64,000 nt of DNA, from the NCBI GenBank assembly GCA_903919975.1, contig CAIXKE010000057.1, positions 1-64,000 on the forward strand. Reading direction: 5' to 3'. The DNA comes from Akkermansiaceae bacterium. GTDB lineage: Bacteria; Verrucomicrobiota; Verrucomicrobiia; Verrucomicrobiales; Akkermansiaceae. The notes under the pieces were generated by a model. It was not told the DNA's origin. It worked only from the letters and a program-made list of their open reading frames with translations, and ran no database searches. The stretch's first letter is position 1. Every line of letters starts with the position of its first letter. This document shows, piece after piece, positions 1 through 64,000 of this stretch. Both the position numbers and the translations under genes were made by a program.

Positions 1-145
1 GCTTGGGGGCGGGTATTTCGCAACGCACAAGCCCGGGAGAGTGATTTCAACCTGCCGGAACTCATCCCGTCAGAAGCGATCCTGTGCGCATACAACCCAC
101 ACAGGATGAGTGTTTTCAGCCCCAAAGTTGAACACCGTTGTGCTG

Positions 146-170
146 AATTTCAGCAAGACAGGCTTTATGA
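146..170 (+). repeat. 25-bp direct repeat copy 1 (AATTTCAGCAAGACAGGCTTTATGA)
   Basis: Exact match to 2353-2377. The reading frame of the truncated glycosidase-like gene opens immediately after it. Confidence 0.85.
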
Positions 171-1115
171 TTACATTCCGCCGATGGCCTGCGGTGGACC
201 CTGTATCCCGACAATCCCGTGCTGCCCGGCTGCGACACCATCACCCTCGCCCAGGATCCGGACACCGGCGAGTATCTCGCCTTCCACAAGCGCCAGTTCG
301 ACAAACGCACCCGCCCGGTCGCCCGGCAGGTCTTCCTCTCCGTCAGCAAGGACATGCAACACTGGTCCGAACCGCAGCTGGTGATGAACCCGGATGAAAC
401 CGACCATGCCGAAACCCGGAAACTCAAAGGGGGCATGCACGCCGAGTTCTACAACCTGTCCGCCTTCCCTTACGCAGGACAGTGGCTTGGTCTGGTCACG
501 GTCTTCCGCCGCACCGGACCACCTCCGGTCAAAGGTCCGGGCCAGAGCGGCGACGACGGGCCGATTGACGTCCAATTGGTTCACAGCCGCGACGGCCGCC
601 AGTGGCAGCGCTGTTCGGACCGCAGCCCGGTCATCGCCCTTGGCCCGCACTCGTTTGATGCCAGCAGCATCCTTGGAGTCTGCAACTCGCCGGTCATCGT
701 CGGCGACGAAATGTGGATGTATTACACCGCGATCACCACCACCCACGGCGGAGCCTTGCCGGACAAACAGATGGCGATTGCCCGCGCCGCATGGCGTCTG
801 GACGGCATGGTGTCGCTGCGTGCCAAGGACTCCGGGGGCGTGATCGAAACGGTGCCGATCCAACCCGCGGGCGACCACCTTTTCGTCAATGCCGACGTGC
901 GCACCGGGCGGCTCCTCGTGGAAGTGCTCGATGCGGAGGGAGAGCCCATACCGGGCTTCGAGAAATCCGCTTGCCTGCCGCTGACCGGTGGCTCAGTGCG
1001 TCAGGCCGTGACGTGGCGCACGGCATCGTCACTGCCCCAAGGAAAGTCCCTTCGGCTTCGGTTCCATCTGACCGGTGGCGACCTCTTCAGTTACGTTTTT
1101 GAAACCAAGCGATGA
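171..1115 (+). pseudogene. 5'-truncated glycosidase-like (GH32/43 beta-propeller type) protein fragment
   Basis: Frame is open from 171 (LHSADGLRWTLYPDNPVLPGCDTITLAQDPDTGEYLAFHKRQ...); the ORF caller only finds a GTG at 219. There is no plausible start or N-terminus, and the upstream codon is a stop inside the 25-bp repeat. Confidence 0.6.
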
Positions 1116-1378
1116 AAACGAACACGAAACCCACGAAACACACCCTCACACTCCTCGCCGCCCTCCTGCTCGCGCCGCTGGCACTGCAAGCCGCCGAGCC
1201 CGCACCTATCGTCCTGCGCGACCTGCCGCTGCTCTTCGCCGATGACAGCGGGATCGCCGCGAAGAACGGCGTGAAGCGCACCGTCCATCCCGCCAAGACA
1301 CGGCAACCCCCTTTTCCCCGCCCTCCGGTTCGACCCAATGGCTCTTTCAGGAGCCTCTCGCAGAAAGCAAATTCCTAG
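1112..1378 (+). pseudogene. 3'-truncated secreted glycosidase-like protein fragment (signal peptide plus N-terminus)
   Basis: MKTNTKPTKHTLTLLAALLLAPLALQAAEPAPIVLRDLPLLFADDSGIAAKNGVKRTVHPAKT... has a signal peptide and the start of a mature domain, then becomes low-complexity and ends. Confidence 0.5.
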
Positions 1379-1695
1379 CATTCAGCTCACGAGTGCCGGA
1401 CTGGTACGCAAGCAGAAGATGGGCAGAACCATTTTTTACATCAACGATTCGCTTTACTCGCTCTTGAGTTGTGTGACCCTGTAGCACAACGATGGGCGAA
1501 GCCGGTAACTCGCCCTCCATCCTCTTCAAGCGGGGCAAGACAGAAGACTTGAATACGGAAGACAGAAGATCAGATGGCTCACGCGAAGCCGCGAGGGGGT
1601 GAAGAGGGCGGCAGATCAAAAGACCTCATCGCGCTGATCGCGCATGTCTTCTCTTGAAACTGAAAACTTGAGCCTTAAACCTTTCCCGACTGGCA

Positions 1696-2304
1696 TCACT
1701 TCCTGCGGCGGCGCAGCAGCATCGTGGCTCCCAGAACGCTCAGCAAGGAGGTCGAAGGCTCGGGGATGCCCGTTACGACTCCCTGTCCGTTGTCACCCAC
1801 ACCAAAAGCAAGCAAGTTGAGCTCCTCGCCGAAGAAGCCTCCTGGATGTGCGGTAAAATTGGCCCACCCGTAATAAGTTTCGTTCGTTCCGAGTCCTTGA
1901 TTCGTGTAGCGAAACCCTAGGTAATAAACGGTGGATCCATCAAAGCTCAGAGTGGACTCGCTGAGGTAGGAATCTCCCGTGCCGGCGGAGAAAGCGGTTG
2001 AAGCGTCTATCGTGGTGCCTTGAGGGAAAATCGCAAAGGTGTTCGTCGAGGCACCCGCCAACGCAAAATTGACTCCAGGATTTAGAGACGATTTGAGGCC
2101 TACAAAAACCCCCTGCGTATTCGCGGAGAAAGCCAAGGGATAGTTGGTTGTGTCGAATCCCGGCGTCACAGCGCCGGAAAGAGGATCAAAACTCCAACCA
2201 TACCAAGGCGTGGGATTCGTGGTGGTGTATAACGCTGCGGAAGCGATGGAGGCATTAAGAAACGCAAAGCCAAGGATACTGAAGAGAACAGGGAAGTGAT
2301 GCAT
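1696..2304 (-). CDS. PEP-CTERM sorting domain-containing secreted protein
   Basis: N-terminal signal peptide; C-terminus GIPEPSTSLLSVLGATMLLRRRRK matches the PEP-CTERM pattern. Confidence 0.85.
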   Translation of the reverse strand: MHHFPVLFSILGFAFLNASIASAALYTTTNPTPWYGWSFDPLSGAVTPGFDTTNYPLAFSANTQGVFVGLKSSLNPGVNFALAGASTNTFAIFPQGTTIDASTAFSAGTGDSYLSESTLSFDGSTVYYLGFRYTNQGLGTNETYYGWANFTAHPGGFFGEELNLLAFGVGDNGQGVVTGIPEPSTSLLSVLGATMLLRRRRK

Positions 2305-2352
2305 ATAGCATTATTCAACAAAAGCCGCATGCAACGTGTAAATAAAATTTTT

Positions 2353-2377
2353 AATTTCAGCAAGACAGGCTTTATGA
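2353..2377 (+). repeat. 25-bp direct repeat copy 2
   Basis: Exact match to 146-170. Confidence 0.85.
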
Positions 2378-2560
2378 GTAATAACCTCCTTGTCTCCGGC
2401 CCCATCGTGCCGGACCGTCCGGTTGTCCCCTGCCCTTGTCCATTCACGGCCGAAACCAAATCGATTGACCGCGGATTTTCCCGGTTTGGTTGGCATTCCC
2501 CACATTCCCCCGCACTTTGCTCTTTTCCGGCCCAGCACGCGGGCATAGTTTCTCGCCGAC

Positions 2561-3571
2561 ATGAGTAGTTGCGGCCCGAAAACGAAAATGGACCCGGCCT
2601 TGCACCGGGCCCAGAAACCTTCCTGGATCAAAGTTCGACTGCCGAACAACCCGGAATTCTGGTCCACCAAATCACTCATCACCGACCTGAAATTGGTGAC
2701 CGTCTGCGAGGAAGCCCAGTGCCCGAACCGTTGGGAATGCTGGAGCCAGAAGACCGCCACCTTCATGATCGCCGGGGAAAAGTGCACCCGCGCCTGTGGC
2801 TTCTGCGCCGTCAAAACCGCCAAACCCGACGCCCTCGAAGCCGACGAACCGCAACGCGTCGCCGAGGCCACCCGCCGCATGGGTCTCAAACACGTCGTCA
2901 TCACTGCCGTCGCCCGCGACGACCTCCGCGATGGCGGCGCCGAGCATTTCAAACTCACCATCGAGGCGGTCCGCGAAGCCAATCCAGAAACGATCATCGA
3001 AGTCCTCGTCCCCGATTTCAACGACCGCGACTGGGCCTTGCAACTCGTGATGGACGCCCGCCCGCACATTTTCAACCACAACATCGAGACCGTCGAACGC
3101 CTGACCCCGCTCGTCCGATCCCGTGCCCAATACCAACGCAGCCTCACCGTCCTGAAAAAAGCCAAGGCGATGGTCGATGGCAAAGTCGCCACCAAAAGCG
3201 GCATCATGCTCGGCCTCGGCGAGCGCCCTGAAGAACTCCTCCGCGCCTTCGATGACCTCCGCGCCCACGACGTCACCGTGCTGACGCTCGGACAATACCT
3301 CCGCCCGACCCCCAAACACCTGCCAGTCGTCGAGTTCATCCACCCGGACACCTTCGCCGAATACAAGGAAATCGCCCTTGAAAAAGGCTTCCGCCACGTC
3401 GCCAGCGGACCACTGGTTAGGAGTTCTTATCACGCCGCCGAGTTCCGCCCGGAACTCGATGTGCTTGAAGCCATCGAAGCCGATCTGCGCGCCGCCAAAG
3501 GCTTGGAACTCGGCCCCGAACACCTCGACCTCCCGGACCTCAAGCCGGAACTCGCCAAAGCCATCGCCTGA
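2561..3571 (+). CDS. lipA: lipoyl synthase
   Basis: Radical SAM motif CTRACGFCAV, N-terminal cysteine motif CEEAQCPNRWECW, and C-terminal GPLVRSSYHA. Confidence 0.95.
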   Translation: MSSCGPKTKMDPALHRAQKPSWIKVRLPNNPEFWSTKSLITDLKLVTVCEEAQCPNRWECWSQKTATFMIAGEKCTRACGFCAVKTAKPDALEADEPQRVAEATRRMGLKHVVITAVARDDLRDGGAEHFKLTIEAVREANPETIIEVLVPDFNDRDWALQLVMDARPHIFNHNIETVERLTPLVRSRAQYQRSLTVLKKAKAMVDGKVATKSGIMLGLGERPEELLRAFDDLRAHDVTVLTLGQYLRPTPKHLPVVEFIHPDTFAEYKEIALEKGFRHVASGPLVRSSYHAAEFRPELDVLEAIEADLRAAKGLELGPEHLDLPDLKPELAKAIA

Positions 3572-4038
3572 TGAATCACTGGTTGATCAAATCCGAGCCC
3601 GACGTCTTCTCGATCGACGACCTCGCGAAAGTAAAACGCGAGCCATGGTCCGGCGTTAGAAACTATCAGGCGCGCAACTTCATGTGGAAGGACATGAAAC
3701 CCGGCGACCTCGCCCTCTTCTATCACTCCAACGCCAAGCCACCCGGCATCGCCGGCATCGCAAAAGTCGTCGGCCTCCCCTACCCCGATCCCACCCAGTT
3801 CGACTCCAAGAGCGAATACTTCGATCCCAAAGCCACCCCGGAAAAACCCCGCTGGTGGCTCGTCGATTTCGAATTTGTCGGCAAATTCATCAACCTCCTG
3901 CCGCTCGAAGCCATCAAGGCCGATCCCGTTCTATCAGAAATGTTGATCTGCCAACGCGGCACCCGCCTCTCCATCACGCCGGTCGATCCACTGCATCACA
4001 AGCGCGCCTGCAAGCTCGCAGGCTGGAAAGCCCTGTAG
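3571..4038 (+). CDS. EVE domain-containing protein
   Basis: MNHWLIKSEPDVFSIDDLAK...WSGVRNYQARNFMWKDMKPGDLALFYHSN is typical of the EVE/thymocyte nuclear protein 1 family. The start overlaps the lipA stop (TGATG). Confidence 0.92.
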   Translation: MNHWLIKSEPDVFSIDDLAKVKREPWSGVRNYQARNFMWKDMKPGDLALFYHSNAKPPGIAGIAKVVGLPYPDPTQFDSKSEYFDPKATPEKPRWWLVDFEFVGKFINLLPLEAIKADPVLSEMLICQRGTRLSITPVDPLHHKRACKLAGWKAL

Positions 4039-4106
4039 CATCGCGCAAATGCACACGCCTGTAGCGTAACTCTATGAGTGTCGCAGCCCAGGTTCCGCGC
4101 GAAGCC

Positions 4107-4146
4107 CTCTTGTCTTGCGTCTTGTGTCTTGAAGTCTTGCGTCTCC
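4107..4146 (-). repeat. Solo copy of the heptad-type repeat that bounds the four-helix-bundle element
   Basis: Reverse complement GAGACGCAAGACTTCAAGACACAAGACGCAAGACAAGAG is nearly identical to GAGACACAAGACTTTGAGACACAAGACACAAGACAAGATG near 8887. Confidence 0.8.
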
Positions 4147-4151
4147 CACCC

Positions 4152-5174
4152 TCACTTCGCAGGAGCGACAAACGGGCGCTTCGATACCGCATCCGCCTTC
4201 GGAAAATCCGCGGGGATTTCCGTTTGCGTGACTTTTCCCGTGGCCGCCCACTCGACACCGCGATTGAAGGTCACCATGAACCCGACACACTCAAATGACT
4301 GCGTATAGTGGCCAAGCGTGGTGTGGAAAACACGGCCCTTGTCATATTTGATGGTCATGAGCATCGGCTCGTTACGACCTTCCTTACGGAGTTTTTCTGG
4401 CTCCGACGCAGTGGCGAGAATTTCCATGTTTTCGGCGGGTCCGCGCAGCAAAGAATAACATTCGTCCGAGGCGTGCATCCAAAAATCCGGCACGCCCCTG
4501 GTGATGGGATGCTCGCGGCTACGGATGGTCACGAGAAAATCGTTGAGTGGCCCATGAGCGCCGCAAGGGCCGGGCTTGGGATCGCGGACCTCCTTGCCTT
4601 CGCTGTCGATGTAAACATAGGGCCCGTGTTGCGCATTGCGCCCACCCCAGCCACCAAGACCGATCATCTTGTTGTATTCCGGCCAATCCGGGAAGCTATT
4701 GTCCGCAGCATGGACCGATACGAAGCCACCACCGTTTTTTACATACGTCTCGAACGCGCGCCGGGTCTCCTCGGGCCACGGGGCCGCCTGGTAACCGAAG
4801 TTTGAGATGACGACGTTGTATTTCGAGAAATCAGGTTTGAAATCCGGGTCGGCTTTGGGTTTCGGCAGATCCTCGGTTTTGGCACCTCCGGCCATCGGCA
4901 GGAAGAGAGCTTCCTGCATACCGTTCCATGTGAATTGGGTGCGTGCTATATCTACCTCGAAGAGTCCGGTCGCTTCGAGATACTGCCGCATGATGATCGT
5001 GGTTTTCGGCCATTCCTTGTGGTTGTTCTGGCCATCAATGATAAGCGCCTTGAGCTTCGCGGCCGCATGGGCAGTCGGAGCGATAAGAAGGGTGGTCCAG
5101 ATGGTGAGTTGAAGAAGTATTTTCATGAATTCTGATATGAAGACGTTCGAACCAAGGCCAATCTTTCCGGCCAA
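4152..5174 (-). CDS. ThuA domain-containing protein (trehalose utilization-like)
   Basis: Signal peptide, then KALIIDGQNNHKEWPKTT...NGGGFVSVHAADNSFPDWPEYNKMIGLGGWGGR. Confidence 0.88.
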   Translation of the reverse strand: MAGKIGLGSNVFISEFMKILLQLTIWTTLLIAPTAHAAAKLKALIIDGQNNHKEWPKTTIIMRQYLEATGLFEVDIARTQFTWNGMQEALFLPMAGGAKTEDLPKPKADPDFKPDFSKYNVVISNFGYQAAPWPEETRRAFETYVKNGGGFVSVHAADNSFPDWPEYNKMIGLGGWGGRNAQHGPYVYIDSEGKEVRDPKPGPCGAHGPLNDFLVTIRSREHPITRGVPDFWMHASDECYSLLRGPAENMEILATASEPEKLRKEGRNEPMLMTIKYDKGRVFHTTLGHYTQSFECVGFMVTFNRGVEWAATGKVTQTEIPADFPKADAVSKRPFVAPAK

Positions 5175-5187
5175 GGCCTCTTAAATT

Positions 5188-6141
5188 TCAATCACCTGTA
5201 GGCCTTCTCCTCCACCAAGCCGCCAAGGCGCTGCCGATGATGCTGTGGAACACCGCGGAAATCGCGGCGGGCACCGGGGCCAAGGCAATTGTGGGGAAAT
5301 GCCGTGTGGCGAGCGCGGCCCCGAGACCACTGTTTTGCATGCCCACCTCGATGGAAATCGTCCGGCACAGGCTTTCGCCGCAACCGGTGAGCTTCGCTAA
5401 TCCGTAGCCTAGCAGGAACCCGAAAAGGTGCAGCAGGAATACCGAAAGGAACAGGATACCCACCGAACCTGCGATCGCATTTCGGTTCAGGGCGACAATG
5501 CAACCCACGATAGCGACCACTACAAGGGCGCTGACCAGCGGACCAAGCGCATCGATCCCCCCTCTGAGTTTCCGCGCGCTGCTCATTTTTTCTAACACAG
5601 TATTCACCGTGATCCCGAGCACGAGAGGCAGCAGCACCACGATTAGCATCGACTTGAACAAGGCCCATGCGTCGACAGGCATCCATGCGCCGGCGAGCCA
5701 GCTCGTCAGACAGGGCGTGGCGAAAACGGCGGCAAGGGTTGAGGTCATGGTGAGCAGGACGCTGAGCGGCACATTCGCCCGCGCGAGATGGCAGATGACA
5801 TTGGACACCGTGCCGCCGGGGCAGCAGCCAACGAGGATCAGTCCAAGCGCGAGGCCTGTTTCCAGATGAAACGCCTTCGCCAAGCCCCAACCGAGCAGCG
5901 GCATGATCGCAAACTGCGCGAAAACACCGAGCGCAATCCGCTTCGGATCCCTGAGCACGGCGGCAAAATCGGCAAACCGCAACGTCAGGCCCATGCCGAG
6001 CATCACGACCCCAAGCGCAGTCTCGATCCACGGCTTGAACCAAATCCACGCGCCCGGTTGCAACCAGGCCCAGGCGCAACCGAGGACCAGCCAGAACGGA
6101 AAACCCGCCGTCAACATTCCTGAAACTCTCGCCAACGTCAT
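5188..6141 (-). CDS. bile acid:sodium symporter family transporter
   Basis: Multi-TM protein with GLILVGCCPGGTVSNVICHLARANVPLSVLLT, characteristic of the BASS family. Confidence 0.88.
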   Translation of the reverse strand: MTLARVSGMLTAGFPFWLVLGCAWAWLQPGAWIWFKPWIETALGVVMLGMGLTLRFADFAAVLRDPKRIALGVFAQFAIMPLLGWGLAKAFHLETGLALGLILVGCCPGGTVSNVICHLARANVPLSVLLTMTSTLAAVFATPCLTSWLAGAWMPVDAWALFKSMLIVVLLPLVLGITVNTVLEKMSSARKLRGGIDALGPLVSALVVVAIVGCIVALNRNAIAGSVGILFLSVFLLHLFGFLLGYGLAKLTGCGESLCRTISIEVGMQNSGLGAALATRHFPTIALAPVPAAISAVFHSIIGSALAAWWRRRPTGD

Positions 6142-6326
6142 GGCCGGAGATCATTCCCGGATCTGCCCGAGCGTCCAGCAAAGTCCGCACGCCAAATACA
6201 AACTCCCAGCCCTTTTGCCATCCCCGGCTACTCCGGACTGAATGATGTTTTTCAAACTGTTTTATCATCTTTTCCCGGTCCAATGCGGTCTTGTCATAGC
6301 GATCCAAGAAAAGCAGCTTCACGCCG

Positions 6327-7031
6327 ATGAACACCCGAAACCCTGCCGCCCCAAAGCAAGCCCCATGGATCGCCGGGCTGAAGGCTGCCCGAGCGAACCT
6401 CATTCCCGCTCTCATCCTCCAGGCGATCATGCTCGCGCTTCTGCTCGGGTATTACTTCTATCCGCCCACCACTCATTGGCTCGATCGCCTCGCCGTGCTC
6501 AAGGAGCACTGGGGCTTCGGATACTCGGCCGTCTCCGCCATCATCGCCGGGGCCGTCATCCCGGAAATCATGCGCATCCTGGTTTTCCAAAAAGGCCGGG
6601 TGTCGCGCACGAACCTCGACAACCTCATTTTCACCGTCCCTTTCTGGTGCGCCATGGGCGTGTTGGTGGACGTCTTCTACCGCACCCAGGCGGTGGTCTT
6701 CGGCGCGGAGGCGACCATTCGCATAGTCGCGACCAAGGTGTTCTTCGACCAATTCCTTTATTCGCCATTCATTGCCACGCCCCTCACCTGCTGGCTCTAT
6801 GATTGGAAACACTCCGGCTACAGCCTAACCGATTCTGACCGTTACTTCACCAAGGCCTACGCGCGGGATGTGATGGTGCCTGTTGTTTTCGCAAACTGGG
6901 GAGTCTGGCTCCCAGTCGTTTCCATCCTCTACTCCCTCCCCAGCCTGCTGCAAATCCCACTCTTCGGACTCGCTCTCTCACTGTGGGTGCTCCTCTACAC
7001 TTGGATCAGCGAGCAGCGAAACCGCAGCTAA
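6327..7031 (+). CDS. Mpv17/PMP22-like integral membrane protein (putative)
   Basis: VFFDQFLYSPF...DVMVPVVFANWGVWLPVVSILYSLPSLLQIPLFGLALSLWVLLYTWIS resembles the Mpv17 C-terminal pattern. Confidence 0.5.
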   Translation: MNTRNPAAPKQAPWIAGLKAARANLIPALILQAIMLALLLGYYFYPPTTHWLDRLAVLKEHWGFGYSAVSAIIAGAVIPEIMRILVFQKGRVSRTNLDNLIFTVPFWCAMGVLVDVFYRTQAVVFGAEATIRIVATKVFFDQFLYSPFIATPLTCWLYDWKHSGYSLTDSDRYFTKAYARDVMVPVVFANWGVWLPVVSILYSLPSLLQIPLFGLALSLWVLLYTWISEQRNRS

Positions 7032-7051
7032 GCCCCAATGAGGAACCTCAA

Positions 7052-7341
7052 TTGAAGCGCGGAATTCATTCCGCGAGAAACATCACAGCTTGCTTGCGGA
7101 ATGAATTCCAATGCCTTTAAGGATTCAGGCTTGTCGGAGCGCGTGCATTCTGCGCGCTGCTGGATGACGGACATGCTGTCCGTCGAGCTTAGCGGAAGAC
7201 GGGTGACAGAATGTCCCCCGTCCGACAGCCGACAGAATGTCGGCGCTCCGTAGGTTTTCTCCGCTCCCTGCCGATATCAAGAAACGTAATGATCAGAATC
7301 GAATCCTTAAAGGCATTGGAATAAATTCCGCGCTCCAGTTC
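7052..7341. mobile_element. MITE-like non-coding element with long terminal inverted repeats
   Basis: GGAATGAATTCCAATGCCTTTAAGGATTC (7098-7126) is inverted at 7301-7329 with 2 mismatches. Outer GCGCGGAATTCATTCC / GGAATAAATTCCGCGCTCC, with several internal hairpins such as CGGACA-TGC-TGTCCG and CCGACA-GAA-TGTCGG. Confidence 0.7.
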
Positions 7342-7375
7342 GTCGCACGTGGAAAATAAAATCCCCCCGGCAGAA

Positions 7376-7412
7376 CAAAAAACGCCCGGATAGCGAACCA
7401 TCCGGGCGTTTA
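7376..7412 (-). terminator. Rho-independent terminator downstream of ahcY
   Basis: AACGCCCGGAT-N8-ATCCGGGCGTT stem; on the minus strand it is followed by a T-run (AAAAAA on the plus strand). Confidence 0.85.
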
Positions 7413-7427
7413 AGTTAAAAACAAAAC

Positions 7428-8840
7428 TCAATAGCGGTATTGATCCGCCTTGAACGGGCCGTTCACCGAGACGCCGATGTAGTCGGCTTGCTCGGAAGTG
7501 AGCTTGGTGAGCTTCGCTCCGACCTTGGCGAGGTGGAGTCGGGCAACTTCCTCGTCGAGGTGTTTTGGCAACACGGTGACTTGACCGGCCTTGTATGCGT
7601 CCTTGTTCTTCCAGAGATCGATTTGTGCAAGCGTCTGGTTGGTGAAGCTATTGGACATCACGAAGCTCGGATGGCCGGTGGCACAGCCGAGATTCACTAG
7701 GCGGCCTTCAGCGAGCATGTAAAGGCTGTTACCGGTCGGGAAGGTATACTTGTCCACCTGCGGTTTTATATTCGTCCGAACCACACCCGCAGCATTGTTG
7801 AGCTTGTCGATTTGGATCTCGTTGTCGAAGTGACCGATGTTACAAACGATCGCCTGATCCTTCATCTTCTCCATGTGCTCAAGGCGGATAATGTCCTTGT
7901 TGCCGGTCGTGGTCACATAAATGTCACCCCAACCGAGAGTATCCTCAATGGTGAGCACGCGGAATCCTTCCATTGCCGCTTGGAGCGCGCAGATCGGATC
8001 GACTTCGGTGACGACGACTTGCGCACCTTGGCCCCGGAGAGCTTGAGCGCAGCCCTTGCCGACGTCCCCATAGCCGCAAACCACACCCACCTTACCGGAA
8101 ATCATCACGTCAGTGGCGCGCTTGATGCCGTCCACCAGCGATTCACGGCAACCGTAGAGGTTGTCGAACTTCGACTTGGTTACCGAGTCGTTGACGTTGA
8201 TCGCGGGAACGAGCAGCGTGCCTGCCTTGGCCATTTGATAGAGGCGATGCACCCCGGTGGTCGTTTCCTCGGAAACACCTTTCCAGTCCTTCACGATCTT
8301 CGCGAAGATGCCCGGTTGCTTGACCTTGATGTCCTTAAGCAGATCCTTGATCACCTGTTCCTCATGGCTTTCGGAGGCGGTTTCAATCCAAGTTGAACCG
8401 TTTTCCATTTCGAAACCCTTGTGGATGAGAAGCGTGGCGTCGCCACCGTCATCGACGATGAGCTCCGGCCCAAGGCCGGCTGGATTGACCAGCGCCTGCC
8501 ATGTGCACCACCAATATTCCTCCAGCGTTTCGCCCTTCCAAGCAAACACTGGAAAACCAACGGCGGCGATGGCGGCGGCGGCGTGATCCTGGGTTGAGAA
8601 AATATTGCAGGAAACCCAGCGCACTTCCGCACCGAGATCGGCAAGCGTCTCGATGAGCACCGCCGTCTGAATCGTCATATGCAGCGAGCCCATGATGCGC
8701 ACACCTTGCAGCGGCTTCTCAGGACCATACTTGGCACGGGTCGCCATCAATCCGGGCATTTCATGCTCGGCGATTTCAATTTCCTTACGGCCGAAATCGG
8801 CAAGGCCGATGTCGCGAACTTTGTAGTCGGTAAAACTCAT
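7428..8840 (-). CDS. ahcY: adenosylhomocysteinase
   Basis: [41 protein letters not shown]-terminus KADQYRY. Confidence 0.96.
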
Positions 8841-8886
8841 GGAGTGTTGGTTGGTTGGGGTGTGGTTGAGATTTTATTGGGAGAGA

Positions 8887-9379
8887 GACACAAGACTTTG
8901 AGACACAAGACACAAGACAAGATGAAGAATTAGAAAAAGATGGAGAGAAGACTGTTGATGATTCCTGGACCAACGAGGCGTTTGCGGAGACCTTCGAGCA
9001 TGGAGCTGACTTCCTTGGCTTCCTTGATCAAAGGCATGGCGGCTTCGTTGGTGAAAACGCCGGCGGCCAATCCGATATAGAGTTGGGTCCGAAGCTCACC
9101 AACAGAGCCTTTGGAAATCGCCAGAAAACGCCGGAACTCGCGATCACTATCACGCTCAGCACCTTCAGCAATGTTGGAAGGAACCGATATACAACTCCGC
9201 GCCATCTGATCCCTCAAAGCATATAATTTGATAGGATCGATCAACTTCAACACATCAACAGCAAGACGAGATCCGCGCTTCCAAACTTCCAGCTCCTCAA
9301 ACTGATGAAATGCCATAACGGTATCTTCTCTAGTCTTGTCTTGTGTCTTATGTCTTATGTCTTGCAGTCTTGTGTCTGT
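8887..9379 (-). mobile_element. Putative four-helix-bundle (IVS-like) element bounded by inverted heptad repeats
   Basis: Left GACACAAGACTTTGAGACACAAGACACAAGACAAGATG. Right end (reverse complement) GACACAAGACTGCAAGACATAAGACATAAGACACAAGACAAGACT. One ORF lies between. Confidence 0.65.
8930..9316 (-). CDS. four helix bundle protein (S23/23S rRNA intervening-sequence protein family)
   Basis: FEELEVWKRGSRLAVDVLKLI...LRDQMARSCISVPSNIAEGAERDSDREFRRFLAISKGSVGELRTQLYIG matches the family signature. Confidence 0.92.
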   Translation of the reverse strand: MAFHQFEELEVWKRGSRLAVDVLKLIDPIKLYALRDQMARSCISVPSNIAEGAERDSDREFRRFLAISKGSVGELRTQLYIGLAAGVFTNEAAMPLIKEAKEVSSMLEGLRKRLVGPGIINSLLSIFF

Positions 9380-9384
9380 CGGCC

Positions 9385-10581
9385 TCAGCCGACCGCCTTC
9401 TTCAGCGCGGCGACCTTATCCGTCTTCTCCCATGGGAGATCCGCGTCTTCCTTGCCGAAGTGGCCGTAGTTGGTGGACTTGGAGTAGATCGGGCGGAGCA
9501 GGTTGAGCTGTTTGACGATGTCCGCAGGCTTGAAGGAAAACACTTTAAGAATACCCGCGAGGATTTTCTCATCGCTAGCAGTGCCGGTGCCGAAGGTATC
9601 GACGTGCACGCTCACTGGAAGCGGGTGGCCGATGGCATAGGCGAACTGCACCTCGCACTTGGTCGCGAGTCCTGCGGCAACCACATTCTTGGCGACCCAG
9701 CGACCCATGTAGGCCGCGGAACGATCGACCTTCGACGGGTCCTTGCCGGAAAACGCACCGCCACCATGGCGACCGGTGCCGCCATAGGTATCAACGATGA
9801 TCTTGCGACCGGTTAGGCCGGAGTCGCCTTGAGGGCCGCCGATCACAAAATTACCGGTCGGATTGATAAGATACTCGGTGTCCTTGGTGAGCATGTTTTT
9901 CGGCAACACTTTCTTGATCACCTGCTCGATGCAGAATTTCTCAATTTCGGCGTGCTTCACGCTCGCCGCATGCTGGGTGGAAATCACCACATTGACGATG
10001 CGGGTCGGGCGGCCATTGACATATTCGACGGAAACCTGCGATTTCGCATCCGGGCGCAGCCACTTGGCGAGTTTGCCCGCCTTGCGGATGCGGGTCAGTT
10101 CGCGGCCGAGGCGATGCGCAAACATGATCGGCGCAGGCATCAACTCCGGCGTCTCGTCACAAGCGAAACCAAACATGATGCCTTGGTCACCCGCGCCTTG
10201 CTCACCGGTTTTCTTGCCTGCCGCCTTCTTCGCATCCACGCCTTGGGCGATGTCCGGCGATTGAGTAGTCAGATAGTTGTTAATGAAAATCTTGTCAGCG
10301 TGGAATACATCGTCGTCGTTCGTGTAGCCAATGCCGCGCACGGCATCGCGAATCACTTTCTCGACGTTGATCACCGATCCGATTGGCTTCTGACCGATTT
10401 TCGGAATGGTGATTTCACCGCCCACGACCACCATATTGCTCTTCACAAAGGTTTCGCAGGCTACGCGGCTTTTGGGATCGATCGCGAGGCAGGCGTCGAG
10501 AATTGCATCGGAAATCGTGTCACAAACTTTGTCTGGATGACCTTCGCCAACGGATTCGGAGGAAAAAATGTAGGTGCTCAT
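9385..10581 (-). CDS. metK: S-adenosylmethionine synthase
   Basis: [62 protein letters not shown]. Confidence 0.96.
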
Positions 10582-10599
10582 GTGGTTTGTTAAATTTCG

Positions 10600-10627
10600 T
10601 ATCGTCAAATCGTGATGCGTTGATATA
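10600..10627. promoter_or_regulatory. Imperfect dyad in the metK / ArsR-methyltransferase divergent intergenic region
   Basis: ATCGTCAA-N11-TTGATAT located between two divergent start codons. Confidence 0.4.
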
Positions 10628-10638
10628 AACGCCCCGCC

Positions 10639-11556
10639 ATGGCGTCAATGCTGAAATCCCTAAAATTGCTTTCCGATCCCACCCGCCTGCGAATTCTCAT
10701 GCTGGTGGGCAGCGAAGCGCTGTCGGTGGCCGAGCTCCAAGAGATTCTCGGCATGGGGCAGAGCCGGATTTCCACGCAACTTTCCCAACTCAAAACCGCC
10801 GGACTCGTAACCGACGAGCGCAGCGGAAAAAACAACATGTATTCCTGCACCGCCGCCAAGGACTTGCTGGAGGTCGCTCAATTGGCGGCCGAGGAAGTCC
10901 CGGAAGTCGCGGCAGACAGAGCCTCACTCCGCCATCTTCTTCGGAAACGCAGGGACACCGCGCGCGCTTATTTTGACGAACTCGCCGGTCGCTTCGGCAA
11001 GGACTACGTGCCCGGCCGCTCGTGGAAGGCTCTCGCCGAGGCGCTGATCAAGGTGCTCAACTACAAAATCGTCGCCGACCTCGGTGCCGGCGAAGGAACC
11101 CTCGCCCAACTCCTGGCCCAACGCGCCGAAAAAGTCATCGCCGTGGACCTTTCTCCTAAAATGGTGGAGTTCGGACAGGCCCTTGCCGTGCAGAATGGCC
11201 TTAGCAATTTGGAATACCGCATCGGCGATATCGAAGCCCCACCGATCGATGAACAATCCCTCGATCTCGCGATTCTCAGTCAAGCGCTTCATCACGCCGA
11301 ACACCCCCAGCTCGCGATCGACTCCGCGTTCCGCATCCTCAAGCCCGGCGGCCGGCTCATCGTTCTCGACCTCCTTCAGCACAGTTTTGATGAAGCCCGC
11401 GAACTCTACGCCGACCGCTGGCTCGGCTTCTCGGAGAGCGTGCTCGCCTCAATGCTCGAAAAATCCGGGTTTACCGAGATCGAAACCGTGGTCGCCGACC
11501 GGGAAACCAGCGCCCCGAATTTCCAGACGCTTCTCGGCATCGGCACGCGCCCGTGA
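10639..11556 (+). CDS. ArsR-family HTH regulator fused to a SAM-dependent methyltransferase domain
   Basis: N-terminal wHTH ([42 protein letters not shown]); C-terminal methyltransferase motif [17 protein letters not shown]. Confidence 0.9.
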
Positions 11557-11777
11557 GATCCGGAGGCCTCGATGCGGAATCCAATTCGGCACGTTATCCG
11601 CACCGTGATCCGCAGAGCCTCAAGACTTTTACTTCGGCCTGATAGGCCGCAAACCTGAACCATGCCTCCCGCTTGCACTTCCGGTTGAATCCGGACCTGA
11701 AGCGGGTTAAAATGCATTGTCTCATTTGCTTTACCCACCAAGCAAAGTCTCCTCCCCTCACTCATCCTGAAACCGCC

Positions 11778-13610
11778 ATGACCTCCTCACGCGGCACCAA
11801 CACAAGTTCAGCGAATAAAATCCAATCGCTGCGGCGGCGAGCGGATGCGATCCTTCGCAATAAAGTGCCTCAATCACCCGAGGAGTTCGATACGATGAAA
11901 CCCGAGGAAATCCGGCAATTGCTGCATGATCTGCAAGTCTCACAAATCGAACTTCAGCTGCAAAATGAAGAACTTCAGAGAGCGCAGTCGGATGCCGAGG
12001 CATCGCGCACACGATATTTCGAACTCTATCACCTCGCCCCCGTAGGCTACTGCACACTGCATGCGCAGGGCTCGATTTTAGAGGCCAACTTCACCGCAGC
12101 CACGCTGCTTGACCTGCCGCGCGGCGAGCTGCTGAAGCTACCGTTCAGCCGTTTCATCTTCAACGAAGATCAGGACATCTATTATTTACACCGCAAAAAA
12201 CTTCTTGAAACGGGCTCGCAGCAATCCTGCGAATTGCGAATGGTGAAACACAACGGCAGTCAATTCTGGGCGCATTTGGAATCCACCGTGCGACGGAGTG
12301 CCGCCAACGAGACGGAGATCCACTGTGTGCTCAACGACGTCACCGCAAGCCGGCAGGACCAACTCTTGTTAGCATGGGAAAAAGACGCTTTGGAATGGAT
12401 CGTCCCTGCGAAATCGTTGTCTGAGATTCTGGACGGACTGATGCTTGGCCTGGAGAAGCAAACACCCGATGCCCTCTGCTCGGTCCTCCTGCTCGATGAA
12501 GATGGCATCCATCTCCGGCATGGCGCGGCACCCAGTCTTCCGGATGCCTATAACCGCGCCATCAACGGCATCACCATCGGTCCGGCGGTCGGCTCCTGCG
12601 GCACGGCGGCCTATGAAAACCGCCAGGTCATCGTTTCTGACATTGGCCACGATCCGCTGTGGGCGAATTTCCGCGAACTGGCACTCAACAACGGTCTGCG
12701 CGCCTGTTGGTCCACCCCACTTCGCTCACGCTATGACAAACCCCTCGGCACTTTCGCCATCTATTATCACGAACCGCGCCAGCCCACCGCAGCCGAAATG
12801 GAAGTGATCGAGCGGGCCACCCACATCGTCAGCATCGCCATCGAACGCGCTCGTGATGAAGAGGAAATCCGCAAGTTCAACGCGGAACTCGAACAACGCG
12901 TCAAAGATCGCACGATGGAACTGCAAGCCACCAACGAAGAATTGGAATCCTTCAGCTACTCGGTCTCACACGACCTCCGCGCGCCGCTGCGGGCGATGGA
13001 TGGCTTCTCGCGCATGGTGCTCACCGACTGCGCCGAACGGCTCGATGAAAATGGTCGGCGCATGCTCGGCGTGATTCACAGTGAAGCTCAACGCATGGGA
13101 CAATTAATTGACGACTTGCTCGCATTTTCGCGTCTCAATCGTCAACCCATCGAACCGACGCGCATCAACATGGCGGGCATCGCCCGTGAGGTCTTCGAGG
13201 AGCTGGCGGCAGCGATCCCGGAGCGCAAACTGCACTTGAACTTACACCCGCTGCCACCTGTCCGCGGTGCCGAAGCGATGATCCGACAAGTGTGGGTGAA
13301 TCTCATCAGCAATGCCATCAAGTTCACGCGCGACCGGAAGATCGGCGAGATCGAAATCAATACGCGCAAGAATGGTCCTGACGAGAGAATCTATTACGTC
13401 AAAGACAATGGGGCGGGCTTCGAGATGCGGCATGCGGAAAAACTGTTCGGAGTCTTCCAACGTTTGCACAATCAGCAGGAATTCCCGGGAACCGGCATCG
13501 GCCTCGCGCTGGTCAAGCGCATCATTCAACGGCACGGCGGCCGCGTCTGGGCGGAGGCGGAAATTGATCGCGGAGCCACCTTTTATTTCACCCTTCCAAA
13601 TTCAAAATGA
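11778..13610 (+). CDS. PAS/GAF sensor histidine kinase
   Basis: PAS-like region, GAF (GSCGTAAYENRQVIVSDI), HisKA ESFSYSVSHDLRAPLRAMDGFSR, and HATPase motifs GTGIGLALVKRIIQRHGGRVWAE. The ORF can extend upstream to 11673. Confidence 0.9.
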   Translation: MTSSRGTNTSSANKIQSLRRRADAILRNKVPQSPEEFDTMKPEEIRQLLHDLQVSQIELQLQNEELQRAQSDAEASRTRYFELYHLAPVGYCTLHAQGSILEANFTAATLLDLPRGELLKLPFSRFIFNEDQDIYYLHRKKLLETGSQQSCELRMVKHNGSQFWAHLESTVRRSAANETEIHCVLNDVTASRQDQLLLAWEKDALEWIVPAKSLSEILDGLMLGLEKQTPDALCSVLLLDEDGIHLRHGAAPSLPDAYNRAINGITIGPAVGSCGTAAYENRQVIVSDIGHDPLWANFRELALNNGLRACWSTPLRSRYDKPLGTFAIYYHEPRQPTAAEMEVIERATHIVSIAIERARDEEEIRKFNAELEQRVKDRTMELQATNEELESFSYSVSHDLRAPLRAMDGFSRMVLTDCAERLDENGRRMLGVIHSEAQRMGQLIDDLLAFSRLNRQPIEPTRINMAGIAREVFEELAAAIPERKLHLNLHPLPPVRGAEAMIRQVWVNLISNAIKFTRDRKIGEIEINTRKNGPDERIYYVKDNGAGFEMRHAEKLFGVFQRLHNQQEFPGTGIGLALVKRIIQRHGGRVWAEAEIDRGATFYFTLPNSK

Positions 13611-14047
13611 TAACTCACTCGCCAGAGACGCTCCTCGTCGAAGACAATCCGTATGACGCGGAACTGGTAATCCACACCCTGCAGCATTCCTGTCTCGCAA
13701 ACCATCTGGTGCATGTTTCCGACGGCCAAAGCGCACTCGATTTCCTGTTTGGAACCGGCTTGTATGAGGGCCGCAATGTTCAGGAGCAACCCAAAGTCGT
13801 GTTTCTCGACTTAAAGCTTCCGAAGCTTGATGGCCTTGAAGTTCTGCGTCGAATCCGCGCGGACAAACGCACACAGCTGGTGCCTGTGGTGATATTAACT
13901 TCCTCGCGTGAGGATTGTGACATCGTCGCCAGCTATCAACTCGGAGCCAATAGCTACATCGTCAAACCGGTTGACTTTGATGCCTTCACCGAGACCGTCA
14001 CGAAGACGGTTTTGTATTGGCTGAAAACCAATGTGGCTCACCACTAA
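13607..14047 (+). CDS. response regulator receiver protein (Rcp1/CheY-like)
   Basis: LLVEDNPYDAELV...VVFLDLKLPKLDGLEVLRRIR...LTSSREDCD...YIVKPVDF. ATGA overlap with the kinase stop. Confidence 0.92.
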   Translation: MITHSPETLLVEDNPYDAELVIHTLQHSCLANHLVHVSDGQSALDFLFGTGLYEGRNVQEQPKVVFLDLKLPKLDGLEVLRRIRADKRTQLVPVVILTSSREDCDIVASYQLGANSYIVKPVDFDAFTETVTKTVLYWLKTNVAHH

Positions 14048-14060
14048 TAGATCAGCCTCT

Positions 14061-15347
14061 ATGACCTCCCCCCCGAAACTCCGCATCCTATCACTTGAGG
14101 ACTCCGCCCTTGATGCCGAGCTCATCCAGCGCGAACTCCAACGGGCAGAACTCGACTATCTTTGGAACCGCGTGCAAACCCGTCCCGATTACGAACGCGC
14201 GATCCAAGAATTCCAACCCGAACTCATCCTTGCCGATTACAAGCTGCCGGCCTTCGATGGCGCACAGGCTCTCGCAATGGCCAAGAAACTTTGTCCGGAT
14301 GTTCCGGTGATCGTGATTTCCGGAGCGGTTGGCGAGGAAACCGCCGTGGAATTGCTTAAAACCGGCGCAACGGATTTCGTGTTGAAAGACCGCCTCGGGC
14401 GCCTGGTCCCCGCAGTGAAACGGGCATTGCGGGAGGTGGAATCGCAGCAAGCACGCCGCAAGGCGGAGGCCGACCTGCGCACACTCAATGCACAACTCGA
14501 ACATCGCGTAGCCGAGCGCACCCGTGAGCTGTGGGAGAAAAATACGATCATGGAGGAAGATCTGGAAATGGCGCGTGAACTCCAGATGGCATTCCTCCCT
14601 TCCCGCTTCCCGACCATTCCGCGCGGTGCTTCAGAGACGACGAGCGCGGTAAGGTTTTGCAGCCTGTTTCATCCGAGCAGTTCTGTTAGCGGTGATTTTT
14701 ACAATATCGTGCGAATCTCGGATACCTCCGTCGGCATCTTTATCTGCGACGTGATGGGCCACGGCGTACGGGCGGCGCTGGTGACGGCCATCATGCGGGC
14801 TTTGGAGGAACAAGTGGGCGAAGCCGCCGCCAATCCGGGCGCCCTCCTCACTCAAATGAATCACTCGTTGCGCGACATCTTGCGCCAACTCGCGACCACC
14901 CTGTTCGCCACTGCCTGCTATATCGTCGTCGATATCGCCACCGGGCGCCTCACCTTTGCCAATGCAGGTCATCCGAAGCCGCTCCTCGTGCGTCAGGCGA
15001 CCAAGACGGTCGAGATTATCGGAGTGGATCGCAAAAACGGCCCGGCACTGGGATTAATCGATAATATATCTTACCAAACATATCAACTCACGTTGGCCGA
15101 AGGAGATCTCGTTCTAGCTTTCACCGATGGACTCTTCGAGGTGGAGAACACGCAATCTCAAGCCTATAGCGAAGCACGTCTGCGGGAAGCGATCCAACAA
15201 CGTGTGGGTCTGCCACTCACCAAACTCGTGCACGAGGTTTCCCACGAGATCGAGGATTTCGCACAAGGACGGGAATTCACCGATGACGTCTGCCTTGTCG
15301 GCATGGAGATCGCATGGCTGCTTGCCTGCATCGCAGGAGCCGCGTGA
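14061..15347 (+). CDS. response regulator with PP2C-type (SpoIIE/RsbU) phosphatase domain
   Basis: N-terminal receiver domain; C-terminal SSVSGDFYNIVRISDTSVGIFICDVMGHGVRAALVTAIMRAL...FANAGHPKPLL. Confidence 0.9.
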   Translation: MTSPPKLRILSLEDSALDAELIQRELQRAELDYLWNRVQTRPDYERAIQEFQPELILADYKLPAFDGAQALAMAKKLCPDVPVIVISGAVGEETAVELLKTGATDFVLKDRLGRLVPAVKRALREVESQQARRKAEADLRTLNAQLEHRVAERTRELWEKNTIMEEDLEMARELQMAFLPSRFPTIPRGASETTSAVRFCSLFHPSSSVSGDFYNIVRISDTSVGIFICDVMGHGVRAALVTAIMRALEEQVGEAAANPGALLTQMNHSLRDILRQLATTLFATACYIVVDIATGRLTFANAGHPKPLLVRQATKTVEIIGVDRKNGPALGLIDNISYQTYQLTLAEGDLVLAFTDGLFEVENTQSQAYSEARLREAIQQRVGLPLTKLVHEVSHEIEDFAQGREFTDDVCLVGMEIAWLLACIAGAA

Positions 15348-15362
15348 AACTGATCGGACCGC

Positions 15363-16127
15363 TCACGCAAGCATGTCTCGGGTGACGCGGTAACTCGCGG
15401 CACAGCGCGGACATTGGATTTTGATGGTATCCGAGTCTTCGAAAAGATCATCAAGACGATTCTTCCACCCGCCGAGCACCGGCAGGATTTTATCCAGCGT
15501 GCAGCCGCAATGGAATCGGAAGCGGCGGATTTCCAGAACTTTGGTTTCCTCGGCTTGATCAATGTTGGAAACCGCATCCTCATCGAGTCCCTCAAACCAT
15601 TCCAAATCACAATCCGGTTGCGCGGCGACGAGCACGAAGTTCTCATCCTCCAACCGGAATGCGCGGGCCGGGCGCTGTTCGGATTGATCGTAGAATTGGG
15701 AAATCCAAGCGATCGGATCTTTGCCAATCACTTCCATGGTGGAGGTGCGAGGTTCCGGCAGATTCGGCGATGTGGTTTGCGCGTAGAAGAAATTACGGTC
15801 CGGCTCACGAACATCCTCGGTGAAGATCCGGCCGGTAATTGCTTCTTCTTTTGAGCTGCCTGTGACGAACAAATTCATTCGCGGTGCGCGCAGATTCGCC
15901 GTCCAAGCAGTGGTTTCCGCCCACGGTCTTGCCACCAAGTGCAGCGCAAGCATGGCCAGGGCATCCTTGAGTATCTGGTCCAGCTCGGCGACGTGCCGGA
16001 TGCCGTGCTGCATGAGGTGCAGATAATAGTCGGTATAAATCGGCGTGAACTGACCTCGAATGACCAACGCATTGCGATGACGCACGAAAACAGATTCAAT
16101 CTTGGTGAAATCTTCGGGGCTTTCCAT
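15363..16127 (-). CDS. Hsp33-like redox chaperone family protein (divergent)
   Basis: C-terminal cysteine arrangement FHCGC...IQCPRCAASYRV (CxC...CxxC) with Hsp33-like architecture. Confidence 0.6.
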   Translation of the reverse strand: MESPEDFTKIESVFVRHRNALVIRGQFTPIYTDYYLHLMQHGIRHVAELDQILKDALAMLALHLVARPWAETTAWTANLRAPRMNLFVTGSSKEEAITGRIFTEDVREPDRNFFYAQTTSPNLPEPRTSTMEVIGKDPIAWISQFYDQSEQRPARAFRLEDENFVLVAAQPDCDLEWFEGLDEDAVSNIDQAEETKVLEIRRFRFHCGCTLDKILPVLGGWKNRLDDLFEDSDTIKIQCPRCAASYRVTRDMLA

Positions 16128-16144
16128 GGTGGTATTGATAATAC

Positions 16145-18310
16145 TTATAATCCCGACCAGCGGCCGAATTCATGATCAGGATGACATTCGCCGGAGCGGA
16201 TGGAATCGGGATGACCGGTGAAGAGTGCGGTTTTAAACCCACACGCGGCTGCGGGTGCGATGTCTTGGAGTGGATCGTTGCCGATGTAAAGGGTTTCGGC
16301 AGGAGAAATTCCGCGGCCGGCAAGGCGGTCGCTTAGCATTTCAAACAGGAGCGGAGAGGGTTTGGCGATGCCATGATGAAACGAAAGAATGGTTAGCTCG
16401 GGAGCGAAGAGATCCTTGATTTCGCCGAGCGAAGGGAGCGTATTGCATTGGGCATTGGAGAGTAGACCCAGTGAAATTCCAGCGCGTGAAAGGTGCTGGA
16501 TGAATTCCGCGGCACCAGGCATCGGCCGGATAGGGTGCCATACGGATTCGATCGCCTCCACAAGCGGAGCGGTATCGATCTCAGGTTCCAGCGAGAGGAC
16601 TTCGCGCCAGATTCTGCGCAGATCGACCTCGGGAAAAGGAACTCCAGACGCGGCATGGTGGCGCTGCACCACATCGTGCAGCGCAGTGCTGGGAGATTCC
16701 GGTGGCTGATAACCGAATTGTTCCAGGACTTCACGCAACATGGGATCGGCGGAGGGATCGGGTTTTACTCCGCAGGCAGGCGCGATGAGCAACGTGCCAT
16801 AGATATCGAAAATGACCGCACGATAGTTGATCCAGGAAGCGGTTTTCGGTTTGAGCGCGGAAAGTAGAAAGTGAAATGACTCGGGGGGCAGATGCGCGTT
16901 AAGAATGGCGGATGATGCTAGAAATCGGACGGGGGATGATTTTCGTGAAGCGAGATTCTTATAAATTGAGATGAGATTTTTTTGATATGTGGAGGCAGAG
17001 TAAGGCTTGAGTTGTCCGGCGGTGGCGGTGGGTTTTCGATTGGCAACGGCGGTGGCCAACCATTCCTCCGCTATCCGGGTTTCAGCTCCGATCACGACGC
17101 GCGGAATTTTCCGGCAATGCGGGTCCGACAGGCGTTCGATGGCTCCTTGCTGGAGGGGTTCCGGGAGATTTCCGAAGTCGAGCCAACCGTCTTCAACGAT
17201 GGCGGCTAAAGTCGCATCGATCGTTTTTTGTGTGAGTGGTCGCTGGTAGGCGCGGTAGTTTCTCTCCAGAGTGGTGCTGAGGTGATCGCGAAGTATCGTT
17301 AGATCGACCCATTCCAAGGGGATGAGAATCCGATCGTATAGATTTCCGGTGTGGATGCCGTGGTTTGCATGGTCCTTGGCGATGTGTGGTAAATTTCTGC
17401 CGAGCAAGGGCTTCCCAAGCGCGGCGGCTTCGAGAAATGGCAGGCCAAATCCTTCGGCGACGGAGGTGGTAATGATGTGGGTGGCATGGGCGATCCATGA
17501 CTCGAAATCCGATGAAGCCCCAACTGCGGGAGCGAAGTGATCGACCACGTCGAACTCAATCGGCAGTGATTGATAATGGGCGAAATGCCGCCAGGTGTTG
17601 TGGATGGCGAGGGCATCGGGGTTGGTGGGAGCGCGACTGACAGCGAAGCGGGTCCCGGCTGGGGCAAGCGCTGACAAGAAAGCCATTTCGCCGAGGTTCT
17701 TGCGGCGAATGCCGCGCACGGGCGCGAAAAGAATGGGAAAGGACTGCGGATTTTCCGCTAAAGAACCATGGCCGCCGGGGGGCTTGCAAATTGGATTGGG
17801 AAGGAGGCTGGCGTTTTCCGAGGGAAGTCCGGCGGCGGTGAAAACTTGCAGATCGCGGGAGTTGAGGAAGGCGTAATGGATTCGGTCTGAAACAGGATAG
17901 AGTTTCGCGTTATCCGCGATGGCTTGATAGTTCTCAGGACGACCATCCTCGGCGAGGTCGTGAATTTGAAGGACGATTCTTTCGTCCGCCTCCGCGAGGC
18001 AAGCGATCACACCCGGGATCAGCGGGTTCTTGCCAAGCGAATGATTGTGAAAATGCCAGATATCCGGCGCTCCACCGAGAGCTTCACAAGCGGCGGCTCG
18101 GAGACGGTCAAGCAGCTCCTCGGACGTGATTTCCGCCGGAGCCGTGAGATATTCAAGACCCGGGACGATGCGAACGGGCAGATCATCCTCGCCGGATCCA
18201 GCGAGGATGACGTGGCGGATTTTAGATTTCGTTAGGGCGTGGGAAGCGGCGGCGATGACTTTGGTGACTCCGCCGGAACCAAGGTGATAGTGAACGATGG
18301 CGACAGTCAT
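16145..18310 (-). CDS. bifunctional glycosyltransferase (GT-B/GT4-like)-HAD hydrolase fusion
   Basis: N-terminal half has SVAEGFGLPFLEAAALGKPLLGR (GT4-type). C-terminal half has HAD motifs VIFDIYGTLL, KPSPLLFEML and YIGNDPLQDIAPA. Start MTVAIVHYHLGSGGV chosen at 18310; the ORF can extend to 18445. Confidence 0.82.
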   Translation of the reverse strand: MTVAIVHYHLGSGGVTKVIAAASHALTKSKIRHVILAGSGEDDLPVRIVPGLEYLTAPAEITSEELLDRLRAAACEALGGAPDIWHFHNHSLGKNPLIPGVIACLAEADERIVLQIHDLAEDGRPENYQAIADNAKLYPVSDRIHYAFLNSRDLQVFTAAGLPSENASLLPNPICKPPGGHGSLAENPQSFPILFAPVRGIRRKNLGEMAFLSALAPAGTRFAVSRAPTNPDALAIHNTWRHFAHYQSLPIEFDVVDHFAPAVGASSDFESWIAHATHIITTSVAEGFGLPFLEAAALGKPLLGRNLPHIAKDHANHGIHTGNLYDRILIPLEWVDLTILRDHLSTTLERNYRAYQRPLTQKTIDATLAAIVEDGWLDFGNLPEPLQQGAIERLSDPHCRKIPRVVIGAETRIAEEWLATAVANRKPTATAGQLKPYSASTYQKNLISIYKNLASRKSSPVRFLASSAILNAHLPPESFHFLLSALKPKTASWINYRAVIFDIYGTLLIAPACGVKPDPSADPMLREVLEQFGYQPPESPSTALHDVVQRHHAASGVPFPEVDLRRIWREVLSLEPEIDTAPLVEAIESVWHPIRPMPGAAEFIQHLSRAGISLGLLSNAQCNTLPSLGEIKDLFAPELTILSFHHGIAKPSPLLFEMLSDRLAGRGISPAETLYIGNDPLQDIAPAAACGFKTALFTGHPDSIRSGECHPDHEFGRWSGL

Positions 18311-18768
18311 TAAGCGCTCCCCTTGCCCGACCAGTTGCCGATGGGTTTGATGAAATGAAAACTCCAGATCTCGAAGCCGAGTCGGTGATAGAGGCGATGC
18401 GATGAATGGTTCGAGGCGTAGCTGTCGAGCACGAGCGAATTGCATCCTCTCTCGCGGCCGATAGCCTCCAGATGCGAGATCAAACGAGTGCCGATGCCGC
18501 TTGATCGTGCGTCAGGATCGACCACGAGGTTATCAATTTCCAGATGAAGGCCACACCAGATCTTGGTGGCGAACCACGCGCCACAAACCCCGGCGAGGCG
18601 GGTGCCGTCGAAAGCGCCGACGATCTGATAGTGTGGATGCTCGCGCAGCATCGTCTCAAGACGCTCGCGGACCAGCGGCAGCGGCGTGTCCGGGTTGAGA
18701 AATCCAAGCAAACGCGCGGCCTCCGCGATGTCGGAGTCTTCGAGCGGACGGACGGTGATGGGATTCAT
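18310..18768 (-). CDS. GNAT family N-acetyltransferase
   Basis: LEIDNLVVDPDARSSGIGTRLISHLEAIGRERGCNSLVLDSYASNHSSHRLYHRLGFE. Confidence 0.9.
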   Translation of the reverse strand: MNPITVRPLEDSDIAEAARLLGFLNPDTPLPLVRERLETMLREHPHYQIVGAFDGTRLAGVCGAWFATKIWCGLHLEIDNLVVDPDARSSGIGTRLISHLEAIGRERGCNSLVLDSYASNHSSHRLYHRLGFEIWSFHFIKPIGNWSGKGSA

Positions 18769-18792
18769 GGTGTTGGCTGGCCTGAAAACCAG

Positions 18793-19998
18793 TCAAAGCA
18801 GATACTTCGACGCTTGTTCCACATCCTTGTCGCCGCGACCTGATAGATTAGCGATGAGAATGCAATCCTTGGGCAGGCTGCCGGCGATTTTGGAAACGTA
18901 GGCCATGGCGTGGGCGCTTTCCAAAGCGGGGATGATGCCCTCGCTGTGGGCGAGTTCCTTGAAGGCGGCGAGCGCCTCGGCATCGGTGGCGTAGGTGTAT
19001 TCCACCCGGCCGATGTTCTGGAGATAGGCGTGCTCGGGGCCGACCGCGGCGTAATCGAGTCCGGCGGAAACCGAGTGGGTGAGTTCGATCTGACCGTCCG
19101 CATTGGCAAGCAGCCAGGTTTTGGTGCCTTGCAGGACGCCGAGTTTTCCACCTTGGAAACGTGCGGCATGGCGCTCCGGCAGGATGCCATCGCCACCAGC
19201 TTCAACACCGACCATGCGGACGTTTTCATCACCGAGAAACGGATGGAACAAGCCGATAGCGTTCGATCCGCCGCCGACACAGGCGACTAACAAATCCGGA
19301 AGGCGGCCTTCTTTTTCTAAAATCTGGCGGCGGGCCTCCACGCCAATGATGCGGTGGAAATCTCTAACAATCATCGGAAACGGATGAGAACCAAGCGCGG
19401 AGCCAAGGATGTAGTGGGTGTGATCCACGCTGGCCACCCAGTCGCGCATCGCTTCGTTGACCGCTTCCTTAAGAGTGGCCTGGCCGGCAGTGACGGCGCG
19501 GACTTCAGCGCCCATCAGGCGCATGCGGGCGACGTTCAGTGCTTGGCGTTCCATGTCCACCTTGCCCATGTAAACGACGCATTCCATCCCGAATCGGGCA
19601 CAAACGGTGGCGGTGGCGACACCGTGTTGACCGGCACCGGTCTCGGCGATGATGCGTTTTTTACCGAGGCGTTTCGCGAGCAGTATCTGACCGAGGGCGT
19701 TGTTGATCTTGTGGGCACCGGTGTGCAGCAGGTCCTCGCGTTTCAGGTAAATTTTCGCTCCGCCGAGCAATTCGGTCCAGCGCTCGGCGAAATAGAGCGG
19801 TGTCGGGCGACCGACGTAATTGTGGAGCAAGTCGTCGAGTTCCGCATGAAAGGCGGGATCATTTTTCGCGGATTCGTAGGCGGCGGCGAGTTCCTGGAGC
19901 GGGGCCATCAGGGTTTCCGGGACGAACATGCCGCCGAATTGGCCGAAGTGGCCGGTGGAATCCGGAACGGTGGGAGCGGGTGGGGTCGAGGTGGCCAT
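18793..19998 (-). CDS. trpB: tryptophan synthase beta subunit
   Basis: [66 protein letters not shown]. Confidence 0.96.
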
Positions 19999-20073
19999 GG
20001 GCGGCGGCAGTCTCTTGCGGGACGCCGGGGGATTCAAGGGGAGAATGCAAAATGCGGCAGCGGAAAACTATTT

Positions 20074-20484
20074 TCAAATCGAGTCCCAGAAGCCATGGAT
20101 CTTGTCGATATCCCGGCGGTCCTTCTTCGTTGGCCGTCCTCCGGGGTTTTCCAATCGGGTGATGTGCCAGTTTTTTTGAACCTCAAAGACATCCGGCGCG
20201 GTCAGTTCTTCATAACAAACCCGCGCTTCGGAGGCCGCCACGCGTTTCTGGATGATGGAAATCACCGAGATCGTCCGGACTCCCGGACCTTCCGGAAACG
20301 GAATCTCCAGCACATCTCCAGGATGCGGTGTCGAACTCGCTTTGAGCACGTGTCCCGCGCGCTTCACTTTCCCCGCCGCACACAACTCCGCCGCGATGCC
20401 GCGAGTCTTGAAAAACCGCACGGCCCACAGCCATTTGTCAGTGCGAGTGGATTCGGGCATTGCTCTCAATTTAAGAATTTCCAA
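20074..20484 (-). CDS. S4 domain RNA-binding protein (Hsp15-like)
   Basis: RTDKWLWAVRFFKTRGIAAELCAAGKVKRAGHVLKASSTPHPGDVLEI. Confidence 0.88.
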   Translation of the reverse strand: MEILKLRAMPESTRTDKWLWAVRFFKTRGIAAELCAAGKVKRAGHVLKASSTPHPGDVLEIPFPEGPGVRTISVISIIQKRVAASEARVCYEELTAPDVFEVQKNWHITRLENPGGRPTKKDRRDIDKIHGFWDSI

Positions 20485-20590
20485 CCGCAGATGGACACAG
20501 ATTCACGCAGATGATAAACACAAATAAAGACTACGTTTTCATCCAATCCATCTGCGTTCATCCTGTCCATCTGCGGTTGAAATCTCTTAA
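20470..20590. repeat. Palindromic element with about 40-bp inverted repeats (AACCGCAGATGGACAC...ACGCAGATG family)
   Basis: Left TTAAGAATTTCCAACCGCAGATGGACACAGATTCACGCAGATG; right (reverse complement) TTAAGAGATTTCAACCGCAGATGGACAGGATGAACGCAGATG. Confidence 0.75.
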
Positions 20591-20634
20591 TTTATATGCC
20601 TGTCTTGACAGTATTGGGCGGATTCGGGCGGAAA

Positions 20635-22434
20635 TTAATCCCCGCTCTTGAGCACCTTGATGAAGGCGTCTTGCGGGATGTTGACCTTGCCGAACATCTT
20701 CATCTTTTTCTTACCCTCTTTCTGCTTTTCGAGCAGCTTGCGCTTCCGTGTGATGTCACCGCCGTAGCACTTGGCGGTGACGTTCTTGCGCATGGCGGAG
20801 ATCGATTCGCGGGCGACGATCTTGCCTCCGACGGCGGCCTGGATGGCGACGACGAAAAGGTGGGATGGGATGACTTCCTTGAGTTTCCCGGCGAGCAAGC
20901 GACCATAGGACTCCGCTTTATCGCGGTGGACGATCGTGGAGAAAGCCTCCACCGGATCGCCGGCGATGAGCATGTCCATCTTGACCATTTTCGCAGCGCG
21001 GTAGCCGGAGTGTTCATAGTCCATCGAGCCATAACCGCGGGTCATGGATTTGAGCTTGTCGTTGAAATCGACGAGGATTTCGGAGAGCGGGAGCACGCAG
21101 GAAAGCATCACGCGCGAGTCGTCGATGGTTTCGGTGTTACTGACTTCGCCACGTTTTTCGAGCACGAGCTGCATCATGTCGCCGATGTATTCGCCGGGGA
21201 CCATGATATAGACATTCACGATTGGCTCGCGGATTTCCTGGATGCCCTGGGGATCGGGGAAAAGCGTCGGGTTATCGATGATGCGCTCGGTTCCATCGGT
21301 CATGGTAACCTGATAGATCACAGACGGATAAGTGGAGATGACGTCCATGTCAAACTCGCGGCGCAAGCGTTCCTGGATGATTTCCATGTGGAGCAGGCCA
21401 AGGAATCCGCAGCGGAAACCAAAGCCAAGGGCGGTGGAACTTTCCTGTTGATAGGTGAAGGCGGGATCGTTAATCTGTAGTTTCCCCATCGCCATTTTGA
21501 GAGCCTCGTAGTCCGACGAATCGACCGGATAGATGCCGGAGAAAACCATCGGCTGGATCTCCTTGTAGCCGGGCAGCGGCTCGGCGCAGGGGTGGGTGTT
21601 ATCAGTCATCGTGTCACCGATTTTCACTTCGGTGGCGGACTTCATGTTGGCAATGACGTAGCCGACGTCGCCGGCGGTGAGGACATCGCGGGCGCTCATT
21701 TTCGGGGTGAAGACGCCGACTTCCTTGACCTCATAGGTTTTATCCGTGGCGAAGAGTCTCACGCGTTGTCCGCGTCTCACCGTGCCGGAAAAGACGCGGA
21801 CGTAGGAGACCACGCCGCGATACGTGTCGTAGAGCGAATCGAAAACCGAGCAACGCAGGAGTTTATCCGGGTTTTCCTTGGGTGCGGGGACGCGGGCGAT
21901 GATGGCTTCGAGGATTTCCTCAATGCCGATGCCGGCTTTGGCAGATGCGGGGATGCAGTCCTCGGCGGGGATGCAAAGGATTTCTTCGAGTTGCTTTTTG
22001 CACTTCGGCACATCGGCGGCCGGTAGGTCGATTTTATTGAGAACCGGGATGATCGTGAGATTTTGCTCGGTGGCGAGGTGCAGGTTCGCCACGGTTTGCG
22101 CTTCCACACCTTGCGCGGCATCGACCATCAGAATGGCGCCTTCACAGGCGGCGAGGGCGCGGGAGACCTCGTAAGAGAAATCGACGTGGCCCGGGGTGTC
22201 GAGCAGGTTGAGCTTGTAGGTTTTCCCGTCGCGGGCCGTGTATTCCATGGCGACCGGGTGGGACTTGATGGTGATGCCTTTTTCCCGCTCCAAATCCATC
22301 GAGTCGAGCTGCTGGGCGCTACTTTCGCGCATCGTAACCGTGTTCGTGGCCTCCATCAGGCGGTCGGAAAGCGTAGTCTTTCCGTGGTCGATGTGGGCGA
22401 TGATGGAGAAATTTCGTGTCAGCTCGGTGGACAT
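20635..22434 (-). CDS. lepA: elongation factor 4
   Basis: MSTELTRNFSIIAHIDHGKTTLSDRLMEATNTV; DTPGHVDFSYEVSRALAACEGAILMVDAAQGVEAQTVANLHLA. Confidence 0.96.
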   Translation of the reverse strand: MSTELTRNFSIIAHIDHGKTTLSDRLMEATNTVTMRESSAQQLDSMDLEREKGITIKSHPVAMEYTARDGKTYKLNLLDTPGHVDFSYEVSRALAACEGAILMVDAAQGVEAQTVANLHLATEQNLTIIPVLNKIDLPAADVPKCKKQLEEILCIPAEDCIPASAKAGIGIEEILEAIIARVPAPKENPDKLLRCSVFDSLYDTYRGVVSYVRVFSGTVRRGQRVRLFATDKTYEVKEVGVFTPKMSARDVLTAGDVGYVIANMKSATEVKIGDTMTDNTHPCAEPLPGYKEIQPMVFSGIYPVDSSDYEALKMAMGKLQINDPAFTYQQESSTALGFGFRCGFLGLLHMEIIQERLRREFDMDVISTYPSVIYQVTMTDGTERIIDNPTLFPDPQGIQEIREPIVNVYIMVPGEYIGDMMQLVLEKRGEVSNTETIDDSRVMLSCVLPLSEILVDFNDKLKSMTRGYGSMDYEHSGYRAAKMVKMDMLIAGDPVEAFSTIVHRDKAESYGRLLAGKLKEVIPSHLFVVAIQAAVGGKIVARESISAMRKNVTAKCYGGDITRKRKLLEKQKEGKKKMKMFGKVNIPQDAFIKVLKSGD

Positions 22435-22644
22435 GGGCAATGGGGAAATCAGCGGGGCGCGGCGAGAGAAAGCAGGAATGTGCCGACAAGGCACTAAAAA
22501 TCAAGGATAGGACGCGGAGCGCTCGAATCCGGGCGGCTGCAAAAGCGCCCGCGCACCGCCAGTTTGGACCTCTGCCATCCCCAGCGGACGAGGAAATTGT
22601 TTTCGATGTTTACGAGATCGTGAAGGAAGAGTCTGCGGACTGGA

Positions 22645-22906
22645 CGCGCGCCAGGACTCCTACATTAGGGAGACCAATTGGCAAGGTGAGCAAATGAACC
22701 ACAACCGGAGCGCAGCGGAGATGGGCGAACTGCCGTTCAAAAAAAATGAGTCAAATCACGCAGATTTCACAGACGAGATTTGATTGGAAAACACGATAAT
22801 TGTCGGTACTGAGGTGAATGGAGTCCTATTTGAATCCATAATCTGAGTAATCCGTGGTCAGAATATGCAGTAATCTCCTTAATGTAGGCGCCCTAGGACG
22901 CGCGCT
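22645..22906. mobile_element. MITE-like element with about 30-bp imperfect terminal inverted repeats
   Basis: Left GCGCGCCAGGACTCCTACATTAGGGAGA; right (reverse complement) GCGCGTCCTAGGGCGCCTACATTAAGGAGA. No ORF of its own. Confidence 0.6.
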
Positions 22907-22941
22907 TATGGCGAACGCTCCAACCGCCCGCATGCTCGCAG

Positions 22942-23799
22942 TCACGCGGAAAAACGCTGCGCCGCTGAGTGGCGGGTGCCATCCGGAGATGACACAAAAA
23001 TCTCCACCACTCCGCGTTTCACATAACCGAGCGCATGCCGTTTGCCATTCATTTCCCGTGGTGAAATACTCGTCAACTCCCCGACGGATCGACCCTCCTC
23101 ATCGATTAGATTTTTGAAGTCCAGCGGCACGGAAGCATCCAGAATCAAGCGCTCCAGCCGCTTGTTCACCTTGCCGGCGGACTTGATGCGGGAAATCACC
23201 TCCTGCCCGATGTAACAACCTTTTTGATAAGATATATCCGTGGCCTCAAGCCCAGCCTCCGGCGGCAAGAGCCCTTCGTATAAATCCTTGCCCCATGCCG
23301 GAACCCCATGTTCGACGCGAAACGCCTCAAGCGCATCTCCCTCAAGTTGAAGGATTTCCTCCGGGAAATCGACGTTAAGCCCCGCCGGAATCCACCAGTC
23401 GGTACCCGGTTGGCCGAATCTCACGCTATCACGCACCATCACACCCTCAGGCGGAGTTTCGGCGATCGCTCCGGTGAAATGCACTAACGCCCATTTTCCT
23501 GTTAGTTGACAAACCTCGACATCATCCGCGATGAGATAACGAGTCAAACGTGCTTCGAGCGTTTCCGCGGAGCCCGCAGGTCCTTCCACCAGGATCCCGC
23601 CATTCATTCCTTCAGTGATCCAAATGCGGAACTGGAGACGCCCCTTCGCATCCGTCACGCAAGAAGGAAGAGCTAGGGTCCCGCCCGCGACACGACGAAC
23701 GTCTTGCGTGAGCTGGCCGTTGAGAAACCGAACTGTGTCCGGCCCTCTGAATTCCAACAAGGCCGGGAATCCCAAATCGATTTGGTGAACAGATTTCAT
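22942..23799 (-). CDS. ygfZ: YgfZ/GcvT-family folate-binding protein
   Basis: FLNGQLTQDVRR...DISYQKGCYIGQEVISRIKSAGKVNKRL contains the K-G-C-Y-x-G-Q-E signature. Confidence 0.92.
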   Translation of the reverse strand: MKSVHQIDLGFPALLEFRGPDTVRFLNGQLTQDVRRVAGGTLALPSCVTDAKGRLQFRIWITEGMNGGILVEGPAGSAETLEARLTRYLIADDVEVCQLTGKWALVHFTGAIAETPPEGVMVRDSVRFGQPGTDWWIPAGLNVDFPEEILQLEGDALEAFRVEHGVPAWGKDLYEGLLPPEAGLEATDISYQKGCYIGQEVISRIKSAGKVNKRLERLILDASVPLDFKNLIDEEGRSVGELTSISPREMNGKRHALGYVKRGVVEIFVSSPDGTRHSAAQRFSA

Positions 23800-23817
23800 C
23801 GAAAATCGGCGCTGCGG

Positions 23818-24672
23818 TTATTGGCTACGTTGCAGCGCGAGCGCCATCAACTTCGCTGCTTGTTCGCGGATTTCCGCCATCTTTTTCTTGGTAGGTTGCT
23901 CGCCATCCATGAGCGTCATCTCCGTGCGCAGCCCGGCCAGAAGATCACGCATTTGCAAGTAATTCGGCCGTTCGGAAATCCCCGGGGCCAGTCCGGCGAC
24001 GGACTCGGTGTAATAGTCCGCGATATCCTCCCGCAGGACTTTGCGTGCCCGTTCTTCGGAAAACTGCTTGTCCACCGCGACGCTGGAAACTGCGAGTGCG
24101 CGGATCCACCCACCGAGCGAAATCAAATGCGCAAGGTCCGCATCACGCAGGATCACCAACTCGGCCTCAACGTCACGCTGGGTCGAGGCGAGTTCCTTTT
24201 TCAACTGCACCACATCCTTTTTTTTCGCGCTGTCCAACAAGCCCGCCGCATGGCGGTTCACCCGATCACCGGCGCCCAGTGCTTTGCCATAGCGCGTCAA
24301 CTCCTTGGCCAAAAGTTCGACTTTCTCCAGTTGCTCGGCCTGCACGACCAAGAATCCGTCCGCGATCAGAAAGCCCAACTCGATCGCCAAATCCGCCCGA
24401 TCCAGTGGCATCCGCTCGGGCAGTTTCAACTCGGTTTCCAATAAGGGCAGCGGCATCAAAAATTGCAGGGTATCAAACAGCTTTGCAATCGATGGAGCCG
24501 TGAATTCATTCACCGCGAGCTCCTCGCGAACGTGCGGATCATCCAGCAAGTCCAACGGAATCCCCTCACGCAGTCCCTTAACTTCCGCCGGAACCACGAC
24601 CTCTTCCTGCGCCGATAAGGGAAGCACCATGGCGACCAAACCAGCTAACACACACGCGAAACGAATCTTCAT
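23818..24672 (-). CDS. hypothetical secreted protein
   Basis: Signal peptide MKIRFACVLAGLVAMVLPLSA followed by a charged helical protein; no family recognised. Confidence 0.65.
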   Translation of the reverse strand: MKIRFACVLAGLVAMVLPLSAQEEVVVPAEVKGLREGIPLDLLDDPHVREELAVNEFTAPSIAKLFDTLQFLMPLPLLETELKLPERMPLDRADLAIELGFLIADGFLVVQAEQLEKVELLAKELTRYGKALGAGDRVNRHAAGLLDSAKKKDVVQLKKELASTQRDVEAELVILRDADLAHLISLGGWIRALAVSSVAVDKQFSEERARKVLREDIADYYTESVAGLAPGISERPNYLQMRDLLAGLRTEMTLMDGEQPTKKKMAEIREQAAKLMALALQRSQ

Positions 24673-24689
24673 GCCGCAAGATAGTCACT

Positions 24690-24990
24690 CCCCGCCCGGT
24701 TCCGCAACCGACAAAACGCGCCCGGCACGCCCTCCGGTCCGCGCGCCAGGGGCCGAAAATTTGAGATTGCCAAGTCATTCCGGGTGCCCCAAGTTGCTGG
24801 TGTTGGAACGACGGAGCGGCGGTTTGTGTTGAAACTCCAAATTCGCCTCTCAGTTTGACGTCACCCTGCCCTACCGGGTTCAGCATGCCACTTAGGCACC
24901 TCTTCCGGTTTCCGCGCGGGACCGCATTCCCACCCCGCCTGCGGAACTCCGAGTGATTTCCCGCTCCCGCGCCCACCCCTTCATTCCCAT
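24690..24990. ncRNA. Candidate structured non-coding RNA/leader in the intergenic region upstream of yebC
   Basis: About 340-bp ORF-free divergent intergenic region. Minus-strand ACCGG-AAGAG-GTGCC-TAAGT-GGCAT-GCTGAAC-CCGGT forms nested stems. No known RNA family could be assigned. Confidence 0.22.
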
Positions 24991-25016
24991 TCGAATCTCC
25001 ATTCCATCCCTTTCCC

Positions 25017-25769
25017 ATGGCCGGTCATAACAAGTGGTCCAAGGTCAAGCACATCAAAGCCAGAGTAGACGCCATCAAAGGCAGGGTATTCAGCAAATGC
25101 GCTCATGAGATCGCTCTTGCCGCCCGCGCCGGCGGCGGAGATCCCGCCGCCAATGCCCGCCTCCGCACCGCCATCGACAATGCCAAGTCCGTCTCCATGC
25201 CCAAGGACAACATCGACCGCGCCATCAAAAAAGGCACGGGCGAACTCGGCGGCGAGGCCATCCAGGAAGTCGCTTACGAAGGCTACGGCCCCGCCGGCAT
25301 CGCCTTCATCGTCGAAATGGCCACCGATAACCTCAATCGCTCAGCTGCCGACATCCGCTCGATTTTCACCAAAAACGCCGGCAGCGTCGCCACCCAGGGC
25401 AGCGTCTCCTATCAATTCGATCGCAAGGGCGAAATCCGCCTCCCCGCCGGTGCCATCAGCGAGGAAAAACTCATGGAACTCGCCATCGAAGCCGGAGCCG
25501 ATGACGTCCAGAGCGACGAAGATGAGCACACGGTGCACACCGCGCCCAAGGAACTCGGCACCGTCGCCAACGCCCTCCGCGCCGCCGGACTCCCCATCAT
25601 TTCCGAAAAACACGTGTCCATTTCCCAAAACCCGAGCGTCGTCAACGATCTGGCGCTCGCCCGACAAATCCTCAAACTTCACGATCAACTCGACGACTAC
25701 CAAGACACCGTCAACGTCTTCACCAACTTTGAAGTCGCGGATGAAATTCTCGACCAACTCGATTCGTGA
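25017..25769 (+). CDS. yebC: YebC/PmpR family transcriptional regulator
   Basis: MAGHNKWSKVKHIKARVDAIKGRVFSKCAHEIALAAR...NIDRAIKKGTGELGG. Confidence 0.95.
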   Translation: MAGHNKWSKVKHIKARVDAIKGRVFSKCAHEIALAARAGGGDPAANARLRTAIDNAKSVSMPKDNIDRAIKKGTGELGGEAIQEVAYEGYGPAGIAFIVEMATDNLNRSAADIRSIFTKNAGSVATQGSVSYQFDRKGEIRLPAGAISEEKLMELAIEAGADDVQSDEDEHTVHTAPKELGTVANALRAAGLPIISEKHVSISQNPSVVNDLALARQILKLHDQLDDYQDTVNVFTNFEVADEILDQLDS

Positions 25770-25817
25770 GCCGCACGCAGCGCCACACACCCCCAGCCAC
25801 TTTCCACTGATTTCCGG

Positions 25818-27734
25818 ATGAGCGATAACACCAAAGAGCCAAAACTCCCGCATCTCTCTGCGGCCGCCGATAGCGACTCCCCACCCGCCCGCAAACGCGC
25901 GGCCAAAAATGCCGCCGCAAAAAAAGTCGCTGCGAAAAAAGTCGCTGCGAAAAAAGCCGCCGTTAAAAAGGTCGCCGCGAAAAAATCCGCCCCCACGCCT
26001 GAGGTCAGCGCGCCTGCAGCGGTCCAGACCAGCGACGCTGCAGCACCGAAGAAACGGACGACCCGTGCCAAAAAAACGCTGGATGCAGCTCCCGCCGCCT
26101 CGGAACCCATCCGCCACGAACCCGCACAGGCCGTATCCACTCACGCTCAAGCGCCAGCTGACTCACATTCCGAGCCCAGACGCTTCGGCCGGGTTCCCGG
26201 AGGCGGCCCACGCGTCGCCCGCGAATCTTCCTCCGCCATCTCAGCCCCGCCAAACCCTCCCGTCCAAACCGAGCGCCCCCCCGCACCACGCGATGCCGAC
26301 GAACGCCCACAACACGATGGACAACAACGCAATTTCCAAAACCGCGAGGGTCAAAACCGCGAAGGACAAAATCGCGATGGCCAGCAACCCGTAAGCCGCA
26401 GCAAGCGTCGCCGCGATAAACGCAAGCGCCGTAACAATGATCGGCAGCCGCAAGGCAATGGACAAGCCCAACCGCAAGCCCACGGCGGATATCGCCCCGA
26501 GCCTCAAGCCGCACGCCGCGAAGGCCAGACTTTCCAAGAACGCGAACCTCGCGAGCCCCGTGAACCACGCGAGCGCCCATCCCACGAACCGCGCGAGAGG
26601 CCATCCCAACAACCCACCGGCCCGAAAATCGAGGCGAATGGCATGCTCGAACTCGCGCCCAAAGGCTTCGGCTTCCTCCGTGTCCCCGGCAAGAATTTTG
26701 AACAAGCGCGCGACGATGTCTTTGTCACTCCGGAGTCGATCCGTAAATACAACTTGCGCGTCGGCCAGTGGATTCACGGACTCTATCAGGAAGGCCCGCG
26801 CGGCCCGCAGATGGTCGAAATCACCTCGATCAATGGCATGACTCCCGAGGACGCTGCCAAACTTCCGCACTTCGACGAACTCAAGGCGATCAATCCCGCC
26901 AGGCGCATCAGTTTCGAAACCACGCCCGAACGCTTCACCACTCGTGTCGTGGACATCATGGCTCCCGTCGGCCGCGGCCAGCGCGGACTCATCGTCTCAC
27001 CTCCGCGTTCGGGAAAAACCACGCTGCTCTTGCACATGGCGGAAGCGATCCGCGAGAAATACGACGAGGCGATCCACCTCATGGTTTTGCTCGTCGATGA
27101 GCGCCCCGAGGAAGTCACCGAATTCCGCCGCGCGCTGCCCGGTGCGGAAATCTACGCCAGCTCGAATGACGAACAACCGCGCAACCATTGCCGCATCGCC
27201 GAGCTCGCCATCGAGCGCGCCAAACGCCTTGTCGAAGCCGGTCAGGATGTCTTCTTGCTGATGGACTCCATCACCCGCCTCGCCCGTGCGTACAACAACA
27301 ACATGGGCAATTCCCGTGGCCGCGGCACCGGCTCCGGCGGCATCACGATCGGCGCTCTTGAAGTCCCGCGCCGCCTCTTCGCCGCCGCTCGCAACACCCG
27401 CGGCGGAGGTTCTCTCACCATCCTCGCCACCGCCCTCATCCAAACCAACTCCCGCGCCGATGAAGCGATTTACATGGAGTTCAAGGGCACCGGCAACATG
27501 GAGCTCGTCCTCGATCGCAAGATCGCGGAAAACTATATCTATCCGGCCGTAGATATTTTTAAATCCGGCACCCGCCGCGAGGAGTTGCTGCTACCCGAGC
27601 ACATGCTCCACAAAATCCACCTCATCCGCCGCGGCCTCTCCGGCCACCGACCGGTCGAAGCCATGGAACGTCTGCTGTTTTTCCTGAAAAAATTCCCGAA
27701 CAACCCGCAGATGCTGCTTGAAATCAAGGGTTGA
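25818..27734 (+). CDS. rho: transcription termination factor Rho with extended low-complexity N-terminus
   Basis: C-terminal Rho core (PRSGKTTLLLHMAEAIREKY...LVDERPEEVTEFRR...FLLMDSITRLARAYN). N-terminus AAKKVAAKKVAAKKAAVKKVAAKK and NREGQNREGQNRDGQQ. Confidence 0.95.
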   Translation: MSDNTKEPKLPHLSAAADSDSPPARKRAAKNAAAKKVAAKKVAAKKAAVKKVAAKKSAPTPEVSAPAAVQTSDAAAPKKRTTRAKKTLDAAPAASEPIRHEPAQAVSTHAQAPADSHSEPRRFGRVPGGGPRVARESSSAISAPPNPPVQTERPPAPRDADERPQHDGQQRNFQNREGQNREGQNRDGQQPVSRSKRRRDKRKRRNNDRQPQGNGQAQPQAHGGYRPEPQAARREGQTFQEREPREPREPRERPSHEPRERPSQQPTGPKIEANGMLELAPKGFGFLRVPGKNFEQARDDVFVTPESIRKYNLRVGQWIHGLYQEGPRGPQMVEITSINGMTPEDAAKLPHFDELKAINPARRISFETTPERFTTRVVDIMAPVGRGQRGLIVSPPRSGKTTLLLHMAEAIREKYDEAIHLMVLLVDERPEEVTEFRRALPGAEIYASSNDEQPRNHCRIAELAIERAKRLVEAGQDVFLLMDSITRLARAYNNNMGNSRGRGTGSGGITIGALEVPRRLFAAARNTRGGGSLTILATALIQTNSRADEAIYMEFKGTGNMELVLDRKIAENYIYPAVDIFKSGTRREELLLPEHMLHKIHLIRRGLSGHRPVEAMERLLFFLKKFPNNPQMLLEIKG

Positions 27735-27759
27735 TCACAACCCCACTCGTTTCCCCGTC

Positions 27760-29448
27760 ATGCAAACGACTTCGCTGCGCAAATACCACCCGTTTCCACC
27801 CGTTCACCTGCCCGACCGAACCTGGCCGGACCAAATGCTCGACCACGCACCCGAGTGGTGCTCGGTCGACCTGCGAGATGGCAACCAAGCGCTGCCGCAA
27901 CCAATGTCGATCGAAGAAAAACTGGAGTTTTTCGACTTGCTGGTGCGTGTGGGATTCAAGCAGATCGAAGTCGGCTTTCCCTCCGCAGCGGATACGGAAT
28001 TCAATTTCCTGCGACGCTTGATCGATGAACACCGCATCCCGGACGACGTCACGGTGCAGGTGTTAGTGCAAACCCGCGATCACTTGATCCGCCGGACCTT
28101 CGAGGCCATCCAAGGCGCGAAACGAGCGATCGTTCATATCTATAACTCGACTTCCCCGCTGCAACGCCGGATCACCTTCTCGGATGCCTCGCGCGAGTCG
28201 ATCCGCGATATTGCCGTGGAGGGCGCACGCTTAGTCAAGGAACTGGTGCCAACAATCCCCGAAACCGAAGTGGTGCTCCAGTATTCGCCCGAATCATTCT
28301 CGGACACCGAACTGGATTTCTCGTTAGAATGTTGCCACGCCGTGATGAATATCTGGCAACCAACACCCGAGAAAAAAATCATTCTCAACCTGCCAGCCAC
28401 CGTCGAGTGGGCAACCCCGAACGTCCATGCCGACCAGATCGAATGGATGTGCCGGAACCTCAAAAACCGGGAATCCGCTATCATTTCACTGCACACCCAC
28501 AACGACCGCGGCACCGGCGTGGCCGCCACCGAACTGGGTTTGCTGGCAGGCGCGGACCGCGTGGAAGGCACGCTCTTCGGCAATGGCGAACGCACCGGCA
28601 ATCTCGATATCGTCACTGTCGCACTCAACCTCAACAGCCACGGCGTCGCCACCGGTTTGGATTTTTCCGACCTGCAATCAATCCGGGAAGTATACGAGCG
28701 GGTCACCCGCCTCAACGTGCCGGAGCGCCAACCGTATGCCGGCGAGCTCGTCTTCACTGCCTTCTCCGGCTCCCACCAAGACGCGATCAAAAAAGGTCTC
28801 GACCGCCGCACCAAGGAAACCGCCAAAGACTCTGATACGCCATGGGGAGTTCCTTATCTCACCATCGATCCACAGGATATCGGCCGCTCGTATGAGGCGA
28901 TCATCCGCATCAACTCGCAATCCGGCAAAGGCGGCGTCGCCTACGTGCTCGACCGCGAACATGGCTTCGATTTACCGAAAACCATGCACCCGCAAGTCGG
29001 CAAACGGATCTATGATCTAGCAGACGAGCTAGGCCGCGAACTGACGCCTGATGAAATCCGCGACGCGTTTTTCCGCGAATTTGTAAATGTGTCGAGCCCG
29101 CTGGACGTCGTCGATTATGAACTCATCCACCAGGTTGGAGAGCAGCGCGGGCAAGTGAAATGCCAAGCCAGCATTCTGATCTGCGGTGAGCAGCAACGCA
29201 TCGAAGGTCTCGGCAATGGTCCCATCAATGCCTTTGTCCATGCCCTCGAAAGCAGCGGACTGAAGGACTTCAAGGTCACCGACTACCGGTCACACGCGGT
29301 GCGTGGCGGATCGGATGCGAGCGCTGCCGCCTATGTCCAACTCCAGCACGACGACGGCCGCCTGCTCTGGGGCGCAGGCGTCGATCCATCGATCGAAATG
29401 GCCGGCCTCAAAGCACTCGTCACCGCATGGAATCTCCTGCGGGCTTGA
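27760..29448 (+). CDS. leuA: 2-isopropylmalate synthase
   Basis: YHPFPPVHLPDRTWPDQMLDHAPEWCSVDLRDGNQALPQPMSIEEKLEFFDLLVRVGFKQIEVGFPSA. Confidence 0.95.
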   Translation: MQTTSLRKYHPFPPVHLPDRTWPDQMLDHAPEWCSVDLRDGNQALPQPMSIEEKLEFFDLLVRVGFKQIEVGFPSAADTEFNFLRRLIDEHRIPDDVTVQVLVQTRDHLIRRTFEAIQGAKRAIVHIYNSTSPLQRRITFSDASRESIRDIAVEGARLVKELVPTIPETEVVLQYSPESFSDTELDFSLECCHAVMNIWQPTPEKKIILNLPATVEWATPNVHADQIEWMCRNLKNRESAIISLHTHNDRGTGVAATELGLLAGADRVEGTLFGNGERTGNLDIVTVALNLNSHGVATGLDFSDLQSIREVYERVTRLNVPERQPYAGELVFTAFSGSHQDAIKKGLDRRTKETAKDSDTPWGVPYLTIDPQDIGRSYEAIIRINSQSGKGGVAYVLDREHGFDLPKTMHPQVGKRIYDLADELGRELTPDEIRDAFFREFVNVSSPLDVVDYELIHQVGEQRGQVKCQASILICGEQQRIEGLGNGPINAFVHALESSGLKDFKVTDYRSHAVRGGSDASAAAYVQLQHDDGRLLWGAGVDPSIEMAGLKALVTAWNLLRA

Positions 29449-29452
29449 TTAG

Positions 29453-30463
29453 TTAGTTTTTCAACACGATCCGGTGCCTCGCATTTCCGGCGCGCAAGTG
29501 GTCGAGCGCGGCGTTCACATCCTTCATCGCGAAGGTCTCAGTCACCGGCGCGATCTGATGCCGGGCACAAAAATCTAACATCTTCGCCACGGTAGCAGGC
29601 GAACCGAGCGGCGAACCGGAGACCGATTTGCGTCCGCCGATCAGTGAAAACGCAGCCACCGGCACTGGATTCAATACAGCCCCCACAAAATGCAGCCGAC
29701 CGTCCGGAGCAAGCGCAGCAATGTAGAAATCCCAGTCGAGCGCGACGTTCGCTGTGACAAGGATGAAATCGAAAGTGCCCGCCAGTTTCGCTAGTGCTGC
29801 CTTGTCGCGGGTGGCGACGACGTGATGCGCGCCGAGTTTGCGGGCCTCGTCCGCCTTCGATTCGCTCGAGGTGAAGGCCGTCACTTCGCATCCCCATTTG
29901 CTCAAAAACTGCAAAGCCAGATGACCCAGTCCGCCGATGCCGATCACGCCAACTCGGTCGGTCGGCTTCACACCGCAATCCAAAATCGGCGCAAACACCG
30001 TGATGCCGCCGCAGAACAACGGCCCCGCACTGGCGGGATCGAGTGCCGCCGGCAGCTTGATCGCCCACTCCCAAGCCGCACGCACCCGATCCGCGAATCC
30101 TCCGTGGCGGCCGACGATGATCTGCTCCGCGCTGGAGCAAAGCTGATGTCTGCCAGATAGACAGGGCTGGCAGGACAGACAACTGCCGGAAAACCAGCCC
30201 AGTCCGACGCGATCTCCAACTGCCAAGCCTTTCACCTGACCACCGGTTTTCTCGATGATGCCGATAACTTCATGCCCGGGCACGAGCGGATAGACCGAGT
30301 TCCCCCAATCATTGTTCAGCATCGACAGGTCCGAGTGGCAAATCCCACAGGATTCGATTTTCACCTGCACCTGATCCGGCCGCATTTCGCCTGGATCGAA
30401 GGCGAGTTCCGTGAGTGCTTGTCCTGGTTTTGTCGCGGCCCAGCCATGGAATGTTTCAGACAT
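29453..30463 (-). CDS. zinc-dependent NAD(P) alcohol dehydrogenase (YahK/cinnamyl-alcohol type)
   Basis: CGICHSDLSMLNNDWGNSVYPLVPGHEVIGII; VGVIGIGGLGHLALQFLSKWGCEVTAF. Confidence 0.92.
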   Translation of the reverse strand: MSETFHGWAATKPGQALTELAFDPGEMRPDQVQVKIESCGICHSDLSMLNNDWGNSVYPLVPGHEVIGIIEKTGGQVKGLAVGDRVGLGWFSGSCLSCQPCLSGRHQLCSSAEQIIVGRHGGFADRVRAAWEWAIKLPAALDPASAGPLFCGGITVFAPILDCGVKPTDRVGVIGIGGLGHLALQFLSKWGCEVTAFTSSESKADEARKLGAHHVVATRDKAALAKLAGTFDFILVTANVALDWDFYIAALAPDGRLHFVGAVLNPVPVAAFSLIGGRKSVSGSPLGSPATVAKMLDFCARHQIAPVTETFAMKDVNAALDHLRAGNARHRIVLKN

Positions 30464-30524
30464 GGCGTGAAGATGGAGAGGAAACTCCCGAAGGCAAACT
30501 CCGATCGTGAATTAAAATGATCGA

Positions 30525-31853
30525 TCAAAGCCCGAGTTTCCCGGCGAGATCAGCCACCGGGCTGTAAACAAACGCCTTCCCCACCTTGCCACGCAGCAGC
30601 AGCCCGCGCTGCTCCAGATCAGTTAGATCGTTCTTCGCTGTTTGGTTGGATGTGCCATGGGATGTCTGATGGCCCACCACCGTATAACTGGCAAAGGGAT
30701 GCTTCAGGGCGTGTTTGAGCAAGGCGATCTGACGGTGGTTGAAATCACTTCCCTCACCGAGATTCCGCCGCAACACCTCGGCCGCCTCCTGCTTGGTGCG
30801 AATCGATTCCTTCAGCGATTCGATCGACGCCCGGATGATCTCCAACTGGTGCAGCAGGAAATAATTCAGATCGTTGCCATCGGTTTCCGTATGCAGGAAG
30901 GCGCGGTAGTATTGTTTCGGAGCTTTGAGAATCTCATGGGAGATGGAAAAATACTCCGCCAGCCAGTATCCATTGCGCAGCATCGACCAGTAAAACAAAG
31001 CCCGCGCCGTCCGCCCGTTGCCATCCACAAACGGATGGTCATACGCGATCCAGAAATGCAACAGGATGGCCCGCAGCACCGGATGCATGAATCCATGCGT
31101 CCCCTGCTCGTTGGCGAAATCACATAACTTCTCGATCCGCCCGGGCAACAATGAATCAGCTGGCGGTGTATGTAACACCTCACCGCTCTCCTCATCCTCC
31201 ACCCGCACATCGTCCGCCGCAGTCCGGAACTCGCCATCCCGCGCGGGACTCTGGAGCGTGCCCGCCGTGACTTCACGATGAATGCGCAAGATCAACTCGG
31301 GAGTCAGCGGGTGCTCTTTCAACTCCGCCAGCAACCGCATCGTGCGGTAATTGTTCATCACCATCCGCTCGTGCTCAGTGGCGGGCGTCCGCTGACTGCG
31401 GATCATTTCCCGCGCCTCCGACCGCGTCACCACCGCCCCCTCCAGCTGGCTCGACGTCAGCGCTTCCTCGACCAGCGAATCAAATTCATAACCGCTCGTT
31501 TCCTCCCTCACCATGGCACTGCCCGACGGGCCCGCACCAGAGCGCAAATCGATTTCCCGAAGCAGACCAAAGGCCTTCGAAGTCAGGAAAAACGTGAACG
31601 CCTGCCCCTTGAGATCCACCAACGGAATCGGCTGCGAACGCATCGAACGCCCCATCCGGATCGCCGCCCATTGCTCTTCCTTGGTCAAGCCGTCCTTGTC
31701 CGCAGCCCCATACCGGAACTCATCCCAATGCAAATAACACCCCGATTTTAAGGCATCCTGATGGCCATATTCCATAAAAACATCTACCGTCCCCTGCTGA
31801 ATCACGCGATCCAGCAGCGGCTGCCAAGTAGGCGGTGATTGAGGGAATTTCAT
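30525..31853 (-). CDS. Fic family protein (class II, N-terminal inhibitory motif, C-terminal wHTH-like)
   Basis: Fic motif HPFVDGNGRTARALFYW; inhibitory-helix-like TSSQLEGA; C-terminal wHTH-like NQTAKNDLTDLEQRGLLLRGKVGKAFVY. Confidence 0.93.
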   Translation of the reverse strand: MKFPQSPPTWQPLLDRVIQQGTVDVFMEYGHQDALKSGCYLHWDEFRYGAADKDGLTKEEQWAAIRMGRSMRSQPIPLVDLKGQAFTFFLTSKAFGLLREIDLRSGAGPSGSAMVREETSGYEFDSLVEEALTSSQLEGAVVTRSEAREMIRSQRTPATEHERMVMNNYRTMRLLAELKEHPLTPELILRIHREVTAGTLQSPARDGEFRTAADDVRVEDEESGEVLHTPPADSLLPGRIEKLCDFANEQGTHGFMHPVLRAILLHFWIAYDHPFVDGNGRTARALFYWSMLRNGYWLAEYFSISHEILKAPKQYYRAFLHTETDGNDLNYFLLHQLEIIRASIESLKESIRTKQEAAEVLRRNLGEGSDFNHRQIALLKHALKHPFASYTVVGHQTSHGTSNQTAKNDLTDLEQRGLLLRGKVGKAFVYSPVADLAGKLGL

Positions 31854-31859
31854 GATTTA

Positions 31860-31884
31860 CTCCTAATTTCGCTAAAGCTAGGAG
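31860..31884. promoter_or_regulatory. Operator-like inverted repeat upstream of fic
   Basis: CTCCTAATTTCGCTAAAGCTAGGAG: CTCCTA/TAGGAG arms just upstream of the Fic start. Confidence 0.45.
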
Positions 31885-31920
31885 CAAATTAGTCCATCAC
31901 GCCCACAGATCAAACCTAAT

Positions 31921-31943
31921 TCCTAATTTATGAATAATTAGGA
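31921..31943. promoter_or_regulatory. Second operator-like inverted repeat upstream of fic
   Basis: TCCTAATT-TATGAAT-AATTAGGA: perfect 8-bp arms sharing TCCTAATT with the first dyad. Confidence 0.5.
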
Positions 31944-31970
31944 GAAAATCAGGAATCGTAGGATTCCACC

Positions 31971-32090
31971 CGCAACCGCAACCGCAACCGCAACCGCAAC
32001 CGCAACAGCAACTGCAACTGCAACTGCAACTGCAACTGCAACCGCAACCGACATCCGCAACTGCATCCGCAACCGCATCCGCAACCGCAG
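31971..32090. repeat. Hexanucleotide tandem repeat (CAACCG)n with CAACTG/CAACAG/CATCCG variants
   Basis: About 20 consecutive 6-bp units read directly in the sequence. Confidence 0.92.
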
Positions 32091-32124
32091 CCCATGACCC
32101 TTCGACGCTATCCACCTCACCTCC

Positions 32125-32164
32125 AAAATTAATTAGTTATTTAGCTAATTAACTAATTAATTTT
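32125..32164. repeat. AT-rich perfect palindrome (15-bp arms, 10-nt spacer)
   Basis: AAAATTAATTAGTTA-TTTAGCTAAT-TAACTAATTAATTTT. Confidence 0.85.
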
Positions 32165-32501
32165 CCAAGATTTTGTTTGAAAACCTCAGAAAGGCGGGAA
32201 GAAACGATCAAGACTCAGGAAAATGATCTGGACTCGGAAAAAACCGGCGAAAAATGACCGTTCCGCATGCCCATCAGTCGGGCATTCGGGGCAAATGGTT
32301 TCCTTTCCGGAATCACATCCAAGCGCAAGAAGAACGAAGGCCTATCGCGAAAACCGGCGGCTTTTTATTCGGTTTTGCGCGATTTGAGCCATTTCCGCGC
32401 ACAATCGCCAAATCAGGCCGAATCGCGCCTTGCCACCGGGGAAAAAACGGTGCATAGCCCCGCCCCCGTCCGCGTCGCAGGCGCTATTCCACTTATTTCC
32501 C

Positions 32502-34346
32502 ATGTCCTTGAAAATCAGAAATCTCGCCATCATTGCCCACGTTGACCATGGGAAAACCACTCTTGTAGACCAACTCCTCCAAGCCGGCGGCACGTATCGC
32601 GAAAACCAAGCCACGCAGGAACGCGCGATGGACTCGATGGACCTCGAAAGGGAAAAAGGCATCACCATCAAGGCCAAAAACACCGCCATTCTCTGGAATG
32701 GCTACACCATCAACATCGTCGACACCCCAGGCCACGCCGATTTCGGCGCCGAGGTGGAGCGCGTGATGAAAATGGTCGATGGCGTGTTGCTCGTCGTCGA
32801 TGCCTCCGGTGGCCCGCAGGCGCAAACCCGCTTCGTATTGCGCAAGGCGATGCAGGAAGGCCTCAAGCCGATCGTCGTCATCAACAAAATCGACCGCCCG
32901 CTTGCCGATCCACTCAAGGTGCATGACCAAGTGCTCGAGCTGTTCCTCGACTTGGACGCCGACGAAGAACAATTCAACGCCCCGTTCTGTTATGGTTCCG
33001 CCCGCGACGGCTATTTCATGAATCATCCGGACGACGAGCGGAAAGACTGCATTCCCCTGCTCGAAAAAATCGTTAAATTCATCCCCGAGCCCAAGGCCGA
33101 TCCAGCCGCGCCGTTTCACATGCTCGTCTCTAACATCGAGTGGGACGACTACGTCGGCCGCGTCGCTATCGGCAAAGTGCTCGGCGGCAGCGTGACCAAG
33201 GGCGACACCATTTGGCTGCTCCGCAAAGACGGCACCAAGCAACAATCGAAGGTGATGAAAACCTTCACCTACTCCGGCCTCGCCACCGCCGACTCCGAAG
33301 GTTGCGGCGCAGGCGGTATCGTCGGCATCGCTGCCGGCATTGAAAATATCGACATCGGCGAAACCCTCGCCGCCAGCAGCGATATGGAGGCCTTGCCCTT
33401 CGTCGCCATTGATCCGCCGACTGTTTCGATGCAGTTTTCTATCAACGACGGTCCGCTGGCCGGCAAGGAAGGCAAACACGTCACCTCGCGCGCCATTCGT
33501 GACCGCCTGATGCGCGAGTTGAAGACTAACATCTCCATCACCGTGGAGGACACCGATCTCTCCGGCGTCTTCAATGTTTCCGCCCGCGGAGCCATGCAGA
33601 TCGCCGTGCTCGTCGAGCAAATGCGCCGCGAAGGATTCGAAGTACTCGTTTCCCGTCCGGTGGTAATTTACCGCCGCGATGACGCCGGCAAGTTGCTTGA
33701 GCCGTTCGAAACCCTCTACGTCGAGGCTCCCGGCGATTACACCCAAGGCATCCTCAAGATCCTCATGAACCGCAAGGGCCTGATGGAACACATGGACACC
33801 GAGCCCTCCGGCCGCACCTTCATTCAAGCCCTCATTCCGACCCGCGGACTGATTGGTTTTGAAACCGAGTTGGTCAACCTGACATCTGGCCATGGCATCA
33901 TGAGCCACTTGTTCAAGGAATACGCGCCACACGCCGGTGAAATCCAAAACCGCACCACCGGCACGCTCGTTTCGATGGATTCCGGCACTGCCACTCCATA
34001 CTCGCTGCAATTGCTCGAAGACCGCGGCACCCTGTTTGTCGCTCCCGGCGATGCGGTCTATGGCGGCATGCTGATTGGTGAAAATCCACGTATCGGCGAT
34101 CTTCCGGTCAATCCAGTCAAGGAAAAGCACCTCGACAACATGCGCTCGGCCGGCAAGGACAAAACCTCCAAGCTCACGCCTGCCATTCGCTTCTCGCTGG
34201 AACGCGCCATCGAATACATCGATGCCGACGAACTCGTCGAAGCAACACCGAAGAACATCCGTCTCCGCAAGCGCATCCTCGACGCCAGCGCCCGCAAGCG
34301 TTCGCAAAAAGGCCTCACTGGAGAAGATCGCAGCGCTCGCGGGTGA
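32502..34346 (+). CDS. typA: GTP-binding protein TypA/BipA
   Basis: [56 protein letters not shown]. Confidence 0.96.
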
Positions 34347-34588
34347 TCTGCCCGCAAGGAGGGGCGATGCATGATCGCCCGGACCATGAGGTGGCAATGA
34401 AAAGTGCTTCACTCATCTCATTGGCTTTTCATGGACATCGGCGGACAGATTCCGCCGCTCCTTGATGTGCTTCACTTGCCCATCTCGCTGGAAAAACACT
34501 CGATCTGCCCTCCGACGCATTTTCAACAGACAGATTGCGCTCGTGGAGGTTTTAAGCGACAAGACGTCCAGCCTTCCGAGATTTTCCC

Positions 34589-36304
34589 ATGACCCAGCTT
34601 CTGATCGAACCCGCCCGCCGAACCGGATGCGAGGATATCCCCGCGCTCACCGAGGTGCTGCTTGCCGCCGCCCAGCGCCAGCGCTCACCCATCGATGACG
34701 TGCTTGATGCGGGAGTGGTGGACGAGGAACGCTACATGCGGGAATTGGCGCATGACCTCGGACTGGAGTGGCTGGAAAGCATTCCAATGCCGGAAGTCCC
34801 CTTGCCGCTGCGCGAAGCATGCGGCCCGCGAATCGCGCTGCGCCATCGCTTGCTGCCCGTCGCCATCACCGGTGAGGGCGATCACAAACGGCTGAAACTC
34901 GCGACGTTTGACCCCTTCAACCTCGTGGCCCGCCAAGCGGCGGCGCAGGAACTCGCGTTGCCCATCGATTGGTGCATGGCCTCGCGCAAGCGTCTGCACG
35001 AAGCGCTCCGCCGGCTATACGGCGTCGGCGCGGATACCTTCGAACAAATCCTGGAAGGCCGGGATTTTGATTACGACCAAATCGAATCGGGTGAAGACGA
35101 GGCCAACATCATCGACCAAGACGATGACGAAGAGGCCAGCGTCGTGAAATTCGTCAATCAGATCATCCGCGAAGCGCTCGACCAACGGGCAACCGATATT
35201 CACGTCGAGCCGCTCAGCACGAATCTGCGCATCCGCTACCGAATCGATGGTCGCCTGATCGAAATCGCCGTGCCGGAAAATATCAAGGCGCTGCAAAGCT
35301 CGGTGATCGCCCGTTTGAAAATCATGGCCCGTCTCGACATCGCCGAGCGCCGGGTGCCGCAGGACGGCCGGATCAACCTCCAGTTTGAGGGCCAAACAAT
35401 CGACGTCCGGGTGGCCACCGTGCCCACCGTGGAAGGTGAGAGCGTCTCGCTGCGTCTCCTCAACCAAGAGAAATTCAATCTCGCGAAACTCCAAATGGAG
35501 CCCTTCGTGCAGCGCAAAATCGAGCAACTGCTGCATTTGCCCAACGGCATCATTCTGATCACTGGCCCCACCGGATCCGGAAAATCGACCAGCCTCTACT
35601 CCTTCCTCAGCGAGGTGAACAGCCCGGAACGGCGGATCGTCACCGTCGAGGATCCGGTGGAAAACAAGCTGGTCGGAGTGATGCAAATCGCGGTCAAGTC
35701 CGAGATCGGCCTGACCTTCGCCACCGCGTTGCGATCGATCCTCCGGGCTGACCCTAACATTGTGATGATCGGGGAAATCCGGGACTTGGAGACGGCGGAG
35801 ATCGCCATCCGCGCCTCGCTCACCGGCCACTTGGTCTTCTCCACACTGCACACCAACGACGCCATGGGCGGTATCAGCCGACTCGTCGATATGGGCGTGG
35901 AACCGTTCCTCGTTTCCGCCGCCGTGCGCGCCTTCCTCGCCCAACGCTTGGTTAGAAAACTCTGCCCGCACTGCAAAACACCGCGTGAAATCACCGATCA
36001 AGACAAGATCGGACTCGGCATCCCGCTCGACATCCCGGGCAAACCCTACGCCGCGAATGGCTGCGATCGCTGCCGTGGCACCGGATTCTCCGGACGTCTC
36101 GCAATTTACGAAGTGGTGCTGGTCACCCCCGCGATGCAGGAACTCGTCGCCCACAGTGCGCAAGCCCCGAAACTGCGCGAGCAAGCATTCCGCGATGGCT
36201 ACGTGCCGATGCGGACCTACGGTTGGTATAAGGCAATGCAAGGCGTCACCACTATCGAAGAAGTCATTTCCGTCACCTCCTCCGACATCGGCGGCGGCGA
36301 ATAA
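34589..36304 (+). CDS. GspE/PilB-family secretion/pilus ATPase (locus A)
   Basis: GPTGSGKSTSLYSFLSEVN; RADPNIVMIGEIRDLETAEIAIRASLTGHLVFSTLHTNDA; zinc motif CPHC...CDRC. Confidence 0.93.
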   Translation: MTQLLIEPARRTGCEDIPALTEVLLAAAQRQRSPIDDVLDAGVVDEERYMRELAHDLGLEWLESIPMPEVPLPLREACGPRIALRHRLLPVAITGEGDHKRLKLATFDPFNLVARQAAAQELALPIDWCMASRKRLHEALRRLYGVGADTFEQILEGRDFDYDQIESGEDEANIIDQDDDEEASVVKFVNQIIREALDQRATDIHVEPLSTNLRIRYRIDGRLIEIAVPENIKALQSSVIARLKIMARLDIAERRVPQDGRINLQFEGQTIDVRVATVPTVEGESVSLRLLNQEKFNLAKLQMEPFVQRKIEQLLHLPNGIILITGPTGSGKSTSLYSFLSEVNSPERRIVTVEDPVENKLVGVMQIAVKSEIGLTFATALRSILRADPNIVMIGEIRDLETAEIAIRASLTGHLVFSTLHTNDAMGGISRLVDMGVEPFLVSAAVRAFLAQRLVRKLCPHCKTPREITDQDKIGLGIPLDIPGKPYAANGCDRCRGTGFSGRLAIYEVVLVTPAMQELVAHSAQAPKLREQAFRDGYVPMRTYGWYKAMQGVTTIEEVISVTSSDIGGGE

Positions 36305-36348
36305 ATTTCAGATTTTCAGCATTCTAGCTTTTCAGTTTTTACTCAACA

Positions 36349-37635
36349 ATGCCCGTTTTCGCCTACAAAGCTCTCTCCTCCAACGGCGCCGTCACCACCG
36401 GCGAGATTGATGCGGCCGATCGACCGGAGGCCCTCCGGATGTTAGATCGCAGGGGCTTGCAACCGGTCAATCTCAAGGAAAGCACATCGCCCATGCGCGC
36501 AGCCCGCAAACCTGCGGACAAGGACAAAACCGAGGATTCCCTGAGGCAAAAAACCAAGGCCGGGACCAAGGAAGACATCATCCCCGAGGGCCCAATCAAA
36601 CTGAAACGGGCGGAGGTCGTGCTCTTCACCGAGGAACTCTCGGACATGCTCAGCGCCGGCCTCCAGCTTGAGCCGGCTTTAAAATCGATGGAAAACCGTC
36701 AGGAGCTCGGCAATCTTAAGGCGGTTTCGTTCAAGATCCGGCAGATTGTCCGCGATGGCGTGAACTTCTCCGTCGCCCTGAAAAAAGTGAGTCCAAGTTT
36801 CGGTTCTCTCTATTGTTCGCTTGCCGCGGCGGGCGAGGCCTCCGGCGCGCTCGATACGATTTTAAAGCGGCAGGCGCATTACCTCAAGACGCTCGCTGAT
36901 TTGCAGGCTCGGCTGGTGCTCGCGATGATTTATCCCGCTTTCCTGGTACTCGCCGGCATTGGCGTATCGATCGTTTTCGTCACCACCCTCATCCCCCAGC
37001 TCACGAAACTCATCGAGAGCACGCCGGGCGGCAAAATCCCGTTAGGCGCTGCCATCCTAATCGCCATTTCGGAATTCCTCAGCAAATGGTGGATCGTGAT
37101 TCTGCTCACCCTCGTCGCCGCGGCGATTTTCTTCAAGGCGTGGCGTGACAACGAGGCGAACAAGCCGGCGTGGGACCGGATGAAACTCCAGCTACCGCTG
37201 ATCGGCCGGGTGATCACCAGTCGGTTTTACGTCCAATTCCTAGAAACCATGGCCAATTTGGTAGGCAACGGCCTACCCCTGCTCCGCGCACTGGAACTCT
37301 CACGCGATGCCACCCCGAATCGCTTGCTGCGCAGCCATCTCGATCAAGTCATCGATCAAGTCGGCGACGGTCGGTCGTTCTCCAAGGCGCTGATCCGCAA
37401 TGGTTCTTTCCCGCCCTTGCTCATCGACATGATTTCCGTAGGTGAACAAACCGGAAAAATCGACCAATCCTTGAGGCGCGCAGCCGAGCGCTATGACAAG
37501 GAACTCGACAAAGATTTGCAGCGTATCATGGCGCTCATCATGCCCACCGTGCTCGTCATCATGGCTGGCCTGATCGGCACCATGGCCTATTTGATGATCA
37601 CCGCGATCTTCCAAACGATCAAAAATCTCGGCTAA
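36349..37635 (+). CDS. type II secretion system F / PilC family protein (locus A)
   Basis: MPVFAYKALSSNGAVTTGEIDA...LPLIGRVITSRFYVQFLETMANLVGNGLPLLRALELSRD. Confidence 0.92.
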   Translation: MPVFAYKALSSNGAVTTGEIDAADRPEALRMLDRRGLQPVNLKESTSPMRAARKPADKDKTEDSLRQKTKAGTKEDIIPEGPIKLKRAEVVLFTEELSDMLSAGLQLEPALKSMENRQELGNLKAVSFKIRQIVRDGVNFSVALKKVSPSFGSLYCSLAAAGEASGALDTILKRQAHYLKTLADLQARLVLAMIYPAFLVLAGIGVSIVFVTTLIPQLTKLIESTPGGKIPLGAAILIAISEFLSKWWIVILLTLVAAAIFFKAWRDNEANKPAWDRMKLQLPLIGRVITSRFYVQFLETMANLVGNGLPLLRALELSRDATPNRLLRSHLDQVIDQVGDGRSFSKALIRNGSFPPLLIDMISVGEQTGKIDQSLRRAAERYDKELDKDLQRIMALIMPTVLVIMAGLIGTMAYLMITAIFQTIKNLG

Positions 37636-37670
37636 GGTAGGGCGAATCCGGCCCGGTCCGCACACTTTAG

Positions 37671-37857
37671 CTTAGAGCCTGTCTTAAAAATGGCAGGGAC
37701 CGATCCTCCGGGCGGTCCGGCGAATGGAAGGAGGACGCGGGCGACCATGAAAATGCTTGAAAAACAACTCATGGCCGATCGTTCATACCACATTCTCGCG
37801 GACCGCCCGGAGGTTCGGTCCCTGCCTTCAGCAATATTAAGACATCCTCTTAGAGGG
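37671..37857. mobile_element. MITE/REP-like element with about 45-bp terminal inverted repeats
   Basis: Inner arms GGCAGGGACCGATCCTCCGGGCGGTCC (37692-37718) and GGACCGCCCGGAGGTTCGGTCCCTGCC (37800-37826); outer TGTCTTAA/TTAAGACA and CTTAGAG-like ends. Confidence 0.7.
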
Positions 37858-37937
37858 TGAAAAGAGAACGGCTCCGCGCGAAGCCATCTTCCCAAATAAC
37901 CCATAAACCATAACTCTTAACCTATAACTCATTCCCG

Positions 37938-38936
37938 CTATCCCCCCGGTGTCGGTGCCGCTGCGGGGGCTATCGGTTTCCACTCGCGGGTGACGAAAAG
38001 TTTGACACTGCCCTGAATGCGCCCGGCAAGGCCGCCATTGCCGCCGGATTTAAACGTCTGGATGGTATCAAGTTCCTCTTTGAGAATCACCGGATAGATG
38101 AGCGAAAGCCAGAGCTTGCCGGATTGGATACTGACTTCCTCATCGGTTAGGTTTCCTGAGAAATCCGGGAAATCCTTCCGGGTGTAATCGCCGGTGACGG
38201 AAAAAACGCCGCAGGGTTGGCCACGCACCGCATCAATCGCTTCTAATTTGAGATGAAGCGATCCCTTGGCGTTGCCCGAGAGCAACATGGATAGAGCGTT
38301 GCCGGTGACATCGAGTTCGTCGCCGATCTTGATCCGGCTTTTGGCAAACCACAGCGAGCGGGGAGCGAGGGCGCTTTCGATCAACAACTCGTCGAGCACG
38401 GGCGTGACTTGGGCGGCCAGGACGGCGGAATGAAAATCGGTGCGCTCACCGATTTTCCAGGTCTTGCCGGATTTTGTAAAGGTGACGGGCTTGGTGGACG
38501 GCGGCGTCTGCGTGAAGGGATCGGCGATTTTTTGAGGCTCCGCTTTCGGGTCGGTCGAAGGAACCTTAAATGCGATATCTTTGAGCGTATAGCGGACTTG
38601 ATTGTCGGTTCGTTCGAATTGGCTGACGGAGGTGTGCTCGCCCTTGATGACATCCATGCGCTTTTCGATGGCGGATGTTTGAGTAAGGCGGACCGACATT
38701 TCCCGGCGGCGGGTGATCTTGACTTCAAGGTGCGACGGGAATGGAAGATCCTTGCGAAAAACGAACCCTTCCGGCGACTGATCGACGAGTTTTTGGAATT
38801 CATCATCCGCTTTGGCGGATTTGGCGGCGATTTGACCTTTTACCGTCGATTTAGCCTGGTTGATCAGGCTCTTTGCCTTGTCGCAGGCGACTAGGGAGAG
38901 CGCCAGCAACGGCAGGATGGGAATGAGTAATTTCAT
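37938..38936 (-). CDS. hypothetical lipoprotein
   Basis: Lipobox-like N-terminus MKLLIPILPLLALSLVACDKAKS. Confidence 0.75.
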   Translation of the reverse strand: MKLLIPILPLLALSLVACDKAKSLINQAKSTVKGQIAAKSAKADDEFQKLVDQSPEGFVFRKDLPFPSHLEVKITRRREMSVRLTQTSAIEKRMDVIKGEHTSVSQFERTDNQVRYTLKDIAFKVPSTDPKAEPQKIADPFTQTPPSTKPVTFTKSGKTWKIGERTDFHSAVLAAQVTPVLDELLIESALAPRSLWFAKSRIKIGDELDVTGNALSMLLSGNAKGSLHLKLEAIDAVRGQPCGVFSVTGDYTRKDFPDFSGNLTDEEVSIQSGKLWLSLIYPVILKEELDTIQTFKSGGNGGLAGRIQGSVKLFVTREWKPIAPAAAPTPGG

Positions 38937-38940
38937 GGAA

Positions 38941-39804
38941 TTACGGGTTTTTACGGCACTCGAGTTTTTGATTCATTTCGATGGCTGGGTTTTCCTCACC
39001 GAGTTGTCCGACGACCACGGCTGGCACGCCGGCGACGGTGGTGTGGGGCGGCACGTCATTCAGGACAACGCTGCCCGCGCCAACTTTAGCTCCTGTGCCA
39101 ATCTCGACACGGCCTAAAATTTTCGCGCCCGCGCCAAGCAAGACGCCGGAGCGGATGATCGGGTGGCGATCGCCGGTTTCCTTGCCGGTTCCGCCGAGCG
39201 TGACTTCATGCAGGATGGAAACATTGTCCTCGATGATGGCGGTTTCCCCGACGACAAAGGAGGTGGCGTGATCCAGCAAAATGCCGCAACCGATGCGGGC
39301 GGCCGGGTGGATATCCACGGCGAAGGCCTCGCTGGCGACGCTCTGCAAGTAGAGTGCAAGCCAGCGTCGGCCATCCAACCAGAGTTGGTGGGAAATCCGA
39401 TAGGTGGATAGAGCGAGGAAGCCCTTGAAGAAAAGCAGCGGCTCCAACAGCGAAAAGCAGGCGGGGTCGCGCTCGAACATCGCCATCAGATCACGCATCG
39501 CCCGGTGGACGATGATCGGGTTCGCCTCAAAAACGCCGCAGAGTAAGGGCTCCATGGTGGCGCGCGGCATATCTTCGCGGCTCAGGCGGCGGGCAAGGCG
39601 GGCTCCCAAGGCGGCGGCGGGCGACGAGCGCGAGAGGATCACATCATCGACCAAATGGCCGAGCTCTGGTTCCTCGGAAACCAACCGGGCAGCCTCCGCA
39701 CGCAGGGTTTCCCAGACTTTCTGGATATCGGCGGATTTTCCTGCGCAGAGCGATTCCGCATTCATGCTCGCCGAGCGGGTTCCGTGTTGTTGGGGTTGGT
39801 TCAT
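38941..39804 (-). CDS. cysE: serine O-acetyltransferase
   Basis: Left-handed beta-helix hexapeptides: DIHPAARIGCGILLDHATSFVVGETAIIEDNVSILHEVTLGGTGKETGDRHPIIRSGVLLGAGAKILG. A start at 39765 (MNAESLC..., preceded by GGCGAG) is also plausible. Confidence 0.94.
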   Translation of the reverse strand: MNQPQQHGTRSASMNAESLCAGKSADIQKVWETLRAEAARLVSEEPELGHLVDDVILSRSSPAAALGARLARRLSREDMPRATMEPLLCGVFEANPIIVHRAMRDLMAMFERDPACFSLLEPLLFFKGFLALSTYRISHQLWLDGRRWLALYLQSVASEAFAVDIHPAARIGCGILLDHATSFVVGETAIIEDNVSILHEVTLGGTGKETGDRHPIIRSGVLLGAGAKILGRVEIGTGAKVGAGSVVLNDVPPHTTVAGVPAVVVGQLGEENPAIEMNQKLECRKNP

Positions 39805-40216
39805 GAAAATTTCTCAGAAGCTGGAGTATGCGTGCCGGGCACTGGCGCAACTCGCGAAGCACCATGACGGACGGACTCTTACACAGCTTGAGGACATCGC
39901 GCAACGGGAAGCCGTCTCAGCCAGCTTTCTGGTGCAAATTCTCAACGATTTACGCCGCGCCGGGCTGATCGACAGCCGTCGCGGCAAGGCGGGCGGCTAC
40001 TTACTGGGGCGCCCGGCGGCGGAAATCAGCCTGCGCCAGATTGTGGATGCGGTGGATCCCGCGCTGTTGCAATGCTCGGTTTCCCGCGATGGAGAGTCCG
40101 GCGCGACCGTCCGCCAAGCCTGGGACAAGGTTTCAGCCACCCTTCAGCACGCCCTTGAGCAAATCACACTGGAATCCCTCGCCAGCAATTCCAGCGGGGC
40201 GATGTTCTATATTTGA
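39803..40216 (+). CDS. Rrf2 family transcriptional regulator
   Basis: MKISQKLEYACRALAQLAKHHDGRTLTQLEDIAQREAVSASFLVQILNDLRRAGLIDSRRGKAGGYLL. The ORF-track start at 39404 is an upstream extension antisense to cysE. Confidence 0.92.
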   Translation: MKISQKLEYACRALAQLAKHHDGRTLTQLEDIAQREAVSASFLVQILNDLRRAGLIDSRRGKAGGYLLGRPAAEISLRQIVDAVDPALLQCSVSRDGESGATVRQAWDKVSATLQHALEQITLESLASNSSGAMFYI

Positions 40217-40292
40217 GGCCACCTGTAATGTCGCTCGATGAGTGTCGTCCTCATCAACCGTGCGAAGCATCTTCCTCTTCTTCTACAATCCA

Positions 40293-41414
40293 CTATCCCC
40301 TATCCCCAATGAACAAAACGCAGATCGGATTCGGAGCGGGAACCGTATGGATGGGTTTTCCTAACATCCCGGTCGCCGGATCCAAGGCCAGCACGCTGAT
40401 CGTGTTGGAATCCTGATGGGCGCAAAGCAGCCATTTGCCACTCGGGTCGATCTTGAAATGGCGGGGAATTTTTCCGCCGCATGGCGCATGCTGCAGGAAT
40501 TTCAGTGTGCCGGTTGTGGCATCGCGTTGGTAAACAATGATGGAATCGTGGCCGCGGTTCGAAGCATAAACCCATTTTCCGTTAGGATGCACTTCGATTT
40601 CGGCCGTGGTGTTTTGGGCCGAAAAATCCGCGGGCAAGGTTGGCACGCTGCCGAGAGCAGTGAGTTTCCCGGCCCCAGCTTGATGGCTTGCAGCGAGCAC
40701 GGTGTTATCCAACTCGTTGATCACGTAGGCGTGTTTTTCGTCGGGGGAAAAAGCCATGTGGCGCGGCCCGGCTCCCAGCGCGGTGGCCAACGCTGTCAGT
40801 GGCGCACCCAGTTTCGAGGACGCCGCATCGAACGGATAGATCAGAATTTGGTCCAACCCGAGATCCGGCACAAACAGATGCCGGTTCGCCTTGTCGAAAT
40901 AAACACCATGTGCGTGAGGCCCGTCCTGACGGGGTTGGCGCGGACCGCTTCCGCGGTTACTGATCACCGAAACCACATCCATCGCGACGCCCTGGTCATT
41001 CAAGCGGATCGTGGAAATCCGGCCATCGCCGTAGTTGGCGATCGCCAGCGTACCACCGGAAGCATCCACGGCAAGGTGGCAGGCCCCCTTTCCGCCAGCT
41101 GACAACTCACCGAGCAACTCCAGTTTCCCATCCTTGCCAATGCTGAAAGTGGCGACCGAACTCGAGCCATCGGGAAACGCGGCTTTCGGCTGACCGATCG
41201 CATAGAGAATCGGCCGGGTGGGATGCTGCACGAGGAATCCGGGGTGCCTGTATTCCGCGGCGAGGATCGGCGCGGTGAGCTTGCCCGTGACCGGATTGAA
41301 ATCCGCTTGATAGATTCCCTGGCTATCGCCGCCGGTGCGGGTGCCGATGAAGACCGGGGCGGCCTGCGATAGCATGGACATCAGCAACCATGGGGCGATG
41401 AAAACTCGGAGCAT
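40293..41414 (-). CDS. lactonase family (6-phosphogluconolactonase-like beta-propeller) secreted protein
   Basis: IGTRTGGDSQGIYQADFNPVTGKLTAPILAAEYRHPGFLVQHPTRPILYAI; GPHAHGVYFDKANRHLFVPDLGLDQILIYPFD. Confidence 0.92.
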   Translation of the reverse strand: MLRVFIAPWLLMSMLSQAAPVFIGTRTGGDSQGIYQADFNPVTGKLTAPILAAEYRHPGFLVQHPTRPILYAIGQPKAAFPDGSSSVATFSIGKDGKLELLGELSAGGKGACHLAVDASGGTLAIANYGDGRISTIRLNDQGVAMDVVSVISNRGSGPRQPRQDGPHAHGVYFDKANRHLFVPDLGLDQILIYPFDAASSKLGAPLTALATALGAGPRHMAFSPDEKHAYVINELDNTVLAASHQAGAGKLTALGSVPTLPADFSAQNTTAEIEVHPNGKWVYASNRGHDSIIVYQRDATTGTLKFLQHAPCGGKIPRHFKIDPSGKWLLCAHQDSNTISVLALDPATGMLGKPIHTVPAPNPICVLFIGDRG

Positions 41415-41573
41415 GCCGAGGGAACGGAACCGGACCGGGATTTCATTCAGTTTTATGTTTAAAGCTTGCATTCTTGTGACTTGACCCAGCCCCGTTGGGT
41501 GGGCAGGGTGCCGCCCCGCCGCAGCCCTGATGGCCGCGGCATGTCCCAATCGAACCAACCTCACCGTTCCGTC

Positions 41574-42620
41574 ATGGCCGCTAAGATCTATACCACCAAG
41601 GATGCCCCGATCGCTCCGCTCAAGAAGAAAACCCTCGCCGTGATTGGCTTTGGCTCACAAGGCCACGCCCACGCGCTCAACCTCAAGGACAGCGGCCTCA
41701 AGGTCATCATCGGCCTTTATAAGAAGTCGAAGTCCCGCGAGGTCGCCAAGAAACTCGGCTTCGAAGTCATGGACACCGCGGAGGCGGTGAAAGCGGCCGA
41801 CGTCATCTTCGTCGCCACCCCGGACACCGTGATCCCTTCCGTTTACAAGAAGGACATCGCGCCGAACCTCACCAAGGGAAAAACCCTGCTCTTCTCGCAC
41901 GGATTCGCCGTGCACTTCAAAACCATCCAATTGCCCAAGGACATCGACGTGATCCTCGTCGCACCGAAAGGCCCTGGCCACACCGTGCGCTCGCAATTCG
42001 TCGCCGGCAAAGGCGTTCCCGGCCTGATCGCGATCCATCAGGACGTGACCGGCAAGGCCAAACAAACCGCGCTCGCCTGGGCCGGCGGCATCGGCTGCGC
42101 CCGTGCCGGTGTGTTTGAAACCAACTTCCGCGAGGAAACCGTGACCGACCTCTTCGGTGAGCAAGTCGTCCTCTGCGGCGGCGCTTCCGCGCTGGTGAAA
42201 GCCGGATTCGAAGTGCTCGTCGAAGCAGGCTACCAGCCTGAGATGGCCTACTTCGAGTGCCTTCACGAGCTCAAGCTCATCGTCGACCTCATGAACGAAC
42301 AAGGCATCGCCGGCATGCGTTTCTCGGTTTCCGAGACCGCCGAATATGGCGACGTCACCGTGGGCCCCAAAATCATCGACTCCTCGGTCAAGAAGCGCAT
42401 GATCAAGCAGCTCAAGGAGATCGAAAACGGTAAGTTCGCCAAGGAGTGGACCGCTGAGTTCGCCGGCGGCAACAAGAACTTCAACGCCATCCGCAAAGCT
42501 GAAGCTGCCCACCAGATCGAAAAAGTCGGCGCCAAGCTGCGTTCGACGATGAGCTGGATCAAACAAAGCAAGATCAAGAAGGGCGCCAGCCAGGCGAGCT
42601 TCACCTCAAGCTCGAAGTAA
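41574..42620 (+). CDS. ilvC: ketol-acid reductoisomerase
   Basis: [52 protein letters not shown]. Confidence 0.95.
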
Positions 42621-42637
42621 TCCACACGATTGATTTC

Positions 42638-42676
42638 AAAACGCCCGTCTCCCACTTCAGGGAGACGGGCGTTTTT
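42638..42676 (+). terminator. Rho-independent terminator downstream of ilvC
   Basis: AAAACGCCCGTCTCCC-ACTTCA-GGGAGACGGGCGTTTTT. Confidence 0.93.
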
Positions 42677-42740
42677 CGTTCGTCAGCCATGACTTTTGGT
42701 GCTGGCCAGCGGAGCCGGTAAATGCGTAGGTTTCGAGCAG

Positions 42741-43451
42741 ATGATTTTGGCATTGATGGAACCTTCAGGGCTGATCGAGCAGGGAGGCCCGCTGGTATGG
42801 GGGCTGCTCGGTTTGGCGTTTATTGGCTCGGTGTGCGTGGTGGAGCGGATGTTTTTCTTTCATCAGGCACGCATTAATGTGAGCGATTTATTGGTCGGCC
42901 TGGCGCACCACGTCCGGCGCAAAGCCTTTGCAGAGGCGTTGCACGAAGCGGCGCGGGCACCCGGACCAGTGGCTCGGGTGGCGCATGCGGCGTTGCTGCG
43001 CTATTACTTGGGCCGCGCGGATTTGCGCGATATCGTGCAGGAAGCCGGCCAACTTGAAGTGCCGCGCATTGAAAAAAACATCCGGGCGATTCTGGGAGTC
43101 GCCTTGTTGGCACCCTTGGTCGGAATGCTCGGCACGATGCTCGGAATGCTGGAAACTTTCCAAAAGGTGAGCGAGCAAGGTGGCTTCAATAGCCCGACCG
43201 AATTGACGACCGGAGTGTTCATGGCGCTCATCACATCGGTGCTGGGGCTCACGGTGGCGGTGCCGATGTATTTGTTTTATCTCTATTTCCTCGGGCGGGC
43301 AAAACGTCTCGTCCACCGCATCGAGCGGGCGGGGATCGAGATGGTTCACCTCATCGCCGATGCGCGGGAAGAAGTGGAATTCGCGCCGTTTCGCGGCGAG
43401 GTGATGGCGGAACACAGCTCGGGAAAAGCCACGCAGAAACACGCCAAGTGA
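42741..43451 (+). CDS. MotA/TolQ/ExbB proton channel family protein
   Basis: Three TM segments; APLVGMLGTMLGMLETFQKVSEQGGFNSPTELTTGVFMALITSVLGLTVAVPMYLFYLYFLGRAKRLV. Confidence 0.92.
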   Translation: MILALMEPSGLIEQGGPLVWGLLGLAFIGSVCVVERMFFFHQARINVSDLLVGLAHHVRRKAFAEALHEAARAPGPVARVAHAALLRYYLGRADLRDIVQEAGQLEVPRIEKNIRAILGVALLAPLVGMLGTMLGMLETFQKVSEQGGFNSPTELTTGVFMALITSVLGLTVAVPMYLFYLYFLGRAKRLVHRIERAGIEMVHLIADAREEVEFAPFRGEVMAEHSSGKATQKHAK

Positions 43452-43900
43452 AGCTCGAAATGACGTTGCCGGAGCGCCCTGGACTGCTGCACGCAGTACC
43501 GGTTTTGAATATTTTCGCGCTCCTCTGGCTGCTCTTTTTGTTGAGCTCTTCATTCTTGCGGCAATCCGGCGTCACGGTCGAACTCCCGCCATCGCGATTT
43601 CAACTGGAGCGTTTCCAGAACACCTTGGTCGTCACCTTGGGGCCAGGAGAGTCCGGCCCACGGATCCACTTCGGACGGGATGCGGTGAGTGCGGTCGAGC
43701 TTTCCGCCCGCCTCGACCAATTGCGCGGCGAGGGCGCTCAGGCAAATTCATTGGTGCTGCTTCAAACGGATACCGGGACCCCGGTGGGCATCGAGCGGGA
43801 AGTCACCGAGATCGTGCTCGGCAAAGGTTTTCGCTTGGCGCTGGTGGGAGCGAATGTGACCGGCGCCGAAACCACCACGCCGCAACCGATTGAAGAATGA
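43448..43900 (+). CDS. ExbD/TolR-like biopolymer transport protein
   Basis: Short protein with one N-terminal TM, ATGA overlap with the ExbB-like gene, and an ExbD-like C-terminal region. Confidence 0.72.
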   Translation: MKLEMTLPERPGLLHAVPVLNIFALLWLLFLLSSSFLRQSGVTVELPPSRFQLERFQNTLVVTLGPGESGPRIHFGRDAVSAVELSARLDQLRGEGAQANSLVLLQTDTGTPVGIEREVTEIVLGKGFRLALVGANVTGAETTTPQPIEE

Positions 43901-44697
43901 TGGGAAAACGAATCTCCATCAAAGAGAAGCGGAAGGAAGCGCCCGAGTGGGTGTTCAACTGGAGGCGCTCGGGAAATGCTACCTTTTCCCTATCCAAGTG
44001 GATTGCCTTGTTGCTGGTGACCGGCATTTTCGCGCTGCTGTTGAGCGTGGTGCAAATCCGTGTGCATTCGCCGACGATATGGGCGGCATCCAAGGCAACC
44101 GTCATCTACACCGCCGCCACTCCTGAGGGGCGCATTCTCACCCTGCGGGCCCGCGAGGAAGGTCCATTTCCCTCACGGTTTCTACCATCCCAATGGGAAG
44201 GTGCCGCGGCCCTGGAACAAGAATTCCTCGGAGCCGCCCGTTGGATGCCTCCGCCGTATATGCCCACCTTGCGAGATCTACCGAAACCCGCAGCCCCGCG
44301 CTTGCAACTCGCCGCAAGGGGTGAACCGGTCCTGCCGAAACGCCTACCGACCGTAAGTGCGGCCCCGATGCCCGAAAAACTCCAGCTCGTCCCGGTGATC
44401 TCCCCCTTGTCTGGAATCACCAGCGACGAGCTACCCGCTTATTTACCGCCCATCGCAGATCCGGTAAACGCCACCATGATCGCTGCAACTTGGCGCTTTC
44501 TACTGCGTTTGGATGCTGCGGGCCGTGTGCGGGATTGCGTTTCACTAGCGGGCGGTGACGAGGCCGGACCGTCATCTATCGAGGCATGGTTGCGCCGTTT
44601 AACCTTCAAATCCGAACCCACAAACCCCTCGCGCTGGATCGCCGTGGGCGTCGGTTTCGCCAATCAACCCACAGCCGATGGAACTGACCCTGATTGA
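43897..44697 (+). CDS. hypothetical membrane-anchored protein, TonB-like topology
   Basis: Single N-terminal TM, Pro-rich middle, small C-terminal domain; overlaps the stop of the ExbD-like gene. Confidence 0.6.
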   Translation: MMGKRISIKEKRKEAPEWVFNWRRSGNATFSLSKWIALLLVTGIFALLLSVVQIRVHSPTIWAASKATVIYTAATPEGRILTLRAREEGPFPSRFLPSQWEGAAALEQEFLGAARWMPPPYMPTLRDLPKPAAPRLQLAARGEPVLPKRLPTVSAAPMPEKLQLVPVISPLSGITSDELPAYLPPIADPVNATMIAATWRFLLRLDAAGRVRDCVSLAGGDEAGPSSIEAWLRRLTFKSEPTNPSRWIAVGVGFANQPTADGTDPD

Positions 44698-44917
44698 TTT
44701 CGTGTTGTTCTCGCTGCTCGGCTCGTGCGCCTTGGTAGTCGTTTTCACTCTGATTTCGCGGGCCGCGCACGCGTATTCGGAAAATCAAGCGCTGACCCGG
44801 CGCGTCATTTGCAGGCTCTGTCTGTATGCCTTCGAGGACGAAAGCCGCGACAAAATCGTCGATTGCCCGCACTGCGGAGCGGCCAACGAAAAAGGACGGA
44901 ATCGGCGACTCGGCTAA
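44678..44917 (+). CDS. small membrane protein with zinc-ribbon-like CxxC...CxxC
   Basis: N-terminal TM, then VICRLCLYAFEDESRDKIVDCPHCGAANEKG; overlaps the 3' end of the preceding gene. Confidence 0.65.
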   Translation: MELTLIDFVLFSLLGSCALVVVFTLISRAAHAYSENQALTRRVICRLCLYAFEDESRDKIVDCPHCGAANEKGRNRRLG

Positions 44918-44994
44918 GTTGCGGCGACTTGTGAAACATCCCGTGATGAAGCTTGCGCGGCGGGGGAAGACCCGCCAAACTGCGGTCCGAAATT

Positions 44995-46242
44995 ATGAAT
45001 GAGCGGCGCGTAGTCATCACAGGCATTGGTTGTATTTCGCCATTGGGCAACGATTTAACCACCACATGGGAAGGCCTCAAAGCGGGCCGCAGCGGGATCT
45101 CGAGGATCACGGAGCTCGATCCGGAGCCCTTCGATTGCAAGATCGCGGGCGAGGTGAAAAACTTCAATGCGGACGCCTATTTCCGCGTTCCCAAGGACGC
45201 CCGCCGCTCGGATCGCTACGTGCAATTCGCTGTCGCCGCCTCAAAAATGGCCATGAATGATTGCGGTCTCGATGTTTCCACCATCAATCCCCGCCGCTTC
45301 GGCGTGATGGTCGGCAGCGGCATCGGCGGCTTGGCCACTTTGGAGCGCGAGCACTCGACCTTTATGACCAAGGGGCCGAAGCGGGTTTCGCCGTTCACCA
45401 TCCCGATGATGATTTCCAACATCGCCAGCGGCATCATTTCCATGGAGTTCGGGCTCAAAGGGCCGAACATGGCTATCGTCACCGCCTGCGCCACTTCCAA
45501 CCACAACATCGGCGAAGCCTGGCGCATCATCAAATTCGGCGATGCCGACGGCTTCATTTGCGGCGGCGCCGAGGCCAGCATTTTGCCGATGGGACTCTGC
45601 GGATTCTCCAACATGAAGGCGCTAAGCACCCGCAATGATGATCCGGAGCGCGCTTCCCGCCCGTTCGACAAAAACCGTGACGGCTTCGTCATGGGTGAAG
45701 GTTCCGGCGTCATCGTCATCGAGGAACTCGAACACGCGAAAAAACGCGGTGCTAAAATCTACGCCGAACTCATCGGCTACGGTGTCAGCGCGGATGCCTA
45801 CCATCTCAGCGCCCCGTCTCCGGATGGCAGCGGCCCGGCCTACGCCATCGAGATGGCCCTCAAGCACGGCAAGAAAAACCCGCAAGACGTCCAGTATCTC
45901 AACGCCCACGCCACCTCCACCGGTCTTGGCGACATCGCAGAAGCCAAAGCCATCCAATTGGCCTTCGGCGATCACGTGAAAAACGGTCTGATGGTCAGCT
46001 CCACCAAGTCGATGACCGGCCACATGCTCGGCGCGGCCGGCGGCATGGAATTGATCGCCTGCGTCATGGCGATCCAGGACGGCATTGTGCCGCCCACCAT
46101 CAACGTCGAAGAACAAGACCCCGAATGCGATCTCGATTGCGTGCCCAACGTCGCCCGCGAGGCCGATGTGAATGTCGCCTTGAGCAATAGCTTCGGTTTC
46201 GGCGGACACAACGCGTCCGTGCTCGTCAGTAAGTATGCCTAA
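44995..46242 (+). CDS. fabF: beta-ketoacyl-ACP synthase II
   Basis: MNERRVVITGIGCISPLGNDL; active-site region VTACATSNHNIGEAWRIIKFGDAD; NAHATSTGLGD. Confidence 0.95.
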   Translation: MNERRVVITGIGCISPLGNDLTTTWEGLKAGRSGISRITELDPEPFDCKIAGEVKNFNADAYFRVPKDARRSDRYVQFAVAASKMAMNDCGLDVSTINPRRFGVMVGSGIGGLATLEREHSTFMTKGPKRVSPFTIPMMISNIASGIISMEFGLKGPNMAIVTACATSNHNIGEAWRIIKFGDADGFICGGAEASILPMGLCGFSNMKALSTRNDDPERASRPFDKNRDGFVMGEGSGVIVIEELEHAKKRGAKIYAELIGYGVSADAYHLSAPSPDGSGPAYAIEMALKHGKKNPQDVQYLNAHATSTGLGDIAEAKAIQLAFGDHVKNGLMVSSTKSMTGHMLGAAGGMELIACVMAIQDGIVPPTINVEEQDPECDLDCVPNVAREADVNVALSNSFGFGGHNASVLVSKYA

Positions 46243-46244
46243 GG

Positions 46245-46640
46245 ATGGATGCTCCACTCCACCGCCACGTCTGCGAGGTTGCCTTCGGCGATACCGATGC
46301 CAGCGGCTGGATGCACTTCCCTAACATATTCCGTTATTTCGAGGAGGCGGAACACGCGTTTCTAAAATCACGCGGAGTTCTGGTTTTCGATCGCGCGCAA
46401 GGCGGTTGGCCGCGGGTTAAAGTTTCCTGCGATTACAAACGCCCCTTGCTCACCGGCGAACGCATTGAAGTCTTGTTGGAAATCGCGCGCTTCGGAGCCT
46501 CATCGCTGACTTGGAACTTCGCAGTCCTCTCCCCCACCGGAGAAACCGCCGCCTTCGGCAGCGTCACCACCGTGCGCGTGAACAGCGAAGGCCGCCCGCA
46601 ACTCATCACCGCCGCTGAACGCGCCGCGCTGGAAGGTTGA
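46245..46640 (+). CDS. acyl-CoA thioesterase (YbgC/4HBT family)
   Basis: VAFGDTDASGWMHFPNIFRYFEEAEHAFLKSRG. Confidence 0.9.
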   Translation: MDAPLHRHVCEVAFGDTDASGWMHFPNIFRYFEEAEHAFLKSRGVLVFDRAQGGWPRVKVSCDYKRPLLTGERIEVLLEIARFGASSLTWNFAVLSPTGETAAFGSVTTVRVNSEGRPQLITAAERAALEG

Positions 46641-46657
46641 TCCGTTATACGCACAAC

Positions 46658-46694
46658 AGAACTGGAGCGCGGAATTCACTCCGCGCGAAACATC
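46658..46694. repeat. Solo copy of the MITE-like end (GGAGCGCGGAATTCACTCCGCGCGAAACATCA)
   Basis: Shares GCGCGGAATTCA(C/T)TCCGCG(C/A)GAAACATCA with 7057-7084. Confidence 0.75.
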
Positions 46695-46714
46695 AATCTG
46701 CCCACCTATCGCTC

Positions 46715-47395
46715 ATGGAAATCACCGGCCGCATCATCCTCGTCCCCACGCCCATCGGAAATCTCGGGGATATTACGCTCCGTGCCGTGGAAATCTTAAA
46801 AAGCGCGGATCGCATCGCTTGTGAGGACACCCGTCATTCCGGCCAGCTGCTCGCGCACCTTGGGATTTCCGGGAAACCTCTCGTCTCGCTGCACGAGCAC
46901 AACGAAGCCCGCCGCGCGCCCGAACTCGTCGCCGCCGCCCGTGCCGGAGAAACCATCGCCATCATCAGCGATGCCGGCATGCCTGGAATTTCGGACCCGG
47001 GCTACCGCTTGGTGCAATCCTGCATCGAAACCGACACTCCGCTGGAAGTCTTGCCAGGCCCGTCCGCAGTCATCACCGCACTCATCGGTTCCGGGTTTCC
47101 ATGCCACGCCTTTCGCTTTGGCGGCTTTCTCTCAGTGAAATCCGGCAAACGTCGCAGCGCTCTCACCGAAGCCCTGCAATCCGGTGAAACCGGCATCTTC
47201 TTCGAATCGCCGCATCGCATCCTCTCCACTCTCGAAATCCTAACGGAAATCAATCCCGCCGCACGCGTTTGCGTCGCCCGCGAATTGACCAAGAAATTCG
47301 AGACCTATCACCGCGGCTCCGCAGCCGAGGTGTTCGCCTATTTTCAAGCCCACCCACCGAAGGGCGAGATTGTCTTGCTCGTGCATGCGGAGTGA
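46715..47395 (+). CDS. rsmI: 16S rRNA (cytidine1402-2'-O)-methyltransferase
   Basis: GRIILVPTPIGNLGDITLRAVEILKSADRIACEDTRHSGQLLAHLGI; ISDAGMPGISDPG. Confidence 0.95.
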   Translation: MEITGRIILVPTPIGNLGDITLRAVEILKSADRIACEDTRHSGQLLAHLGISGKPLVSLHEHNEARRAPELVAAARAGETIAIISDAGMPGISDPGYRLVQSCIETDTPLEVLPGPSAVITALIGSGFPCHAFRFGGFLSVKSGKRRSALTEALQSGETGIFFESPHRILSTLEILTEINPAARVCVARELTKKFETYHRGSAAEVFAYFQAHPPKGEIVLLVHAE

Positions 47396-47413
47396 AAACA
47401 AGCAGCCCGATTT

Positions 47414-47468
47414 GGCTCCAGGCGGAGACGCCCGGGCCACTGTGGCGCGGGCGTCTCCGCCCGGAGCC
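47414..47468. terminator. Long GC-rich hairpin between convergent rsmI and rph
   Basis: GGCTCCAGGCGGAGACGCCCG...CGGGCGTCTCCGCCCGGAGCC; about 20-bp stem, no clear U-tract. Confidence 0.6.
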
Positions 47469-47548
47469 ATCTCATCGGTAGGTCATCTCGTTTTACAACA
47501 CTTCAGGATGTCTGAGCCTGCTGAAGGAGCCTAGATCGGGGACCAGCT

Positions 47549-48328
47549 TTAAGATTTGAAGGCGGCTGCGAGTGAGGCCAAATCCGCCGGCGCGGCGCGA
47601 TCAGCAGTTAGAATGGCGGCTTTTTGCAGGGAGATGATATCAGCGATGCCTTTGCGCGAGAGTTCGAGCATGGCGGTCATTTCCTCTGATGAAAACACGG
47701 CTTCCTCGCCGCTGCCTTGGACTTCCACAAACTCCTGCGCTTCGGTCATCACGACGTTGAAGTCCACCGATGCGTCCTTGTCTTCCGGGTAGTTGAGGTC
47801 GAGCACCGGCTGTCCTTGATAGACTCCGGCGGAAACTGCGGCGACGAGTTTTTTGATCGGGAAATCCTTGAGTTTGCCCTCGGCGAAAAGTTTGTTGAAG
47901 GCGATGGCCATGGCGACGCAGCCGCCGGTGATCGACGCGGTGCGCGTGCCACCATCGGCTTGCAGGACATCACAATCGATCCAAACGGTGCGTTGGCCGA
48001 TTTTCTGCAAATCCACCACCGCCCGCAACGCGCGACCGATGAGTCGCTGGATCTCGGACGAGCGGCCGTCGAGTTTACCGCGGGAAATGTCGCGCGGTTT
48101 GCGCTCAAGCGTCGAGTAGGGCAGCATTGAATATTCGGCGGTCAGCCAGCCGCCGGTCACGCGCTGGGCGCGCATCCAGCGTGGCACGTCATCCTCGATG
48201 GTGGCCGAGCAAATCACCCGTGTTTCACCGAAGGAAACCAGCACCGAACCGGTAGCGTAGGGAGCGACGTTCGGGATGAAGGAAATCGGGCGAAGTTGAT
48301 CGTTTTGGCGGCCATCGGGACGTGTCAT
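47549..48328 (-). CDS. rph: ribonuclease PH
   Basis: MTRPDGRQNDQLRPISFIPNVAPYATGSVLVSFGETRVICSATIEDDVPRW; GRSSEIQRLIGRALRAVVDL. Confidence 0.96.
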   Translation of the reverse strand: MTRPDGRQNDQLRPISFIPNVAPYATGSVLVSFGETRVICSATIEDDVPRWMRAQRVTGGWLTAEYSMLPYSTLERKPRDISRGKLDGRSSEIQRLIGRALRAVVDLQKIGQRTVWIDCDVLQADGGTRTASITGGCVAMAIAFNKLFAEGKLKDFPIKKLVAAVSAGVYQGQPVLDLNYPEDKDASVDFNVVMTEAQEFVEVQGSGEEAVFSSEEMTAMLELSRKGIADIISLQKAAILTADRAAPADLASLAAAFKS

Positions 48329-48447
48329 GCGCGGAGTGAAGTCCAGCATCCGGCATGCCGCAAGTCTGGACGCCGTGTGGGCATGCAGTTCGTTGGTGTT
48401 TTTAGCTTCCGGTGTGGCCGTCCGCCGTGAATCATGCGCATCGAATC

Positions 48448-49833
48448 ATGGCATTTCCTGAAAATTTCACGTGGGGTGTGGCGGCGGCCGCGTATCAGAT
48501 CGAGGGCGCGGCAGCTCAAGATGGCAAGGGCCCGAGTGTCTGGGATCAATTTTGCCGACAGCCGGGAAAGGTGCTGGACGGCCACACGGGCGACGTCGCC
48601 TGCGACCATTATCATCGCTATCGAGAAGACGTGGGCATCATGAAGAACATCGGCGCGCAGGCCTACCGATTTTCGATCAGTTGGCCGCGCGTGATTCCGG
48701 CGGGAACCGGCGCGGTGAACGCCAAAGGCTTGGACTTTTACGAAAAACTTGTGGATGAGCTGCTGGCTGCGGGCATCCAGCCGTGGGCGACTCTGTTTCA
48801 CTGGGATTATCCGCACGAACTTTTCTGCCGTGGCGGCTGGCTGAACCGCGACAGCGCCGACTGGTTCGCGGACTACACACGCGTGGTGGTGGATCGGCTG
48901 TCCGACCGGGTGCAGCACTGGATGACGCTCAACGAGCCGCAGTGTTTTATCGGCTTCGGCCACGCGACGGGCACCAATGCCCCGGGCTTGAAACTCGGCA
49001 CGGCCGATTGTTTGCACGCGGGCCACCATGTGTTGCTCGCCCACGGCAAGGCGGTCCAGGTTTTGCGGGCGCATGCGGTGAAGCCGGCCACCGTCGGGTG
49101 GGCACCGGTCGGGGTTGTTTCCCTGCCGATTCCGCAGGCGGGCGAAAACGACATCGAAGCCGCGCGGCGGGCGATGTTTTCTGTCAGCGGCGGCGATGCA
49201 AAATCCATGGGAATGCCGCCAAATCTTTGGTCGAACACTTGGTGGGGCGATCCGGTGGTTTTTGGCCGTTATCCTGAGGACGGCATCCAGGCAGCGGGTG
49301 CCTCGATGCCGGAAATCCGCGCAGGCGATATGGAAACGATCTCGCAGCCGATTGATTTCTATGGCGCGAACATCTACTCGGGCACTCATTATCGGGCGGG
49401 CGAAAATGGCGAACCCGAGCGAGTTCCCCACGCATCGAGCACCGCGCTTTCAGCCTTCAAGTGGCCGGTGGTTCCGGAGAGTCTACGTTGGGGACCGCGC
49501 TTCCTTCACGAGCGCTACAAATTGCCCGTCATCGTGACGGAAAATGGCATCTCGCTCGCGGATTGGGTGTCGCTGGATGGCCAGGTGCATGACCCGCAGC
49601 GCATCGATTTCCTGCAGCGCTATCTCGCCGGGTTGCAGCACGGAATCGCCGATGGAGCCGATGTGCAGGGCTATTTCCAGTGGTCGATCCTGGACAACTT
49701 TGAATGGGCGGAAGGCTACAAACAGCGCTTCGGACTCGTCCACGTCGATTACCAAACCCAGCGCCGCACGCTCAAGGATTCCGCATCTTGGTATCGGAAT
49801 TGCATCGCATCGAACGGAAGCCAGCTGACCTAA
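48448..49833 (+). CDS. GH1 family beta-glucosidase
   Basis: FPENFTWGVAAAAYQIEGAA; MTLNEPQCFIGFG; VIVTENGISLADW. Confidence 0.95.
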   Translation: MAFPENFTWGVAAAAYQIEGAAAQDGKGPSVWDQFCRQPGKVLDGHTGDVACDHYHRYREDVGIMKNIGAQAYRFSISWPRVIPAGTGAVNAKGLDFYEKLVDELLAAGIQPWATLFHWDYPHELFCRGGWLNRDSADWFADYTRVVVDRLSDRVQHWMTLNEPQCFIGFGHATGTNAPGLKLGTADCLHAGHHVLLAHGKAVQVLRAHAVKPATVGWAPVGVVSLPIPQAGENDIEAARRAMFSVSGGDAKSMGMPPNLWSNTWWGDPVVFGRYPEDGIQAAGASMPEIRAGDMETISQPIDFYGANIYSGTHYRAGENGEPERVPHASSTALSAFKWPVVPESLRWGPRFLHERYKLPVIVTENGISLADWVSLDGQVHDPQRIDFLQRYLAGLQHGIADGADVQGYFQWSILDNFEWAEGYKQRFGLVHVDYQTQRRTLKDSASWYRNCIASNGSQLT

Positions 49834-49907
49834 AAATCGCCATTTTTTTGAAAAAACTGATACATTGCTGGCGCAGCGGTGGTATCGGAGGATTCCCGCA
49901 CCTTTTT

Positions 49908-52900
49908 ATGACCCCACGATTTCTACTGCTCTGCGGTTTCGCGACCGCCCTGATCGGCTGTGACACCGCCTCGCAGAACACCGCGGCCACACCGGAGGAC
50001 GCGGCCCCTGCGGTGCCTGCAATCACGCTGCCGGAAACGGTTTCCTTCAACGAGCACATCCAGCCGGTGCTTTCCGAGTATTGCTACCATTGCCACGGAC
50101 CGGACTCCGGCACCCGCGAGCCGAAGGATGCTCCACTGCGCCTCGACCGCATGGAAGACGCATTCGCCCTTCGCGACGACGGTCGCCCGGTCATTATCAA
50201 GGGGAAACCGCTGGAATCGTTGCTGATGAAACACATCATGTCCGCCGATCCAGACATGATCATGCCTCCGCCGAAGAGCCACAAAACGATGGGCCCCGCC
50301 GAGATCGCGCTCATCGGACGCTGGATCGAGCAGGGAGCTGAATACGAACCTCACTGGGCTTTCGCGCCGATCCGTAAACCCGCGCTTCCCGCTGCCGGCG
50401 AGGATTGGGCAGCGAATCCGGTCGATCGTTTCATCGCCGAGAAACACGACGCGGCAGGCTTCAAACCGAACCCGCCGGAAGATCCGCGCCGTTTCCACCG
50501 CCGTCTGACATTCGATCTCACCGGCCTGCCGCCCCTACCCGAAGAGACCGATGCCTTTGTCAAAGCCCACGAAAGCGGCGCGCAAGCCGCCATCGAGGCC
50601 GAGGCCGCCCGCCTGCTCGCCACCACGGCCAGCGCCGAGCATTTCGCCCGCCACTGGCTGGACGCCGCGCGTTACGCGGACACCCACGGCATCCACATCG
50701 ATAACTACCGCGCCATTTGGCCATACCGCGATTGGGTGGTGCGCGCTTTCGAGGCGAACATGCCATGGGATCATTTCACCACCGAACAAATCGCCGGCGA
50801 CATGCTGCCTGACCGCACGCTCGACCAACTCGTGGCCACCGGCTTTTCCCGCTGCCTCGCCACCACCGGCGAGGGCGGTGCCATCGGCGAGGAATACGAT
50901 GCAATTTACGCCACCGACCGCGTGGAAACTGTCTCCGCCATCTGGCTCGGGTTGACCACCGGCTGTGCAGCCTGCCATGACCACAAGTTCGACCCAGTTT
51001 CCACCAAGGAATTCTACTCGCTCACCGCCTTTTTCCGGAACACCCCGATGTCCTCGCTGGATGGCAACAACGCCGAGCATCCGCCGAATGTCTTTGTGCC
51101 GCTGCGTGATGACCGCGACGTCTGGGCCTCGCTTGCCACCGAAATTACCGGCGTGGAAAAACAACTCGCCGATCGCAAGAAAATCGCCGGTCCTGCCTTC
51201 GAAAAATGGCTGACCAACGCCACCATCGGCCCGTCCCGCGAAATCGATTCCACCCTCGCCCTTCACCTTCCGCTCACCGAGCAAGACGGCCCGCTTCGCG
51301 GCTTCGTCGATGGCAAAGCGCGGGAGTGGCCGGCCGAGCTTTCACGAATCAAGGCCCCCATCGGAAACGCCCCGATCATCAGTGATAAACCCATCGATCT
51401 TGGCGATCTCGGCAGCTTTTCACGGGGCGATCAAGTGACCTTCGGCGGTTTTATCCGCATCGAGGGAAAACCAACAGGCGCGGTGATCGCTCGCATGAAT
51501 CCGGATGAATCGCTTCGCGGCTGGGATCTCTATCTGCAGGAGGGCCGCCCGGCCACCCACATCATCGATTCCTGGGACAAGTCGGCGAACCGGATCGTTG
51601 CTCCGAAGCCGCTCAAGCGCGGCGAGTGGCAACATGTGATGGTCACCTTCGACGGCACGATTTCCGGGCACCAAGCGAGTGCCATCTACCTGGATGGCAA
51701 GCGCGTTTCCGCCGGAGCGGACCCCAACACCGTCGGCGGAACGATTGAAACCGCCGTGCCCTTACGGCTCGGCGCGCGCCATCGTGACGACGCAAAACTC
51801 ACGGGCGGCAAAGTCGCTCTCCAGGATTTCCGTTTCTACCGCCGCCTGCTGCCAACGGCCGAAATTTCCTCCCTCGCGGAAACCGCATTGCTCCAGCACA
51901 TCGTTTCCCTACCCGTCGCACAAAGGACGAAGGAACAAACCGAGGCGCTCCTCCAATACTTCCTCGCCAATCGCGACGAGCCAACGCGCGAGATTCAAAC
52001 CCGCCTCGACGGTTTGAAGAAAAAGCAGGCGGATGTCCGCTCACGAGGCTCCGTTTCCTTGGTGATGGAGGAAAAAAAGGATGCGCCCTTCGCTCACGTC
52101 CTCACCCGCGGCGCCTATGCCGATAAGGGCGAAAAAGTCACTCCCACGACTCCCGCCGTGCTTCCGCCGATGGCCGAGAATGCCCCGAAAAACCGCCTCG
52201 GTCTCGCCCGTTGGCTCAATGATCCCGCCAATCCCCTGCCCGCCCGCGTCACGATGAACCGCACTTGGTATTACTTCTTCGGCACTGGCATCGTGGCAAC
52301 CAATGCCGATTTCGGCATCATGGGCGCGCGCCCCAGCCACCCGAAATTACTCGATTGGCTCGCCGCCGAGTTCATCGATTCCAAATGGAATTACCGCCAC
52401 ATGATCACGCAGATCGTTACCTCCGCCACCTACCGCCAGTCCGGCGTGGTGCCTCCGGACAAACTCGAAAAGGATTTCGCGAACCGCCTGCTCGCCCGCG
52501 GCCCGCGCACCCGCCTCGATGCCGAACCGATCCGCGACCTCGCTCTGGCCGCCGCCGGCCTGCTCTCGACCAAGATCGGTGGCCCGCCCGTAAAACCCTA
52601 CCAACCGGAAGGTATCTGGGAGGCAGTGGCCATGCCACAGTCGAACACGAAGAACTACAAACAGGACAGCGGCGAGGCGCTTTACCGGCGTTCGCTTTAC
52701 ACGATGTGGAAACGCACCGCCGCGCCACCCTCAATGGAAATTCTCAACGCGCCGTCCCGCGAAAAATCCTGCGTCCAGCGGGATTTCACGAACACGCCCT
52801 TGCAAGCTCTTGTGCTGCTCAACGATCCGCAATTCGTCGAGGCATCGCGGGAGTTGGCCGCGCACGCACTGAAGGCCTCCTCGGATTTCGAAGCACGCTT

Positions 52901-53135
52901 GGATTTTATGACTCTCAGGCTGATTGCGAGAAAGTTCGAATCCGCCGAGAAAGAGATCGTCCGCAAATCCTTGGATACCGCGCTCGCCGAATTCCGCGCC
53001 AAGCCGGACGCAGCCGCCAAACTCATCTCCACCGGAGCCAAAGCGCCGCCGCAGGGCGCTGATGCCCCGGAGCATGCCGCATGGACCTTGGCCGCCAGCC
53101 AGATCCTCAATCTCGATGAAACCATCACCCGCTGA
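49908..53135 (+). CDS. PSD1 / DUF1549-DUF1553 planctomycete cytochrome c domain protein (putative lipoprotein)
   Basis: LSEYCYHCHGPD (CxxCH), DAARYADTHGIHIDNYRAIWPYRDWVVRAFEANMPWDHFTTEQIAGD, ARVTMNRTWYYFFGTGIVAT. A laminin-G/concanavalin-like insert is plausible. Confidence 0.92.
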   Translation: MTPRFLLLCGFATALIGCDTASQNTAATPEDAAPAVPAITLPETVSFNEHIQPVLSEYCYHCHGPDSGTREPKDAPLRLDRMEDAFALRDDGRPVIIKGKPLESLLMKHIMSADPDMIMPPPKSHKTMGPAEIALIGRWIEQGAEYEPHWAFAPIRKPALPAAGEDWAANPVDRFIAEKHDAAGFKPNPPEDPRRFHRRLTFDLTGLPPLPEETDAFVKAHESGAQAAIEAEAARLLATTASAEHFARHWLDAARYADTHGIHIDNYRAIWPYRDWVVRAFEANMPWDHFTTEQIAGDMLPDRTLDQLVATGFSRCLATTGEGGAIGEEYDAIYATDRVETVSAIWLGLTTGCAACHDHKFDPVSTKEFYSLTAFFRNTPMSSLDGNNAEHPPNVFVPLRDDRDVWASLATEITGVEKQLADRKKIAGPAFEKWLTNATIGPSREIDSTLALHLPLTEQDGPLRGFVDGKAREWPAELSRIKAPIGNAPIISDKPIDLGDLGSFSRGDQVTFGGFIRIEGKPTGAVIARMNPDESLRGWDLYLQEGRPATHIIDSWDKSANRIVAPKPLKRGEWQHVMVTFDGTISGHQASAIYLDGKRVSAGADPNTVGGTIETAVPLRLGARHRDDAKLTGGKVALQDFRFYRRLLPTAEISSLAETALLQHIVSLPVAQRTKEQTEALLQYFLANRDEPTREIQTRLDGLKKKQADVRSRGSVSLVMEEKKDAPFAHVLTRGAYADKGEKVTPTTPAVLPPMAENAPKNRLGLARWLNDPANPLPARVTMNRTWYYFFGTGIVATNADFGIMGARPSHPKLLDWLAAEFIDSKWNYRHMITQIVTSATYRQSGVVPPDKLEKDFANRLLARGPRTRLDAEPIRDLALAAAGLLSTKIGGPPVKPYQPEGIWEAVAMPQSNTKNYKQDSGEALYRRSLYTMWKRTAAPPSMEILNAPSREKSCVQRDFTNTPLQALVLLNDPQFVEASRELAAHALKASSDFEARLDFMTLRLIARKFESAEKEIVRKSLDTALAEFRAKPDAAAKLISTGAKAPPQGADAPEHAAWTLAASQILNLDETITR

Positions 53136-53141
53136 CCCGCG

Positions 53142-54596
53142 ATGAACCCGATAGAATTTCACAACGCCGCCTACAGTCGCCGCCAATTCTTCCGCAAGTC
53201 CGGCACCGGCCTCGGCATGGCCGCGCTCGCGTCCCTGATGGGAAAACACGGAGTCTCCGCCGCCGAAAGCCTCGCAGCAAAGTTGCCGCAAATCGCCCCC
53301 AAGGCGAAACGCGTGATCTACATCTCATTGATCGGCGCGCCCTCGCAGATGGATCTTTTCGACTACAAACCGCAGCTTAAGCAGCGCTTCAAAGAGGACC
53401 TCAACGGTTGGCTCAAGGGGCAGGGCGAGCGCCTCACTGGCATGACTTCCGGGCAATCCGCTTTCCCGCTGGCTCCCTCGATTTTCAAATTCCAGCAACA
53501 CGGCCAGTCCGGCACATGGGTCAGCGAGTTGCTGCCATGGACCTCAAAAATGGTGGATGATCTCTGCGTCATCAAGTCGATGCACACCGATGCCATCAAC
53601 CACGAGCCAGCCAACCAGTTGATCTACACCGGTTCGATGCAGGCGGGCAAGGCGTCCATCGGATCGTGGCTATCCTACGGTCTCGGTTCGATGAATCAGG
53701 AACTGCCGTCGTTTGTCGTGCTGCACGCCAAGCACACTTCGCCGTATGCCAACGTGCAGGCGATTTCCTCCCGGCTGTGGGGCTCCGGCTATCTGCCAGG
53801 CAAGCACTCAGGCGTCTCGCTCCGTTCGCTCGGCGATCCTGTCCTGTTTCTTGAGGACACGCCCGGCATCACGCGCGAGGCTCGCCGCAATATGCTCGAT
53901 GGCCTCAACGCGCTGAACCAGCGCTCGTTTTCCGCGATTGGCGATCCGGAGATCGAGGTCCGCATGCAGCAATATGAAATGGCCTTCCGCATGCAGGCTT
54001 CCGTGCCCGAGCTCACCGATCTATCAGGTGAAACCGAGGCCACCTATCAACTTTACGGCGATGACAGCAAAAACCGCGGCACCTTCGCCAACTCCGCGCT
54101 GATGTCCCGCCGTTTGCTTGAGCGCGGCGTGCGTTTCGTCCAGATTTTCCACCGTGGATGGGACCAGCACGGCGATCTTCCCCGTGATCTCGCCTCGCAG
54201 TGCAAGGACGTGGACCAAGGTTGTTACGGCCTGATCCAAGACCTGAAACAACGCGGCATGCTCGAGGACACGCTCGTCGTCTGGGGCGGCGAATTCGGCC
54301 GCACCGTCTATTGCCAAGGCGGCCTCAGCGAGGACAACTACGGCCGCGACCACCACCCGCGTTGTTTCACCATCTGGATGGCCGGAGGCGGAATCAAGGG
54401 CGGCCAAGTCTATGGCGAAACCGACGAAATGTCCTACAACATCGTCGACAAACCCGTTCACATCCGGGACCTGCACGCCACCATGCTCCACGCTCTCGGC
54501 CTTGAGCACGAACGCCTCAGCTACAAGTTCCAAGGCCTCGACCAACGCCTCACCGGTGTGGAACCCGCCAAGGTCATCAAAGACTGGTTCATTTGA
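53142..54596 (+). CDS. DUF1501 domain-containing protein
   Basis: [24 protein letters not shown] (Tat-like leader); [41 protein letters not shown]. Confidence 0.93.
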
Positions 54597-54602
54597 TGGC
54601 AA

Positions 54603-54667
54603 AAAGTAGTTTAGGACTTCAGTCCGTTCTTCGTGCGTAAGAACGGACTGAAGTCCTGGACTACTTT
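54603..54667 (+). terminator. 29-bp stem-loop between convergent genes
   Basis: AAAGTAGTTTAGGACTTCAGTCCGTTCTT-CGTGCGT-AAGAACGGACTGAAGTCCTGGACTACTTT; the only two mismatches become G-U pairs in plus-strand RNA. Confidence 0.75.
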
Positions 54668-55213
54668 CTAGAAGTTCCTGATGTCGTCCTTGTCGTCATC
54701 TTTATCCTTGCCCATCGACCAAAGGTCGAAATCCGGATTTTCCGCGGTATCTCCTTTGCGATATCGATAATTCTCGCCCCAAGGATCGATGATGAAGAGA
54801 GGCTGTGTCGGCATCACTTTCGATGGTTCGATCCAACCCTGCTTGGAGGTTGTGGGATCGAGTTCTGGGACATAGATCTTGGTTGCCAGTGAATTGTTCG
54901 GATCGGGTCGATTGGGATTTTTGCTGAATTGGTATCCTTCGTAAAACAGCGCGGTATAGAGTTCCTTAGAAAAATCTCCATCCACCGTGGGGTTTTCAGT
55001 GATTCCTGGATATCTGCCCATATCCAGCTTGTATTCCTCGATAGCATTGGAGAGCAAGGCCATCTGGACTCTGGCTTTTTCCTTGGCTTGGCGATCTTGG
55101 ACGAAGCCGAAACTGCCCACACCGATCGCCGCAAGGATCAGCATAATGGCGATGACCACCAGCAGTTCAACGAGGGTGAAACCAATCCGAGTCTTGCGGC
55201 GATTGCTTTTCAT
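54668..55213 (-). CDS. type II secretion system pseudopilin (GspG-like)
   Basis: Prepilin leader MKSNRRKTRIGFTLVELLVVIAIMLILAAIGVGSFG. The ORF can extend to 55264, where it overlaps the upstream gene. Confidence 0.9.
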   Translation of the reverse strand: MKSNRRKTRIGFTLVELLVVIAIMLILAAIGVGSFGFVQDRQAKEKARVQMALLSNAIEEYKLDMGRYPGITENPTVDGDFSKELYTALFYEGYQFSKNPNRPDPNNSLATKIYVPELDPTTSKQGWIEPSKVMPTQPLFIIDPWGENYRYRKGDTAENPDFDLWSMGKDKDDDKDDIRNF

Positions 55214-55260
55214 GATCTTGAACTCAATAGATTTTTCCGTCGTAGGCACCGGCTTGGAAT

Positions 55261-56538
55261 TCACTCGATTCCCGACATCATCTTAATCAATGGTAGGAAC
55301 AATGCAAATACAACCGAGCCAACCATGAGGGCTAGGAAGACAATCATCATCGGCTCCAAGATGGAGGTCAGGGCGGTGATTGAGTTATCGACTTCATCGT
55401 CATAGACATCCGCCACCTTGAGGAGCATTTCCGGGAGTTGACCGGTTTCCTCACCGACATCTACCATGGAGATGACCATATTGGGGAACACTCCGGATGC
55501 CTGGAGTGGGGTGACGATGGTTTCCCCTTCCTTGACGGATTCATGAACTTTCTCGATGGCTTGGGAAATGATCACGTTGCCAGCGGTGTCCCGGGTGATA
55601 TTGAGCGCTTGGAGAATGGGCACGCCGGAAGTGACGAGAGTGCCGAGAGTGCGCGAGAACCGCGAGACGGCGCTCTTGCGTTGGATGTCGCCAATCACAG
55701 GGAGGTGCAACTTCAGCTTGTCGATTATCATCCGGCCGCCTTTGGTGCCACCCCAAAGATTGAAGAGGAAAATTCCAATACCGATGAAGACGAACACGAA
55801 AACCACGTTCGGCACGATCAGTGGGCGGGCCAGAAAGAACTTCGAGGTGCCGAAGACAATTTGCGATATGAGCGGCAATTGCTGCCCCGTATCCCTGAAC
55901 ATCGTTTCAAATTTCGGGACGATGACAATCATCAGGAACACCAAAATGGCGACCGCAATAAACATGACGATCAATGGATAGACCATTGCGGAAACGATCT
56001 TATTTTTGAGTTTCTGGGCCTTTTCCTGATATTCCGCAAGACGATTGAGGACAATTTCCAAGACCCCGCCCAGTTCGCCGGCCTTGACCATGTTGACGTA
56101 AAGTTTGTTGAAAATCTTGGGATGTTGGGCAAGCGACTCGGAAAAGGTGGAGCCTCCCAGAACATTGTCAGCAAGCGCATTGACGGTCGCTTTGAGCATT
56201 GGATTGGGCTCCTGTTTCTCCAGCACGGTGAGACTGCGGAGCAACGGCAAGCCGGCATCGATGAGCGTGGCGAGCTGCCGTGTGAAAATCATCAGGTTCT
56301 TGGGCTTCACCTTGCCGCCCAATTGCCCCTTGGATGACTTGGCTTTGGCCTTCACCTTGCCTTTGGGTGAGGGTGTTGAGGCTTTGGATTTTTTATCCTT
56401 CCCCTCTTCTTGGATCTGAGTCGGGTAAAGCCCCTTGGAGCGGAGTTGCTGAATCGCTTCAGATTCACTGTTGGCTGGGATCACGCCATTGACTTGCTCA
56501 CCTTTTGCATCGAGGGCGGAGTATTGAAAGTTGGCCAT
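55261..56538 (-). CDS. type II secretion system F / PilC family protein (locus B)
   Basis: MANFQYSALDAKGEQVNGVIPA; LPVIGDIQRKSAVSRFSRTLGTLVTSGVPILQALNITRDTAGN. Confidence 0.94.
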   Translation of the reverse strand: MANFQYSALDAKGEQVNGVIPANSESEAIQQLRSKGLYPTQIQEEGKDKKSKASTPSPKGKVKAKAKSSKGQLGGKVKPKNLMIFTRQLATLIDAGLPLLRSLTVLEKQEPNPMLKATVNALADNVLGGSTFSESLAQHPKIFNKLYVNMVKAGELGGVLEIVLNRLAEYQEKAQKLKNKIVSAMVYPLIVMFIAVAILVFLMIVIVPKFETMFRDTGQQLPLISQIVFGTSKFFLARPLIVPNVVFVFVFIGIGIFLFNLWGGTKGGRMIIDKLKLHLPVIGDIQRKSAVSRFSRTLGTLVTSGVPILQALNITRDTAGNVIISQAIEKVHESVKEGETIVTPLQASGVFPNMVISMVDVGEETGQLPEMLLKVADVYDDEVDNSITALTSILEPMMIVFLALMVGSVVFALFLPLIKMMSGIE

Positions 56539-56627
56539 AAGGTTGGGTGTTTAGTTTGCCGGTATTGGACGTTGATTAAAAGACAGAATGAAAAAAAGAG
56601 ATGATTGGCGATGGAAAAATACTCGAA

Positions 56628-58298
56628 TCACGTGTATTTAAGCACTTCTTCGATGGTGGTATTGCCGAGGTAAATGTTACGCAACCCGTCCTCGCGGAGA
56701 GTATTCATTCCGAGTTCAACGGCCTTTTGCTTAATCACGACCGTCGGAGCCCGGGCTGTAATGAGCTCGCCGATGGGATTGGTGATATTGAGCAATTCGT
56801 AAAGACCACGGCGGCCGCGATAGCCGGTTTGGCCGCAGACGTCGCATCCGGCACCGGTGAAAAACTGCTTGTCGCCGAGTTCGTGGGCGGACACACCCAG
56901 TTGGCTCAAAATTGCTTCGTTGGGTTCGTAGGGGGATTTGCATTCCTTACAAATCGTCCGGACGAGGCGCTGGGCGAGAACGCCTTCGAGTGACGCCGCG
57001 ACGAGAAACGGCTCGCAGCCCATGTCCACCAGACGGGTGATCGCCCCGGACGCATCATTGGTGTGAAGGGTGGAAAGCACCAAGTGACCGGTGAGCGCGG
57101 CTTGAATCGCGATGGTGGCGGTTTCCTTATCGCGCATTTCCCCGATCATGATGCGGTCCGGGTCCTGACGCAGGAAGGCCCGCAAAATGCGTGGGAAATC
57201 GAGGCCGATGGCTTCATTGATCGGGATCTGAATAATGCCATCGATGTCATACTCGACCGGATCCTCAGCGGTCAGCAACTTGGAATCGATGGTATTGATC
57301 CGTCGGAGCGCGGCATAGAGAGTGGTGGTTTTACCCGCACCAGTGGGCCCCGTGACAATGAAAATCCCGTTGGGTTTTTCGATCGTCTCAATGATGTAAT
57401 TGTAGATATGGTCGGTGAGACCGAGATTCTCGAGCGAGAGATTCACCGACGATCGGTCCAACACCCGGAGCACGATCGATTCACCATAGTAGGTGGGCAG
57501 TGAAGAGACCCGCATGTCCACCTGCTTTTCGCCGACCTGTTTAACGATCCGTCCATCCTGGGGGACGCGGCGCTCGGCAATGTTCATGTTGGCCATGACC
57601 TTGACGCGGGAGATGATCGGCAGGGCGAGATGGACCGGCGGCGGAGCCATTTCATAGAGCGCGCCGTCCACCCGATAGCGGATCTTGAAGTCTTTTTCAA
57701 ACGGCTCGAAGTGGATGTCGGAAGCCTTTTCCTTGATTGCCTGATAGAGCACAAGATCGACGTAGCGCATGATCGGGGCGGAATTCGCCTCGGATTCGAT
57801 GTCATCCGTTATTTGGGACTTTCCGCCAATCACGAACTGGCTGAGCAGGTCCTGCATGGCATTGCCCTCGCCGCCGTAGCATTCGTTGATCTTGGCCTCG
57901 ACCAGATAGTCCGGGGCGACGACCACGGTGATTTCCCGCCCTAGGGAAAAGCGCAGATCCTCGACGGTCTGCGGGTTGAGAGGATCAACCAGGGCGATGT
58001 GGAGGCCGTTTTCATCAAAACTGATCGGCAGCGCACCATGCAAACGCGCGGTTCCGGCGGGAACTAGTTTGAGCAGCGCCTCGGACGGTGTCCAGTCCCG
58101 GAGATTCACGGTGGAGGTGCCAAGCTCGGAGGCGATAATCGGCCAAACATCATCGCGGTTCTCGATAATTTGGAAGTCCGCGAGGATCTCGGCGATTTCC
58201 TTGCCGCTGTGATCCACCTCGGTGAGGAGATCCTGCCCGAGGCTTTGATCGATCAAGCCGCGGGATTGGAAAAGTTCGATAATCTGCTTGTTGTCCAT
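56628..58298 (-). CDS. GspE/PilB family ATPase (locus B, copy 1)
   Basis: GPTGAGKTTTLYAALRRINT; RQDPDRIMIGEMRDKETATIAIQAALTGHLVLSTLHTNDA; CKEC...CDVC. Confidence 0.95.
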   Translation of the reverse strand: MDNKQIIELFQSRGLIDQSLGQDLLTEVDHSGKEIAEILADFQIIENRDDVWPIIASELGTSTVNLRDWTPSEALLKLVPAGTARLHGALPISFDENGLHIALVDPLNPQTVEDLRFSLGREITVVVAPDYLVEAKINECYGGEGNAMQDLLSQFVIGGKSQITDDIESEANSAPIMRYVDLVLYQAIKEKASDIHFEPFEKDFKIRYRVDGALYEMAPPPVHLALPIISRVKVMANMNIAERRVPQDGRIVKQVGEKQVDMRVSSLPTYYGESIVLRVLDRSSVNLSLENLGLTDHIYNYIIETIEKPNGIFIVTGPTGAGKTTTLYAALRRINTIDSKLLTAEDPVEYDIDGIIQIPINEAIGLDFPRILRAFLRQDPDRIMIGEMRDKETATIAIQAALTGHLVLSTLHTNDASGAITRLVDMGCEPFLVAASLEGVLAQRLVRTICKECKSPYEPNEAILSQLGVSAHELGDKQFFTGAGCDVCGQTGYRGRRGLYELLNITNPIGELITARAPTVVIKQKAVELGMNTLREDGLRNIYLGNTTIEEVLKYT

Positions 58299-58347
58299 GG
58301 ACCGTTAAAAACGAGAATTTTATGCAAGGGGGATAGGATTCCGGCGA

Positions 58348-60027
58348 TCAATCGTCATCTGACATGGTGGCGTGCACCACCTCGGAGCCGGAAGTGAGGC
58401 CGACGAGCACTTTGCGGATTCCGTCTTCGCGCAAGGTGCGCATGCCGAGTTCGCGGGCGCGGCGGCGGAGTTGGCTGGTACTGAGACCGGTGTTGATCAT
58501 CTGACGGACCTCGTCATCAATGAGGAATAACTCGAAAATCCCCATCCGGCCTTTGTAGCCGTTTTGGCGGCATTTGTCGCAACCAACGGGGCTGAAAATC
58601 GTGGCTTCGGTCATCCGGGATGGATCTAGCGTCAACGCTGCCATTTCCTTGTCGGTGAGTTCGGCGGGGGTCTTGCAGATCGGGCAAAGTTTTCTCACCA
58701 ATCGTTGCGCGAGAATGCCGCGCACGGCGGATGCAATCAGGAAGGGCTTCACGCCAATATCCGCAAGACGGGCGATGGCAGACGGCGCGTCGTTGGTGTG
58801 CAAGGTGGAAAACACCAAGTGGCCGGTAAGCGAGGCATTGATAGCGATGTTCGCGGTTTCCATATCGCGGATTTCCCCGATCATGATGATGTTCGGAGCT
58901 TGGCGGAGCATGGCGCGCAGGGCGGCGGCAAAGGTCATGCCGATGTCGGTCTTGACCATGACTTGATTGATACCGGGAAGCTCATACTCGACCGGGTCTT
59001 CCACCGTGATGATTTTTTTGTCCGGCTTATTGATGACGTTGAGGCAAGCGTAGAGCGTCGTGGTCTTGCCGGAGCCGGTGGGGCCGGTCACCAACAGGAT
59101 ACCGTCTGGCAGTCCGAGCAATTGTTCGAAGGTGTGTTGGTCATCGGAGAAGAACCCGAGTTCCGGCAAGCCGAGCAGCAATGCGGTTTTATCAAGGATC
59201 CGCATGACGATCGATTCGCCATGATTCGAGGGAACCGAGGAAACCCGAAGATCCACTTCCTTGACCCCCATCTTGAGTTGGATCCGACCATCCTGAGGCA
59301 AGCGTTTTTCAGCAATGGACATGGTACCGCTCATCACCTTCAGACGCGCAATAATGGCAGGCAGCAATTTTTTTGGATGCGTATCCACATGGATGAGCTT
59401 GCCATCGAGACGGTAGCGAACACGCACCGAGGTCTCCAAAGGCTCAATATGAATATCGGAAGCCCGGACGCGGAATGCCTCGGAGAGCATTTGCAGGACC
59501 AAGCGGATAATCGGTGCGTCGCCTCCAGTATCACCGGCTTCATCATCGCCGGTAGTGACTGAGAGTCCGGAATCCTCGGAGATGGCCTTTTCCTCGCTGC
59601 CGCCATAGAACTGCTTGAGGTGCTCCTTGATATCCTTCTGGGTGCAGCATACTAGGTTTGTTTCGCGGCCAATGATGTGCGGCAGGGTATCCAGCGCCTC
59701 GAAATTCAGGGGATCCGCCAAGGCGATCGTCAAAGTCAGTCCATCGTCCTCGACGGGAATGACCTGATAACGTCTGGCAACATCCTCAGAGATCGTCTCC
59801 GTGATGCCCAGTTCGAAATGCACATCCATGAGGCGCACGAATGGTATGCCGGCATTTGTGGCAAGCGTCTGAGCAACGCCCTCTTGGGTCAGTTGATTGC
59901 TTACGAGGAGATGCTCGATGATCGTCTCCGATTCGGAAAGCACTGCCCTGGCATGATTGATCTCATCCGAGCTCACCAGACCGGCTTCGACGAGCAATTG
60001 TGCAAGATAATCTTCGTTTGAAAACAC
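58348..60027 (-). CDS. GspE/PilB family ATPase (locus B, copy 2)
   Basis: GPTGSGKTTTLYACLNVINK; RQAPNIIMIGEIRDMETANIAINASLTGHLVFSTLHTNDA; CPIC...CDKC. Confidence 0.95.
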   Translation of the reverse strand: MFSNEDYLAQLLVEAGLVSSDEINHARAVLSESETIIEHLLVSNQLTQEGVAQTLATNAGIPFVRLMDVHFELGITETISEDVARRYQVIPVEDDGLTLTIALADPLNFEALDTLPHIIGRETNLVCCTQKDIKEHLKQFYGGSEEKAISEDSGLSVTTGDDEAGDTGGDAPIIRLVLQMLSEAFRVRASDIHIEPLETSVRVRYRLDGKLIHVDTHPKKLLPAIIARLKVMSGTMSIAEKRLPQDGRIQLKMGVKEVDLRVSSVPSNHGESIVMRILDKTALLLGLPELGFFSDDQHTFEQLLGLPDGILLVTGPTGSGKTTTLYACLNVINKPDKKIITVEDPVEYELPGINQVMVKTDIGMTFAAALRAMLRQAPNIIMIGEIRDMETANIAINASLTGHLVFSTLHTNDAPSAIARLADIGVKPFLIASAVRGILAQRLVRKLCPICKTPAELTDKEMAALTLDPSRMTEATIFSPVGCDKCRQNGYKGRMGIFELFLIDDEVRQMINTGLSTSQLRRRARELGMRTLREDGIRKVLVGLTSGSEVVHATMSDDD

Positions 60028-60217
60028 TGGGTTTTAAGTCCTTAAAATTGGTTTGGGATAGAGCGGCTTCGGACAAAGCCATTGCTGCAACTTTTGAAGA
60101 TTGGTCAAGCGGTCCCTCTAATGTCAACCAGCCAGATCACCGTAATCTCGGTTTTCTCGTTTGCCCGTAAAATTGTCATGGTCTTGTAAACACCATGACC
60201 ATTCATCGCACGGCACA

Positions 60218-61153
60218 TCATGAGCCGTTGGCGAGTTTGCTGCTGACCAACCATTCGTTGAGCAGGCTCGGCCAGTTCACTGAATCACCTTTTCCCTTCA
60301 GTCCGAAGCCATGGCCGCCCTGCGCAAAGACGTGGCAGACGACAGGCACTTTGTTTTCCGCACAGCGGGCGGCGAACTCCAACGAGTTGCGAACCGGCAC
60401 GGCACCGTCATCCGCGGCATGGATCAGGAAACACGGTGGTGTCTTGGAATCCACCCGCATAGCGGTGGAGACTCTTTTGACGAGCGCAGGGGCCGGAGAT
60501 TCTCCGAGTAGGCGACGCTTCGATCCGCCATGCACCCATGGTTCGTCCATCCCGATCACTGGATACACGAGCACCGCGAAGTCCGGGCGACATGATTGCT
60601 GGTCCACGGCGTCCTTGCCTTCCTCTGAAAATTTCTCCTCCCACAAAGTGGCGCACATCGATGCCAGATGACCGCCAGCCGAGGAACCCATCACGCCGAC
60701 TTTCGACGGATCCACGCCCCATTCCTCCGCCCGGGCGCGGGTCAGGCGGATCGCTCGGCGTGCGTCGAGCAGTGGTATCGGGAATTGAAATCCGACGGCG
60801 TCTTGACCGCTGACCCGGTATTTCACCAGCACGGCGGCAATTCCCCGCTGATTGAGCCATGCGGCATAATCGCGGCCCTCATGACTCATCGCCAGTCTCG
60901 TATATCCGCCTCCCGGAAAGATGACGACTGCCGCACCCGTCCGCCTCGAAACCTCGGGCAGGTATAATTCGTATTGGGGCAGCGCGGAGTCAGTGCGTCT
61001 GCTGCCCGCCTTATCGCTTTCGGACACCACTGGCGGTTTGGCCCCGCCGGGAGCTTCTCCGGGCCAGAGTGGCAGCCACTCGGCGGAAGCGATCAAACAG
61101 GAAGCGTATAGTATGAGGATGATAGCTCGAAGCATGTTCATATTTATCAGCAT
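60218..61153 (-). CDS. secreted alpha/beta hydrolase (esterase/acetyl-xylan-esterase-like)
   Basis: Signal peptide; VIFPGGGYTRLAMSHEGRDYAAWLNQRGIAAVLVKYR; GVMGSSAGGHLAS nucleophile elbow. Confidence 0.9.
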   Translation of the reverse strand: MLINMNMLRAIILILYASCLIASAEWLPLWPGEAPGGAKPPVVSESDKAGSRRTDSALPQYELYLPEVSRRTGAAVVIFPGGGYTRLAMSHEGRDYAAWLNQRGIAAVLVKYRVSGQDAVGFQFPIPLLDARRAIRLTRARAEEWGVDPSKVGVMGSSAGGHLASMCATLWEEKFSEEGKDAVDQQSCRPDFAVLVYPVIGMDEPWVHGGSKRRLLGESPAPALVKRVSTAMRVDSKTPPCFLIHAADDGAVPVRNSLEFAARCAENKVPVVCHVFAQGGHGFGLKGKGDSVNWPSLLNEWLVSSKLANGS

Positions 61154-61226
61154 AGTCCGTCATTTGGCGACAGACAAGACCGGCGCATGAAAATCCTGTG
61201 CCGACATCCTGAAACGGGGATGAAAA

Positions 61227-62375
61227 TCACAAGCGCACGGCGAGTCGGGTTTCGCGCGACAAGGGAAACTCCTGCACCACGCGTGCGTGGCAGCGGCGGT
61301 GTATGCCCACCAGCATGCCCACCGCGGCAAGACTGAAGACCAGACTGGTGCCGCCGTAACTGACGAAGGGGAGCGGTAGCCCGTCGTTGGGAAGCATGGC
61401 GGTGGTGACCGCAATGTTCTGGATGGCGGGAACGACGATCAGGCAGGTGAGCCCGAGCGCGATGCAGCGATTGAAGACATTGTTAGCCTGTAGGGCGATG
61501 CCGCAGCCCGCCACGGCGATGAGCACATAACAAAGCACCACGCCAAGGGTGAATGGCAGGCCGAGTTCCTCACCCACCACCGGGAAAATGAAATCGATGT
61601 GCGCGAAGGTGAGTGTGCCGAATTTTTCCACGCCATTGCCAAGGCCCACCCCCCATGGCCCGCCATTGCCGAGGGCGAGTAATGCACGCCACTGCTGCAT
61701 GCCGCGATCGAGTTGATGAATCGGGTTTTCCAGATCAAGCCATGCCTCGATACGACCCCAGCGGTTTGGATCATTGTAGATATACCATGCGGCTCCTGAT
61801 ATCATGGTGAGCGCGGTGGGCACGGCGTAAATCAAGCGGGTGCCCACGCAAAAAAGGATGGCGCCAACGGTCACCGAGAGCGAAAGAGCGGAACCGACGT
61901 CCGTTTCCCCGGCGATCAAGAGAAGAGGCAAGCCCGCAATCATTCCTGGAATCAGGAAGCCACGCCAAAAGGTGTGAATTTCGGTCTGCCAACGCGCGAA
62001 CCAAGCCGCGAGACAGAACACGACCACCATCTTCGCCGGCTCGGATGGCTGAAACTGATTGACGAACGGCATCTTGATCCAGCGCTTGGAGCCAAAGCTT
62101 TCAATGCCGATCCCGGGCATATAACAAAGAGCCAACAATACGCAAACCCCCGCGAGCATCCAGGGAGCGAGTTTGCGGAATTTGTCCAACGGACAATATG
62201 CCGCCCCGATCGCCGCGGCCAGCCCAACCACCACCATAAGCGCCTGACGAGTCAGGAAATGATAGGGATCCTCAATGCCCTTCACCCACGCGCTGGTACT
62301 CGCAAGCATGACCAACCCAAGCGCAACCAATGCGGCGACGGCAGCACAGAGAATGGTGGAGCAATGACGGGTCAC
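61227..62375 (-). CDS. ftsW: FtsW/RodA/SpoVE family protein (FtsW by context)
   Basis: FGSKRWIKMPFVNQFQPSEPAKMVVVFCLAAW; LPLPFVSYGGTSLVFSLAAVGML; adjacent to murD. Confidence 0.9.
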   Translation of the reverse strand: MTRHCSTILCAAVAALVALGLVMLASTSAWVKGIEDPYHFLTRQALMVVVGLAAAIGAAYCPLDKFRKLAPWMLAGVCVLLALCYMPGIGIESFGSKRWIKMPFVNQFQPSEPAKMVVVFCLAAWFARWQTEIHTFWRGFLIPGMIAGLPLLLIAGETDVGSALSLSVTVGAILFCVGTRLIYAVPTALTMISGAAWYIYNDPNRWGRIEAWLDLENPIHQLDRGMQQWRALLALGNGGPWGVGLGNGVEKFGTLTFAHIDFIFPVVGEELGLPFTLGVVLCYVLIAVAGCGIALQANNVFNRCIALGLTCLIVVPAIQNIAVTTAMLPNDGLPLPFVSYGGTSLVFSLAAVGMLVGIHRRCHARVVQEFPLSRETRLAVRL

Positions 62376-62397
62376 TGGCAGATTTTAAATTCGTGAG

Positions 62398-63201
62398 TTA
62401 AAGCTTGTTGGTTGCCGGCTGGGGAATCGCGAGGTTCATGCCGGTTTTCATTTTGCGGGCGTCGGTGATCCCGTTCGCTTTCATCAAGGCGTCTTGGCTC
62501 ACTTTGAAACGGTTGGCAATGCGCCAAACGCTGTCACCGGCTTGAACAACATAGGATGATCCGGTGGCTGTGGCTGATGAATCGCTGTGCGTGGAGCGGA
62601 TCATTTGTGCTTTAGGCGCGCTGGAAACGTCAACGGCTTCCACCAGACCGCGGTCGCTATCGGCTGGGGTTTGTTCGCGGATCGCGGCGACTTCCGGAGG
62701 TTCGATGGCAACGATGCGTTTGGGTGGGATTTTAAGGATGAGTCCAGGACCGATGGTCACATGTTTGTTGAGCAGGCGGAGATCTCCCTCATCCACGCCC
62801 TCGGCGGCGGCGATGCGGGCGAAGTTGTCGCCAGCCCTAACAATGTAAGGTTTTTCTCCGGAGGAAAGACGCGGGAGATCCGTGCGCGCAGGCGTGGCGG
62901 GAACGGCCGCGACGGATGGCTCGGGGATCGGCAATGTTTTTGTCGCAACGGCTTGATCCGCCGGGCGTCCGTCGAGGAAACGCTGGTGGAAAAAAATCAA
63001 GGCGATGGCGACGATGTGAATCAGAAAAATGATGGTCAAGGCCCGCGAGATTTTCGACCCCCCATCATCAAGATCCATATCCGAAGAGGGCACCGTGGCT
63101 GCGGCGACGCGTTGCTTGCGGTTACGGGTGACGGCGCTGAGGCGGCGGAAGATCCCTTTGGGGACCGGACGGCGTTTGACGGGGAGTGTTTGTGATTTCA
63201 T
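62398..63201 (-). CDS. membrane-anchored protein with two LysM domains
   Basis: PYIVRAGDNFARIAAAEGVDEGDLRLLNKHVTIGPGLILKIP and SYVVQAGDSVWRIANRFKVSQDALMKANGITDARKMKTGMNLAIP; one N-terminal TM. Confidence 0.92.
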   Translation of the reverse strand: MKSQTLPVKRRPVPKGIFRRLSAVTRNRKQRVAAATVPSSDMDLDDGGSKISRALTIIFLIHIVAIALIFFHQRFLDGRPADQAVATKTLPIPEPSVAAVPATPARTDLPRLSSGEKPYIVRAGDNFARIAAAEGVDEGDLRLLNKHVTIGPGLILKIPPKRIVAIEPPEVAAIREQTPADSDRGLVEAVDVSSAPKAQMIRSTHSDSSATATGSSYVVQAGDSVWRIANRFKVSQDALMKANGITDARKMKTGMNLAIPQPATNKL

Positions 63202-63209
63202 GTTAGGTT

Positions 63210-64000
63210 TTAGCGCAATTGATGGACGAGATCTCGGAAGGCATTGCCACGTTGTTCGTAGCCGGAAAATTGATCGAACGAGGAAGTTCCTGGAGATAGT
63301 ATGACCGTGGATCCACGGGGTGCAAGGCTGCGTGCGGTGGCAACGGCATCGGCCAGCGTGGCAACCGACTCAGTCGGCACCGCCTGTGAAAATAAGGTGG
63401 CGAGCGGCCGCGCGATCTGGCCAAAGGTCACACAGGAAAGCGCCTTCTCACGCAACAAGGGAAGCAGCGGCGCATAGTCGAGCCCTTTTTCCTTGCCGCC
63501 GGCGATCAGCACGACCGGACGGCATTGTGAGCGCAGCGCGCTTTCAAGGGCGTGGAGGTTCGTCGCTTTGGAATCATTCAGGTATTCCACACCATCCAGC
63601 GTGCGAATGAGTTCGCAACGGTGAGGCGGCGGAGCGTAACCGTGAAGCGCCTCGCGCATGGTGAAAGCCGTAACCCCCATGGCTTCACAGGCGGCAAGTG
63701 CCGCCATGGCATTCTCGGCATTGTGAAGCCCGCGCAGACCGGTGTCGTGATCCATATCCAGCCATGTCTCGCCCTTATGGACAATCGAATGACCGTTAGA
63801 AAACCAATCCGCAGCTGGATCGGCAGTGGAGAACGTCACGACTTTCGCGGCGAGCGGAGGAAGGTTTTCTCCACTGCGAATCACTGCCGTATCCACAGCG
63901 GATTGATTTTGAAAAATACGGAGTTTGGCGGCGCGGTAGCTCTCCACGGTCGGATAGCGATCCATGTGATCCGGCGCGAAGTTGAGCCAAATCGTGACTA
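63210..64000 (-). CDS. murD: UDP-N-acetylmuramoylalanine--D-glutamate ligase, partial (5' end outside the window)
   Basis: Frame stays open to the window edge (VTIWLNFAPDHMDRYPTVESYRAAKLRIFQNQ); HRCELIRTLDGVEYLNDSKATNLHALESALRS; GGKEKGLDY. Confidence 0.94.
   Translation of the reverse strand, partial: VTIWLNFAPDHMDRYPTVESYRAAKLRIFQNQSAVDTAVIRSGENLPPLAAKVVTFSTADPAADWFSNGHSIVHKGETWLDMDHDTGLRGLHNAENAMAALAACEAMGVTAFTMREALHGYAPPPHRCELIRTLDGVEYLNDSKATNLHALESALRSQCRPVVLIAGGKEKGLDYAPLLPLLREKALSCVTFGQIARPLATLFSQAVPTESVATLADAVATARSLAPRGSTVILSPGTSSFDQFSGYEQRGNAFRDLVHQLR

What the first reader, a model, noticed from the sequence alone, without database searches (positions are those of the whole stretch)
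8887..9379. Four-helix-bundle gene in an IVS-like inverted-repeat element inserted between metK and ahcY
Seen: a single 128-aa S23/four-helix-bundle ORF is bounded by long complementary repeats of ACAAGAC-type heptads. Both ends read GACACAAGACT... from outside and ...ACACAAGACAAGA toward the gene. The element fills the metK-ahcY gap almost exactly (right end about 5 bp from the metK stop) and is co-directional with both genes. Established: this protein family was named from intervening sequences in 23S rRNA (e.g. Leptospira, Coxiella), where flanking inverted repeats form an RNase III-processed stem. Inference: this may be a related mobile or RNA-excisable element in an mRNA intergenic position, so that metK-ahcY read-through RNA would carry a roughly 35-40 bp stem with the ORF in its loop.
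Basis: partly seen in the sequence, partly recalled or inferred. Interest (0 to 1): 0.78.

Follow-up and report, generated by a model that had tools for sequence, protein, structure and literature searches.

The report
Roaming gene in a repeat-armed hairpin
A small four-helix-bundle gene sits between two housekeeping genes inside a long hairpin built from a repeated 7-letter word; the same gene-in-a-hairpin plan, with a different word each time, recurs in many bacteria and in an archaeon, which suggests a widespread, little-described kind of mobile cassette.

Summary
A 128-aa PF05635/TIGR02436 gene (8930-9316, minus) lies between metK and ahcY, flanked by 37-nt inverted arms of ACAAGAC heptads; related species have an empty 21-43-nt gap there. 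The 40-bp repeat is not the marker: the other clear family members in this genome have their own inverted arms with different 7-8-nt units, and ACAAGAC arrays mostly occur elsewhere as short hairpins without a gene. Periodic inverted arms proved general: 54/104 loci from many phyla and viruses exceed the 99th percentile of same-contig controls, and period 7/14 is best in 55/104 against 29/577 controls. Arm sequence follows the protein, not the site, so arm-gene-arm behaves as one cassette. At metK-ahcY three protein lineages occur. Cellular copies are codirectional with both neighbours in 66/76. The protein is under purifying selection. A second family, GxxExxY, has similar arms (19/29; PIN control 0/28). 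RNA pairing of the arms is predicted but wobble pairs are not enriched, and processing is untested. Best reading: a low-activity, promoterless, IVS-like cassette living in operon spacers. No paper found in the open library describes this.

The parts
8883..8919 (-). 3' arm of the cassette (GTCTTGT heptads on the coding strand)
   Evidence: inverted repeat I1; comparison with relatives
8930..9316 (-). four-helix-bundle gene, PF05635 / TIGR02436, 128 aa, in the loop
   Evidence: purifying selection
9344..9380 (-). 5' arm of the cassette (ACAAGAC heptads on the coding strand)
   Evidence: inverted repeat I1
9317..9343 (-). leader between the 5' arm and the start codon, continuing the arm (inverted repeat I2 at 9334-9355) and holding the purine-rich ribosome-binding region
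   Evidence: sequence; I2; fold
9385..10608 (-). metK, upstream host gene (TTG start as listed; an in-frame ATG lies a few codons downstream)
7428..8840 (-). ahcY, downstream host gene

Best explanation
This is a copy of a low-activity mobile cassette: 5' arm, one small gene, 3' arm. It lives in spacers between co-transcribed genes and is carried on the host operon's transcript. Shown: it is inserted at metK-ahcY, arms and gene descend together, related cassettes occupy other sites, the protein is conserved, and the copies lie in the sense direction. Inferred: the read-through RNA folds into a roughly 35-40-bp stem with the gene in the loop, which can be cut by RNase III as in rRNA intervening sequences, so that a cassette in an operon costs the host little. 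The four-helix-bundle protein, a homologue of the retroelement accessory protein Avd, probably acts on the cassette's own RNA or DNA hairpin. Because the arm word differs between lineages but matches between the two arms of one copy, the arms are probably kept alike by slippage plus hairpin-templated copying and serve as a structure, not as a fixed recognition sequence. How new copies are made is unknown.
For: Empty versus filled metK-ahcY sites. Three protein lineages at that site with different arms. Arm similarity follows protein identity rather than site: different site with identity of 60% or more, median 14 and 40% at 17 or above; same site with identity below 50%, median 6 and 0 of 16. 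Example: L093 in G016, whose metK-ahcY is empty, shares the GTTTGCTAGTTTTCAGTGT arm with the metK-ahcY cassette of G029. Periodic inverted arms in 54/104 loci across phyla and 64/85 in the order. Co-direction 66/76 in cellular genomes. dN/dS about 0.1 where measurable. Stem predicted, z -4.8. No promoter or terminator found in the spacer. RNase III cutting of the architecturally similar Coxiella IVS with a 28-bp stem (PMC4990558). In 1.66 Mb, 10 of 11 periodic-arm hairpins with loops of 250-750 nt hold a four-helix-bundle or GxxExxY gene.
Against: No recent transposition (near-identical copies at two sites, or an insertion polymorphism between close strains) was seen. No target-site duplication could be defined, because the relatives are too diverged outside the genes. 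G-U mismatches in the arms are not more common than A-C (86:90:151), which gives no support to selection on an RNA stem. About half of the cross-phylum loci do not pass the arm threshold, and L010 lacks arms. Co-direction could partly reflect selection against antisense insertions rather than dependence on the host transcript, and ORF calls were heuristic.
Confidence: 0.6

Rival explanations
1. The arms are only neutral simple-sequence expansions: heptads arise by slippage in spacers and are copied between arms by hairpin-templated repair, with no role for the gene or for mobility.
For: Heptamers are the most abundant long simple-repeat class in most bacterial genomes surveyed (cited in PMC4679880). 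Heptad hairpins also occur without a gene. No G-U enrichment.
Against: Control regions and control genes mostly lack them (period 7/14 in 29/577; PIN genes 0/28 with arms). Arms track protein lineage across sites. Arms stay nearly identical where synonymous sites are saturated, e.g. G000 versus G008, one difference in about 32 nt of the 3' arm with pS 0.76.
Confidence: 0.15
2. A resident, vertically inherited operon gene whose translation is controlled by its own stem: the 5' arm reaches the ribosome-binding region, which the 3' arm covers. Not mobile at all.
For: Strong purifying selection; the 5' arm is G-rich (50/54 and 58/64) and reaches close to the start codon.
Against: Patchy presence among close relatives, unrelated lineages at one site, and related cassettes with the same arms at different sites.
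Confidence: 0.12
3. A DNA transposon-like unit whose arms are terminal inverted repeats moved in trans by a host transposase, with the short gene-less hairpins as its MITEs.
For: Dispersed gene-less NCAAGAC hairpins with shared arm substructure, up to 139 pattern hits in one genome.
Against: Within one genome each gene-bearing copy has a different arm sequence, unlike terminal repeats read by one enzyme; no target duplication seen.
Confidence: 0.1
4. RNA-based mobility: the protein, a homologue of the DGR accessory protein Avd, brings a host reverse transcriptase to the cassette RNA.
For: Avd homology reported in PMC10053308; sense-strand bias of the insertions.
Against: Several genomes with 4-9 copies have no detectable reverse transcriptase, e.g. 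G005, G006, G018, G029, so none is needed to keep the cassettes.
Confidence: 0.08

Closest known systems
23S rRNA intervening sequences with a PF05635/S23 ORF (Coxiella, Leptospira)
   Same: Same protein family, cassette of about 430-500 nt, complementary ends forming a stem, ORF in the loop (PMC4990558)
   Different: Here in an mRNA spacer, not in rRNA; arms are 7-10-nt tandem arrays; RNA cutting not shown
Heptanucleotide hairpin P6b of the Nostoc tRNA-Leu (UAA) intron
   Same: Degenerate heptads that base pair into a hairpin and vary in copy number (PMC3488679)
   Different: A self-splicing intron in a tRNA gene without a protein gene
TAACTGA heptamer repeats of Beggiatoaceae, Cyanobacteria and Bacteroidetes
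   Same: Intergenic 7-nt tandem arrays near gene starts, patchy across phyla, origin unexplained (PMC4679880)
   Different: Described as direct repeats; no link to PF05635 genes or inverted arms made there; that link was not tested here
RNase III-processed MITE-like hairpins such as Correia/NEMIS elements of Neisseria (from memory)
   Same: Like the gene-less NCAAGAC hairpins: small, dispersed, intergenic, co-transcribed
   Different: Correia ends are fixed sequences; here the arms are periodic and vary by lineage
Avd of diversity-generating retroelements
   Same: Homologous four-helix-bundle fold (PMC10053308)
   Different: No template or variable repeats were looked for; the cassette carries no reverse transcriptase

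Membership tests
PF05635 / TIGR02436 protein family | Profile match above the curated cut-off | tested here: met
   101.9 bits against 33.8; 101.2 against 24; relative of solved structure 2gsc, E=2.7e-13
23S rRNA intervening sequence (IVS) | Located within a 23S rRNA gene | tested here: not met
   Lies between metK and ahcY; two conserved 23S motifs absent from all fetched loci
23S rRNA intervening sequence (IVS) | Complementary ends forming a stem around the ORF | tested here: met
23S rRNA intervening sequence (IVS) | Excision by RNase III | not testable with these tools
   Needs RNA data
Transposon or MITE with terminal inverted repeats | Same terminal repeats on copies of one family | tested here: inconclusive
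   Conserved within protein lineages and in the NCAAGAC hairpins, but different between copies of one genome
Transposon or MITE with terminal inverted repeats | Target-site duplication | tested here: inconclusive
   Empty and filled sites too diverged to place the junction to the base
Diversity-generating retroelement | Reverse transcriptase next to an Avd-like gene | tested here: not met
   Neighbours are metK and ahcY; none of the four reverse transcriptase-like matches in the genome is on this contig

The most novel reading that the evidence does not exclude
Arm-gene-arm cassettes with lineage-specific 7-10-nt periodic arms are a separate, bacteria-wide class of mobile element in operon spacers. 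It has at least two alternative cargo families (four-helix-bundle and GxxExxY) and gene-less derivatives; the rRNA intervening sequences are one special case of it, and many unexplained heptamer repeats in bacterial genomes are its remains.
Probability: 0.4. Interest if true: 0.88.

Novelty: new variant of a known kind. Interest (0 to 1): 0.74.

Why it matters
If right, one of the most widely scattered small genes of unknown role would be cargo of an overlooked mobile cassette, not a ribosome-linked protein. It would give a common origin to three separately described oddities: rRNA intervening sequences, heptamer repeats in spacers, and scattered GxxExxY genes. It also turns an old question, what these proteins are for, into direct tests of RNA cutting and hairpin binding.

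Tried and rejected
Rfam over the window: no match. Idea that the ACAAGAC repeat itself marks the gene family: rejected, most arrays lack the gene and other family members have other units. RNA wobble test for selection on the stem: no support. Reverse transcriptase as a needed partner: not supported. Defence or phage family: no PADLOC or PHROGs match. 23S rRNA copies among fetched loci: none, so the arms of true rRNA IVS could not be compared. Literature searches for a link between heptads and PF05635 or GxxExxY found none; most subscription papers are not in that library, so prior description elsewhere is possible. Two hairpins with loops over 1 kb (L331, L372) are two separate arrays around ordinary genes, not cassettes.

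Full report
What is there. The 128-aa ORF at 8930-9316 (minus) is a PF05635/TIGR02436 four-helix-bundle protein with a solved relative, 2gsc. It lies between metK and ahcY, co-directional with both, and is flanked by 37-nt inverted arms made of ACAAGAC heptads. The right arm ends 4 nt from the metK stop. No promoter-like or terminator-like site was found in the spacer. Folded as RNA, the arms pair and the element is more stable than its shuffles, z -4.8.

It is an insertion. Among relatives, nine species have a metK-ahcY gap of 21-43 nt and twelve genomes, this one included, have a four-helix-bundle gene there, with gaps of about 450-570 nt where the gap could be read. The twelve proteins fall into three lineages: the NCAAGAC/ACAGAAG clade, the G007 type, and the G029/G032 type. 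The last groups with proteins found at other sites. Within the first clade the unit change CAAGA to GAAGA fits a single split on the tree and appears in both arms (arm matching within genomes P = 0.001, though relatedness inflates this).

The family-wide feature. The genome has ten TIGR02436 matches. The clear ones have inverted arms, mostly built of 7-8-nt units, but the unit differs from copy to copy, for example GTGATCA, AAGGATG, GATAGGG, ATTGGAT. Two other copies sit in the tight operon pairs pheS-pheT and nuoI-nuoJ (my reading of the flanking sequence). L009 has an in-frame stop, and L010, a weak partial match, has no arms. In 104 loci drawn from many phyla, an archaeon and viral contigs, the arm-pairing score exceeds the 99th percentile of same-contig controls in 54, and the best tandem period is 7 or 14 in 55, against 29 of 577 control segments. 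In 85 copies from the genus and order, 64 pass the same threshold. The 5' arm is G-rich in 50 of 54 and 58 of 64.

Arms belong to the gene, not to the site. Between copies at different sites, arm similarity is high only when the proteins are at least 60% identical (median 14, 40% at 17 or more, against 0-3% below that). Copies at the same site with proteins under 50% identical have unrelated arms (median 6, 0 of 16). A clear case is L093 in G016, whose metK-ahcY is empty. It shares its GTTTGCTAGTTTTCAGTGT arm sequence with the metK-ahcY cassette of G029. This is the main evidence that arm-gene-arm moves as one unit.

The protein is kept. Among nine orthologues at metK-ahcY, dN/dS is about 0.1 where it can be measured and synonymous sites are close to saturated. 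Yet arms can stay nearly identical: the 3' arms of G000 and G008 differ once in about 32 nt. Either the arms are constrained or they are homogenised with the dispersed family described next.

Gene-less relatives and a second cargo. NCAAGAC arrays are dispersed in the genus, 23 hits in this genome and 139 in G043 with control counts of 0, many as inverted pairs 50-150 nt apart and often directly after a stop codon. In 1.66 Mb from three genomes there are 39 periodic-arm hairpins against 0 in a Markov control. Of the 11 with loops of 250-750 nt, eight hold a four-helix-bundle gene (seven by profile, one more by position), two hold GxxExxY (TIGR04256) genes, one of them broken, and one is a coding coincidence. 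Tested separately, 19 of 29 GxxExxY genes have strong arms, mostly with units of about 8-10 nt, against 0 of 28 PIN-domain genes of similar size.

Orientation. In cellular genomes 66 of 76 copies point the same way as both neighbours. In viral contigs 14 of 28 point against both (counts taken from its table). The cellular pattern fits a promoterless passenger of host transcripts; the viral one is unexplained.

Mechanism. The nearest tested analogue is the Coxiella IVS, about 430 nt with a 28-bp stem cut by RNase III (PMC4990558). By analogy, read-through RNA here would be cut in the stem. This step is inferred. A sequence test for selection on an RNA stem, G-U against A-C mismatches, gives no support (86:90 and 98:151). 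That points to hairpin-templated homogenisation at the DNA level as the cause of arm matching, whatever the arms are for; this too is inference. A reverse transcriptase is not needed for upkeep, since well-populated genomes lack one.

Known or new. Individual ingredients are known: PF05635 in rRNA IVS, heptad hairpins in a tRNA intron, unexplained TAACTGA heptamers, and Avd homology. No held paper that I found joins them. I file this as a new variant of a known kind. The larger claim, one class of cassette across bacteria, is stated as the novel case.

Limits. Arm detection depends on a threshold; gene neighbours were called by simple ORF rules; shuffles and mismatched controls do not replace a phylogeny-aware test; no insertion was seen in progress.

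Noticed in passing
L381:6154-6653 and L391:3457-3911; L394-L423: GxxExxY (TIGR04256) genes also sit in inverted arms of about 8-10-nt units such as AACCGCCAAGACGCCAAG.
   Followed up: partly
L188-L223 (viral contigs): In viral contigs the four-helix-bundle gene often points against both neighbours (14 of 28), the reverse of the cellular pattern.
   Followed up: no
window 4106-4135: Gene-less NCAAGAC array directly after the stop of the minus-strand gene at 4152-5174.
   Followed up: partly
window 20474-20587: Gene-less periodic hairpin of the AACCGCAGATGGACACAGAT type, loop 35 nt.
   Followed up: no
window about 7105-7325: Another dispersed hairpin repeat (ends CCAATGCCTTTAAGGATTC / GAATCCTTAAAGGCATTGG; GACATTCTGTCGGC core), related copies in L316, L333, L341 and L345.
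   Followed up: no
L061 (G015) and L065 (G004), metK-ahcY gap: Heptad-like arrays without a gene in the same spacer, possible remains of a cassette.
   Followed up: no
5' arms of the cassettes: The 5' arm is richer in G than C in 108 of 118 strong-arm copies; cause unknown, possibly the ribosome-binding region.
   Followed up: partly
PMC10910872: A figure legend of a large CRISPR survey lists the 23S rRNA IVP domain; its heptad arms might be mistaken for CRISPR repeats. Speculative, not tested.
   Followed up: no
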